46,038 bases of DNA from the NCBI GenBank assembly GCA_018700525.1, contig JABITN010000236.1, positions 1 through 46,038 on the forward strand, in the 5' to 3' direction. The position numbers were made by a program, and so were the translations under genes. The DNA comes from Opitutales bacterium. Its GTDB lineage: Bacteria; Verrucomicrobiota; Verrucomicrobiia; Opitutales; Opitutaceae. Under the pieces are notes generated by a model. It had not been told where the DNA came from, made no database searches, and saw only the letters and a list, made by a program, of their open reading frames with translations. Below, piece after piece: positions 1 through 46,038 of this stretch (positions within the stretch are counted from its first letter, which is position 1; each line of letters begins with the position of its first letter).

Positions 1-442
1 CGAGAAAATAGATTCGAGTGTCGGGCAGATTGGTGCGGATTGTGGTGATAAGAGCCTCCGCAGACTCGCGGACCTGTGCCGGCGTGCTGCCTGCCCCCAT
101 GTCATTGCCGCCGGCATTGAAAAGGATAACTTTCGGAGCATAAGGGAGGATAATGCGATCCGCAAAGTGAAGTATTTCTGTAAGTCGGGCTCCGCCAAAT
201 CCACGGTTGATGATCCGATGTTTCGGAAAATACTCGTCAACGTCGGTCCAGCGGCGCGCATTCGAGCCGCCGACGAGCAGCACAGCACCACGGGGCGACG
301 GAGTCTTGGTATCGAGCGACTCAAAACCCTTAATCGTTTGTTCCCACTTCGCGACCCGAGGAGCAGCTTGCGCTCCCGGTTCGGCGGCAGGTAGCATGCT
401 GACAAATACGCTAGCGAGAATACAGTATAAAGGTTTCATCAT
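1..442 (-). CDS. SGNH/GDSL-type hydrolase, partial (N-terminal part only)
   Basis: The reading frame runs off the left edge, so only about the first 147 residues are present. It starts with two adjacent ATG codons (442 or 439) and a hydrophobic signal peptide (MMKPLYCILASVFVSMLPAA). The mature part shows the SGNH layout: a block I-like VGGSNARRW with the presumed serine nucleophile, then INRGFGGA, then block III FNAGGNDMG with the Gly-x-Asn-Asp oxyanion motif. The catalytic Asp-His block would lie outside the window. Such exported hydrolases usually remove acyl or acetyl groups from carbohydrates or lipids. The substrate cannot be told from the sequence. The family call is fairly secure; function is inferred from family only. 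Confidence 0.8.
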   Translation of the reverse strand, partial: MMKPLYCILASVFVSMLPAAEPGAQAAPRVAKWEQTIKGFESLDTKTPSPRGAVLLVGGSNARRWTDVDEYFPKHRIINRGFGGARLTEILHFADRIILPYAPKVILFNAGGNDMGAGSTPAQVRESAEALITTIRTNLPDTRIYFL

Positions 443-879
443 TTTCGTAATTCTTTTTTTCGAACGCTGAGGTTAGTGGCTGGATGATTCGCGAAGCGGA
501 CAAGCCAGTTAGTTATACCGACTTGTTAGATTGTCGACAGGAAATTCAATTGTACCGATTTGGTTCAGGTCGATACACCACCAAGCATACATGTTCCCCG
601 CAATAAGGAGCCCACAGTGGGTAAGTATAACTAAAACGAGGGTCTTTACAGCAAAAAGGAGTCTTCCCAGTCTCCAATAGAATTAGAGCCGATTTGCGCG
701 ATGATTCTAGCGGTTTTAGTTTGGCCGGAGAGTGAAACGATGTCGGGCGGGTTTTACTTAGGGGCGGCTATCGTGGTGGCGATGATTTTTATTAATGCGT
801 TGGTGTCGAAGCGTCGAGCGATTGTGTAGTGGATTGACTAAGACCCTCTGGACTCGCACGTTTTGTTGACACTTGGGCT
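443..879. other. 437-base intergenic stretch
   Basis: This stretch lies between the divergent SGNH hydrolase and aminotransferase genes and should hold both promoters. I see no clear sigma-70 pair. The only coding candidate is a very short membrane peptide frame at 701/740-829, listed separately. The two overlapping frames at 167-470 are the antisense shadow of the SGNH gene. Confidence 0.5.
740..829 (+). CDS. possible 29-residue single-pass membrane peptide
   Basis: An ATG at 740 opens a 29-residue frame ending in TAG at 829. A GGAGAG motif sits about 8 bases upstream, a good ribosome-binding spacing. An in-frame ATG at 701 would extend it to 42 residues. The peptide is one hydrophobic segment (LGAAIVVAMIFINALV) followed by a positive tail (SKRRAIV), the layout of a small single-pass membrane protein with a cytoplasmic C-terminus. 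I do not recognise a family, and chance is possible at this length. Confidence 0.35.
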   Translation: MSGGFYLGAAIVVAMIFINALVSKRRAIV

Positions 880-1824
880 ATGGGGCTAGAGCTTGTCGGG
901 ATGGCGAGAGGCACCCATGATAGCGTAGCGGACGATCGGAATGATTCGATCTTGATTTACGTTAACGGAAAAATGTTGCCGAGGGATGACGCGAAGATCT
1001 CCGTTTTCGACAGCGGCTATCTTGTGGGCGATGGCGTTTGGGAAGGTTTGCGAATGCATAGAGGAGTGTTTGTATTCTTGGAGGATCACTTGGATCGTTT
1101 ATTCGAAGGCGCGCGTATGATCTTCTTGGATATTGGAAAGAGCCGAGAAGAATTAAAGGCTGCCTTAGTGCAGACGGTTGAAGCAAATGGAATGAAGGAT
1201 GGGGCCCATGTGCGCTTGATGGTGACGCGTGGCAATAAGAAGACGCCTTCCCAGGATCCTCGATTGACGGTGACGCCGCCGAACATTGTCATTATCGCTG
1301 AATACAAAGCAGCGAATCCAGAAACGAAAAAAACAGGTGTTCGCTTGTTCACTTCGGCGATTCGCCGGGGTTCACCGGACTATTTGGATCCGCGGCTGAA
1401 TTGCCATAGCAAATTGCACGAGGTCATTGCTCTGACGCAGGCTTTTCATGCGGGGGCGGATGAGGCGTTGATGTTGGATATTCACGGGTTTGTATCCACT
1501 TGCAACGCGACGAATTTTTTTATCGTTCGCAAAGGCGAAGTGTGGACGTCGACGGGTAATTATTGCATGAACGGAATTACGCGAGCGAAGGTGATCGATG
1601 TGTGCGAAAAGAATGAGATCGTAGTACGGCAAAAAGACTTTTCGTTGTTGGATGTTTACGGTGCTGACGAAGCGTTCGTAACGGGAACATTTGGCGGATT
1701 GACGCCTGTATCGGAGATCGATCACCGAAAATTGCAGGGCGATTCGTTACCTGGATCAATGACGGCGCGACTCAGCGATTGGTACGATCTTGAGATTCGA
1801 AACGTCATCGCCTGCAATCCATAA
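880..1824 (+). CDS. class IV aminotransferase family protein (BCAT/D-AAT fold), atypical active site
   Basis: The 314-residue protein has the fold-type IV PLP aminotransferase outline: VNGKMLPRDDAKISVFDSG near residue 28, GVWEGLRM, the substrate-loop region VRLMVTRG at 111-118, and NATNFFIV at 209-216. Members transfer amino groups between branched-chain or D-amino acids and 2-oxo acids. By my hand alignment the PLP lysine position is N174 (in LNCHSKLHEVIA), with K178 four residues later, and the Glu that normally contacts the PLP ring nitrogen is T207. This is therefore a variant subfamily whose chemistry should not be assumed. The start may be ATG 880 or 901; the conserved part begins near residue 24. 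The stop overlaps the next start by one base (TAATG), so the two are probably translationally coupled. Confidence 0.8.
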   Translation: MGLELVGMARGTHDSVADDRNDSILIYVNGKMLPRDDAKISVFDSGYLVGDGVWEGLRMHRGVFVFLEDHLDRLFEGARMIFLDIGKSREELKAALVQTVEANGMKDGAHVRLMVTRGNKKTPSQDPRLTVTPPNIVIIAEYKAANPETKKTGVRLFTSAIRRGSPDYLDPRLNCHSKLHEVIALTQAFHAGADEALMLDIHGFVSTCNATNFFIVRKGEVWTSTGNYCMNGITRAKVIDVCEKNEIVVRQKDFSLLDVYGADEAFVTGTFGGLTPVSEIDHRKLQGDSLPGSMTARLSDWYDLEIRNVIACNP

Positions 1825-2558
1825 TGAGCGAGCAATCGCCTAAGCGCATTTCTGTCTGGTCGGGCCCCCGTAACGTTTCGACGGCTTTGATGTATTCGTT
1901 CGCTCAGCGGGCGGACACCAAGGTCTTTGATGAGCCTTTGTACGCCCACTATTTGTCATCGATTGCAGATCGGCCTGAACACCCAGGAGAGGGAGATATT
2001 TTGCGGGCCCAGGAGAATGTCGGAATACGCGTTGTCGATAGCATATTAATGGCGGATCAAGGAAAGCCGGTTCTGTTTTTCAAGAACATGGCACACCATC
2101 TCGTAGATTTGGACTGGGATTTCCTTGATGAAATGACCAATATTCTGCTGACTCGCCAGCCTAGAGACATGTTGCATTCCTATTCGAAGATGATACCGGA
2201 ATTCGGCCTCTCGGATACTGGCTACGATAAACTGAAGCAATTAGCAGATGCGATTGTAGCGAAAGGTCAGGAGCCGGTAGTGATCGACTCGAAGCGTTTG
2301 CTAGAGTCGCCGGAATCGATTTTACGGCAGTTGTGCGATCGGGTCGGCATCCAATTCGAGGAATCCATGTTGTCGTGGGAAGCTGGTCCGAAACCTGATG
2401 AAGGCGTTTGGGCTCCTCATTGGTATCACAATGCTCATCGATCGTCCGGTTTCGTTGCGTATAAGCCGAATACAGAGGAGTTCCCAGAGCGATTGCAGCC
2501 GCTTTTGGAGGAATGTCAGGAGCTCTACGATGAGTTGTTACCATTTGCTATTGAGTAG
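1824..2558 (+). CDS. sulfotransferase-like P-loop protein
   Basis: The 244-residue protein begins with a strand plus P-loop-like element, SVWSGPRNVSTALMYSF, resembling the 5'-phosphosulfate-binding loop of PAPS-dependent sulfotransferases. Further on, LLTRQPRDMLHSY resembles the 3'-phosphate-binding motif (R-x-P-R-D). The length suits a compact soluble sulfotransferase fold. It is coupled by a one-base overlap to the class IV aminotransferase, so both probably act in one process. I recall that plants have proteins joining a similar N-terminal P-loop domain to a class IV aminotransferase domain, which would support a real functional pair. The acceptor substrate is unknown, and true sulfotransferase activity is an inference. 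Confidence 0.7.
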   Translation: MSEQSPKRISVWSGPRNVSTALMYSFAQRADTKVFDEPLYAHYLSSIADRPEHPGEGDILRAQENVGIRVVDSILMADQGKPVLFFKNMAHHLVDLDWDFLDEMTNILLTRQPRDMLHSYSKMIPEFGLSDTGYDKLKQLADAIVAKGQEPVVIDSKRLLESPESILRQLCDRVGIQFEESMLSWEAGPKPDEGVWAPHWYHNAHRSSGFVAYKPNTEEFPERLQPLLEECQELYDELLPFAIE

Positions 2559-2585
2559 GTGGACCTGCCGTTCGGTACACGAAAA

Positions 2586-2613
2586 AGCCCGTTTCGCGTT
2601 AGCGAAACGGGCT
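2586..2613 (-). terminator. Rho-independent terminator for the small secreted protein gene
   Basis: A perfect 12-bp stem (AGCCCGTTTCGC paired with GCGAAACGGGCT) encloses a 4-base GTTA loop. Read on the minus strand the stem is followed by TTTTT, so it fits as terminator of the gene ending at 2648. It also lies 28 bases after the converging plus-strand gene and may stop transcription from both sides. Confidence 0.85.
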
Positions 2614-2647
2614 GGAAGGTTTATCGAAAGCTTTACCGCTTAGCAGT

Positions 2648-2968
2648 TCAGCCTTTCTTTTGCTTAACCGATGATGGGATTAGCATTAGTTTGCCGTCTT
2701 CTCTTTTGACGACTCCTGTAACGAGGAGATTCTCTGTTTTGCCTTTGCAGAAGAATTTGCCGTGCTCCATATTTTCGGTGAGCAGGTAAGTACGTACTTT
2801 TCCGCTCTTCTTGTTAGTCACTTGCAAGGCATTGGTGCATTTTTCGGTCTCGTTAAGAGAGCATTTAGCGCAAAGACCTGTGCCTGTTAGTTTAACGACT
2901 TTTTCTTCTGCAGCGTATAAAGAGAATGAGAGCGCGATGCTCGCGACGATAATCAGTAGCTTTTTCAT
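2648..2968 (-). CDS. small secreted cysteine-containing protein
   Basis: The 106-residue product has a clear signal peptide (MKKLLIIVASIALSFSLYAA) and a short mature domain. Its most marked feature is the segment GLCAKCSLNETEKCTNAL, with C-x2-C followed by a third Cys nine residues later. A fourth Cys occurs in KFFCKG. It resembles small exported proteins of PVC bacteria with a CAKC...C motif (DUF6370-like, from memory), and the rest suggests a small OB-like beta barrel. A metal-binding or structural role for the cysteines is plausible but unproven. It stands alone between divergent and convergent neighbours and has its own terminator. Confidence 0.7.
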   Translation of the reverse strand: MKKLLIIVASIALSFSLYAAEEKVVKLTGTGLCAKCSLNETEKCTNALQVTNKKSGKVRTYLLTENMEHGKFFCKGKTENLLVTGVVKREDGKLMLIPSSVKQKKG

Positions 2969-3151
2969 AACAACGTTTGGTTTAGGGGTGAATGACCGAC
3001 TATCGGTCTGCTAGAAACAAGAAACTAGGGGTTAGGTACCCGGGTGGCAAGATCGGAATCCGATGATGGTTTTTGGGTTTACTTGGCTTTTGACGTGGCT
3101 TCTATTGGAGAGTATCTTGTAATCCGGTTGTAATCCCAGGAATTAAAAAAC

Positions 3152-4267
3152 ATGAACCGTCTCAATCGAACATCTTCTCGTCGCGACTTCGTGACCCGCG
3201 TTTCAGCCGGAATCGGTGCATTTTCTCTCGTGAACGCCTTGCCTAGCCTCTCGGCCGCTTCGTCCGTTAATAAATCGAGTAAACTAGGCATCGCTTTCAT
3301 TGGGCTGGGGAACTACGCGACCAAGCAATTGGCTCCTGCCATGGAGCAGGCGGAGGATTGCTATTTGGCGGGAATCGTAACGGGCACTAAGGCAAAGGAA
3401 GCGGTTTGGAGGGAGAAGTACGGGATTAAGAAGGAAAATATCTATAACTACGAAAATTTCGATTTAATTGCTGCGAATGCGGATATAGACATCGTCTACG
3501 TCGTATTGCCGAATTCGATGCATGCTGAGTACACGATTCGAGCGGCAAAAGCGGGTAAGCATGTTATTTGCGAGAAGCCGATGGCTCTGACTGCGAAAGA
3601 GGGTCAAACAATGATCGATGCCTGCGAGAAGTACAATGTTCTACTTTCGATTGGCTATCGATTGCATTTCGATCCGAATACGCGCGAGATTATGAAAGTC
3701 GCGGCTGAGAAGCCGTATGGGAAGGCTCAATACGTACATTCGGAGGCTGCTTTCATTATGGGCGGCAACAAGGGGTGGCGCTTGAGTAAGGAGATGGCCG
3801 GGGGAGGAGCTATGATGGATATGGGAATATATAGTATCCAGGCGGCTCGTTACGCAACAGGGGAAGAGCCCATCGCCGTTCGGGCTCAGGAATACAAGAC
3901 TGACCAGGATAAATTCAAGGAGGTCGATGAGACCGTGACTTGGCAGATGGAATTTCCAGGCGGAGCCTATTCGAATTCGATGACTTCATACAACGCTCGG
4001 GCCAATCGACTGTATGTAAGTTACCAGAAAGGCGCGGCATTGTTAGAGCCAGCGACTAAGTATACGGGAATAAAGGGCAATATTCAGAAACGGGTACTCG
4101 AAGTTCAGCCAATTAACCAGCAGGCTCGCCAGATGGATGGGTTCGCTCAAAGCGTTAAGAGCGGCACGCCGTCGATCGTGCCTGGCGAAGAGGGGATGCG
4201 GGACATGAGAGTGATCGATGCGATCTATCGTTCGCTAGCCAATGGCGGTCGGCGCGAGTTGATTTAG
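3152..4267 (+). CDS. Tat-exported Gfo/Idh/MocA oxidoreductase (glucose-fructose oxidoreductase-like)
   Basis: The 371-residue protein starts with a twin-arginine signal (SSRRDFVTRVSAGIGAFSLV), so it probably folds with its nucleotide cofactor inside the cell and is exported to the periplasm. The Rossmann part shows GIAFIGLGNYA and the family motif CEKPMAL. After it comes SIGYRLHFDP, which resembles the region in Zymomonas glucose-fructose oxidoreductase. The second half holds GGGAMMDMGIYSIQAARY, containing the conserved substrate-side DxGxY pattern. It is expected to oxidise or reduce a sugar or polyol using tightly bound NAD(P). The exact sugar is unknown. The gene is monocistronic by appearance. 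Confidence 0.85.
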   Translation: MNRLNRTSSRRDFVTRVSAGIGAFSLVNALPSLSAASSVNKSSKLGIAFIGLGNYATKQLAPAMEQAEDCYLAGIVTGTKAKEAVWREKYGIKKENIYNYENFDLIAANADIDIVYVVLPNSMHAEYTIRAAKAGKHVICEKPMALTAKEGQTMIDACEKYNVLLSIGYRLHFDPNTREIMKVAAEKPYGKAQYVHSEAAFIMGGNKGWRLSKEMAGGGAMMDMGIYSIQAARYATGEEPIAVRAQEYKTDQDKFKEVDETVTWQMEFPGGAYSNSMTSYNARANRLYVSYQKGAALLEPATKYTGIKGNIQKRVLEVQPINQQARQMDGFAQSVKSGTPSIVPGEEGMRDMRVIDAIYRSLANGGRRELI

Positions 4268-4597
4268 GCGGGTTTTAATTGCAGAGGGTCAAGCGGTGGT
4301 TTCTCGGCATTCGCGATGTCTATTTGGGAGAGAAATTGGCCTGAAGTGGGTTGCAGTGCGGGAGAGTGAAAAATATCTCATTAGATGTTCTTATTTAGGA
4401 ATTGGTAGGGTCATTCTCTTTTCCTGGGGTATTTCCTGTGGTCGAGTAGGCGGGCTAATGAAATTGAAATTTCATTAAAATGAATCTGAATAGGAGCCAT
4501 TTTTGCTTCGTCTGAATGCCCGGAAAGCGCTTATATGGCATCTGGAGTCAGTTCTTTATGCGTCGCAGCGCTTAGAAATAAATCGAAAGGGAATGCT
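4268..4597. other. 330-base intergenic stretch
   Basis: This precedes the repeat-rich secreted protein gene. It contains one short perfect inverted repeat at 4457-4476 (AATGAAAT / ATTTCATT, 4-base loop), which could be an operator. A 60-codon frame at 4296-4478 has no recognisable features and I do not call it. No tRNA or clear terminator is visible. Confidence 0.4.
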
Positions 4598-7126
4598 ATG
4601 AAAAAATCATGCCAGGGGAATGAAGCAATGGGAATACTGAGGCTTGGGTCGTTATGCGTGATTTATGTTTTCTCGATTGTAGGGGAGTCCGCGCTATCGG
4701 CGGCTACACGCAGCCGCTCTCGGGTGCCGAGTTCGCCAGAAAGTAAATCGTCTTCATCTTCGAATATTCAGTCGACATCGAGACAGAGAAGTAGCGCTCC
4801 AAGCACGCCGTCTCCTTCTCGATCCGTCAGTCCAGCCCCTCGGACTTCGCGTTCGTCATCGCCTCCGCGTTCTGCTTCCCCATCTTCGTCACGCTCGTCG
4901 AGTCGTTCGCCAAGCGTTTCTCCTTCGCCTCGGTCATCTTCGTCTTCTTCATCGGGAAATTCCCGCAGTTCGTCTAGGTCGCAAGTTTCACCTTCCAGAA
5001 CTCCGAGTGCCTCGCTCCAGTCGAGCCGTCCATCGCATTCGCCCCCGAAGGTTTCGCCCTCCACAAGGTCATCTCGGACGCCTAGCGTTTCGTCGTCGCA
5101 AAGATCTTCGGCTCAGCCATCTTCTGGTTACTCTCGCTCGCGCTCTTCGTCTCCATCTTCTACACGATCGAGTTCTACTAGGCCTTCGGTTTCGCCTGTT
5201 CGTCCGAGCAGTACTCCTAGACAGGACGTTTCCACCTCTCGCAGTTCGTCTGGGTCGAGCAATGTAACTCGGTCGTCTGGTTCTGATTCTTCTAGAAGTT
5301 CGAGATCGTCTTCGACGATTCGTTCAAATAATAGTTCTTCAAGGCCAACCGTTTCTAGGCCCTCTTCAAGCGCGTCATTATCTCGGTCTCGGTCGTCTAG
5401 CCCAACGCCCCAAGCGACTCCGAGCCGCGCTCCAAACCGGCCTTCGGTATCGCCGAGTTTGAGTTCCAGGTCTTCAACGCGAGCCGTGTCCGAAAGCAGG
5501 CGATCTCGCGAAACGACGGTTCGTCCGGCACCTCAAACGAGGACTCCGAGTATCACCTTGGGCCAGGGGAGCGAATTGAAGAGTGGCATTTCTTTTTCGA
5601 GCAATCGGAATGTAGATACAAGGGGTATTAGTCGAGTGCGGACGCCGACATCGAATCGGCAAAATGGCGATCGATCGAATCCATTGGTTTTAGGCCCCAA
5701 AGATATCAGTGGAGAGGTTTCGAGTGCCGCCGGAATCTATGGAGAAAGTCGTACGCTTTCCCAGGATGTCTATCGCAACTCGCGAAGAGAGGTTAGCCAG
5801 CGTTCGACTGAGCGTCGCGAGAATGATCGAAATTCTGTGGTTGCGAGCGTAGCGAACAACCGTCCAGGCACTGGGAAGCGCATCGAGGCCCAAACGGCAA
5901 CGGTTGCGCCGCAAACGTCCACGATAGCTCCTCAGGTTGAGCATCGGTCGAAGCATGGGGAAAGTAGAGGTCCCGCTCGAATCGCTCATTTCGACGTGAG
6001 TCATAAGCACGTACATGGCCCTAGTTGCGGCCATCATAACTATAGCGGGCGGTGGCACGACTATCCGCGGTCTCATAGGCATGGCCCTAGCTGTGGGCAC
6101 CATTATTCAGGCGGTGCTTGGATTTCATTTTCGATTGGTCATAGGCATGGAGTAGGTTGCGGTCATTTCTACGAAGGTAGTCATTGGTTGTCGCATTTGG
6201 GCCATCACCACGTTCATGGAGTGAGTTGCGGTCATTATTACTACGATAGGCTCTGGTGGAATTATCCTCGTTTGCACTCTCATTTTAATGGATGTGGTCA
6301 TTATTACCATAACGATCGATGGCTGGATTTTCCGGTCGCTCACATTCATTCGTCAAGTTGCGGTCATTTGTATGATGGCTTGAGTTGGTATGCTCATGGC
6401 CATTCGGGGCATGTTCACGGGTCTAATTGCGGGCATTATTATTACGAACGGCGTTGGAATTCGTATCCGAGGAGGTACTACACGCGAAACCGTCACGAAA
6501 GCTTCTACTTTTTCGTGGATCTTGGTGACTATAGGCGTCGTAATGTTTCAACGCACGTTTACGAGCAGTCGCTTGATTATGGGAAGGAACCTGTGGATAT
6601 CTTCAATGATGAAGACGCCCTCAGTCGGGCCTACTCGGCATTCAATGCGGGAAAGTTTTACGAGTCGGTGATAGCGTTCAATCAAGCGATTGAGGAAGAT
6701 CCTGAAAATGGGGTTCTTTATATTGCTCGAGCTCAGGCGCAGGTAGCGATTAGGGATTACCGGTCGGCTTACGATGATTTGATCCTTGGCTTGGAAATGG
6801 TCCCGGAGTGGACCGAAGTCGAATTGAACTTAGCTGAGATTTACGGAAATCCTGATTGGTTTCAGGAGCATTACGATGAACTCAGCAATTGGGTCGGAGA
6901 GTATCCGAGAGACTATAAAGCGCATTTCGTTTTGGGTTACTTCCACTATTTTCGTCAGGATTACGATGCGGCTAAGAGCGAATTCGTTTACACGTTAGCG
7001 TGGGACGAATCGCATCTTCAAGCTAAGCAGTTAATGGAGTCTATTTTAGTTTTCGAAGCGGAAACGGAAGTCTTGGCGGCAGAGAATGAGGATTTGGAAA
7101 TCGCTCCGCCGGAGAAGGAGTTGTAG
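4598..7126 (+). CDS. secreted Ser/Arg-rich, His-Cys repeat and TPR protein
   Basis: I place the start at ATG 4598, where a signal peptide begins (MKKSCQGNEA, then a hydrophobic core to about residue 35) behind an AAAGGGA ribosome-binding-like sequence; an upstream ATG at 4535 is also in frame. The 842-residue product has three parts. Residues about 36-300 are low-complexity Ser, Arg, Pro and Thr, with dense RS and SS runs. Residues about 468-626 hold seven repeats of 21-24 residues with consensus HxHGxxCGHxYxxxxW. The C-terminal part (about 670-830) looks like tetratricopeptide repeats (AYSAFNAGKFYESVIAFNQA, then IARAQAQVAIRDYRSAYDDL). The His/Cys units look suited to metal binding; the TPRs suggest protein contact at the cell surface or in the periplasm. 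I know no characterised protein with this architecture, so the function is unknown. Confidence 0.85.
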   Translation: MKKSCQGNEAMGILRLGSLCVIYVFSIVGESALSAATRSRSRVPSSPESKSSSSSNIQSTSRQRSSAPSTPSPSRSVSPAPRTSRSSSPPRSASPSSSRSSSRSPSVSPSPRSSSSSSSGNSRSSSRSQVSPSRTPSASLQSSRPSHSPPKVSPSTRSSRTPSVSSSQRSSAQPSSGYSRSRSSSPSSTRSSSTRPSVSPVRPSSTPRQDVSTSRSSSGSSNVTRSSGSDSSRSSRSSSTIRSNNSSSRPTVSRPSSSASLSRSRSSSPTPQATPSRAPNRPSVSPSLSSRSSTRAVSESRRSRETTVRPAPQTRTPSITLGQGSELKSGISFSSNRNVDTRGISRVRTPTSNRQNGDRSNPLVLGPKDISGEVSSAAGIYGESRTLSQDVYRNSRREVSQRSTERRENDRNSVVASVANNRPGTGKRIEAQTATVAPQTSTIAPQVEHRSKHGESRGPARIAHFDVSHKHVHGPSCGHHNYSGRWHDYPRSHRHGPSCGHHYSGGAWISFSIGHRHGVGCGHFYEGSHWLSHLGHHHVHGVSCGHYYYDRLWWNYPRLHSHFNGCGHYYHNDRWLDFPVAHIHSSSCGHLYDGLSWYAHGHSGHVHGSNCGHYYYERRWNSYPRRYYTRNRHESFYFFVDLGDYRRRNVSTHVYEQSLDYGKEPVDIFNDEDALSRAYSAFNAGKFYESVIAFNQAIEEDPENGVLYIARAQAQVAIRDYRSAYDDLILGLEMVPEWTEVELNLAEIYGNPDWFQEHYDELSNWVGEYPRDYKAHFVLGYFHYFRQDYDAAKSEFVYTLAWDESHLQAKQLMESILVFEAETEVLAAENEDLEIAPPEKEL

Positions 7127-7150
7127 GGGGAAGGACAGCTCTGGGCATGA

Positions 7151-7182
7151 AAAAGCTGTGATTCGATTGAACCACAGCTTTT
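7151..7182. terminator. bidirectional terminator between converging genes
   Basis: Inverted arms AAAAGCTGTG and CACAGCTTTT surround a 12-base loop. It lies between the stop of the repeat protein (7126) and the end of the minus-strand EF-hand gene (7212). Both strands give U-rich 3' sides; the minus side has five consecutive T. Confidence 0.7.
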
Positions 7183-7211
7183 GGAAATTAGCGTTTTGGA
7201 GTTGCGAGAGC

Positions 7212-7661
7212 CTATGCGCCGCCTCCGCCGCGGGGTCCTCGTGGACCGCCTTGCCCACCAGCTCCACCTCGACCTCGGTTTCCGCCAGCTCCTTGAGCCA
7301 TTTTGCCGAATTCTTCTTTTGAAAGTTCGCCGCTTTCATCTGCGTCGGCCTGCTTGAAGACTACGGCCATGCGTTCTGTCATTTGCGCTTTCATAGCGGC
7401 TGGATCTCTTCCTCCGCCACGTTGCCCGCCGCCGCGTTGGGGGCCTTGTCCCCCTCGGCGAGACATTTGCTCTAATCGGCTATTGACGAGCTCTTCTAGG
7501 GTTACTCCGCCGCTTTTGTCTTTGTCGGCCAGGGCGAATTGATCGGGCCGTTCGCGGTTGCCACCTTGTCCGCGCTGCGGACGTTCAGCGTCTTGGGCGT
7601 TAAGGGTGGAGCTGTTGACCAAGGCTAGGGCTGATAAAAGCGCAATGGTTTGTATCTTCAT
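7212..7661 (-). CDS. secreted EF-hand protein with Gly/Arg-rich tail
   Basis: I start it at ATG 7661 because a signal peptide begins there (MKIQTIALLSALALVNSSTLNA), although the open frame extends upstream to 7790. The 149-residue product has two EF-hand calcium loops, DKDKSGGVTLEE and DADESGELSKEE, separated by a Gly/Arg/Gln-rich linker and followed by a Gly/Arg-rich tail. Calcium binding in the periplasm or outside the cell is the reasonable role. Such small EF-hand proteins are frequent in PVC bacteria, usually without known partners. The next gene on this strand lies about 160 bases upstream, so co-transcription is possible but not shown. Confidence 0.8.
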   Translation of the reverse strand: MKIQTIALLSALALVNSSTLNAQDAERPQRGQGGNRERPDQFALADKDKSGGVTLEELVNSRLEQMSRRGGQGPQRGGGQRGGGRDPAAMKAQMTERMAVVFKQADADESGELSKEEFGKMAQGAGGNRGRGGAGGQGGPRGPRGGGGA

Positions 7662-7822
7662 AGTGGTTCTTTCGTATCTTGGTTTTCGTGAGCAATCGTC
7701 CGCTTGGGGCAATGGCGTGTATTCTACTAACGCTAGGAACTCAGGTGGGGTTTCACCTTTATGTCCGAGGGCTTTCGGAGCGTTCCGCAATTTAAGAGAG
7801 TGTCGCGGGATACATCTTGCTG

Positions 7823-9061
7823 TTACCTCGGATTCTCATACCAGAAGACCCCGAGACCGGTCTTTTTGTTGAGCGTCTTGTTTATGTGATGTTCTTCGCA
7901 AGTGAGGACGTCTAGATCGCCATCCATATCTAGGTCGAGCAGTTCGATGCGATCGAATTTGAGACCTTCTGGGCCGGCTATTCCGAAGGAATTCCATTTC
8001 TCGAAGGGTTTGTCGGCCGATTGTTTAATCCAGAAAACGCCTTGATTCGGTGGGTCCGCGTTTTCGCAGGTGACTACGAGATCAAGTAACCCATCGTGAT
8101 CGAGGTCCCCGACTGCGACTGCTTTCGCTCGCCCGGTATTTTCGGGGTATTCGAGGACGCGTTTTTCCCAGGACAGGCCGCTCGAGTCGAGACGGCGCCA
8201 CCAAACGATTTGTCGATCCTTGGCGACGAGGAGGACATCCTCGAGGCCGTCTTGGTCAAGGTCTGCAATCTTTCCGAAGAGTTGTTCGAGGTCGGTTCCA
8301 CCAATTAAGTGTTGCGGCCAGTCGGCATCGAGCGAGCCGGGGTTTTCGATCCAGTAGGCGCCGCGGGTTTCGTCTTTTCGATCTACGTAAAACAGATCGG
8401 GGTCTGAGTCGCCGTTCATGTCTTCAACGAATATTGACATGACCCAACTAGCTTCCGCAAGAGGGCGCCATTCCCAGTCGCCTGGATGGTTTTCGGGATC
8501 GTCGGGAATTTTCCAGTAGCCGATTGTTCCGTGGGGGTTCTTGCTAGCGGCAAAGAGGAGGCGTTCCGTGCTCGAACCGAAATCCAGTTCGGCGGGTTCG
8601 GCGAACATCCAACGCGTCATGTTTTTGGAACCGGGTAGAAGGATTTGCGTCCATTGGCTTGAGTCTAGGATTTCGCCGTTTTTTGGGGCGAAGATCAGAT
8701 AGATGGCTTGGTCCTTACCCTCGCAGCTTACGACGACGTCTAAGTAATGGTCGCCGTTGAGATCAACGAATACGGCGTCTTCGGCGGAGGGCGTTCTGCC
8801 AATGATGGCGGACGGCCATTTTTGGGTTACCTTTCCCTTCCCGGGGTGGAGATAGATGCGGGTGTTAAACCCTTCTTCCCAGCCCGTGACTACATCGGGA
8901 AGGCCGTCATTGTTCAAGTCTCCTAGCTTCACGCCATCGGCTCCTCTTGAGCTGTTGTCGATGATGTGTCGAGGCCAGGATTGTTCCGAAACGAGAGCGG
9001 GTTCATCGCCAAGACAATGCGCTATAGCGAGGAAGGAAAGGGCGCTGAAAAGTGGATACAT
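7823..9061 (-). CDS. secreted FG-GAP/VCBS repeat beta-propeller protein
   Basis: The 412-residue product starts with a signal peptide (MYPLFSALSFLAIAHCLG). It carries at least six calcium-binding Asp-rich loops of the FG-GAP type: DLNNDGLPD, DLNGDHYLD, DMNGDSDPD, DLDQDGLED, DLDHDGLLD and DLDMDGDLD. Each is followed by a hydrophobic strand such as VVTGW, VVVSC, LFYVD, VLLVA, VVTCE and VLTCE. This is the pattern of an integrin-alpha-like beta-propeller, probably six- or seven-bladed and nearly the whole protein. It lacks an attached enzyme domain. The role is presumably ligand or surface binding outside the cell; no more specific function can be given. Confidence 0.85.
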   Translation of the reverse strand: MYPLFSALSFLAIAHCLGDEPALVSEQSWPRHIIDNSSRGADGVKLGDLNNDGLPDVVTGWEEGFNTRIYLHPGKGKVTQKWPSAIIGRTPSAEDAVFVDLNGDHYLDVVVSCEGKDQAIYLIFAPKNGEILDSSQWTQILLPGSKNMTRWMFAEPAELDFGSSTERLLFAASKNPHGTIGYWKIPDDPENHPGDWEWRPLAEASWVMSIFVEDMNGDSDPDLFYVDRKDETRGAYWIENPGSLDADWPQHLIGGTDLEQLFGKIADLDQDGLEDVLLVAKDRQIVWWRRLDSSGLSWEKRVLEYPENTGRAKAVAVGDLDHDGLLDLVVTCENADPPNQGVFWIKQSADKPFEKWNSFGIAGPEGLKFDRIELLDLDMDGDLDVLTCEEHHINKTLNKKTGLGVFWYENPR

Positions 9062-9166
9062 GGAGTGGATTAGGCTTTAGTTTTATGGGGACTTGATTGA
9101 CAGGTTGGGAGTTACGGCGTTTTATCATGCCGAAGTGTTATATAGTTACTCTCAAAAACAATCATT

Positions 9167-9715
9167 ATGAAGACAATTAAAGTATTGATAGCAGTATTCC
9201 TCGCTTGGGGGCTTATCGGATCGGCAATCGCAGACCACCATAAGAAGGGGGAGCAGTCGGTTTTCCAGGCGACCTTCCTTGGAGCTTACGGGGGCGAAAC
9301 CGATAAGTTGGTGAGTTTGGTAGAGGAGTTCTCTGAAAAAGGTTTCGAATGGCGACCGGCGGAGGGAATTCGATCGGTTCACGAAGCGGTTTTACACGTG
9401 ACGACCGCTAATTACGGGATCGGATCCCGATTCCTTGGGAAGGCGTTGCCGGAAGGGATCAATCCGCGTGAATTAGGCAAGACGATCAAAAACAGAGAAG
9501 AAGCGATCGCGGTTCTCAAGGATTCAATTCAGTTCGTAAAGGAAGCGGTTGGCTCTCTCGACGATGCTGCCTTGGCCGAGCCGATTAAGCTTTTCGGCAG
9601 TGACTCCAACCGCATGGGTGCGGTCTTGGTTCTTGGCGGTCACGCATATGAGCACTTAGGTCAGCTGATCGCTTATGCTCGTTCAAGTGGCGTGGTTCCT
9701 CCATGGAGCCAATAG
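9167..9715 (+). CDS. exported DinB-like four-helix protein
   Basis: The 182-residue product has a signal peptide (MKTIKVLIAVFLAWGLIGSAIA) and then a helical domain with the spacing of the DinB/YfiT metal-binding family: VHEAVLHVTTANYG in the second helix and GGHAYEHLGQLIAYAR near the end. These place His residues where the family coordinates a divalent metal. Most DinB-like proteins are cytoplasmic and some are thiol-dependent S-transferases; exported copies are common in this kind of genome, with unknown substrates. The upstream region is A-rich (CTCAAAAACAATCATT) without a Shine-Dalgarno motif. Confidence 0.75.
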   Translation: MKTIKVLIAVFLAWGLIGSAIADHHKKGEQSVFQATFLGAYGGETDKLVSLVEEFSEKGFEWRPAEGIRSVHEAVLHVTTANYGIGSRFLGKALPEGINPRELGKTIKNREEAIAVLKDSIQFVKEAVGSLDDAALAEPIKLFGSDSNRMGAVLVLGGHAYEHLGQLIAYARSSGVVPPWSQ

Positions 9716-9737
9716 TGCGTTTGTTTCCAATCTTCAA

Positions 9738-9767
9738 AAAGAAGGCCCGTCGTTAGGCGGGTCTTTC
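9738..9767. terminator. bidirectional terminator-like hairpin
   Basis: A GC-rich stem (GCCCG against CGGGT with flanking A/T pairs) lies between the converging DinB-like gene and CPBP protease gene. It is bordered by AAAAAG on the left and TCTTTCT on the right. The stem is imperfect, so confidence is moderate. Confidence 0.55.
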
Positions 9768-9773
9768 TGTTAT

Positions 9774-10670
9774 CTAAAACGGGCTGTACTCTGGAAAGAA
9801 TTTCACCAGCAGATGCATCAGAACAAATGACGACGCGTTGAAGAACCCGTGGGCTAGGACGGCGTCCCAAATCGATTTGTGGAAGACCATGATGGCCCCC
9901 AGTCCAACGCCAAGTCCGGTAGTCAATGCGACACCGCCCCAACCTTGGGAGAAGTGGCCGAGTCCGAATATGACGGCGACGATTGCCACGGCGCCGAGTT
10001 TGCCGACTACGGAATCAAAGAGACGTGGAAACAACGCTGCTAAGCCCGCTAGAACACCGGCTCGCCAAAGTTCTTCTCTTAATCCAGCAAATACAAAACT
10101 GACCAGGGTAACATTGATGAACAAGTAAAGCGGGCTGGTTTCGATCGCTTCGATATCAATGGTGCGCTCCACCTTCGGACGTAGTTCTTGAATGGTTTCC
10201 TCGTCGAGCCCGCCTAGCATCATTCCAACCACTACGGCGCAGACTGCTAGGATTCCAATCGCTAGACGTAGTCCGATCGAATAGGCAAGGCCTCGCAAAA
10301 TAGGTCCGATGCCGCCTTTCCATCCGAGAAGCAATTGCTTTCCTGTTGCGCGAGAAGCAAGCCAGGCGAGTCCGAACAGGACGAAAAAGAAGCCCAGTTG
10401 TTCCGCGATCTGAACCAGGAGCACGAAAGGATCGGCGGACAAAGCGGCCTCTGATACATCGATTGAATCTGCCGCGTAAAAACTCATCAACCCAATTGCC
10501 AGAGGATAGCTGGCGAGCAATACGAGATGCGTCCACCAGCGAGCTTTTGAAATAGGCTTGGCAAAAAGGGGGGGGTCGGAAGCGACGTCTTGTGGCCGTT
10601 CGGGTGGTGTAGTCGAATTGTCGGGTTCTCTCACGCAGCGAAATCTAGGTGGTCCGGCTTTCACCGTCAA
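9774..10670 (-). CDS. CPBP-family intramembrane metalloprotease
   Basis: The product of up to 298 residues has several membrane segments and the family's conserved motifs: REELWRAG (EExxxR), FGLGHFSQG (FxxxH) and AHGFFNASS (HxxxN). These supply the Glu and His residues thought to form the metal-dependent active site in the membrane, as in Rce1 and the bacterial CPBP (Abi) proteins. Bacterial members process or protect peptides, but targets are seldom known. The start is uncertain: the longest frame opens with TTG at 10670, and in-frame GTG codons occur at 10664 and 10634. No ATG precedes the first membrane helix. It ends next to a shared terminator. Confidence 0.8.
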   Translation of the reverse strand: MTVKAGPPRFRCVREPDNSTTPPERPQDVASDPPLFAKPISKARWWTHLVLLASYPLAIGLMSFYAADSIDVSEAALSADPFVLLVQIAEQLGFFFVLFGLAWLASRATGKQLLLGWKGGIGPILRGLAYSIGLRLAIGILAVCAVVVGMMLGGLDEETIQELRPKVERTIDIEAIETSPLYLFINVTLVSFVFAGLREELWRAGVLAGLAALFPRLFDSVVGKLGAVAIVAVIFGLGHFSQGWGGVALTTGLGVGLGAIMVFHKSIWDAVLAHGFFNASSFVLMHLLVKFFPEYSPF

Positions 10671-10822
10671 GGCACGGACTTCAGTTTACTAGAAGCTGGA
10701 AATTGGTTCAGTTTCCGTGTAGGGTTCTAGGCCATCCTCAATGGTGACTGCAATCTCGTCATCCAACTCATTTTCGGCTTCTTTCAAAAGAGAGAGCCCA
10801 ACCCAAAGAGAGCCTCGTTCGC
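10671..10822. other. 152-base gap with a short unexplained minus-strand frame
   Basis: On the minus strand a frame without a clear start reads about 45 residues (SLWVGLSLLKEAENELDDE and onward) to a TAG near 10690. It partly overlaps the end of the sulfatase gene in another frame. It could be the remnant of a gene tail, or chance. A short direct repeat (GAGAGCC) lies near 10790-10820. No terminator is evident. Confidence 0.3.
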
Positions 10823-12247
10823 TTATCCTTGCGGGCGGCGCCAGGTGGCTTCAGGATCGTAGTTGGGATTTGGGTACGGAATTTGAGCTCCGATGCGCTT
10901 ACGCCATCGTGTGAGTTTCTTGTGGAGGCGTTTGGCGACTTCAGGTTGTTCTTTGGCTAGGTCCTGGGATTCGGTGGGATCGTTGGAGAGCTCGTAGAGC
11001 TCGAGCTTTCCATCTTCGAAATATTCGATTAGCTTTAGGTTTCCGTCACGCACGGCGCTGTAGGGATTGGCTTTGTGGTAGTGAGGGTAGTGCCAGTAGA
11101 GAGCGTCGCGCTCGAGGTCGTTTTTTTGGGTGAGCAATGGAACGAGGCTCAGGCCGTCGCGGTGTTCCCTCGGTTTTAGCGGAAGACCGGCGATGTCTAG
11201 CAATGTCGGGTAGATGTCGGTGCCGATGACGGGCGTTTCGTTCTCGGATCCGGCTTGGATTGCGCCAGGCCATTTGATGATAAGCGGTTCGCGGATGCCT
11301 CCTTCGTAGGGTGTTGCTTTTCCGTCCCGAAAAGGACCGTTGTTGCCGCGCGCGTTGACGCCGCCGTTGTCGGAAGTGAAAACGATGACGGTATCTTTGT
11401 CGAGTCCTTGCGCTTCCAGAGCGGACACAACTCGGCCTACGCTTTCGTCGAGGGACTGAACCATGGCGGCATATTTGTCGGCAGCTGGGTAGTCGGTTTT
11501 GTCGTTTTCATTGAAGGTCTGTTTAGAGGCGTACTTTGCGGTAAGATCATCTTTGGCGATGATGGGCCCGTGAACGGTGTAGTAGGCGAAATAGAGTAGG
11601 AATGGGGCATCTTTGTCGGCAGTCTCGATGAAATCGACAGCGGCGTCGGTGAGAGCGTCGGTTAGGTAGTCACCTTCTTTGCCTTCTAGGTTCGGCATGC
11701 CGAAAGGGTGGAAGTACTTTCCGGGTCCTTTAGGTTGTCCCCATTCGCGGCCGCCTATGTTGCTGTCGAAGCCGTGTTTGTTTGGGTAGTGATTTATCCA
11801 ATCGTCGGTATCGGGAACGGGAAGGAGGTGCCACTTGCCGATGAACTGGGTTTGGTAGCCGGCTTCGTTTAAGGCTTCGGCGATGGTCACTCGTTCATGT
11901 TCGATGTGCATGGTCCAGTCGGGAACGTTTAGTTTTCCTTTGGGATTTTTGTGGCCAGGAATCCAGTCGGTCAGTTTCAAGCGGGCGGGGTATTGGCCGG
12001 TTAGAATGGCGGCTCGGCTTGGCGAGCAAACGGCACAGGCTGCATAGGCTTGGTTGAATTTCATGCCTTCGCTGGCGAGTTGGTCAATATTAGGCGTTTC
12101 GTGGTATTCGCTGTCGTAGGCGGCAACGTCGCCCCAGCCCATATCGTCGACGAGGAAGACGACGAAGTTGGGTTTGTCAGGTTTCGCGGATACGAATGGC
12201 GCGAGGAGGAAGGCGGATATAGCGAGAGCGGTTGAGATGAGTTTCAT
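10823..12247 (-). CDS. secreted sulfatase (formylglycine type, arylsulfatase A-like)
   Basis: The 474-residue enzyme has a signal peptide (MKLISTALAISAFLLAPFVSA). The N-terminal alkaline-phosphatase-fold part begins with NFVVFLVDDMGWGD, whose two Asp residues bind calcium. The motif CSPSRAAILTG carries C74, the cysteine turned into formylglycine by an anaerobic-type or FGE maturase (none is in this window). Other family parts are IGKWHL, VIVFTSDNGG and a C-terminal region ending near YDPEATWRRPQG. It should hydrolyse sulfate esters, most likely on polysaccharides or their oligomers, in the periplasm. The nearby Gfo/Idh oxidoreductase fits carbohydrate use. The target sugar is unknown. Confidence 0.9.
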   Translation of the reverse strand: MKLISTALAISAFLLAPFVSAKPDKPNFVVFLVDDMGWGDVAAYDSEYHETPNIDQLASEGMKFNQAYAACAVCSPSRAAILTGQYPARLKLTDWIPGHKNPKGKLNVPDWTMHIEHERVTIAEALNEAGYQTQFIGKWHLLPVPDTDDWINHYPNKHGFDSNIGGREWGQPKGPGKYFHPFGMPNLEGKEGDYLTDALTDAAVDFIETADKDAPFLLYFAYYTVHGPIIAKDDLTAKYASKQTFNENDKTDYPAADKYAAMVQSLDESVGRVVSALEAQGLDKDTVIVFTSDNGGVNARGNNGPFRDGKATPYEGGIREPLIIKWPGAIQAGSENETPVIGTDIYPTLLDIAGLPLKPREHRDGLSLVPLLTQKNDLERDALYWHYPHYHKANPYSAVRDGNLKLIEYFEDGKLELYELSNDPTESQDLAKEQPEVAKRLHKKLTRWRKRIGAQIPYPNPNYDPEATWRRPQG

Positions 12248-12285
12248 TTGGCAGATCGGGAACGAATTCTATTATCTATTGTATT

Positions 12286-12313
12286 AAAAAACCAGCTCCG
12301 CCGAAACAGAGCT
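12286..12313 (-). terminator. Rho-independent terminator after the Gfo/Idh gene
   Basis: On the minus strand a short stem (AGCTC against GAGCT) with a 10-base loop is followed after two bases by TTTTTT. It lies about 70 bases past the stop of the oxidoreductase gene and before the sulfatase gene, so the two are likely separate transcripts. Confidence 0.5.
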
Positions 12314-12380
12314 ACCTTGAAAATAGGTATATTTGAATACACTGCGCTTCGCAAGTGAAGGCCCTACATTGGGTTTCCGT

Positions 12381-13766
12381 TTAGGCTTTGATTTCCTCGA
12401 ACTCCCAGCCTTTGCGGTATTCGCGTTTGATCATCGCATCGGCTTCTGGGATACCCTTGACCTTGAGGTTCTTGGAATCCCATTCGATTGGTTTGCCGAG
12501 GCGTACGGCCAAATTGCCGAGCAGTACCACTTCGGTGAGGCGCGAGGCGTACTCGAAGTTGGCTCCGGGCTGGGTGCCAGCGTGGATGCAGTCGATCCAT
12601 TCCTTGACGGGACCGCCTTTGACGCGGGCGTATTTCTTTTCGGGCTTGGCGTCGCGTGCGCGTTGCATTTCCTTTTCGGGGAAAAGCCGGAGCGATTCGC
12701 AATAGCCACCGGCAGAGTAGATCTGGCCTTTGGTGCCGTAGATTAGCTGGCCGAATTGGCGATCAAGTTCTTGGCCTTCGGGAAGGCCGTCCGGGCGCTT
12801 TGGCTTGAGACCACCATCGGACCAGAGGAACTCGAACGGTTTTTTGAGCTTCTTGCCTTTGGCCGAATCGAATTGGTAACGAATAACCGAGTTACTCGGC
12901 GCGACGGTGTCGCTGAAAGGCGTGCTCATTTCGGCTTCCACGCGATTTGGAATATCGAGATCGAATGCCCAGAAGGCAGCATCGATAAGGTGACAACCGA
13001 TGTCGCCCATTGCTCCGCATCCATAATCCCAGGACGCGCGCCATGCGAATGGGTGGAGCGAGGGACTGTATGGTTGCTCTCTGGCGGTGGTGCCTTTCCA
13101 AACATTCCAGTTGATATGGTCGGGCTTTTGGGCGGTCTTGAATTTTAGCTTTTCATCCTGAGGCCAGATTGGGCGATTCGTCCAGTAGCGAACGCTCTCT
13201 GGTCGGCCGATGACTCCAGCTTCGGTCCATTCTTTGAGGAGGCGCTGTCCTTCGAAGGTATGTCCTTGGATGCCCATCTGAGTGGTGACGCCGTATTTGC
13301 GAGCAGCGAGTAGCAGCTGGCGGCATTCCCAGATCGTATTAGCGAGGGGTTTCTGGACGAATACATGCTTTCCGAGGGCCATGGCGTACATGGCGGCGGG
13401 GAAATGGGAGTGGTCGGGGACGGAAATCGTGACTGCGTCGATCTCCTTGCCCATCTTGTCGAACATGACTCGATAGTCGGTGAAGCGCTTGGCATTGGGA
13501 TAATCTTTGAGCGACCTGGCGGCCCGGTCTTGGAGGTCGATGTCGCAGACAGCGACGATGTTGCCGTACATGGCAGCAGCTGCGGAGTCGGAGCGGCCTT
13601 TGCCGCCGACGCCAATACAGGCGATGTTGAGAGTCCCGTTATGGGAGCTGTTTTCGTGGTGAGCGGCTCTCAGGATATTGGGGAGAGCAAGTCCTCCCGC
13701 GGCGAGAGCGCCGGTTTTAAGAAACGAACGCCGGTTTGGAGTGAATGAGTCTACGGAATAGTTCAT
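12381..13766 (-). CDS. Tat-exported Gfo/Idh/MocA oxidoreductase
   Basis: The 461-residue protein has a twin-arginine signal (NRRSFLKTGALAAGGLALP). The Rossmann domain shows NIACIGVGGKGRSD, and the EKP-type motif appears as FVQKPLANT, with Q in place of the usual Glu; the stretch ahead, VPDHSHFPAAMYAMALGKHV, is typical of the large PVC-type exported subgroup. The catalytic-side region CGAMGDIGCHLIDAAFWA follows. It probably oxidises a sugar or glycoside with bound NAD(P). The neighbouring sulfatase is on the same strand but separated by a terminator, so any functional link is loose. It is longer than the oxidoreductase at 3152 and belongs to a different subgroup. Confidence 0.85.
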   Translation of the reverse strand: MNYSVDSFTPNRRSFLKTGALAAGGLALPNILRAAHHENSSHNGTLNIACIGVGGKGRSDSAAAAMYGNIVAVCDIDLQDRAARSLKDYPNAKRFTDYRVMFDKMGKEIDAVTISVPDHSHFPAAMYAMALGKHVFVQKPLANTIWECRQLLLAARKYGVTTQMGIQGHTFEGQRLLKEWTEAGVIGRPESVRYWTNRPIWPQDEKLKFKTAQKPDHINWNVWKGTTAREQPYSPSLHPFAWRASWDYGCGAMGDIGCHLIDAAFWAFDLDIPNRVEAEMSTPFSDTVAPSNSVIRYQFDSAKGKKLKKPFEFLWSDGGLKPKRPDGLPEGQELDRQFGQLIYGTKGQIYSAGGYCESLRLFPEKEMQRARDAKPEKKYARVKGGPVKEWIDCIHAGTQPGANFEYASRLTEVVLLGNLAVRLGKPIEWDSKNLKVKGIPEADAMIKREYRKGWEFEEIKA

Positions 13767-13971
13767 TTTGGTATAGTAGTAACTTTAGTTTTTTGCGAAT
13801 GTTGAAGCAGTACTACATCTAGCGGAAAAGTTCCGAAAGGGTACCGTTAATCTCTTGCAGCAGATTGCTCGAACATGGGGGAAGGAAACTTTCTTCGTAA
13901 AGGAATGACGAGGCAAGCGGGAAAGCGGATGAAGCTTATAGCTTCGGTCTCGAGGCAGGCGTGTGTGTGAA

Positions 13972-14460
13972 TTAAGGTGTCCGGCTGGTGTCGCGGGAAT
14001 CGAGGCAGGCTCGCGAGACTTTGTGCATGAACTCCAAATACATCAAACGTTCCGCCTCGCTTAGACTATCCATGATTTCATCTTCAAGTGTGTGAGCAAC
14101 TGCCTGGCCTTTGAAATATAAGGCTTCCCCGGCTTCCTGGATGCTGAGTTGCTTGGCTCGTTGGTCGTGGAAGTGGGGTGAGCGCTTGACCCAGCCGTTT
14201 GTTTCCATGCGGTTAATGATAGAGGTTATGGTGTTGTTGTCACTCGACATTAATTGTGCCAAATCGGATTGGCGGATGCACTCGCCTTTCTTTTCATGTA
14301 ACCAGCGCAGCACGGTGAATTGGTCAGGCGTCAGCCCGAATGGCTTTATGCGAATACGGAAACTCTGGTTGAGGCCAAACCAAGCGGAACGCAGCAAGAG
14401 CGGGAAGCGTTTTTGCGGGGCGTTGGCCTGGCTTTCGAGTTTTTGTGATGATGGATTCAT
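13972..14460 (-). CDS. MarR-family transcriptional regulator
   Basis: The 162-residue protein has the winged-helix core of MarR regulators: LTPDQFTVLRWLHEKKGECIRQ, then the recognition-helix region SDNNTITSIINRMETNGWVKR, then the wing HDQRAKQLSIQEAG. A C-terminal helix for dimerisation follows. MarR proteins usually repress a divergent gene and release DNA on binding a small, often phenolic, ligand. Here the divergent neighbour is the PQQ-like/DUF3311/SSS operon, and two sites sharing ATACGTA lie between the two starts. Repression of both its own gene and the operon is an inference from this layout. A weak hairpin at 13931-13945 may act in termination. Confidence 0.85.
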   Translation of the reverse strand: MNPSSQKLESQANAPQKRFPLLLRSAWFGLNQSFRIRIKPFGLTPDQFTVLRWLHEKKGECIRQSDLAQLMSSDNNTITSIINRMETNGWVKRSPHFHDQRAKQLSIQEAGEALYFKGQAVAHTLEDEIMDSLSEAERLMYLEFMHKVSRACLDSRDTSRTP

Positions 14461-14472
14461 TGAGGTCTATTA

Positions 14473-14480
14473 ATACGTAT
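14473..14480. promoter_or_regulatory. possible MarR operator near the marR start
   Basis: The perfect palindrome ATACGTAT lies 13 bases upstream of the marR start. It shares the core ATACGTA with the larger palindrome at 14591-14606, suggesting a common binding protein and autoregulation. It is short, so confidence is limited. Confidence 0.35.
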
Positions 14481-14580
14481 GCATAGTAAAGTCAGCTCTG
14501 CTTGTCTACTGAGAACTGATCTATTCTGAAATTGCGATAGTATTTCCCTCAAAATCACTATTAGAGGTGTGATAAACAGA

Positions 14581-14608
14581 TTGACATTATGATACGTACT
14601 CGTATCAA
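14581..14608 (+). promoter_or_regulatory. predicted promoter with internal operator for the PQQ/SSS operon
   Basis: TTGACA (14581-14586) and TATCAA (14603-14608) are spaced by 16 bases, a plausible sigma-70-type pair. Between them lies the inverted repeat GATACGTACTCGTATC (14591-14606), with perfect 6-base arms. A repressor bound there would block polymerase, the usual MarR arrangement. The leader to the start at 14755 would be about 140 bases. Confidence 0.45.
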
Positions 14609-14754
14609 ATTCGAAAGTGAGTGCGTAAATACCTGTCACCCCCTAATTTCTGCAAGAGTTGCTTGTTTGACTTCAATTGCCGACACTATTAAAATTCTAA
14701 AAAGGGAAACCTTGTAAGAGTCCCAATCGTTATATTTTTCAATACCTGATCGTT

Positions 14755-17049
14755 ATGTATGGAACTGAAGTAGGCGTTTCGCCTAAATCCACGAACACTC
14801 GCCCCCGTCGAAACAACGCATTGCTGTTTGCAATACTCGCAACAGCTGGCCTGACGCTCATGCCGCTCCTTTCGGGGAAGACGGTCGATGGATGGCTTTC
14901 TTGGCGGGGTCCGCTCCAGACGGGCGCTTCGCTTGAGACGAATCTACCGGATTCGCTTGAGCTCGATGGCGAGGACCATCTCTGGAGCTATCCCGTCAAA
15001 GGCGGCGGCGCTCCGGTTATCGCTGACGGCCGCGCTTACATCTTCGGCTACTATGAAGAGGATGAGGGTAAATTGGTCGAGGAGACCTTGCTTTGCCTCG
15101 ATGCGAAATCGGGCGAGAAAATCTGGGAATACCGCTCAAGAGACTTTCTAAGCGACAACGTTTACAATCGCTACGGTATTGGTTCGCCCTGTGTGGATCC
15201 TGAAACGGGCAATGTCTATGTAATGATCACTTCCGGCCTCGCTCTGGCGTTCGACCGCGACGGCAACAAGCTTTGGGAGCATTCGATGCTGGAAGAATTC
15301 TGGCGCTTGACCTTTCCGAATGGCCGTACTGGCGGACCGGTAGTCGATGGCGATTTCGTGGTTTTTCGCGGAATTACTGCAAATTGGGGTCCGAGTGGTC
15401 CTCCGGGTGACCGTTTCTATGGTTTCGAAAAACGAACGGGCGAGTTGGCTTGGTGGTCTGCTCCGGACATCAAGCCGGTAGACAGTTCCAATTCCTCGCC
15501 AACCTTCACTAATATAGATGAACGACGCGTATTCATCGCTGGAACCGGCTCCGGCAGTATCGTTTGTTCGAATGCGCGCACGGGAGAACCGATATGGCGG
15601 ACGACAATATCTACTGGAGGAGTTAATGCTTCGGTACTGCTTTACGGCGACGACAAGGTTATAGCGGTCCACGGGAAGGAGAACATCGACTCGACTTCTA
15701 AGGGTCGTATGGTTTGCTATCGTATGCCGTCCAAATACCCGACAGGCGATAAGCCCGTTATTCTCGGAGAGGCCGATGAAGTATGGCGCAATGACGAGCA
15801 TGTGTCGTTCAGCAGTTCTCCGACTTTGCATGACGGTCGTATCTACACTACAATTGCGACAGGTAGTTTGCTTTGCGTGGATGCGGATACTGGAAAGACG
15901 CTCTGGAGTCTCAAACTCGGGCCAGATCAATTGCACGCCTCGCCGCTTTATGCAGATGGAAAGCTCTACGTGCCGATGGCCGAGGGAAATGTGTTCGTCG
16001 TAAAGCCTCACGATGATCACGGCGAGATCATTAGCGAAGCCGAAATGGGCGCGGTTTGCTTGGCGGCTCCATCGGCTTACGAAGGCAAAGTTTATGTTCA
16101 AACCAAGGAAGCCTTGCATTGTTTCGGCAACGAGAAAGGCAAGTTCGTTGGAGTTAAAACCTCTGTAGCCAAGGTGAAGGACAAGAAGATCGCCGCCCTG
16201 CAAGTCGTGCCTGCGGAAATAGCGTTAATACAGGGCCAATCGGTCGATTTCACAGTCTGGGGACTGAATGCAGTCGGCCAACGCGTGAAGCGAATCTCTG
16301 GGGCGTCCTGGGATACTGGAAGTTTAGGAGCGAGCCTGAAGGGCAATTCCCTGACGGTTGCCAAAGACGCTAGGCATGCCGCGGGCGTGATCAAAGCTTC
16401 GGCCAACGGCCTAACGACGGCGATTCGCGCTCGTATTGTAGCGGGACCGAGCTATAGCGAAGATTTCGAAAGTTTCGAGCTGACCAATAAGAACCATCTC
16501 GGCGAAGCCGTTTCGTTTCCGCCATCTACCTGGCTCGGTGCTCGAGTCAAGTGGAGCGTAGTCGAACGGGAGGGAGAGAAGGTTATCACAAACGTCCTGG
16601 ATATTGTTATCAAGCAGCGCACGACCAATTTCGTGGGACACCACGACATGAGCGACTACACGTTCACGGCCGACGTACTAACGGACGGCAATCGCCGTAT
16701 CCTATCGTCCATTGGATTGGTCAATCAACGCTACCTCATCGCCCTGGTTGGCAACTGGCGTATTTTGGAGGTTTCGAGCAATCACGACCGCCTAAAGCAA
16801 AGCGTTCCATTTAATGTTAAAGCGAACACTTGGTACACTTTGAAGACTAAGGTGAAGGACAATGGCGACGGTTCGGGCGTTGTGATGGCGAAAGCTTGGA
16901 TCCGCGGCGAGGCAGAGCCGGACGCTTGGACGATCGAAGTGCCAGTAGACAAATTACATCCAAAGGGAGCGCCGGCAATTTACGCCTTGTCGCCGCAAGC
17001 TCAGAAACGCGTGTATCTAGACAATCTTAAAATCACTCCGAACAACTAA
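14755..17049 (+). CDS. membrane-anchored or exported PQQ-like beta-propeller protein with C-terminal jelly-roll
   Basis: The 764-residue protein has an N-terminal hydrophobic segment (NNALLFAILATAGLTLMPLL) after a basic stretch. A quinoprotein-type propeller follows to about residue 470, with repeated strand units such as LLCLDAKSGEKIWEYRS, LAFDRDGNKLWEHS and LLCVDADTGKTLWSLKL. Then comes an Ig-like stretch (about 480-560, VVPAEIALIQGQSVDFTVWG) and a final beta-rich domain with conserved Trp and Asp residues. I see no clear PQQ-binding residue set, so it may be a scaffold or sugar-binding protein rather than an active dehydrogenase. It is the first gene of a four-gene operon; the next start is only 6 bases past its stop. 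Confidence 0.75.
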   Translation: MYGTEVGVSPKSTNTRPRRNNALLFAILATAGLTLMPLLSGKTVDGWLSWRGPLQTGASLETNLPDSLELDGEDHLWSYPVKGGGAPVIADGRAYIFGYYEEDEGKLVEETLLCLDAKSGEKIWEYRSRDFLSDNVYNRYGIGSPCVDPETGNVYVMITSGLALAFDRDGNKLWEHSMLEEFWRLTFPNGRTGGPVVDGDFVVFRGITANWGPSGPPGDRFYGFEKRTGELAWWSAPDIKPVDSSNSSPTFTNIDERRVFIAGTGSGSIVCSNARTGEPIWRTTISTGGVNASVLLYGDDKVIAVHGKENIDSTSKGRMVCYRMPSKYPTGDKPVILGEADEVWRNDEHVSFSSSPTLHDGRIYTTIATGSLLCVDADTGKTLWSLKLGPDQLHASPLYADGKLYVPMAEGNVFVVKPHDDHGEIISEAEMGAVCLAAPSAYEGKVYVQTKEALHCFGNEKGKFVGVKTSVAKVKDKKIAALQVVPAEIALIQGQSVDFTVWGLNAVGQRVKRISGASWDTGSLGASLKGNSLTVAKDARHAAGVIKASANGLTTAIRARIVAGPSYSEDFESFELTNKNHLGEAVSFPPSTWLGARVKWSVVEREGEKVITNVLDIVIKQRTTNFVGHHDMSDYTFTADVLTDGNRRILSSIGLVNQRYLIALVGNWRILEVSSNHDRLKQSVPFNVKANTWYTLKTKVKDNGDGSGVVMAKAWIRGEAEPDAWTIEVPVDKLHPKGAPAIYALSPQAQKRVYLDNLKITPNN

Positions 17050-17055
17050 GGAATC

Positions 17056-18600
17056 ATGAGTCATCGAAATCTAATCAGCACAGCAATTGCCGCGATCGCG
17101 TTGGGAGCGACCCTTCAGGCGAATCATCACGAAAGCCATGGTTCCGATTGGCCCATGTGGGGCGGTTCTCCAGACCGAAACATGGTGGGCGAAGCCAAAA
17201 ACTTGCCCGTCGCCGTTGAGCCAGGAAAATATCTTTCGGGCAGCGACGAAATCGACATGGCCACTACCGAGAACGTACTCTGGGTCGCCAAAGCTGGTTC
17301 TCAAGCTTACGGTAATGTAACGGTTGCCGGAGGTCGCGTATACGTTGGAACGAACAACGAATCCCCTCGCGATCCAAAGCAGCAAGGCGACCGTGGAGTA
17401 CTCATGGCATTCAATGAAAAGACCGGTGACTTCGAATGGCAGTTGCTTATCCCAAAGCTCGGAGCAGGCAAAGTGAGCGACTGGGAATACGTTGGACTTT
17501 GCTCTTCTCCTGCAGTGGAAGGTGACAAGGTATATATCGTAACCAATAGAGGCGAGGCGATGTGTCTCGATGCAAATGGACTTGCCGACGGCAATGACGG
17601 AACCTTTAAGGATGAAGCGACGTACATGTCGGCTGATGGAAAGCCGGTCGAACTCGGTGGTCAACACGCGGATATTCTCTGGGTTTTCGACATGCGCGAA
17701 GAGCTAGGGATCTTTCCTCACAATGTATCCAGTTGTTCGCCACTAGTGGTCGGTAACACGCTTTTTGTATCCACCTCCAATGGGGTGGATTGGTCGCACA
17801 ACAACATTCCTGCTCCTTTTTCGCCGGCTCTAGTTGCTCTCGATAAAGCGACTGGCGATTTGCTCGGCGAGGAGGCTTCGCAAGTTTCCGAGCGCGTGTT
17901 ACACGCGAGCTGGAGCTCTCCGGCATTCGGTAATATTGACGGCAAGGATCAAATCATCTGGGGTGGCGGAGATGGATTTTGCTACGCATACGATCCGAAG
18001 CCTGTCGTAGGTCCTGATGGATACGAAATTTTGAAGGAGCTTTGGCGCTACGACTGCAATCCTCCGGAGTATAGGAATAAGGATGGCAAACCCATTAAGT
18101 ATGCTACTTATCCTGGACCGAGCGAAGTTATCAGTACGGTGGTCGTCAGTGGCGATCGGGCGTATGCTCTTATCGGTCAAGATCCGGAGCATGGCGACGG
18201 TGTAGGGATGCTCAGTGCTCTCGATGCGAAAACCGGAAAGCCGGTCTGGACTTACCGAAATATTGGACGCACGGTTTCGACGCCAAGCGTTTACAACGGT
18301 ATGATCTTCGTCGCCGAGTATGACGGTGATATCCATTGTTTGGATGCGGATACTGGCAAGGTTCACTGGGTACACGCTACGGATAGCCGAATTTGGGGAT
18401 CGACCCTCGTGGCAGATGGCAAGGTTTACCTTCCGAACGAAGACGGCCAAGTGGTCGTGCTCTCCGCTACGAAGGAAAAAGAAGAGCTCGGTACGATGGA
18501 ATTCTACACGCCAATCTACAGTAGCCCAGTTGTGGCTAAGAACGTTTTGTACGTCGCTACGCAAACGCATTTGTACGCCTTGAAGAAGGGTGGCAAATGA
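17056..18600 (+). CDS. secreted PQQ-like beta-propeller protein
   Basis: The 514-residue protein has a signal peptide (MSHRNLISTAIAAIALGATLQA) followed by a His-rich start (NHHESHG) and GSDWPMWGGSPDRN, a typical opening of PVC quinoprotein-like propellers. Blade units are visible throughout: LMAFNEKTGDFEWQL, LVALDKATGDLLGEE, LSALDAKTGKPVWTYRN and IHCLDADTGKVHWVHA. A ribosome-binding AAGGA precedes the ATG. It overlaps the DUF3311 gene by four bases, showing translational coupling. Together with gene 14755 it forms a pair of exported propellers in a transport operon; an electron-transfer or substrate-sensing role is possible. Active PQQ binding is not proven. Confidence 0.8.
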   Translation: MSHRNLISTAIAAIALGATLQANHHESHGSDWPMWGGSPDRNMVGEAKNLPVAVEPGKYLSGSDEIDMATTENVLWVAKAGSQAYGNVTVAGGRVYVGTNNESPRDPKQQGDRGVLMAFNEKTGDFEWQLLIPKLGAGKVSDWEYVGLCSSPAVEGDKVYIVTNRGEAMCLDANGLADGNDGTFKDEATYMSADGKPVELGGQHADILWVFDMREELGIFPHNVSSCSPLVVGNTLFVSTSNGVDWSHNNIPAPFSPALVALDKATGDLLGEEASQVSERVLHASWSSPAFGNIDGKDQIIWGGGDGFCYAYDPKPVVGPDGYEILKELWRYDCNPPEYRNKDGKPIKYATYPGPSEVISTVVVSGDRAYALIGQDPEHGDGVGMLSALDAKTGKPVWTYRNIGRTVSTPSVYNGMIFVAEYDGDIHCLDADTGKVHWVHATDSRIWGSTLVADGKVYLPNEDGQVVVLSATKEKEELGTMEFYTPIYSSPVVAKNVLYVATQTHLYALKKGGK

Positions 18601-18815
18601 AAACGCTAGCGATTGCGTTCATGTTCGTGTTGTTTGTTCTTCACCAGGATTTCTGGTTGAAGGATAATGGCACACTTGTCTTGGGCATCGTTCCAGCGAG
18701 TCTTGCCTATCATATGGCGTTCACGCTTTTGGCCGCGATCGGCTGGTATTTCATGGTCCGGTTCGCTTGGCCTCGTTTTACGGATGACGATGAAACGGAG
18801 GGTGCAGAATCATGA
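18597..18815 (+). CDS. DUF3311-type small membrane subunit
   Basis: The 72-residue protein has two membrane helices (LAIAFMFVLFVLHQDFW and LAYHMAFTLLAAIGWYFMV) joined by a short loop, and an acidic cytoplasmic tail (DDDETEGAES). The HQDFW and GIVPASLAYH pieces match what I know of DUF3311, a small partner found next to sodium:solute symporters. It overlaps both neighbours by four bases (ATGA), which argues for tight stoichiometry with the transporter at 18812. It probably helps assembly or gating of the symporter; no activity has been ascribed to it alone. Confidence 0.75.
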   Translation: MKTLAIAFMFVLFVLHQDFWLKDNGTLVLGIVPASLAYHMAFTLLAAIGWYFMVRFAWPRFTDDDETEGAES

Positions 18816-20326
18816 CCCAGACAATTATCGTTATCATATACCTCGTTCTGTTGCTCGGGCTTGGGTATTTAAGCGGCCGGCTTTTCCGGGGGAATTCGAA
18901 TGACTTTTTCGTAGCGAGCCGTTCGATTGGACCGGTGGTTCTTTTCATGTCGATCTTCGGTACGACGATGACTGCATTTGCCATGGTTGGCAGCACGGGC
19001 GAATCATTTCGGGTCGGTGTCGCGACTTATGGAAAGATCGCATCTTCTTCGGCTTTGATTCATTCGGCGTGTTTTTTCATGGTGGGACTCCCGCTGTGGG
19101 CACTGGGCAAACGTAATGGTTTTCATACTCAGATAGAGTTTTTCCGTTCGCGTTTCGAGAGCCGAAAAATCGGCTACTTGCTATTTCCCATTTTGGTGGG
19201 ACTGATCATTCCTTACCTCCTTGTGGGATTGATGGGGGCTGGCTCCGTTATGCAAGGCGTGACGCGTGGAGCGTTTCCGGATTTGTTCAGCAGCACCGGC
19301 GGAGCGGTTCCGCCTTGGTTGACCGCCTTGGTTATTTCTTGCGTAGTGCTTTACTACATATTCGCAGGAGGGGTTCGAAGCGCTGCCTGGGCGAATACGT
19401 TTCAGACGGTAGTATTCATAATCATGGGATTTATCGCTTTTGTGACGATCTCTTCAAAGCTGGGAGGTATGCAAGTCGCTTCGTCGATGATAGATACGGC
19501 TAAAACGGTACGGTCTGGCAACATTACTGAACTCCAGTTTTTCTCCTATTGCTTGATTCCGTTGTCGGTGGGGATGTTTCCGCATCTCTTTCAAAATTGC
19601 CTCACGGCAAAATCGGCAAGGTCTTTCAAGCTTACGTTGATTGCTCATCCTCTAGCGATCATGCTTACTTGGATACCATGTATTCTAATCGGATTGTGGG
19701 CGACTGGAGCGGTTATGCCAGACGGTGGTACGCCTGTTATCCCGGAAGGCGCCAGTCCAAACGCGGTATTGGGAATGATGGTAGGCAAATTGACGACTCC
19801 GATAATCGGAGGACTGGTCACCGCCGGTATCTTGGCTGCGGTCATGTCGTCGCTCGACTCTCAGTTCGTGGCGGTGGGGACGATGTTCACTAAGGATATC
19901 GTCGTTCATGGTTTTGGCGCAGATCGTTTTTCCGAAAAGCAATTGGTGATGCTCGCTCGTGGGTTCATCTGTTTCATCGTTTTGGTGACATATCTGTTCA
20001 CCTTGGTTGAGCCTCGGCAGGTTTTCTCGTTAGGCATTTGGTGTTTCAGTGGATTTGCTGGATTGTTTCCTTTGGTGTTCGCTTCGATCTATTGGAAGCG
20101 GGCGACTAAGGCAGGCGCCTATGCGGGAGTAATTGGAGGAGCGCTCATGTGGCTTGTCTTGTTTCAGGCTTCAGGCTTTGGCGCTGACAAGGAATACAGC
20201 ATCGGCGGCACGATGCCAGTTGTGCCGATCTTCTTCACCTGCGCGATTGCTCTTGTCGTGGTATCGCTTTTCACATCGGCTCCGTCGCAAACGACACTCG
20301 ATAAATTCTTTACCAAAAAATCGTAA
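18812..20326 (+). CDS. sodium:solute symporter (SSS/SLC5 family)
   Basis: The 504-residue protein is hydrophobic throughout with about 13 membrane helices. Family marks include the N-terminal GYLSGRLFRGNSNDFFVASRS, then IFGTTMTAFAMVGSTGES in helix 2, and IPYLLVGLMGAG. The stretch LAAVMSSLDSQFVAVGTMF corresponds to the conserved sodium-site helix (SSLDS). Such carriers import sugars, amino acids, vitamins or carboxylates with sodium. The DUF3311 partner is typical of the monocarboxylate/pantothenate-type branch. A GGAGGGTG ribosome-binding site precedes the start inside the DUF3311 gene. The substrate cannot be read from the sequence; the propeller neighbours may give it a function in oxidised sugars or alcohols. 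Confidence 0.85.
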   Translation: MTQTIIVIIYLVLLLGLGYLSGRLFRGNSNDFFVASRSIGPVVLFMSIFGTTMTAFAMVGSTGESFRVGVATYGKIASSSALIHSACFFMVGLPLWALGKRNGFHTQIEFFRSRFESRKIGYLLFPILVGLIIPYLLVGLMGAGSVMQGVTRGAFPDLFSSTGGAVPPWLTALVISCVVLYYIFAGGVRSAAWANTFQTVVFIIMGFIAFVTISSKLGGMQVASSMIDTAKTVRSGNITELQFFSYCLIPLSVGMFPHLFQNCLTAKSARSFKLTLIAHPLAIMLTWIPCILIGLWATGAVMPDGGTPVIPEGASPNAVLGMMVGKLTTPIIGGLVTAGILAAVMSSLDSQFVAVGTMFTKDIVVHGFGADRFSEKQLVMLARGFICFIVLVTYLFTLVEPRQVFSLGIWCFSGFAGLFPLVFASIYWKRATKAGAYAGVIGGALMWLVLFQASGFGADKEYSIGGTMPVVPIFFTCAIALVVVSLFTSAPSQTTLDKFFTKKS

Positions 20327-20411
20327 TCACTGCCTGTTAATTAGCGCGAATGTATCCAATAGGATCTTTTATCGTTAGTGTAGTTCGAGGGCCGAAAACC
20401 TTTCTTCAAAA

Positions 20412-21497
20412 ATGACTCAAACAATGGATAGCACAAACGCGGTGGATGCCGCAAAGGAAGACCTAGATCGTTATACCCGGGAAATGGTTCAGTGGCATTT
20501 CTCATCTGAAACCGGCAGCCCTTACTGGCTCGATTGGGCGAAGGAAGCTGGTTGGAATCCTGCGGAAGAGGTGAAGGCGTTCGAGGACTTGATGCGTTTC
20601 GAAAACTTCGATGATGAAGTTTTGCGGGATACGGATCCCGCTCGATTCATTCCAGCAGCTTTTGGAGACCGTCCGTATAATATATTCGAGACGGGTGGCA
20701 CTACGGGCATGCCTAAGCAACGTATCGGCTGGGAAGACTACAAAGTCGATTATTCTGAATTCAGCGACTACTACACCGACGACTTTTTCCCTAAGGGAGA
20801 GAATTGGTTGATGGTCGGACCGACAGGTCCTCGTCGTCTCCGCCTGGCGATAGAGCATTTGGCTAACAGACGTGGAGGCGCTTGTTATTTCATCGATTTA
20901 GATCCCCGTTGGGTTAAACGGCTTATTCGCGATGGCGAGTATGACATGGCTCGTAAGTACAAGGAGCACGTGGCTGAACAGGCGATTACGATCATGAAGG
21001 GTCGAAAAATCGGCTGCATGTTCACCACGCCGACGATTTTGGAAAGCTTGGCGGAACGTATCTCTATTCCCGGGGCGGGCATTAAAGGTGTTTTTGTGGG
21101 CGGTACTACGATGACGCCGCAATACGTGCGTTTCCTCACGGAGGAAGTTCTTGAAGGAAAAGTCAATTTCGCTCCTACCTACGGCAATACCCTCATGGGC
21201 TTGGCAATTAGCCGCCCTTTGACAGCAGAAGACAACTACAGTTTAACGTATTACGCTCCGCAACCGCGAGCAATACTACGTATTGTAAACCCGAAGGATT
21301 CGACTCAAGGCGTGGAGTATGACGAATACGGACGTGTCGAGCTCTCGACGATGACCAAGGAGTTTTTCATGCCTCGTTTTCTCGAGCGTGATGAGGCGAT
21401 TCGTCGCCAACCCTGCGAACGTTTCCCTTGGGATGGAGTTGGAGATGTGCGGCCTTTCGAATCGACCACGAAGAAGGTGATAGAAGGTGTGTATTAG
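20412..21497 (+). CDS. acyl-adenylate-forming enzyme, LuxE/PaaK-like
   Basis: The 361-residue protein carries the adenylate-forming family's nucleotide loop FETGGTTGMPKQ (T-G-G-T-T-G-x-P-K) and the later FAPTYGNTLMG element. The C-terminal motif is reduced (ELSTMTKEFFMPRFLERDE). The length is nearer to LuxE acyl-protein synthetases than to full phenylacetate-CoA ligases (about 430 residues), so the small C-terminal lid domain may be missing. It lies 20 bases before the aldehyde-dehydrogenase-type reductase, the same pairing as LuxE-LuxC, where activated acid is reduced to aldehyde. I infer it activates a carboxylic acid, perhaps 4-hydroxybenzoate made by the lyase at 26738. The acyl substrate is not shown by the sequence. 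Confidence 0.7.
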   Translation: MTQTMDSTNAVDAAKEDLDRYTREMVQWHFSSETGSPYWLDWAKEAGWNPAEEVKAFEDLMRFENFDDEVLRDTDPARFIPAAFGDRPYNIFETGGTTGMPKQRIGWEDYKVDYSEFSDYYTDDFFPKGENWLMVGPTGPRRLRLAIEHLANRRGGACYFIDLDPRWVKRLIRDGEYDMARKYKEHVAEQAITIMKGRKIGCMFTTPTILESLAERISIPGAGIKGVFVGGTTMTPQYVRFLTEEVLEGKVNFAPTYGNTLMGLAISRPLTAEDNYSLTYYAPQPRAILRIVNPKDSTQGVEYDEYGRVELSTMTKEFFMPRFLERDEAIRRQPCERFPWDGVGDVRPFESTTKKVIEGVY

Positions 21498-21517
21498 AAG
21501 GGGGATTTTTATTGAAT

Positions 21518-22969
21518 ATGGAAGAGAAAATTTCACATATACCGGTTCTGCGCTTCGGTGAAGCGTATAGGAGTTTGGATACGAATGATTTGGGGAATGT
21601 TCTTAGATCTGGAGTGCGATTGGAAGTCAGCGTTGCTAATGCGGGAATAATCCGTCGAGACAAGCTTTCGATCGAGAAGGGTCGTTCGGCATTACGAGCG
21701 ATTCCAGCGGATACGTTGCTTGATTATGCGGAAAAAGCAGCAGAGTTGTATCTCGATGGCGAGTTGCCGTTCGGTATGGATGGCGAGACGCAATCGGTGG
21801 GCGATTACGTGGCGGCTTTGTCGGAGTTGACAGGCTTGCCGCATTCGCTCTGCCGCTCCAATATGTTCAAGGTCGCTGCAGCTCTGCAGAATATCCGGGC
21901 AGTTCTCACTGGACTGACTCGAGGCCTGCCGCCAGAGCTTTTCGATAAGGGCTGTGCTCGCTTGGGCGATATCGATATGAACTTCTATCCGATCGCCGAT
22001 AGCTTAGGCGTGACGTTGCCCAGCAATTCGCCGGGAGTGAATTCGCTATGGCTGCCGGCGTTGGTTATGAAGACGCCCGTCTTCCTCAAGCCAGGCCGCG
22101 AAGATCCGCTGACTCCGTATCGTATTATCCAAGCGATGATTGCGGCGGGTTTCCCTAAAGAGGCTTTTGGCTTTTATCCAACGACGCATGAAGGCGGCGA
22201 TGCGATCCTGCTTTCCTGCGGGCGTGGTATCGTATTCGGTAGCGATGCGACGGTTAAGAAATACTCTGGCTATAGCAATATTCAGGTTCATGGCTCGGGA
22301 CGTAGCAAGGTGCTGATCGGCGACGATATGGCGGAGGACTGGGAGAGTCATTTGGACGTAATGGTCGAGTCCGTATCCGCGAATGGAGGACGTAGTTGCA
22401 TCAATGCATCTTCAGTAATGGTCCCATCGCATTTCGATGAAATTTCAAACGCGATGGCCAAAAAAATGGCTGCGATAGAACCTCGAGCCCGGGCTGAAGA
22501 AGATGCATTGATTTGCGGATTCGCCAACGCTGATTTCGCGAAGGCGATGGACGAGGCGATCGATGATGCTCTGAAAACGCCTGGAGCAGTTGATCTGACA
22601 GCTAAGTATCGCAATGGACCGCGTTTAGTAGAAAAGTATGGTCAGACGTTTTTGTGTCCTACCTTGATCGCATGTTCGGATCCTGATCATCCATTGGCGA
22701 ATACCGAGTATATGTTTCCATTCGTGAGCGTCGTAGAACGTCCGCAGTCGGAAATGCTGGCTGCGATTGGTTCGACTTTAGTGGTTTCCGCTGTGACGGA
22801 GAGCGAGGAGTGGATGAGCGATTTGATGGCGAGTCCGGATATCGATCGTCTGAATCTTGGTTCGGTACCGACTAACTGGGTACAGTGGGAACAGCCGCAC
22901 GAGGGGAATTTGTTCGAATTCCTTTACCGTCGCCGGGCTATCCAGAGCAAGACCCGTAGGATTGCTTGA
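21518..22969 (+). CDS. aldehyde-dehydrogenase-superfamily acyl reductase, LuxC-like
   Basis: From ATG 21518 the protein has 483 residues. An in-frame TTG at 21512 sits at better spacing from the GGGGGA motif (21501-21506) and may be the real start. It has the ALDH-fold cofactor and catalytic parts: PSNSPGVNSLW, ALVMKTPVFLKPGREDPLTP, and GGRSCINASSV with the presumed catalytic C294. The acyl-CoA/acyl-AMP reductase branch (LuxC-like) fits its place after a LuxE/PaaK-like activating enzyme and before an alcohol dehydrogenase. It would reduce an activated acid to its aldehyde using NADPH or NADH. Ordinary aldehyde oxidation is the alternative. It overlaps the next gene by one base. Confidence 0.75.
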   Translation: MEEKISHIPVLRFGEAYRSLDTNDLGNVLRSGVRLEVSVANAGIIRRDKLSIEKGRSALRAIPADTLLDYAEKAAELYLDGELPFGMDGETQSVGDYVAALSELTGLPHSLCRSNMFKVAAALQNIRAVLTGLTRGLPPELFDKGCARLGDIDMNFYPIADSLGVTLPSNSPGVNSLWLPALVMKTPVFLKPGREDPLTPYRIIQAMIAAGFPKEAFGFYPTTHEGGDAILLSCGRGIVFGSDATVKKYSGYSNIQVHGSGRSKVLIGDDMAEDWESHLDVMVESVSANGGRSCINASSVMVPSHFDEISNAMAKKMAAIEPRARAEEDALICGFANADFAKAMDEAIDDALKTPGAVDLTAKYRNGPRLVEKYGQTFLCPTLIACSDPDHPLANTEYMFPFVSVVERPQSEMLAAIGSTLVVSAVTESEEWMSDLMASPDIDRLNLGSVPTNWVQWEQPHEGNLFEFLYRRRAIQSKTRRIA

Positions 22970-24126
22970 TGGTTGAGTTTGTTACAAGACCGAGTCCCCG
23001 TATCGCTTTTGGTTCGGGCATGTTGGCCAAACTTCCCGAGTTTCTTCGGGATATTGGTAGCGTCCACCCGTTGCTGGTAACGGATAAGGGAATTCGGGCG
23101 GCTGGGCATTTGGATCGCACGCTTTCGATATTGGAAGAAGCCGGTTTCGAAGTGTCGGTGTTCGATAATGTTCAGGAAAATCCTACGAACGCATGCATTT
23201 CCTCTTGTAAGGACTTTGCCGCTAAAGCGGGCATCGACTCGTTTATCGGCTTGGGCGGTGGTAGCAGTATGGATACAGCCAAAGGGTGCAATTTTTTGCT
23301 GACTAATGGCGGCCAGATGGAGGACTACCATGGTTATGGAAAGGCTGATAAAGCGATGCTTCCGTTTATAGCGATTCCAACAACTTCGGGGACGGGAAGC
23401 GAATGCCAATCTTATGCTTTAGTGAGTGATGATGAGACGCATGTCAAAATGGCTTGCGGCGATGCAAAGGCGTTAGCCAACGTGGCCTTGTTGGATCCGG
23501 AATTGACGGTTTCTCAACCTAGCCGGATTGCCATTTTAACTGGCTTGGACGCGTTGGCTCATTCTGTTGAAACAGCGGTGTGCCTGTCGCGAAATCCGAT
23601 ATCGAAGATCCATTCGATGGAGGCTTTCCGATTAATGGCCCGGTCTATCGAGACAGTGATATCGGGTGATGCGCAACTTGTGGATCGAAGCAATATGCAG
23701 ATGGGAGCTGCATTGGCTGGACTAGCTATCGAAAACAGCATGCTGGGGGCTTCTCACGCATCCGCGAATCCGCTAACTGCTTCTTATGATGTGACACATG
23801 GTCATGCGGTTGCGTTGATGCTGCCGCATGTAATTCGATTTAATAAAAAGGATACTGCAGCGAAAGAAATTTATCAATCCTATGAAAGATGGATTCCCAA
23901 CAATGAACAAAGATGCGTGGATATGGCTGACTGGTTTGAGTCGTTGATCAATGCGGCTGGACTTTCGAATCTTGCGGCTCTAGGGGCGTCGGAAAGCGAC
24001 GTGAGTAAATTGGCCAATGCTGCTACGCAGCAATGGACAGGGCGTTTCAACCCTCTCCCGGTAGGTCAGGGGGAATTCGAGGAGTTGTACCGGAACGCAT
24101 TGGAACGAGTTGCCGAAAGTGCTTGA
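22969..24126 (+). CDS. iron-containing (group III) alcohol dehydrogenase
   Basis: The 385-residue protein starts at ATG 22969, overlapping the reductase stop by one base (TGATG). It has the NAD motif GLGGGSSMDTAK and the metal ligands of the Fe-ADH family: D194, H198 (LDALAHSVE), H263 (GASHASANPL) and H277 (VTHGHAVALMLPHV). The TTSGTGSE segment is also conserved. These enzymes interconvert alcohols and aldehydes with NAD(H). In this place it would turn the aldehyde made by the LuxC-like enzyme into the alcohol, or the reverse. The substrate is inferred only from context. Confidence 0.85.
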   Translation: MVEFVTRPSPRIAFGSGMLAKLPEFLRDIGSVHPLLVTDKGIRAAGHLDRTLSILEEAGFEVSVFDNVQENPTNACISSCKDFAAKAGIDSFIGLGGGSSMDTAKGCNFLLTNGGQMEDYHGYGKADKAMLPFIAIPTTSGTGSECQSYALVSDDETHVKMACGDAKALANVALLDPELTVSQPSRIAILTGLDALAHSVETAVCLSRNPISKIHSMEAFRLMARSIETVISGDAQLVDRSNMQMGAALAGLAIENSMLGASHASANPLTASYDVTHGHAVALMLPHVIRFNKKDTAAKEIYQSYERWIPNNEQRCVDMADWFESLINAAGLSNLAALGASESDVSKLANAATQQWTGRFNPLPVGQGEFEELYRNALERVAESA

Positions 24127-24135
24127 GATTGGATT

Positions 24136-25365
24136 ATGGGAGAATCGCAACAGGTTTTGAAGGGTGACTGGGTGGCAAAGCAGGCGGTTTTCTCGATGCA
24201 TTGGATCTTGTTGCCGTTTTTCGTCTTGTTCGGAGCTTGTCAACCCTCTGGAACGGGGGAAGGGGTGAGCAGCAAATCTGACAAACCAAATTACCAAACC
24301 ATGAGCTGGCCTGTTTCGAGGGGTAGTCAATTTCTCAGCGGATCGATCCCGGATGCGGCGATTGTTTCGCCAATGATCGCTTGGACTTTTGAAACGGGTT
24401 CGGCTATATCCGGTGATGCGGGGATTTACGGGAATACGGTGTACGTCGGGTCGGATGAGGGCTTATTTTTTGCAGTGGATCTGGATACGGGTGTCGAACG
24501 CTGGAGATTCGAGGGGGAGGATGTTATCGAGTCGGAGCCGGCTTTGACGGAGGATGCGGTATTCATGGGAGCTAACGACGGCCAATTCTATGCTTTGAGC
24601 CGAGAGACAGGTACGTTGCTTTGGAAATTGCAGTTCAATGACAAAATCACCGCAGGAGCGAATTTGGTCGCGAGTCCGATAAATGGCGAACCATGGTTGC
24701 TGATCGCCGGAAACGATGGAATGTTGCGTTGCTTGAGAACAGGAAACGGTTCGGAGGTTTGGTCTTATCAGACGGACAATCTTATCAACGGCTCGCCAGC
24801 GATGCTCGACAACGAGCGGATCATTTTTGGCGGATGCGACTCGCTTTTGCATATTGTAAGTCTTGCTGATGGCGAATCAATCGAGCAGTACGAGACTGAA
24901 GCCTATATTCCTTCGTCCGTAGCTGTATATGGAGGCGTTGGGTATAGCGGGAATTACGCGAATCAAGTACTTGCGTTCGACCCAGGCGATCTTGGTGAGC
25001 TATGGACCTATTCGGATAAATCGTTTCCGTTTTTCAGCTCTCCTGCGGTGAACGAGACACTGGTCTTCATCGGTTCGAGGGACAAGCATTTGCATGCGAT
25101 TAACCGAGAGACTGGAGAGGCAGCCTGGACTTATCGCACCAGCGGTCGAGTCGACAGTTCGCCATTGGCCTTTAGCGATGGGGTCGTATTTGGATCGACT
25201 GATGGATGGCTTTACGCTTTGAATCAGTCTAACGGAGAGGAGCTGTGGAAGCTCGAGTTGGGAGGCTCGTTAATAGCCTCGCCAGTTTTTGCGAAGGGGA
25301 AACTAATCATTGGAAGTCAGGGAGGCACTCTTTTTGCTTTGGAATCGGGGTTTTCTGAACATTAA
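24136..25365 (+). CDS. PQQ-like beta-propeller lipoprotein (BamB-like fold)
   Basis: The 409-residue protein has a type II signal with lipobox LFGAC, so it should be lipid-anchored, probably at the outer membrane. The start may be ATG 24136 or 24196, the second giving a normal-length signal. At least seven propeller units follow, for example FFAVDLDTGVERWRFE, FYALSRETGTLLWKLQ, LHAINRETGEAAWTYRT and LYALNQSNGEELWKLEL. The fold resembles BamB of the outer membrane assembly complex, but the setting is a biosynthetic gene group, with the radical SAM gene 11 bases downstream. It may anchor, sense or oxidise the product. No PQQ-binding residues can be claimed. Confidence 0.75.
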   Translation: MGESQQVLKGDWVAKQAVFSMHWILLPFFVLFGACQPSGTGEGVSSKSDKPNYQTMSWPVSRGSQFLSGSIPDAAIVSPMIAWTFETGSAISGDAGIYGNTVYVGSDEGLFFAVDLDTGVERWRFEGEDVIESEPALTEDAVFMGANDGQFYALSRETGTLLWKLQFNDKITAGANLVASPINGEPWLLIAGNDGMLRCLRTGNGSEVWSYQTDNLINGSPAMLDNERIIFGGCDSLLHIVSLADGESIEQYETEAYIPSSVAVYGGVGYSGNYANQVLAFDPGDLGELWTYSDKSFPFFSSPAVNETLVFIGSRDKHLHAINRETGEAAWTYRTSGRVDSSPLAFSDGVVFGSTDGWLYALNQSNGEELWKLELGGSLIASPVFAKGKLIIGSQGGTLFALESGFSEH

Positions 25366-25376
25366 TTTAAGTTACT

Positions 25377-26711
25377 ATGAGTTCTACAACTGAGCCGACA
25401 CTTGAGCCAAAAAAGAAGCCAACGGAGGCGGGGAATTACTTCATTTCGAATTATCCTCCATTTTCATTTTGGTCGCCGGACAATAAAAAAGATGTCGACG
25501 ATGCCTTTCAGCAACCGCACGACGATGAGGCGTCTTTGGGGATATATCATCATATTCCCTTTTGCCGCAAGCGTTGCCATTTCTGCTACTTTCGCGTCTA
25601 TACGGACAAGAATGCCTCCGAGATCAAAGAGTATCTGGATTCGACGATTACCGAGCTAAAGTATTTCGCCAAGCAACCTCGTATCGCCGGTCGCAAGCCG
25701 AAATTCGTCTATTTTGGTGGAGGCACGCCTTCTTATTTGTCTGGTAAGCAACTGACAGATCTGACGGATGAGATGAAAGCGATTCTCCCCTGGAATGAAG
25801 CCGAGGAAGTAGCGTTCGAAGGCGAGCCGGGTACCTTGAATCCACGTAAGGTGAAAGCGATCAAGGATATTGGGGTTACGCGTCTGAGCTTAGGGGTGGA
25901 GAATTTCGATGCGCACATTTTGGAGATCAATGGTCGGGCTCACAAGGCCGATGAAGTCTACAAGGCTTATGAAGCGGCCAAGAACCAAGATTTCGATCAA
26001 TTGAACATCGATTTGATCGCGGGAATGATCGAGGAAACGGAAGCTAACTGGCAGCGTAATATCGAGGAAACGCTCAAATTGCGTCCCGATTGCGTGACCA
26101 TCTACCAGATGGAAATTCCTTATAATACTACGATTTACAAAGAAATGCAGACGAAGGGAGCATTGGTTGCTCCTGTGGCGGATTGGCAAGTAAAGCGCCG
26201 CTGGGTGAAAGAAGCCTTTGAGGCATTAGAGAGCGCAGGCTATACGGTCACGAGCGGGTATACGGCGGTATTGAATCCTGATAAAACGAAATTCCTCTAC
26301 CGCGATGAATTGTGGACGGGCGCGGATTTACTAGGTCTCGGTGTGGCTTCCATATCGCATATCGCGGGCGTTCATTATCAGAATGTGAATGAGATTACGC
26401 AATATACGGAAGCGATTGAAAAGGGTGAGTTACCGGTTAATCGCGCGCTGAAGACCTCGCAAGAAGAGCGGATGATTCGGGAATTCCTGCTTCAGATGAA
26501 ACTGGGGCACGTGGCTGCCAGCTATTTTAAAATCAAATTCTCAGTCAACTTGATTGAGCGTTATGCAGAGCAATTGAAGGAACTGGCTGAAGAAGGATTT
26601 CTTGAATATGACGATGAGAATATTCGCCTCCATCGCCGCGGATTGCTTTGCGTCGATAATTTGCTTTTCAAGTTTTTCCTGCCGGAGCACGTGACATCGC
26701 GTATCGTTTAA
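25377..26711 (+). CDS. HemN/HemW-like radical SAM enzyme
   Basis: The 444-residue protein has the radical SAM cluster motif C63-x3-C67-x2-C70 in HHIPFCRKRCHFCYF, followed by VYFGGGTPSYL, a segment typical of HemN/HemW-like enzymes. A C-terminal HemN-type domain is present (about 370-444). HemN oxidises coproporphyrinogen III; HemW handles heme. Related class C enzymes in natural-product clusters instead methylate or cyclopropanate. Here there are no other heme genes, and the neighbours make or modify an aromatic acid, so a role on the product is more likely. That conclusion is inference from context. Confidence 0.75.
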   Translation: MSSTTEPTLEPKKKPTEAGNYFISNYPPFSFWSPDNKKDVDDAFQQPHDDEASLGIYHHIPFCRKRCHFCYFRVYTDKNASEIKEYLDSTITELKYFAKQPRIAGRKPKFVYFGGGTPSYLSGKQLTDLTDEMKAILPWNEAEEVAFEGEPGTLNPRKVKAIKDIGVTRLSLGVENFDAHILEINGRAHKADEVYKAYEAAKNQDFDQLNIDLIAGMIEETEANWQRNIEETLKLRPDCVTIYQMEIPYNTTIYKEMQTKGALVAPVADWQVKRRWVKEAFEALESAGYTVTSGYTAVLNPDKTKFLYRDELWTGADLLGLGVASISHIAGVHYQNVNEITQYTEAIEKGELPVNRALKTSQEERMIREFLLQMKLGHVAASYFKIKFSVNLIERYAEQLKELAEEGFLEYDDENIRLHRRGLLCVDNLLFKFFLPEHVTSRIV

Positions 26712-26737
26712 TTAACTTTTGGAGTATACCTAGCCTA

Positions 26738-27283
26738 GTGTATCGAATTTCTGAATTCCTGGAGCGAATATTAAGCGAACGCGGAATATCTCCTAATGCA
26801 TTTAAGTGGATAGCGGGCGAAGATGTGCCGTTGCCCTATCGCGATTTGTTGGTTCACGACCGAGATATGACTTCGACCTTGGCGGACTTTCATAGATCTG
26901 CGTTGGGCTTGGATGTTTTGAATATGAGTCATGACCAAGGCGAATACGCCCGTGAAGTAATCTTGTTTGCCAAGGATACCCGGGTGCCTGTCGAGTACGG
27001 AGCGATCGACCTTATTTTGGATCATTTCAAACCAGAGGAACGAGAGGCGATCATCGAAGGAAATGAGCCTTTGGGCAGTATTTTAAATCGCTTGGAGTAC
27101 CCTTATCGAAGTCATCCGAATGGATTCTTTTCGATCAAGGCACCTGCGGTTTGCCGAGAACAGTTTGGCTGCAGTGAAGATGTGAAGCTTTATGGGCGTT
27201 ATAATAAGCTCATGAATGCAGAGGGTAGGGTCCTGGCGTTGATCGTTGAAATATTGCCGGAAATTAAATTAGGGAATTTGTGA
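26738..27283 (+). CDS. chorismate lyase-like protein (predicted 4-hydroxybenzoate former)
   Basis: The 181-residue protein starts with GTG 26738, with GGAG about 14 bases upstream. Its sequence follows the UbiC/DUF98 chorismate lyase pattern: LLVHDRDMTSTLADFH, then R72 in EYAREVILFAKD, VPVEYGAIDLIL, the EPLGSIL element (P111-G113), LYGRYNKL, and E171 in VEILPE. The arginine and glutamate match the residues that hold chorismate in UbiC. The expected reaction is chorismate to 4-hydroxybenzoate plus pyruvate. No ubiquinone genes are near, so the acid probably feeds the gene group around it. The family match is by eye; product identity needs testing. Confidence 0.7.
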   Translation: MYRISEFLERILSERGISPNAFKWIAGEDVPLPYRDLLVHDRDMTSTLADFHRSALGLDVLNMSHDQGEYAREVILFAKDTRVPVEYGAIDLILDHFKPEEREAIIEGNEPLGSILNRLEYPYRSHPNGFFSIKAPAVCREQFGCSEDVKLYGRYNKLMNAEGRVLALIVEILPEIKLGNL

Positions 27284-27364
27284 ATTGAGAATATGATTGA
27301 GTGGAGACTGATTTTGGAACCTTCAGCACGGCGGTTGGTTTAAATAGAACGGATACTTTTTAAG

Positions 27365-28612
27365 ATGAGTGAATACGATACTATAATCATAGGTGGTGGA
27401 CCTGCTGGATCGACTGCGGGCGCTTTGTTGGCGGAAAAGGGGCGTAAAGTTCTGATTCTCGAAAAGGAGAAGTTTCCTCGCTATCATGTGGGCGAGTCCT
27501 TGATGCCGTTTTGCTATTTCACTTTCGAGCGTCTTGGAATTTTGGATATGCTGAACGAGCGAGCTTACACGAATAAGCACAGCGTGCAGTTCGTAACCAA
27601 GGATGGAAAAATGTCTGCGCCGTTCTATTTTTTTCAGCATTTGGATCATCCTGCAGCGACCACCTGGCAGGTTAAGCGATCGGAGTTTGACGAGTTGATG
27701 CTTGATAACGCGCGATCGAAAGGAGCCGAAGTTCGCGAGGAAACTCAAGTGATTGATTTTATTTACGAAGGTGAACGTGTTGTTGGAGTGACAGCGAAAA
27801 CGAAGGGCGGCGAAAGTTATGAGTTAAGAGCTTCGGTGACTGTGGATGCCTCAGGTCGCGATGCGCTTTTTCAGTCGAAACGTCGCTGGCGCAAACGTGA
27901 TCCCATGTTGAACAAGATTGCGATCTGGACCTTGTTCAAAGGCGCCAAGCGAGACCCAGGTTTGGACGAAGGGGCTACGACGGTCGCTTATTTGGATAAT
28001 CGCGGCTGGTTTTGGAATATTCCGATGAAGGATGATATCGTGAGTTCGGGAATCGTTGCAGAGCGCGATTACCTTTACAAAGATACGCGCGATCCTGCGG
28101 CAATATTTAAGCGGGAGATTGAAAATAACGTTTGGATCAAGGATCACCTCTCTTGTGGTGAACAGTTTGGCGAGTACTGGGTGACTGGCGAATATTCTTA
28201 TCGTTCCGAACATTGTGCTGCCGATGGGGTTGTGTTGATTGGCGATGCGTTTGCATTTCTCGATCCGGTATTTTCTTCAGGAGTGTTCCTTGCGTTGAAA
28301 AGCGGAGAAATGGCTGCGGATGCGATAGACGCGTCATTGGCCAGCGGGGATGTCTCGGCGTCGGCGTTCAATGCTTACGGAGAAGAGTTGTGTTCGGCGA
28401 TAGAGACGATGCGTAGCCTTGTTTATGCGTTTTACGACAACGATTTCAGCTTTGGTAAACTCATCCGCAAGAACGGCGATTTACGCGGTACGCTCACGGA
28501 TTGCCTAATCGGAGATTTGGCGGATAAAGACTTCGAGCCGTTGATGAAGGCGGTCGGAGAAATCACCAAATTGCCAGAGCGTCTGCCATACGGTCGGGCT
28601 GCTTCAGCATAA
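27365..28612 (+). CDS. FAD-dependent halogenase-like monooxygenase
   Basis: The 415-residue flavoprotein has the FAD dinucleotide motif IIIGGGPAGSTAG at the start and the second FAD motif GVVLIGDAFAFLDPVFSSG near 288-306. It carries GWFWNIP (214-220), matching the WxWxIP signature of flavin-dependent halogenases, and K71 in YTNKHSVQF sits where those enzymes place the catalytic lysine. Both features point to a halogenase-type enzyme, though related dehydrogenases and geranylgeranyl-reductase-like oxidoreductases share parts of them. A phenolic acid such as 4-hydroxybenzoate would be a sensible substrate. No flavin reductase partner is seen in the window. The mechanism is inferred. Confidence 0.65.
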   Translation: MSEYDTIIIGGGPAGSTAGALLAEKGRKVLILEKEKFPRYHVGESLMPFCYFTFERLGILDMLNERAYTNKHSVQFVTKDGKMSAPFYFFQHLDHPAATTWQVKRSEFDELMLDNARSKGAEVREETQVIDFIYEGERVVGVTAKTKGGESYELRASVTVDASGRDALFQSKRRWRKRDPMLNKIAIWTLFKGAKRDPGLDEGATTVAYLDNRGWFWNIPMKDDIVSSGIVAERDYLYKDTRDPAAIFKREIENNVWIKDHLSCGEQFGEYWVTGEYSYRSEHCAADGVVLIGDAFAFLDPVFSSGVFLALKSGEMAADAIDASLASGDVSASAFNAYGEELCSAIETMRSLVYAFYDNDFSFGKLIRKNGDLRGTLTDCLIGDLADKDFEPLMKAVGEITKLPERLPYGRAASA

Positions 28613-28680
28613 GCGAAAACGCTTGTTCCTAGTCCGCGTAGGTGCGAGCTTAGTCGCTTCGAAGTATTGAGCGATCCAAT

Positions 28681-29982
28681 ATGAAGATCACCTTTTTAAC
28701 GCCAGGGACTGGGAGCTACTATTGTGGCGCGTGCATGCGCGACAATGCGTTGGCTAATGCGTTGATCCAAGCGGGGCATGAAGCGGATTTGCTGCCGATG
28801 TATCTGCCATTGATGTTGGACGAAAATTCGGAAGGCATGGAAAGCGAAACGCCGGTTTTCTTTGGCGGGATTAATATTTTCCTTCAGCAGAAATTTTCCT
28901 TGTTCAGACACACTCCTAAGTGGATGGATCGCGCCTTGAATCGCCCGAGCCTGCTACGCTCGGCAGCCAAACGAAGTCATATGACCTCGGCTCACACGCA
29001 CGGAGCGATGTGTTTCGAGATGTTGAAGTTAGATGGTGATGACTTCGATAAAGAACTGAAGAAGTTGTATTCTTGGATCAATGACACGGGAGTTCCTGAT
29101 GTTCTGTGTTTATCTACTGCTCTACAGGCAGGTTTCGCTCGAGAAGTGAAAAAACAATGGGACATTCCGATACTGCTTTGTTTTCAAGGCGAAGATTCTT
29201 TCTTGGACAGCCTACCAGATGAGTATCGAGATGAGTGCTGGGAATTGATGGCCGATCGCTGCCGCTATGCGGATGCTATGTTAGCTCCTAGCAAATCCTA
29301 CGCTCGAATGATGGAGAAGCGAATGGGCTTGGAATCGGGCTCGATTTCAGTTCACCCCAATGGAATTAACCTTGAGGGTTATAGCGCTCCTCGGGAAGTT
29401 GATCCGCCGGCGATCGGGTTTTTGGCCCGTATGTGCGAGGTCAAAGGACTTGGGCTTTTGGTGGATGCATTCATTCATTTGAGAACGGATTTGGGAGATA
29501 CTGCGACTCGTTTGAAAATAGCCGGAGCCGTGACGCTCGGGGACGTTTCGTTCATCGATAACTTGAAGGCGAAATTGGAGTCGGCGGGTTTAACCGATTC
29601 GGTAGATTGGCATCCGAATATTTCTCGCGAGGAAAAGTTGGAATTCCTCAACGAATTGTCGCTCTTTTCTGTGCCCGTGCTTTACGAAGAAGCGTTTGGT
29701 TTGTACGCGATTGAAGCGATGGCAGCTTCGGTGCCGATTGTTCAGCCGGATTTTGCGGCTTTCCCTGAACTGGTTGAAGCGACTGGAGGCGGAGTTTGCG
29801 TTTCCATAGAAACCGCCGATGGTTTGGCGCGCGCTTATGATGAGCTATTGCGCTCGCCGGAACTCATGAAGGAAATGGGAGAACGGGGTCGACTTGGCGT
29901 AGAGAAACGCTTCAGTATGGAGGCGATGAAGAATTCTTTCATCAATGCCATGGAATCATTGTTACAATCTAAAAGCGTATGA
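28681..29982 (+). CDS. family 4-type glycosyltransferase
   Basis: The 433-residue protein has a GT-B fold outline. The N-terminal part begins TPGTGSYYCGACMRDNALA, a form common in PVC glycosyltransferases. The C-terminal donor-binding half has PAIGFLARMCEVKGLGLLVDA and EEAFGLYAIEAMA, which contains the E-x7-E motif of GT4. No signal peptide or membrane helix is visible, so it acts on the cytoplasmic side. Its stop overlaps the thioesterase start by four bases, tying it to the biosynthetic genes. It would add a sugar to the product; donor and acceptor are unknown. A 68-base gap separates it from the flavoprotein gene. Confidence 0.8.
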   Translation: MKITFLTPGTGSYYCGACMRDNALANALIQAGHEADLLPMYLPLMLDENSEGMESETPVFFGGINIFLQQKFSLFRHTPKWMDRALNRPSLLRSAAKRSHMTSAHTHGAMCFEMLKLDGDDFDKELKKLYSWINDTGVPDVLCLSTALQAGFAREVKKQWDIPILLCFQGEDSFLDSLPDEYRDECWELMADRCRYADAMLAPSKSYARMMEKRMGLESGSISVHPNGINLEGYSAPREVDPPAIGFLARMCEVKGLGLLVDAFIHLRTDLGDTATRLKIAGAVTLGDVSFIDNLKAKLESAGLTDSVDWHPNISREEKLEFLNELSLFSVPVLYEEAFGLYAIEAMAASVPIVQPDFAAFPELVEATGGGVCVSIETADGLARAYDELLRSPELMKEMGERGRLGVEKRFSMEAMKNSFINAMESLLQSKSV

Positions 29983-30440
29983 GTTTACCCGAACTGCAAC
30001 CCTATTGCTTTGAGTTCCAACGTCGCGTCGAATTTTCCGAAACGGACATGGCGGGCATCATGCACTTTTCGAATTTCTACCGTTTTATGGAATCGGCGGA
30101 GCACGCGTTCTTTCGTTCGCTCGATCATGGCATCCATCAAAAGATTGATGGAGAAACGGTCGGCTGGCCGCGGGTTCACTCGTCCTGCAATTTCTTTCGC
30201 CCGCTTCGCTTCGAAGATACGGTAATGATGCGCCTGACGATTGAAGAAATTCGCCGATGCTCGGTCCGCTACATTCATACGTTTCTTTTAGGCGGAGGCA
30301 ACGATACTGCAGTGGTGGCCTCAGGTCGGATGACTACTGCTTGCGTTCGTTTGGATCGCACATTGGGAAAGATCGAATCGATTAACATTCCGGATGAGCT
30401 GCGCGGAAAACTGGAGACTGCGAAAGCGACGCAGGAATGA
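29979..30440 (+). CDS. hot-dog fold acyl-CoA thioesterase (4HBT-type)
   Basis: The 153-residue protein fits the 4-hydroxybenzoyl-CoA thioesterase family. It has VEFSETDMAGIMHFSNFYRF, where D and the H-x-x-N-F segment form the typical active-site region. FFRPLRFEDTVMMRLTIEEI follows. The length is normal for the family. It overlaps the glycosyltransferase gene by four bases. It may release an aromatic acyl group from CoA, matching the PaaK-like ligase at 31090 and the chorismate lyase-like gene. Members also act on other acyl-CoA thioesters, so the substrate is a contextual guess. Confidence 0.75.
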   Translation: MSLPELQPYCFEFQRRVEFSETDMAGIMHFSNFYRFMESAEHAFFRSLDHGIHQKIDGETVGWPRVHSSCNFFRPLRFEDTVMMRLTIEEIRRCSVRYIHTFLLGGGNDTAVVASGRMTTACVRLDRTLGKIESINIPDELRGKLETAKATQE

Positions 30441-30519
30441 AGGTCTTCCAGCGCGTTTGAGCCATTAGGATTCGCGTAGCTTATACAAATTTAGAATTTT
30501 AAATCCTCAATACAAAATT

Positions 30520-31038
30520 ATGAACTGGTTAGCTTACTCCTTAATGACGGCCCTCTTTTTCGGGTTGTACGGTATATTTTTGCACACGGGCCAAATAGCG
30601 ATGAAAGACCCGGTCATGGGCCGCTATAAGGCCTTTCTGTTCGTGGGCGTCGCCTACCTGGTTATTGCGGTGATCGTTCCGATTATCATGCTCAAGTTCC
30701 AGGGCTCGTCGTTTTCGTTTACGGGCAAAGGAATTACGCTTTCGTTCATCGCGGGATTGTTGGGCGCTCTCGGCGCATTTTGCATCCTCTTGGCCTTTGG
30801 CGCTAGAGGCACTCCTGCGGTGGTTATGTCGATTGTCTTCGCTGGAGCTCCCGTAGTGAATGCTATTGTTTCGATGAGCCTTCATCCGCCAAAGGGAGGC
30901 GTATCCGCTATTCCATGGCAGTTTTTCCTGGGAATCGTGCTTGCGGCGTTTGGGGGTTGTCTCGTTACGATTTATAAGCCGGCTCCGGCGCCTGCTCTTA
31001 CCAAGACTCCACCTCCGGCGGCGGTGACAGACGCGTAA
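30520..31038 (+). CDS. DMT/EamA-like small membrane protein
   Basis: The 172-residue protein has about five membrane helices (WLAYSLMTALFFGLYGIFL, then VAYLVIAVIVPIIML, FIAGLLGALGAFCILLAFG, AVVMSIVFAGAPVVNAIVSM and FFLGIVLAAFGGCLVTIY). It ends in a Pro/Ala-rich tail. This looks like a single EamA half-unit of the drug/metabolite transporter superfamily, which would pair as a dimer. The start follows an A-rich stretch (TACAAAATT) without a ribosome-binding motif. Its place among the biosynthetic genes suggests transport of product or precursor, but this is inference. Confidence 0.7.
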   Translation: MNWLAYSLMTALFFGLYGIFLHTGQIAMKDPVMGRYKAFLFVGVAYLVIAVIVPIIMLKFQGSSFSFTGKGITLSFIAGLLGALGAFCILLAFGARGTPAVVMSIVFAGAPVVNAIVSMSLHPPKGGVSAIPWQFFLGIVLAAFGGCLVTIYKPAPAPALTKTPPPAAVTDA

Positions 31039-31089
31039 GGCTTCTGATTCTTCTTAACTTCGTGTCCTCCAGGGCAGCAGATGGTTTAA

Positions 31090-32346
31090 ATGGATTTACA
31101 AGCAAAACATCTCAAGGCTCTTAATAAACTCGTCGGCGAAATCGCTTCGACGAACGGGTTCTATTCGAAGAAGCTTCAAGCTTGCGGAGGAGCTGATGGC
31201 TTCGAAAGCCTTGAAGCATATTCCCGCTTGATGCCGTATACGACTAAGAGCGAACTTGCAGCCGATCATGTGGAGAATCCTCCGTATGGCACGAATTTGA
31301 CGTACCCGATCGATCAGTACACGCGTTTGCATCAAACAAGCGGAACGACGGGCAGTCCGATGGCTTGGTTGGATTCGCCGAAGGATTGGCAATGGGTGTT
31401 GGATAATTGGAAGACCGTGTGGATTGAGTGTGGGGCGAAGCCAGGCGATACCGCGATCTTTCCGTTTTCGTTTGGTCCATTTCTCGGTTTTTGGGCGGCG
31501 TTCGAGGCGGGCGTCCAGGCAGGTATTCGCTGTTTGCCTGCGGGGGGACAAACGAGTCTGCAACGTTTGAAGATGATTTTTCGATACAAGCCGGAGTGGA
31601 TTTGCTGCACTCCTACTTATGCATTGCATTTGAGTGGCGTGGCTTCTCAGGAGGGCTTGGATTTGTCGACCAGCTCGGTTTGTGGCATCATTGTCGGTGG
31701 CGAGCCGGGTGGGAGTATTCCTGAGGTGCGCGAGCGAATTGAAACTGGTTGGGGCGGCGCTCGGGTATTCGATCATCATGGTATGACTGAAGTAGGACCG
31801 GTTACGTATTCGGATATGGATGATCCGGATCTGCTACGGATCGTTCATGACACTTATTTAGCGGAAGTCGTTGATCGGGAAACCGACAAGCCCGTGCCTT
31901 ATTGCGAAGTTGGGGAGTTGATTCTGACGACTTTGGGTCGAGCGGGGTGTCCTTTGCTCCGCTATCGCACGGGCGACTTGGTGCGTCCGGTTGCCGTACC
32001 TGGTGAAGACCCCACAGCCTTTGCCTTGCAGGGAGGTATCCTTGGGAGAGCGGATGATATGGTCGTCGTGCGGGGAGTGAATCTCTATCCAAGCGCGATC
32101 GACGCGGTCGTGCGTTCGTTTGATGGAATAGGCGAATACCAGGTAACGATCGATCAGACTCAACTAATGGTTCAAGTTTCAATTGCAGCGGAAAACGAAT
32201 CGGGAGGAAGCGACGATGTTCTAATCGAGAAATTCGAAAAGCAGCTTCGCGAGGCATTCTCTTTACGCATTCCGGTGTCCGTATCGGCGCCGGGCAGTTT
32301 GCCACGATTTGAAATGAAAGCCAGACGATGGAACGTGATTGGATAG
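31090..32346 (+). CDS. phenylacetate-CoA ligase-like (PaaK family) acyl-CoA ligase
   Basis: The 418-residue protein is a full-length PaaK-type adenylate-forming ligase. It shows the ATP loop QTSGTTGSPMAW, the segment ICCTPTYALHL, the region FDHHGMTEVGPVTYS, the Asp motif LLRYRTGDLV, and the hinge and lid GRADDMVVVRGVNLYPSAID. PaaK enzymes join CoA to aromatic acids such as phenylacetate or hydroxybenzoate. Beside the chorismate lyase-like and 4HBT-type genes, 4-hydroxybenzoate or a derivative is the likeliest substrate. It differs from the shorter LuxE-like enzyme at 20412, so the group has two acid-activating enzymes. The downstream ABC ATPase begins 25 bases later. Confidence 0.8.
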   Translation: MDLQAKHLKALNKLVGEIASTNGFYSKKLQACGGADGFESLEAYSRLMPYTTKSELAADHVENPPYGTNLTYPIDQYTRLHQTSGTTGSPMAWLDSPKDWQWVLDNWKTVWIECGAKPGDTAIFPFSFGPFLGFWAAFEAGVQAGIRCLPAGGQTSLQRLKMIFRYKPEWICCTPTYALHLSGVASQEGLDLSTSSVCGIIVGGEPGGSIPEVRERIETGWGGARVFDHHGMTEVGPVTYSDMDDPDLLRIVHDTYLAEVVDRETDKPVPYCEVGELILTTLGRAGCPLLRYRTGDLVRPVAVPGEDPTAFALQGGILGRADDMVVVRGVNLYPSAIDAVVRSFDGIGEYQVTIDQTQLMVQVSIAAENESGGSDDVLIEKFEKQLREAFSLRIPVSVSAPGSLPRFEMKARRWNVIG

Positions 32347-32371
32347 ATTCGAACCGAACCCTTCTAGAATT

Positions 32372-33046
32372 ATGCTCAAGGTTGAAAAGTTAACGAAAGA
32401 ATACTCGGGTCCAGCCGGTAGTATCTCCGTATTGGATGACCTGGACTTGGAAGTGGCGAAGGGCGAATCGGTCGCGATAGTCGGACCATCTGGTTGCGGC
32501 AAGACTACTTTATTGAACATCCTCGGCACACTGGATATCCCGACAGGCGGATCGGTTTCGATCGGTGGTCATGCAGTTGAAACGATGTCTGTCGATGAAC
32601 GAACTCGATTTCGGAATCGCTCGCTTGGTTTCGTGTTTCAGCAGCACTTTCTTCTTCCGCAATGCACCGTTCTGGAGAACGTGCTCATGCCGCGATTGGC
32701 AGGCGATTGGGAAGAGTCGGAACAAGCGACTCGCGAACGCACAGCCAGCTTGCTCGATGGATTAGGATTGGGACAACGAGTTGATCGCATGCCGTATCAG
32801 CTTTCTGGGGGCGAACGTCTACGGGTTGCGGTAGCGCGAGCTTTGGCGAATGAACCGTCGCTTATTCTTGCCGATGAACCCACTGGAAGTTTGGACCCGG
32901 CGATGGGGGAGCAGGTAGCCGATCTTTTCGCGGAATTGAACGATCAGCATCAGGTAACGCTGGTGACAGTAACGCACAACGCTGCATTGGCGAAGCGAAT
33001 GGGCTCGGTCTATGTTTTGAAAAACGGAAAACTGGAACGGGAGTAG
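32372..33046 (+). CDS. ABC transporter ATP-binding protein (LolD/MacB type)
   Basis: I use ATG 32372; an in-frame TTG further upstream (32339) would overlap the ligase gene. The 224-residue protein has all ABC ATPase motifs: Walker [11 protein letters not shown]-loop FQQHFLLPQ, signature [15 protein letters not shown], Walker [14 protein letters not shown] and the switch VTHN. The short form and FQQH-LLP segment are like LolD/MacB ATPases, which work with FtsX-like permeases on lipoproteins, peptides or drugs at the inner membrane. Its partner is surely the permease at 33197. Confidence 0.9.
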
Positions 33047-33070
33047 AATGGTGGTTCAGCGATTTTATAA

Positions 33071-33173
33071 GGTAGCGGCCGATCTCCGAGCGGCCATCTC
33101 AATCAACGAATCGGAGCGAGTAACTGAGCGATTAGATTTTGGTACTATGGCCGATCGGAGATCGGCCGCTGCC
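33071..33173. repeat. inverted pair of REP-like 27-base repeats
   Basis: Two copies of a 27-base element lie in opposite orientation at 33071-33097 and 33147-33173, matching at 25 of 27 positions. The core of the first is GGCCGATCTCCGAGCGGCC. The second contains a perfect palindrome (8-base arms GGCCGATC/GATCGGCC with loop GGA). The pair could form a long stem with a 49-base loop. It fills most of the gap between the ABC ATPase and permease genes and resembles REP/BIME elements. Confidence 0.75.
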
Positions 33174-33196
33174 TGGATCGGCGAGGGAAGTTTGTA

Positions 33197-36100
33197 ATGC
33201 AGTTAAAATTCCTTCTCCGTAGCTTATGGCATTATCGTCGCTCTCACTTGGGCGTCTTGGCGGGCACGGTCGTGGGTGCCACCGTATTGCTGGGTGCTTT
33301 ATTTGCCGGGGATTCGGTGAGCAGCGCTTTGAAGCGTTTGGCCAGTCTTCGAGTAGGGCAGGCTGAGTATGTCTTAACGGCGGGCGATCGATTCGTTACG
33401 CAAGGGCTTGCTCATCGGATCGAGTCGAATTTGGAAGTGGATGCGGCTCCAGTTCTGATGCTTCGAGGAAGTGCTGCGCGTTCTGAACTCAAACTATTGG
33501 CTCCACAGGTGCAGACTTTGGGAGTGGATGAAGGGTTTTGGGGTTTCGCTCCGTCGGGTGCGGAATCCTTGGAGATGCAAGCGGGATCGGTCGCGGTCAA
33601 TCGACGGTTGGCGGAGCGGCTTGAATTGGAGGTCGGAGATTTTTTTGTATTTAGAATTGAAAAGCCGGGCCTATTGTCGCGAGACGCCCCGATGTCGGGA
33701 AGCAAAGACAATGTCGTGGGTATCCGAGCGAAAGTCGCGTCGGTAGTCGGAGACGATCAGTTCGGACGGTTTAGTCTGCAGGCCAACCAAATCGCGCCCT
33801 TTACGATCTTCGCGCCGATCGAATGGATACAGGAGCAAATCGAATATCCGGATCGAGCGAATATGGTTTTGCTCAAGCCAAAGCCGGACCGAGCTACGCC
33901 GATAAGTTCTGCGGAACTGACGGAGGCGTTGGGTCCGCTGATGGAATTGGAAGATTACGGTTTGTCATTGATCGATGTTCCTTTGGCGGGCGCTACTGAA
34001 ATTCGAAGCGAACGTGTATTCATCGATGACTTCGTCGCTCGTATTGTCCGGCAACAGTTTCCTCAAGCGGAACCGGTTGTTACGTATTTGTCTAACACTC
34101 TCAGGAGCGGCGCTCGGGAAACTCCTTATTCGATGGTTACAGGATTGAAGGGGGTTGGAGTGCCATTTGTCGGCGGCGATTTGAAGAGCGACGAAACGGT
34201 TATCAATCAGTGGTTGGCCGATGATTTATCGGCTAGCGTAGGCGATGAGCTGCAGATCGATTATTACGTTGTAGATGAAGCGAATGAGTTGGTCGAAGAA
34301 TCGCGAGCGTTTACAATTCGTTCGATTGCTCCGATGGAAGGATTGGCTGCTGATCCACTATGGATGCCGGATTTTCCGGGTGTTTCGGATGCGGATGATT
34401 CGGCCGACTGGGAACCTGGAATGCCTCTGGACCTTGATCGAATACGCGATCAGGACGAAGATTATTGGGACGATTATCGCGGAACCCCAAAGGCATTCAT
34501 TGCCCTTGAATCGGGAGTGGACCAGTGGACAAATCGCTGGGGTAGTTATACGGCCTTTAGAATTCCACTGAGCGAATCGAGTTCTGGAAAGCTGGAGGCG
34601 GACCTGAAATTGATCCTTGATCCTGCGATAGTCGGAATTCAGGCGATCTCGTTTCGGGATAGCGCTTTGAAGTCGGCAAATTCGCCGGTGGATATTGGCG
34701 GGCTATTTATTGGGATGAGTTTCTTTCTTATAATCGCTTCGGTGAGTTTGATTGGGATGCTGTTCAGTTTTTCGATGCAACAGGTCAATCGCGAAAACGC
34801 GCTTTTGTCTTCGTTGGGAATTGGCGAGAAACGCATTTTTCGGTGGCGTTTGCTCAGTTCGCTTTTCCTCGTCAGTTTGGGTAGTCTGATCGCCTTGCCG
34901 CTTGCGGCGGGGTATACCTGGGGGATATTGCGTTTCCTGGAAACGATCTGGAGTAAGGGTTCCGTTGATACGCTTTTCGGTTTTCACTGGAGCGGGGTAA
35001 CGGTTGTCGGCGGCGTTGTGGGCAATATCGTTTTGGTTCTTGGAACGATCTGGTTCGTACTTCGCAAGCAGAGCAAAATTCAGGCGAGTTTTCGATTGCA
35101 GCAAGGTTCCGAGGAAGGCGCTGATGCAAAGGGCGAGAAAGGGCGTTGGTCGAGAATCGTTGGGAGTGCAGGACTAGCCGCAGGCATCGCATTGCTAGGA
35201 CTTTCGCTTTTCGGGAAACTGCCGATTCAGATAGGATATTTCTTGGTGGGGTTCTGTTGGTTGATCGGCGGTTTGGGCATTTGTTCGCTCCGGTTGATCC
35301 ATGCTCGAGCGATGAATGGACGGGCTTTGGATCCGGTACTCATGGGACGGTTGAATAATGGTCGCCGTCCGACGCGCAGTCTTGTCGTTGTTGGTACGCT
35401 AGCTTGTGGAGTCTTTCTCGTGGTATCGGTCGCAGCGTTTCGCAAGGAGCGCGATACGAGTGGAAACGATCCGAAGAATGGATACGGCGGTTATACCTAC
35501 TGGGCGGAGACGTCGATGCCCATGAGCGACCCGAACGACATTGGCGGAACGGATAATGTTTTCGATGTGGATGGGGAGGGCTCGATTTTACCGATCCGTA
35601 TTGGACAAGGGGATGACGCGAGTTGCTTCAATTTGAATTATACGGAAAATCCACGCTTGCTGGCGCTGGACGGAAATAGCTTGGGGGATCGGGAAGCGTT
35701 TACGTTTCACTCTATAAGGAAAGGTTTGGATGCAAAAGAGGGCTGGCGATTGCTGGGAGAATCTGAAGACCCTAATATTCTCCGGGCCTTTATCGATAGC
35801 GCGACCTTGCAATGGGCGTTGAAAAAAAAGCTGGGCGATCGTCTTGAATATTTAGATGCATGGGGAAATCCATTCCAAGTCGAATTGGTCGCCGCTTTAA
35901 GCGACACAGTATTCCAGGGGAATCTATTAGTCGACGAACAGGCGTTTCTTGAAAAGTACCCTCAACACGAAGGGTATCGGCTTTTTCTACTGGATGATTG
36001 GAATGAGGATTTGAAGGCAAAACGGGCGGACATCGAATTCGGTCTCAATCAATGGGGTGGCCAGGTCGAACTTTCCGAAGATAGGCTACAGGCGTTCCAT

Positions 36101-36496
36101 GAAGTAGAGAATACGTATATCGCCATTTTTCATGTGCTTGGCGGTTTGGGAGTCATCCTCGGGAGTGCGGGTTTGGGCGTAGTGGTCGCACGGAATCTTT
36201 CAGAACGCAGACATGAATTTGCACTGCTGGACGCGATAGGCGTGTCCTCTGACGTTCGTGGGAAGATCGTTCTTTCCGAGCTGCGTCCTCTAGTGGGATG
36301 GGGCATGGGAATTGGACTTGTTGCGGCAGTGGTGTCTATTATTCCCTCGATGAACCATTTAGGGGTGGCGGCTCCGGTAGCAAATTTGGCGATACTTTCG
36401 GTAGCTATTGTAGCGAACGCGGCGTTTTGGTCGTATATGGGTTATCGTAGAAACGTCCCAGCGATCACGGACTTACAACGAGATTTTGATTCCTAG
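33197..36496 (+). CDS. ABC transporter permease with two FtsX-like domains
   Basis: The 1099-residue protein has an N-terminal membrane helix (HLGVLAGTVVGATVLLGALFAGD) and a large extracytoplasmic domain to about residue 490. A group of membrane helices follows (FIGMSFFLIIASVSLIGMLFSF and onward to about 740) with a first FtsX core (ENALLSSLGIGEKRIFRW). A second periplasmic domain (about 750-970) precedes the C-terminal FtsX core (RRHEFALLDAIGVSSDVRGKI, helices to about 1085). This is the doubled layout of large MacB/LolE-like permeases. It works with the ATPase at 32372. A GAGGGA motif precedes the start. The cargo may be the cluster product or a lipoprotein. Confidence 0.85.
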   Translation: MQLKFLLRSLWHYRRSHLGVLAGTVVGATVLLGALFAGDSVSSALKRLASLRVGQAEYVLTAGDRFVTQGLAHRIESNLEVDAAPVLMLRGSAARSELKLLAPQVQTLGVDEGFWGFAPSGAESLEMQAGSVAVNRRLAERLELEVGDFFVFRIEKPGLLSRDAPMSGSKDNVVGIRAKVASVVGDDQFGRFSLQANQIAPFTIFAPIEWIQEQIEYPDRANMVLLKPKPDRATPISSAELTEALGPLMELEDYGLSLIDVPLAGATEIRSERVFIDDFVARIVRQQFPQAEPVVTYLSNTLRSGARETPYSMVTGLKGVGVPFVGGDLKSDETVINQWLADDLSASVGDELQIDYYVVDEANELVEESRAFTIRSIAPMEGLAADPLWMPDFPGVSDADDSADWEPGMPLDLDRIRDQDEDYWDDYRGTPKAFIALESGVDQWTNRWGSYTAFRIPLSESSSGKLEADLKLILDPAIVGIQAISFRDSALKSANSPVDIGGLFIGMSFFLIIASVSLIGMLFSFSMQQVNRENALLSSLGIGEKRIFRWRLLSSLFLVSLGSLIALPLAAGYTWGILRFLETIWSKGSVDTLFGFHWSGVTVVGGVVGNIVLVLGTIWFVLRKQSKIQASFRLQQGSEEGADAKGEKGRWSRIVGSAGLAAGIALLGLSLFGKLPIQIGYFLVGFCWLIGGLGICSLRLIHARAMNGRALDPVLMGRLNNGRRPTRSLVVVGTLACGVFLVVSVAAFRKERDTSGNDPKNGYGGYTYWAETSMPMSDPNDIGGTDNVFDVDGEGSILPIRIGQGDDASCFNLNYTENPRLLALDGNSLGDREAFTFHSIRKGLDAKEGWRLLGESEDPNILRAFIDSATLQWALKKKLGDRLEYLDAWGNPFQVELVAALSDTVFQGNLLVDEQAFLEKYPQHEGYRLFLLDDWNEDLKAKRADIEFGLNQWGGQVELSEDRLQAFHEVENTYIAIFHVLGGLGVILGSAGLGVVVARNLSERRHEFALLDAIGVSSDVRGKIVLSELRPLVGWGMGIGLVAAVVSIIPSMNHLGVAAPVANLAILSVAIVANAAFWSYMGYRRNVPAITDLQRDFDS

Positions 36497-36543
36497 GAGT
36501 TGAACGCCTTGAATGATGCAGTCTTCAGCGATTTTGATGAATA

Positions 36544-36570
36544 ATGGCCGCTCGGAGATCGACTGCTATC
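36544..36570 (-). repeat. third copy of the REP-like 27-base repeat
   Basis: The minus-strand reading matches the copy at 33071-33097 at 24 of 27 positions. It sits about 50 bases after the permease stop. Together with the inverted pair before the gene, it brackets the permease. Confidence 0.65.
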
Positions 36571-36750
36571 TTTTAGTTCTGATGGAGGTTGCGTGAAAGG
36601 TCCTTGTTCGCGTTTTCCGTAAAGCGAATCAGTGATTGGGTAGTTCGCACTGGGAGGTCAAACCTGCAGGAGATCGATTGGATCAGCGGGAATTGGAGTA
36701 GGAATGAATTTTCGATTGACGTAGGAGCGGGTTTATTAGCTAAGAAAATT

Positions 36751-37056
36751 ATGATTAATGTTATTGCATCAATAAGCATCAACGAAGGGTGTTTGGCCGA
36801 ATTCGTCGAAGTGTTCAAAGCTAACGTTCCTGCCGTTCTAGAAGAAGTCGGCTGTATTGAATATGTTCCGACAGTCGATTTCGAATCGGGGATATCCTCT
36901 CAAAGTGTGGATGGCGCAGTCGTTACTGTAATTGAAAAATGGAACAGTCTTGAGGATTTGAAAGCACATCTTGAAGCGCCGCATATGCTTGTCTTTAGGG
37001 AGCGAGTGAAGGGTCTTGTGGGAGGGGTGTCCTTGAAGATTTTGGAAGCCGCTTGA
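36751..37056 (+). CDS. antibiotic biosynthesis monooxygenase (ABM/YgiN-like) domain protein
   Basis: The start at ATG 36751 fits the family; the open frame extends upstream to 36589 but that part has no domain signature. The 101-residue product has the ferredoxin-like ABM pattern: MINVIASISINEGCLAEFVEVFKA, then GCIEYVPTVD, VTVIEKWNSLEDLKAHLEAPHM and FRERVKGLV. ABM proteins include quinol monooxygenases such as YgiN and heme-degrading enzymes, and often oxidise polycyclic phenols without cofactor. It follows the biosynthetic group on the same strand, about 255 bases past the permease, so it may or may not belong to it. Confidence 0.75.
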   Translation: MINVIASISINEGCLAEFVEVFKANVPAVLEEVGCIEYVPTVDFESGISSQSVDGAVVTVIEKWNSLEDLKAHLEAPHMLVFRERVKGLVGGVSLKILEAA

Positions 37057-37060
37057 TTCT

Positions 37061-38374
37061 CTAACGATTTGCTACGCGAAATTCGAGCGAGAGGAGGCGG
37101 CTTGAGAGGAGCCTATCGTCTCCGTTTTCGCCTTGGAGAGCGGGGACGAAATAGCGATTGCAGAGGATGGCGATGGAGACGGTGCTAGTACCGGTCGACT
37201 GGAGTGGGGCTTCGATTACGAGTTCGCCTGAACTGGAGGTGTTTTCAGAAGACACGACGGCACCATTGATCAATAGGGTTAATTGGGTTGGCTTAGATTG
37301 GTATCGTTCGGGCAGTTCTAAAGCGATTCGAAGCGATTCAGCATCTTTGGGGCGATCCAGGATGAATTTGTGGTAAGGTCCGATCCATTGGTTTGGGCAG
37401 AGATCATGCCCTTCGTCTCTATAGAAAAGATGGGCGAGCCGGTGCCAATTTCGCGTTGTGGCGATTGGAAGGAGAAGTCTGGGGCCAATTGCGAGTGGAG
37501 CTTTCGACGCGGCGATGATTCCAAGAAGGAGGGCATCGATCGGACGTTGTTTTAGAAGAGCGGTTTCTGCTTTGCGGACAGCCTGGATGGCTGCCGGGCG
37601 TCGGGATCGCCGATAGAGCGCGTAGGAAGCTTCGCATCGCCAGCGCAGTGGTTGGATCCATGAACCCCAGTAGCGTCGGCTGATTGCGTCGCAATCGTCC
37701 ATGAGGTCTTCGTGGGTTTTGTTAGTGGTTTTGGAATTGGCGTGCAGTCGGTAGTCGCTCCAGATTTCGGAGACTTTATGGAAGCGGTAGTGTTGGCTGA
37801 AGCGGCAGAATAGGTCGTAGTCGAGGGCGTGGTGAATGTCGCTGTCGATTTCGCCGCATTGCTCCCAAACCTGTCGGGTCCAGAATGTGGATGGTTGGGG
37901 GATTTGATTGAAATGGCGTTTCCAGATGGCGAGTTGTTCGAAATGAGAAGTGTATTCGCAAGCGTGCTCTTGGCCTGTTCTCAATGGATTGTCTCTGAAG
38001 AATAAGCTGCGGCCGAAGACAATGTGTCGGCTGCGGTTGGGATCTATTTCTTTGGAAACACGTTGTAGGCATCCTTTGCGTAGACGATCGTCAGAATTGA
38101 GAAAGCCGAGGATTTGGCCGGTCGCTTTGCGAAACCCGCGATTTAGGGCGTCGGCCTGTCCCGAGTCCTTTTCGACGTGGAGTTCGAAGGTCGAGGGGTG
38201 TTGCTCTACGAATTTTTGGGCGATTTCGATGGAATCGTCGGTCGATCCGCCTTCTTGGATGATGACTTCTAGGTTCGGGTAATCTTGATCGACGAGGCTT
38301 TGAAGGGTTTCGCCGAGGTAAGCTCCTTGATTGTAGGAAGGTGTGACGATTGAGATTTTTGGCAACTCGTTCAT
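37061..38374 (-). CDS. family 2 glycosyltransferase
   Basis: The start at ATG 38374 (MNELPKISIVTPSYNQG) is taken because the GT-A domain begins there; an upstream start in the longer frame at 38422 is less likely. The 437-residue protein has the GT2 pattern: SIVTPSYNQGAYLGETLQSL, GGSTDDSIEIAQKF, EKDSGQADALNRGF and the metal-binding NSDD. The C-terminal half (about 280-437) is of different character, beta-rich and without recognised motifs. It probably transfers a sugar to a surface glycan. It converges with the ABM gene with a 4-base gap. Confidence 0.85.
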   Translation of the reverse strand: MNELPKISIVTPSYNQGAYLGETLQSLVDQDYPNLEVIIQEGGSTDDSIEIAQKFVEQHPSTFELHVEKDSGQADALNRGFRKATGQILGFLNSDDRLRKGCLQRVSKEIDPNRSRHIVFGRSLFFRDNPLRTGQEHACEYTSHFEQLAIWKRHFNQIPQPSTFWTRQVWEQCGEIDSDIHHALDYDLFCRFSQHYRFHKVSEIWSDYRLHANSKTTNKTHEDLMDDCDAISRRYWGSWIQPLRWRCEASYALYRRSRRPAAIQAVRKAETALLKQRPIDALLLGIIAASKAPLAIGPRLLLPIATTRNWHRLAHLFYRDEGHDLCPNQWIGPYHKFILDRPKDAESLRIALELPERYQSKPTQLTLLINGAVVSSENTSSSGELVIEAPLQSTGTSTVSIAILCNRYFVPALQGENGDDRLLSSRLLSLEFRVANR

Positions 38375-38513
38375 TCGGTTAGGAAGATCGAAACAGTTGA
38401 TGCTAACCTCGCAACCTGGCAAGCGTGTTCGCGAATCGGATCTTTCTTCGAGTTTGGATCGTCCTGGCTTGTCATATGGGACGATTTAAATTTGAGCTGG
38501 GTGATCGCATTTT

Positions 38514-40943
38514 ATGTCGTCTGAAACGCATCGCATTACAAAAACATTTTTCGCTTCGTTAACGGAAGGGATCGTAGAGTTGTCCTCGGACTGGAGGGCT
38601 CTCCGTCCTCCGCATTTGAGTATTGAAGGAGAATTGGTGGGGCATTTGGATCTCGAACGTTTGCTTCCAAGCGATTTCGCATGGGAGAGTAGCTATTTCG
38701 TCGACGGACAAGGGCGAGCGGTTTTTGTTTTCGATCCGAATTTGTATCCGTATGTCGATTACGATAAGGTTGGAGTGTATGTAGCCGGTCCGTTTAACGG
38801 GTGGCAAGAGGCACTCGGGCAAGAGGCTTGGCAATTGAAGCTTGAGGAAATTGACGGGAAGGCGGCGTATGTTGCCCGATGTCCCGTGGCGGCTTTAGGG
38901 GCGGGCGAGGTTTCGTTTAAATTCGTGACGGAGGGGCATGTTTGGCTTCCGGTGGATTCTGAAGCGCCGAACGTGGCGCATGATGGCGATGGCAACCGCA
39001 ATTACGTGTTTTCCGATAAGCGGAGCGGGCGTCACCGTTTCCGTTTTGCTTTGCAGCACCCGGTGGATCTTTCGGAAGTTCATTATTTGATCTATCATGG
39101 AAGGGTTCACTCCCAACGGGTGTATCTCGAGCCAGGGCCGTTTTTTTATGAATTGAAGTCTGAAAAACCGCTTGGAGCGATTGTTGGAGATAGCGAAACG
39201 GTGTTTCGTTTGTTCGCTCCGCGGGCCAAGTGGGTGAAAGTTGGCTTTTTTATGCCAGGCGAAACCGAAGAGGCGATTCACTGGGTCTTGATGGAGCGAT
39301 CGGAGGATTTCGTATGGGAGACGATGGTTCCGCGGGAGCTGACTGGAGCGTATTATTGGTTTCGGCTTGATGGGCCCGAAGGCGCTTGCAGCTTATTCGA
39401 TCCGAAATTCAAAATTCTCGATCCCTACGCGAAGGCGGCGGAGAGTCGAGAGGGTCCTGGGATCGTGGTCGATGACCGGGGCTATTCCGCTTTGCCGGCT
39501 TTCCATCCAGTAGCGTGGCAGGATCTGGTGACGATGGAGGCGCATACACGGGACTTGGTGGCTGGATTGCCAGAGTATCGCGATGTTTCGCGTCCGCTAG
39601 GATTTGCCGATTTGGAGCGGTATGTGAAGAGCGACCAATTTTACCCGAAATCACTTGGGGCGAATGCTCTCGAGCTGCAGCCGGTTCAGGAGAACGATAG
39701 CCAATCCTACGGCGAGTATCATTGGGGATATATGACGGCGAACTTCTTCTCGCCTGCGTCGTCCTATGCGAGCGATCCAAAAAGTGGATCTCAAGTGGAG
39801 GAATTTCGTTCGTTGGTGACTCGATTGCATGCGCGAGAAATGTCGGTAATTCTCGATGTGGTATACAATCATGTGGGCGAGCCGGCTCATTTGATGTATA
39901 TCGACAAGCTCTACTATTTTCATTTGGAGCAGGACGGTACTCCGGTTAATTGGAGCGGCTGCGGTAATGATTTGCGCTGCGCTGCTCCGATGGTCCGACG
40001 CATTATCGTCGAAAGCCTAAAGCACTTCGCTCTGTTTTATGGAGTTGATGGATTCCGCTTCGATTTGGCGGATTTGGTAGGGAAACCGGTTCTGCAGGAA
40101 ATCGAGCGAGAATTGAAAGCGGTGAAGCCGGATATAATTCTAATCGCCGAGCCGTGGAGTTTCCGCGGTCACATCGGTCGGGATTTGAGGGATACGGGAT
40201 TTGCTTCTTGGAACGACGGTTATCGCGAATCCCTCAAAGAGTACGTTAAAGGCGAGGCGAGCGCGGATACTTTGGTGCATTATTTGAAAGGATCGGCGGG
40301 AGAGTATGCGACTTGGCCTTCGCAAACGGTGAATTATACGGAATCGCACGACGATCGGGTTTGGATCGACGATATTACGGAAATAGGGGATCAAGACGGT
40401 TCGATTCCGACGATTAACGATTTGCGCCGCACGCATATGATGGGGGCGATTATGATGATGTCCATCGGCATGCCCTTACTGCATGCGGGGCAGGATTTTT
40501 TGTTTTCCAAAAAGGGCGTGAGAAACTCGTATCAACGTGGCGATTTGAATGCTTTGGATTACGGGCGTCGTTTCGAATACGCTTCGACGAGCGAGTATTT
40601 TAGGGCGTGGATAGAATTTCGAAAATCCGATCTCGGGCGATTAGTCCGCCATTTCTCTCGGGCGACGGATGGATTTTTCGAGTTCAATCAAACGGACGAG
40701 GGTAATGCTTTGGCTTGTCTCTACAATGCAGACCGAAGTCAGGGTCAGCAACGACTGCTGCTTGCCGTCAATCCGGATTTGTTTCCTCGGAGTCTGTCGA
40801 TCGCCGATTGGAAGGGCAGTTGGACGCAGCTTGCGGATCGCGATCGTTTTTGGGGTTTGGATCCGGAGGCATTGCAGAGCGATGCCAAGGATGAGATCGT
40901 GCTTCCTCCAGTCGGTTGTGGGCTTTGGCTTGCGAATGATTGA
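38514..40943 (+). CDS. GH13 alpha-glucan debranching enzyme, type I pullulanase-like
   Basis: The 809-residue protein lacks a signal peptide, so it is likely cytoplasmic. N-terminal carbohydrate-binding-like parts precede the catalytic barrel (VYVAGPFNGWQE near residue 90, and RLFAPRAKWVKVGF at about 233). The four GH13 regions are all present: DVVYNHVG, GFRFDLADL with the nucleophile Asp, LIAEPWSF with the acid Glu, and NYTESHDDR. The neighbouring SYGEYHWGYMTANFFSPASSYAS part is YNWGY-like, as in pullulanases. It should cut alpha-1,6 branches in glycogen or pullulan. gap-pgk-tpiA follow downstream, consistent with glycogen breakdown feeding glycolysis. Confidence 0.85.
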   Translation: MSSETHRITKTFFASLTEGIVELSSDWRALRPPHLSIEGELVGHLDLERLLPSDFAWESSYFVDGQGRAVFVFDPNLYPYVDYDKVGVYVAGPFNGWQEALGQEAWQLKLEEIDGKAAYVARCPVAALGAGEVSFKFVTEGHVWLPVDSEAPNVAHDGDGNRNYVFSDKRSGRHRFRFALQHPVDLSEVHYLIYHGRVHSQRVYLEPGPFFYELKSEKPLGAIVGDSETVFRLFAPRAKWVKVGFFMPGETEEAIHWVLMERSEDFVWETMVPRELTGAYYWFRLDGPEGACSLFDPKFKILDPYAKAAESREGPGIVVDDRGYSALPAFHPVAWQDLVTMEAHTRDLVAGLPEYRDVSRPLGFADLERYVKSDQFYPKSLGANALELQPVQENDSQSYGEYHWGYMTANFFSPASSYASDPKSGSQVEEFRSLVTRLHAREMSVILDVVYNHVGEPAHLMYIDKLYYFHLEQDGTPVNWSGCGNDLRCAAPMVRRIIVESLKHFALFYGVDGFRFDLADLVGKPVLQEIERELKAVKPDIILIAEPWSFRGHIGRDLRDTGFASWNDGYRESLKEYVKGEASADTLVHYLKGSAGEYATWPSQTVNYTESHDDRVWIDDITEIGDQDGSIPTINDLRRTHMMGAIMMMSIGMPLLHAGQDFLFSKKGVRNSYQRGDLNALDYGRRFEYASTSEYFRAWIEFRKSDLGRLVRHFSRATDGFFEFNQTDEGNALACLYNADRSQGQQRLLLAVNPDLFPRSLSIADWKGSWTQLADRDRFWGLDPEALQSDAKDEIVLPPVGCGLWLAND

Positions 40944-41087
40944 GATTGTGAGTGCCTGTGGCTGAGAATTGGCTACGTTTAGCGACTCGTTTGCCTCAAC
41001 GAAGGGCTAGTTTTGGCCGTTTGGAAATCTAAGCCTCTAAAACCTTGATTTTCTCGAAAGTGCGCCCTCTACTCCCCGTTCGCCTGA

Positions 41088-42179
<1,092 letters not shown>

Positions 42180-42194
42180 GAGACGAAACTTTTC

Positions 42195-42236
42195 AGTCCT
42201 TTGTTCGCGATTGCGCGGGCGAAGGACTTTCTTTTT
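42195..42236 (+). terminator. Rho-independent terminator after gap
   Basis: The arms AGTCCTT and AAGGACT, extended by G-C and G-U pairs inward, form a long stem around a small loop, followed by TTTCTTTTT. It lies 15 bases after the gap stop. Confidence 0.85.
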
Positions 42237-42369
42237 ATAGGACGTGCTCTTGCAAAGAACCATAAAGGGAGAGGTGGCGATCGAACCGAAAATTGGGGAG
42301 AGGTGCCTTTCGTCTAAATTTCAAATCTGCAATCTCATAGCACTTGGCAGATAGCCAAGCATAATAGCC

Positions 42370-43572
42370 ATGGCGAAAAAGACGATCGAAGACATAGACC
42401 TGAAGGGTAAAAAAGCAGTAATCCGCGTGGATTTCAATGTACCGCTCCAAGGAGAAACGATTACCGATAATACGCGTATTCTCGGAGCGCTTCCAACGAT
42501 TAAGCATGTAATCGAGCAAGGAGGCACCGCGATTTTGCTGAGCCACCTCGGCCGACCCAAGGGTCAGGTCAATCCGAAGTTCTCGCTCGCGACGGTTGCG
42601 AAAGGGTTGGCTGACGAATTGGGACAACCGGTCGTGTTTATCCCGGTGTCGCGTGGCGAAGCAGCTGAAAAAGCCGTTGCGGAACTTTCTGAAGGATCGG
42701 TCGCGCTTATGGAAAACGTTCGTTTTCATGAAGGCGAAGAGAAGAACGACCCTGAACTCGCCAAGGATTTCGCGAAGTTGGGTGACGTATTCATAAACGA
42801 TGCGTTCGGTACGGCTCACCGAGCTCATGCCTCGACGGCGGGGATCGCCTCGTTTTTGAAGCCTGCGGTTGCGGGGTTCTTGATTCAGAGCGAACTCGAG
42901 TATTTGGGAGAGAAAACTGAAGGTGCGGAAAGCCCGTTCGTGGTCATTCTCGGTGGAGCGAAAGTAAGCGATAAGATCACGGTGATCGATCGCCTGCTGG
43001 AAAAAGCGGATACAATTCTGATTGGCGGTGCGATGGCTTATACGTTTGCGCTGGCTAACGGGAAAACGGTGGGCGATAGCCTGTCGGAGCCGAAATTCAT
43101 CGATACGGCGAAAGCTGCGATGAAGAAGGCGAAAGAAATGGGTGTTAAATTCCTATTGCCGGTAGACAATATTACGGTGGATTCTCTGGACTTCGACAAC
43201 ATGAGCGTTGGAAGTATTGGCTCTTCGGACGAGAATGGAAACATTCCCGATGGCTGGGAGGGCGTTGATATTGGCCCGAAGACGTTGGCTCTCTATGCCG
43301 CTGAATTGGCGGGAGCGAAGACGATCTTGATGAACGGCCCGATGGGTATTTTCGAAATCGAAGCTTGCGCGAAGGGATCTTTCGCGATCGCGGAGGCGGT
43401 TGCGAAAAACCAGGATGCGATCTCTATCATTGGCGGTGGCGATTCGGTTAAGGCGGTCAAGCAAGCTGGGTTCGGCGACCAAGTCTCTTTTATCAGTACA
43501 GGCGGTGGGGCGAGCCTCGAATTTCTCGAAGGAAAGAGCTTGCCTGGCGTCGTGGCTCTCGAAGACAAGTAG
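42370..43572 (+). CDS. pgk: phosphoglycerate kinase
   Basis: The 400-residue protein has the N-terminal substrate motif VIRVDFNVPLQ, then LLSHLGRPKG and FGTAHRAHAST. The nucleotide half shows GGAKVSDKI, MNGPMGIFE and the ATP-binding GGGDSVKAVKQAG. Length and motif order are normal. It makes ATP from 1,3-bisphosphoglycerate, the step after GapA. It lies 190 bases past gap, beyond a terminator, and tpiA follows 50 bases later, so pgk and tpiA are likely one transcript. Confidence 0.97.
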   Translation: MAKKTIEDIDLKGKKAVIRVDFNVPLQGETITDNTRILGALPTIKHVIEQGGTAILLSHLGRPKGQVNPKFSLATVAKGLADELGQPVVFIPVSRGEAAEKAVAELSEGSVALMENVRFHEGEEKNDPELAKDFAKLGDVFINDAFGTAHRAHASTAGIASFLKPAVAGFLIQSELEYLGEKTEGAESPFVVILGGAKVSDKITVIDRLLEKADTILIGGAMAYTFALANGKTVGDSLSEPKFIDTAKAAMKKAKEMGVKFLLPVDNITVDSLDFDNMSVGSIGSSDENGNIPDGWEGVDIGPKTLALYAAELAGAKTILMNGPMGIFEIEACAKGSFAIAEAVAKNQDAISIIGGGDSVKAVKQAGFGDQVSFISTGGGASLEFLEGKSLPGVVALEDK

Positions 43573-43622
43573 TCTTGTGCCCGTTTTTTTAAATCATAAG
43601 CTATAATTTCAATCTAAAAACA

Positions 43623-44390
43623 ATGAGCAGAAAATACTTTATCGCTGGTAACTGGAAGATGAACAAGACCCCGGAGGAAGGTGCAAAGCTGGCTTCCGAG
43701 ATCGCTTCGATCGTATCTAAGGATGCATCGGTAGACGTGGTCATTTGTCCGACATTCACTGCGCTTGATCGCGTGTCTCAGGCCATTGAAGGATCGGCTG
43801 TTAAGCTGGGCGCTCAAAACCTTTACCCGAAAACGAGTGGCGCGTACACTGGCGAAATCTCACCGGAAATGTTACGTGAGGTATTCGCGAAATTTGTGAT
43901 TCTCGGACATAGCGAGCGCCGCGAGTATTTCGGCGAGAGCGATGCATTCGTGAACGAGAAGGTGAAATTCTCCTTGGAGAATCTGATTAATCCGATTCTT
44001 TGCATCGGCGAAACGCTTGAACAGCGGGAGGCTGATGAGACCTTGGAGGTCGTTAAGACGCAGCTCCTTGGCGGACTTGTAGGAGTCGAGGCTTCTCAAA
44101 TGGGAAGCGTCGTTGTCGCTTACGAGCCTGTTTGGGCAATTGGCACCGGCAAGACTGCTACACCGAAAATGGCTCAGGAAGTGCATGGTTCGATCCGCGC
44201 TTTGCTCAATGAGAAGTACGGCGATGCTGTTGGCGAGAAAGTACGCATTCTCTACGGCGGTTCGATGAAGCCTGCCAATGCGGAGGAGCTATTGTCTCAG
44301 AAAGACATCGATGGCGGGCTAATCGGTGGAGCAGCGTTGGACTCGAATTCGTTCTGCGACTTGGTTGCTGCTGCGAAGAGGGCGCCTTAA
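43623..44390 (+). CDS. tpiA: triosephosphate isomerase
   Basis: The 255-residue protein has the TIM-barrel signatures AGNWKMNKT with K12, the His motif ILGHSERREYF, the catalytic Glu in VVAYEPVWAIGTGKTAT, and the phosphate loop YGGSMKPANA. Together with gap and pgk it forms the common glycolytic order gap-pgk-tpi. The start follows an A-rich stretch (AATCTAAAAACA) with no Shine-Dalgarno. It interconverts dihydroxyacetone phosphate and glyceraldehyde 3-phosphate. A strong terminator follows. Confidence 0.97.
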   Translation: MSRKYFIAGNWKMNKTPEEGAKLASEIASIVSKDASVDVVICPTFTALDRVSQAIEGSAVKLGAQNLYPKTSGAYTGEISPEMLREVFAKFVILGHSERREYFGESDAFVNEKVKFSLENLINPILCIGETLEQREADETLEVVKTQLLGGLVGVEASQMGSVVVAYEPVWAIGTGKTATPKMAQEVHGSIRALLNEKYGDAVGEKVRILYGGSMKPANAEELLSQKDIDGGLIGGAALDSNSFCDLVAAAKRAP

Positions 44391-44419
44391 GCGCAGACTG
44401 GAGGATTGAATTTCAAAAG

Positions 44420-44445
44420 ACGTGCCTTTCGGGGCACGTTTTTTT
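44420..44445 (+). terminator. Rho-independent terminator after tpiA
   Basis: A perfect 7-bp stem (ACGTGCC/GGCACGT) with a 6-base TTTCGG loop is followed by a run of seven T, about 30 bases after the tpiA stop. Confidence 0.9.
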
Positions 44446-44472
44446 GCGGACAAATGCTGGATTCGACAGTTG

Positions 44473-45039
44473 TTAGCTTTTCGGGCGGATTCGAGCCCAA
44501 CTTCTGAGGAGCTGATCTTTGATCTGTTCAGATGAAATCGGTTTCTCCAAGAAACCGTTCATGCCGGCTCGTTTGCAACTCAAACGCATATTGTCTGAAA
44601 TGTTGGCCGTTACTGCGATAATCTCAATTTTTGCGCTTGTAGGCGATTGGGCCTCGTCGGTTCGGATGGTCGCAGCCGTTTCGATGCCGCTCATTTCCGG
44701 CATGTCAAGATCAGTGAAGATATAGTTTATTTGCTTCGATCTTATGATTTCCAAGGCTTCCTGCCCCCCAGGAGCTTCCAGGCTTTGATAACCTAGTTTC
44801 TCGAGAATAGTTCGAATGACTTTTCGGTTGATGTCGTTATCGTCCACTACGAGGATATTGAGCGGGCGAAGGTTTGCGAAATTGGGTTCTAGCATGGCGG
44901 AAGGTTTGGAAGGGGTATCACTTCCAAAAAGGTCGCCTTGTTCATTGTAGGCCGATGATAGGTCGCCAGTCGAACGTGCTCCGTCTGCGGAGTTCGATTC
45001 TTTTGATCCTAGAGCTGTAGGTTCGCTTGGATTGCGCAT
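44473..45039 (-). CDS. response regulator receiver-domain protein
   Basis: The 188-residue protein has about 60 low-complexity residues (Ser, Glu, Asp, Gly) and then one receiver domain: acid pocket VVDDNDINRK, phospho-Asp in FTDLDMPEMSG, switch Thr in AVTANI and Lys in LEKPI. Sequence style (NDINRKVIRTILEKLGY) matches receiver domains at the C-terminus of hybrid histidine kinases. No output or DNA-binding domain is present, so it acts by phosphate relay or protein contact. No kinase is nearby on this strand in the window. The long disordered head may be a leftover linker. Confidence 0.85.
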   Translation of the reverse strand: MRNPSEPTALGSKESNSADGARSTGDLSSAYNEQGDLFGSDTPSKPSAMLEPNFANLRPLNILVVDDNDINRKVIRTILEKLGYQSLEAPGGQEALEIIRSKQINYIFTDLDMPEMSGIETAATIRTDEAQSPTSAKIEIIAVTANISDNMRLSCKRAGMNGFLEKPISSEQIKDQLLRSWARIRPKS

Positions 45040-45262
45040 TGATAAGATTTCATGCTCGGCGATATTTTATTCTGGGTCAATGCGGTATCGTCGCGTTGAA
45101 GGTGATTTTACGGGGTGGGAATAGCGGTTTTGAGCTTTGGATTGCCTTCGATTCTGAGCCGTTCGATACTGCAAGTTGGTCTTCGCAAAAAAACGAGGAA
45201 TTTTCGAAACGACGCTTGACTTGGGTTTTGCAAAACCTAGTTTCACGACCTTTTACAACTAC

Positions 45263-45339
45263 GGGGTAGTAGCTCAGTTGGTTAGAGCGCCTGCCTGTCA
45301 CGCAGGAGGCCGCGAGTTCAAGTCTCGTCTATCCCGCCA
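45263..45339 (+). tRNA. tRNA-Asp(GTC)
   Basis: A 77-base cloverleaf folds by eye: acceptor GGGGTAG with CTATCCC, D-arm GCTC/GAGC, anticodon stem CCTGC/GCAGG with loop CTGTCAC (anticodon GTC, Asp), and T-arm GCGAG/CTCGT with TTCAAGT. Discriminator base G and encoded CCA follow. The 4-69 acceptor pair is G-U. Confidence 0.96.
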
Positions 45340-45345
45340 CTTTTT

Positions 45346-45376
45346 AAAGCCGTCTCGAATCCGAGACGGCTTTTTT
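45346..45376 (+). terminator. Rho-independent terminator after tRNA-Asp
   Basis: A perfect 12-bp stem (AAAGCCGTCTCG / CGAGACGGCTTT) with a short AATC loop and a T run lies directly after the tRNA. This shows the tRNA is probably a single-gene transcript. Confidence 0.9.
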
Positions 45377-45654
45377 GGGTCTAGTAAAAATATGGAATTG
45401 GGTGGGGGATTGCGGGAGCCAATTGACTGAGGTCTAGGCGGAATAGTCGGCGAGTTTCGCAGGAAATTCCAAATTGGGTGGTTTTGGGAAGCTGCACGCG
45501 CCGTTTCCGTTACGGAATCCTGGTTCTGGAATGCTTAGGTTACAGCGTTGTTACGATTGCAAGGCGAGTGTGACGCCGCGGTTACGAATGAGTTACGCGC
45601 GGCATTTTCGTTTGTATCATCCATATTGTATCCAGTTTTCTAGAGTTCAAATTT
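45377..45654. other. 278-base gap before the receptor gene
   Basis: Nothing clearly coding is seen here; the frame at 45474-45668 has no domain features and overlaps the receptor start. It should hold the promoter of the receptor-like gene. TTACG-like words recur near 45540-45595 but no clear operator is evident. Confidence 0.4.
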
Positions 45655-46038
45655 ATGAACTTATTTAGATTCGAATCCCGTAAATCACAAGCTCTCGGCT
45701 TTGTCGCAAAGAGCGTTCTCGCTATTCTACTGTCGTGTTCGTCTTTGGTTTCTTTTTCGCAGGAAGCCCCGTTGGGCGCTCTTTCAGGAAGAGTCCGGGA
45801 TGCAGATTATGGCGGAAGCGTGTTGAACGCGAAAGTGATGATTCTTGAAAATCAGAAATCGGTAAAAGCGAATGTAGATGGACGTTACTTTATTGATGCT
45901 CTTCCGGAGGGAATATATACATTGGTTGTTACTGCTTCTTTATATAAGACTTCTCGGATAGAGTCTGTGAAAATAGGATCGGGAGAATCGAAGAAATTGG
46001 ACGTTCCGTTTTTTAACGATAGTTCCGCGGTCTTTGAG
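45655..46038 (+). CDS. carboxypeptidase-regulatory-like domain protein, probable TonB-dependent receptor, partial
   Basis: The frame starts at ATG 45655 and is cut by the window end after 128 residues. A signal peptide is present (SVLAILLSCSSLVSFSQ, cleaved near residue 36). It is followed by a carboxypeptidase-regulatory-like fold, LGALSGRVRDADYGGSVLNA, then VDGRYFIDALPEGIYTLVV, typical of the N-terminus of TonB-dependent receptors. The barrel and plug would lie outside the window. If so it is an outer membrane importer, probably for glycans or siderophores. Confidence in the domain is good, in the receptor call moderate. Confidence 0.7.
   Translation, partial: MNLFRFESRKSQALGFVAKSVLAILLSCSSLVSFSQEAPLGALSGRVRDADYGGSVLNAKVMILENQKSVKANVDGRYFIDALPEGIYTLVVTASLYKTSRIESVKIGSGESKKLDVPFFNDSSAVFE

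Follow-up and report, generated by a model that had tools for sequence, protein, structure and literature searches.

A lineage-restricted array of His/Cys units in a probably exported TPR protein of the Opitutaceae, with metal binding as its likely reading

What might seven tandem copies of a short His- and Cys-containing unit do in a bacterial protein, between a Ser/Arg-rich stretch and a TPR domain? The question is raised by a gene of an Opitutales bacterium, a relative of the marine genus Pelagicoccus, found in a stretch of 46,038 nucleotides (contig JABITN010000236.1, positions 1 to 46,038) that we call the window and in which all coordinates are given. In the open-licence literature, a search with the motif string HGxxCGH gave no match, a search for His-rich Cys repeats in Verrucomicrobia gave none, and nothing on the window protein was found among the matches listed.

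Layout of the encoded protein

The gene occupies positions 4598-7126 (+) as one open reading frame of 842 codons, with an ATG at 4598 and the stop at 7126, as seen from the translation and from matches in genomes of the family. The ATG is preceded by GAAAGGGA, and both the start and the ribosome-binding-like site are common to the ortholog in G003. The translation of 842 residues confirms the layout given in an earlier, sequence-only reading, i.e. a Ser/Arg stretch followed by seven units and then by TPRs. Residues 1-36 (4598-4705, +) form a probable Sec signal peptide, a hydrophobic stretch that ends in LSA/AT as judged by eye, and the N-termini of relatives are similar. Based on this signal-like N-terminus, the protein, which had been called secreted, is probably exported.

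The following residues 37-310 (4706-5527, +) make up a low-complexity stretch rich in Ser, Arg and Pro, with 122 Ser, 38 Arg and 34 Pro among the 264 residues from 37 to 300. The stretch is basic and contains 42 Arg and 2 Lys vs. 2 Asp and 3 Glu. Is it a domain of the kind found in eukaryotic SR proteins, to which it had been likened? The likeness holds for the composition: the window protein has 52 SR/RS dipeptides vs. 40.7 in shuffled sequences (p 0.01), and in its best 50-residue segment 40% of the residues lie in SR/RS dipeptides and 74% are Ser or Arg. However, an excess over shuffled sequences was found in only four of the seven proteins tested and was absent in those of G001, Pelagicoccus mobilis and G029. 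SR proteins are described as carrying one or two RNA-binding domains (PF00076) and an RS domain of at least 50 residues with more than 40% RS content (PMC9456285). The window protein has the Ser/Arg-rich stretch in common with them, but its dipeptide content is borderline and inconstant in relatives, it is probably exported, and TPR models are all that Pfam lists for the full-length protein up to E 1, with no RNA-binding domain. Because this domain is absent, membership of the SR proteins is excluded, and with the probable export and the modest, inconstant dipeptide excess we reject a eukaryotic-type RS domain as the function. We read the stretch, which is 35-55% identical in four distant pairs, as a disordered basic spacer.

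The conserved C-terminal domain (6503-7123, +) starts with an FYFFVDLG segment and continues with TPR helices, as delimited from an 11-member alignment, Pfam TPR matches, a structural model and its PDB matches. Its mean column identity is 72% in nine members and 66% in eleven. Taken alone, the domain of the window protein just reaches the Pfam TPR_2 cut-off (27.1 vs. 27 bits), and within the whole protein it scores 20.1 bits, below the cut-off; the C-terminal domains of 11/11 members match TPR_2, TPR_8 and TPR_17 at E up to 0.01. In a 375-residue model, the TPR helices have a pLDDT of 70-93 over most of residues 201-360, with 50-65 at 271-290. The PDB matches of this model are all TPRs, the best with Z 10.8 (rmsd 9.2, 119 residues) and 2avp with Z 10.5 (1.5 Å over 67 residues), and Z values below about 13 are common for helical repeats. 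The Pfam matches and the model support a TPR fold for this domain, in agreement with the TPRs named in the earlier reading.

Conservation and loss of the repeat units

Between the spacer and the TPR domain, the motif reading places an array of seven units of 22-23 residues at 5999-6466 (+). The unit cores lie at 6008-6055, 6074-6121, 6140-6187, 6209-6256, 6275-6322, 6341-6388 and 6410-6457 (all +), with their Cys at residues 477, 499, 521, 544, 566, 588 and 611. We compared 17 distinct members of the protein family, the window protein included, over the array and the TPR domain (for the G429 protein, the part read does not reach the N-terminus). Six or seven Cys units are present in 14 members from two genera, seven in the genus of the window and seven in that of Pelagicoccus mobilis and G029. 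The units follow each other at 22-23 residues in both genera, with a 33-residue step in G029 as the single exception. Judged by this recurrence in 14 members at regular spacing, the array is more than chance.

How constant is the motif itself? We picked 97 units in 15 members by the pattern CxHx6W, so that the Cys, the His at +2 and the Trp are true by construction; 94 of these units retain the Cys together with the three His. The His at -6 is present in 96, that at -4 in 95 and the Gly at +1 in 94. The Gly at the fourth motif place is present in only 53 of the 97. Of the seven HxHGxxCGHxYxxxxW repeats described before, the array has thus proved real and recurrent, but the fourth-place Gly is not constant, and the motif is therefore better written HxHxxxCGHx6W. 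When each unit of the window protein is compared with those of five relatives, the unit at the same position is the best match, or shares that rank, in 31 of 35 cases (7/7 in G003 and G007, 6/7 in G004 and G002, 5/7 in P. mobilis), so that the array most likely predates the split of these lineages.

At the codon level, the H, H, C, G and H positions of the motif are free of non-synonymous change in four of the seven pairs compared (window protein/G003, G002/G010, G007/G004 and P. mobilis/G029). Their pN is 0.011 in G002/G004 and 0.023 in window protein/G007, with three to six per cent of residues changed in both. Values for the other array codons in those pairs are 0.03-0.26, and their change exceeds that of the motif codons in 6/6 pairs with intact arrays; in the closest pair, G002/G010, their dN/dS is about 1. 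In G007/G009, in which the G009 array is degenerate, the motif codons are only 60% identical (40% changed). Taken together, the codon comparison shows purifying selection on the motif codons.

Some members have nearly or wholly lost the Cys units, yet keep the TPR domain. This applies to 3 of the 17: G009 has two units, none with Cys, G022 has one intact and three degenerate units, and G429 has a single unit without Cys. By their genus labels, G022 and G429 belong to one genus and G009 to that of the window. In G005, also of the window's genus, the gene is almost gone, with a 3' remnant of about 68 codons (L085) that contains stop codons and lies between intact neighbours. The TPR-domain gene tree is too poorly resolved to count the array losses. 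Since three members have lost it, the array is dispensable. This counts against a trap that the cell cannot do without, and would suit a structural module or a metal buffer needed only under certain conditions. The same losses, in members that are poor in array and keep the TPR domain, could also mean that the array has no essential function and is kept by descent, decaying in some lineages, while the TPR domain does the work. We regard such an idle array as improbable; it agrees poorly with the purifying selection on the motif codons and with the regular spacing in two genera.

Cysteines, aromatic residues and a possible metal site

Does the distribution of the Cys residues indicate their role? 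The window protein has seven Cys beyond residue 60, every one inside a unit. Of the 14 intact arrays, 12 have seven Cys in their units, and those of G001 and G029 have six. Extra Cys occur singly, near or in the TPR domain in G007 and G010, in an SCYH segment between units in four Pelagicoccus-group proteins and in an NCWH segment in G029; G001 has six Cys in all. It is conceivable that these residues form disulfides within or between molecules and cross-link an envelope mesh, with the His being incidental. Probable export to an oxidising compartment and one regularly spaced Cys per unit would suit such a mesh, as would the Cys count past the signal region, which is even in seven of the 14 intact-array members, in some of them with an added Cys between units or near the TPR domain. 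The total is odd in the window protein and six others, and the seven unit Cys in 12/14 arrays likewise count against pairing; as an odd total is found in only 7/14 members, however, parity argues little against disulfides. Also against disulfides stand the three flanking His, which are conserved like the Cys and which disulfides do not need. We give this cross-linked arrangement little credence.

A small beta-hairpin is weakly predicted for the unit. In the 375-residue model, a hairpin follows CGH in six of the seven units and is shorter in unit 6, with an array pLDDT of 29-45, and a 69-residue three-unit model (42 rows) has a hairpin in 3/3 units at a mean pLDDT of 42.5; overall, the pLDDT of the array is about 29-50. 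The length of the unit resembles that of other aromatic hairpin repeats. Could the hairpins then bind a polysaccharide or another envelope polymer via a Tyr/Trp face, with the His and Cys in a secondary role, stabilising or lineage-specific? Indeed, Trp at +9 is present in 62/62 units when these are picked by C[GR]H alone (11 members), and five of the six Cys-less units in G009, G022 and G429 retain the aromatic hairpin with its Trp (counted by eye), which keeps polymer binding alive as an explanation. On the other hand, His and Cys are about as constant as Trp in intact arrays, and a scan of nine arrays against Pfam, up to E 10, yielded no wall- or sugar-binding repeat. We consider polymer binding as the main role of the array unlikely.

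Metal binding by the repeats, as proposed in the earlier reading, is likely the best reading of the array. It is favoured by the four potential ligands kept in 94 of the 97 units, by the confinement of the mature Cys of the window protein to the units and by His-rich runs before the array in the Pelagicoccus group, where the preceding 100 residues contain 6-16 His (3 in the intact-array members of the window's genus). Against it stand the loss of Cys units in 3 of 17 members and the one gene remnant. On balance, we find it fairly probable that the array binds metal. The further proposal of a surface metal trap goes beyond the evidence: the array is lost in three members, and a Pfam scan of the seven neighbouring genes found no transition-metal transporter or chaperone. 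A physiological role in metal buffering seems doubtful to us, and a structural role of the metal is likelier than a buffering one.

How could such a protein work? We propose that the H-x-H-x3-C-G-H knuckle of each hairpin would hold one transition-metal ion, most likely Zn(II), via its three His and one Cys. One ion per unit is suggested by the strict conservation of these residues, and Zn is preferred because a mixed Cys/His set of four ligands is typical of it. The seven hairpins would then form a metal-stapled array in front of the TPR domain, which may dock a partner, while the disordered Ser/Arg/Pro spacer would probably stick to anionic envelope polymers; the array itself would serve outside the cytoplasm as a scaffold or buffer loaded with metal. 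An exported envelope protein of the Pelagicoccus group with a metal-stapled hairpin array before its TPR domain is our best explanation overall, and we put its chance at just under even. To the narrower proposal of a previously uncatalogued 22-23-residue beta-hairpin module, binding one transition-metal ion via H-x-H-x3-C-G-H and arranged seven times as a metal-stapled rod in an exported Pelagicoccus-group protein, we hold more tentatively, with a confidence some way below even.

Zinc knuckles and zinc ribbons have a Cys-Gly turn that leads into a beta-hairpin, and the units are alike in this respect. They differ in having one Cys each and no CxxC; the mature window protein has no Cys outside the units, and none of the Pfam zinc-finger models matches the nine arrays. 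The array is therefore not counted among zinc ribbons or knuckles. Among surface proteins, those of the streptococcal polyhistidine triad (Pht) family have several short beta-strand units with the His motif HxxHxH, and Zn binding and handover are reported for them (PMC3842936). Several short units with a His motif are a common trait of Pht and the window protein, and Pht proteins, which bind Zn at the surface, act much as the earlier reading pictured for the window protein. HxxHxH lacks the Cys of HxHxxxCGH. The triad occurs twice in the window protein, both times spanning unit borders, and at 0-4 places in the 17 members, i.e. multiple HxxHxH triads do not form the repeat motif here. Because the motif differs and the array of the window protein has no Pfam match, we treat Pht as an analogy and not as a family to which the protein belongs.

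If each unit does bind one metal, the exported protein would carry a metal-binding repeat that is both very small and regular, and the array would be a natural subject for structure work and for metal-binding scaffolds. It would also hint at the role of the His/Trp-rich middles in similar exported low-complexity/TPR proteins. If metal binding fails, what is left is still a repeat family that is confined to this lineage and not modelled in Pfam or NCBIfam.

Distribution, similar proteins and gene neighbourhood

Is the repeat found outside this lineage? The whole gene was matched in 18 of 252 genomes of the family, one of them with the remnant, and in 3 of 49 genera. In the genus of the window, 9/11 genomes match at E up to 1e-10, the G005 remnant being among the nine, and matches were found in 7/8 genomes of the genus of G029 and in 2/2 of that of G022. 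The N-terminal part of the gene runs off the contig edge in G006, beside the syntenic Gfo/Idh gene. G008 (85% complete) gave no match to the gene and, at E 1e-50, none to the Gfo/Idh neighbour either. Named relatives with the protein are Pelagicoccus mobilis and the MAG Opitutaceae bacterium ANT-100. A model of the unit, run against 387 genomes drawn from the phylum, matched four. In three of them the match is this protein, and in the fourth it is marginal (E 0.009 over 14 positions of a 40-residue frame). The model scores the seven units of the window at 28.8-42.4 bits, which is not independent because these seven are among its 34 units. Genome-search hits in G018, G026 and G044 are ordinary TPR proteins.

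A match to a known family was looked for as well. Nine arrays compared with Pfam up to E 10 gave only AtpR in one of the nine (E 0.097) and nothing for the array of the window protein, and the arrays have no match in NCBIfam; neither collection holds a model of the repeat. A profile search of solved structures with the array returned two viral spike chains (E 0.46 and 0.62), which we take as chance. On plasmids, a query of array plus TPR domain gave seven weak matches, mainly to the TPR part and none reaching 80% query coverage, and a query with a protein of family f23, described below, found none. In terms of its sequence relatives, the repeat family is real and lineage-restricted, has no model in Pfam or NCBIfam and belongs to a layout with parallels.

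These parallels come from f23, another family of the class, in which we read 11 proteins (L055-L057, L065-L068, L077, L078, L080 and L081) from seven genomes of the genera g74, g76 and g82. Up to three copies occur per genome, and in G295 and G349 two lie 3-7 kb apart. Like the window protein, they have a signal-like N-terminus, basic low complexity (glycine-rich, or Arg with Pro/Ser/Thr/Gly), a His/Trp/Tyr-rich middle and an alignable TPR domain, which aligns end to end with that of the window's family at 24-28% identity and one two-residue gap. In contrast, they have no HxHxxxCGH units, their middle shows no tandem repeat, and a C-terminal GTW segment is added (GSW in 1/11). Is this a special kinship? 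A search with an 11-row model of the TPR domain of the window's family recovers three f23 proteins (5e-12 to 7e-9), but with them an ordinary TPR protein (8e-9) and, with more bits (52.1), a designed TPR. Because ordinary TPR proteins score similarly, kinship beyond the TPR fold is unproven. A TPR model that includes three f23 rows has matches with E up to 1e-12 in 19 of the 387 genomes. Seven of these genomes belong to f23, and their 11 proteins reach E 4e-39 or better, strong scores that arise partly by construction from the three rows; four weaker matches of this model, when read, were other TPR proteins. The architecture, earlier thought to be without a characterised counterpart, is thus rare but not isolated: another family of the class has proteins laid out in a similar way, and by comparison the Cys/His units are the special part of the window protein. 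Planctomycetes presumably carry similar exported TPR proteins. A search of the open-licence literature for planctomycete secreted TPR low-complexity proteins gave a single match, which concerned calpains.

The gene sits between a Gfo/Idh oxidoreductase and an EF-hand protein, in a neighbourhood of aminotransferase, sulfotransferase-like, DUF6370-like, Gfo/Idh, EF-hand, FG-GAP and DinB genes. According to tblastn over 11 loci, most neighbours are kept beside the gene or its remnant in eight loci of the genus as far as the contigs reach (Gfo/Idh in 7/8), and none was found in G029 or G022; in Pelagicoccus mobilis, a 40% FG-GAP stretch is the only neighbour match. The EF-hand protein (7212-7661, -), of the calcium type and with a Gly/Arg-rich tail, is convergent with the gene and syntenic in the genus; from its sequence, it points to calcium. 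DinB-type proteins often carry a metal site. A small Cys-containing protein with a signal-like N-terminus (2648-2968, -) is syntenic in the genus as well and scores 23.4 bits against DUF6370 (cut-off 25 bits).

In the intergenic region upstream of the gene (4268-4597, +), a MAFFT alignment of six upstream regions revealed short blocks common to six members of the genus, namely TGAATA, a CATTTTT run and TTTCGTCT, which are possible promoter or regulator sites. Together with the ribosome-binding-like site, these blocks suggest a transcription unit of its own for the gene. Positions 4268-4597 contain no sigma-70-like pattern and no Rfam match; the only Rfam match in the window is a tRNA gene at 45263-45336 (+).
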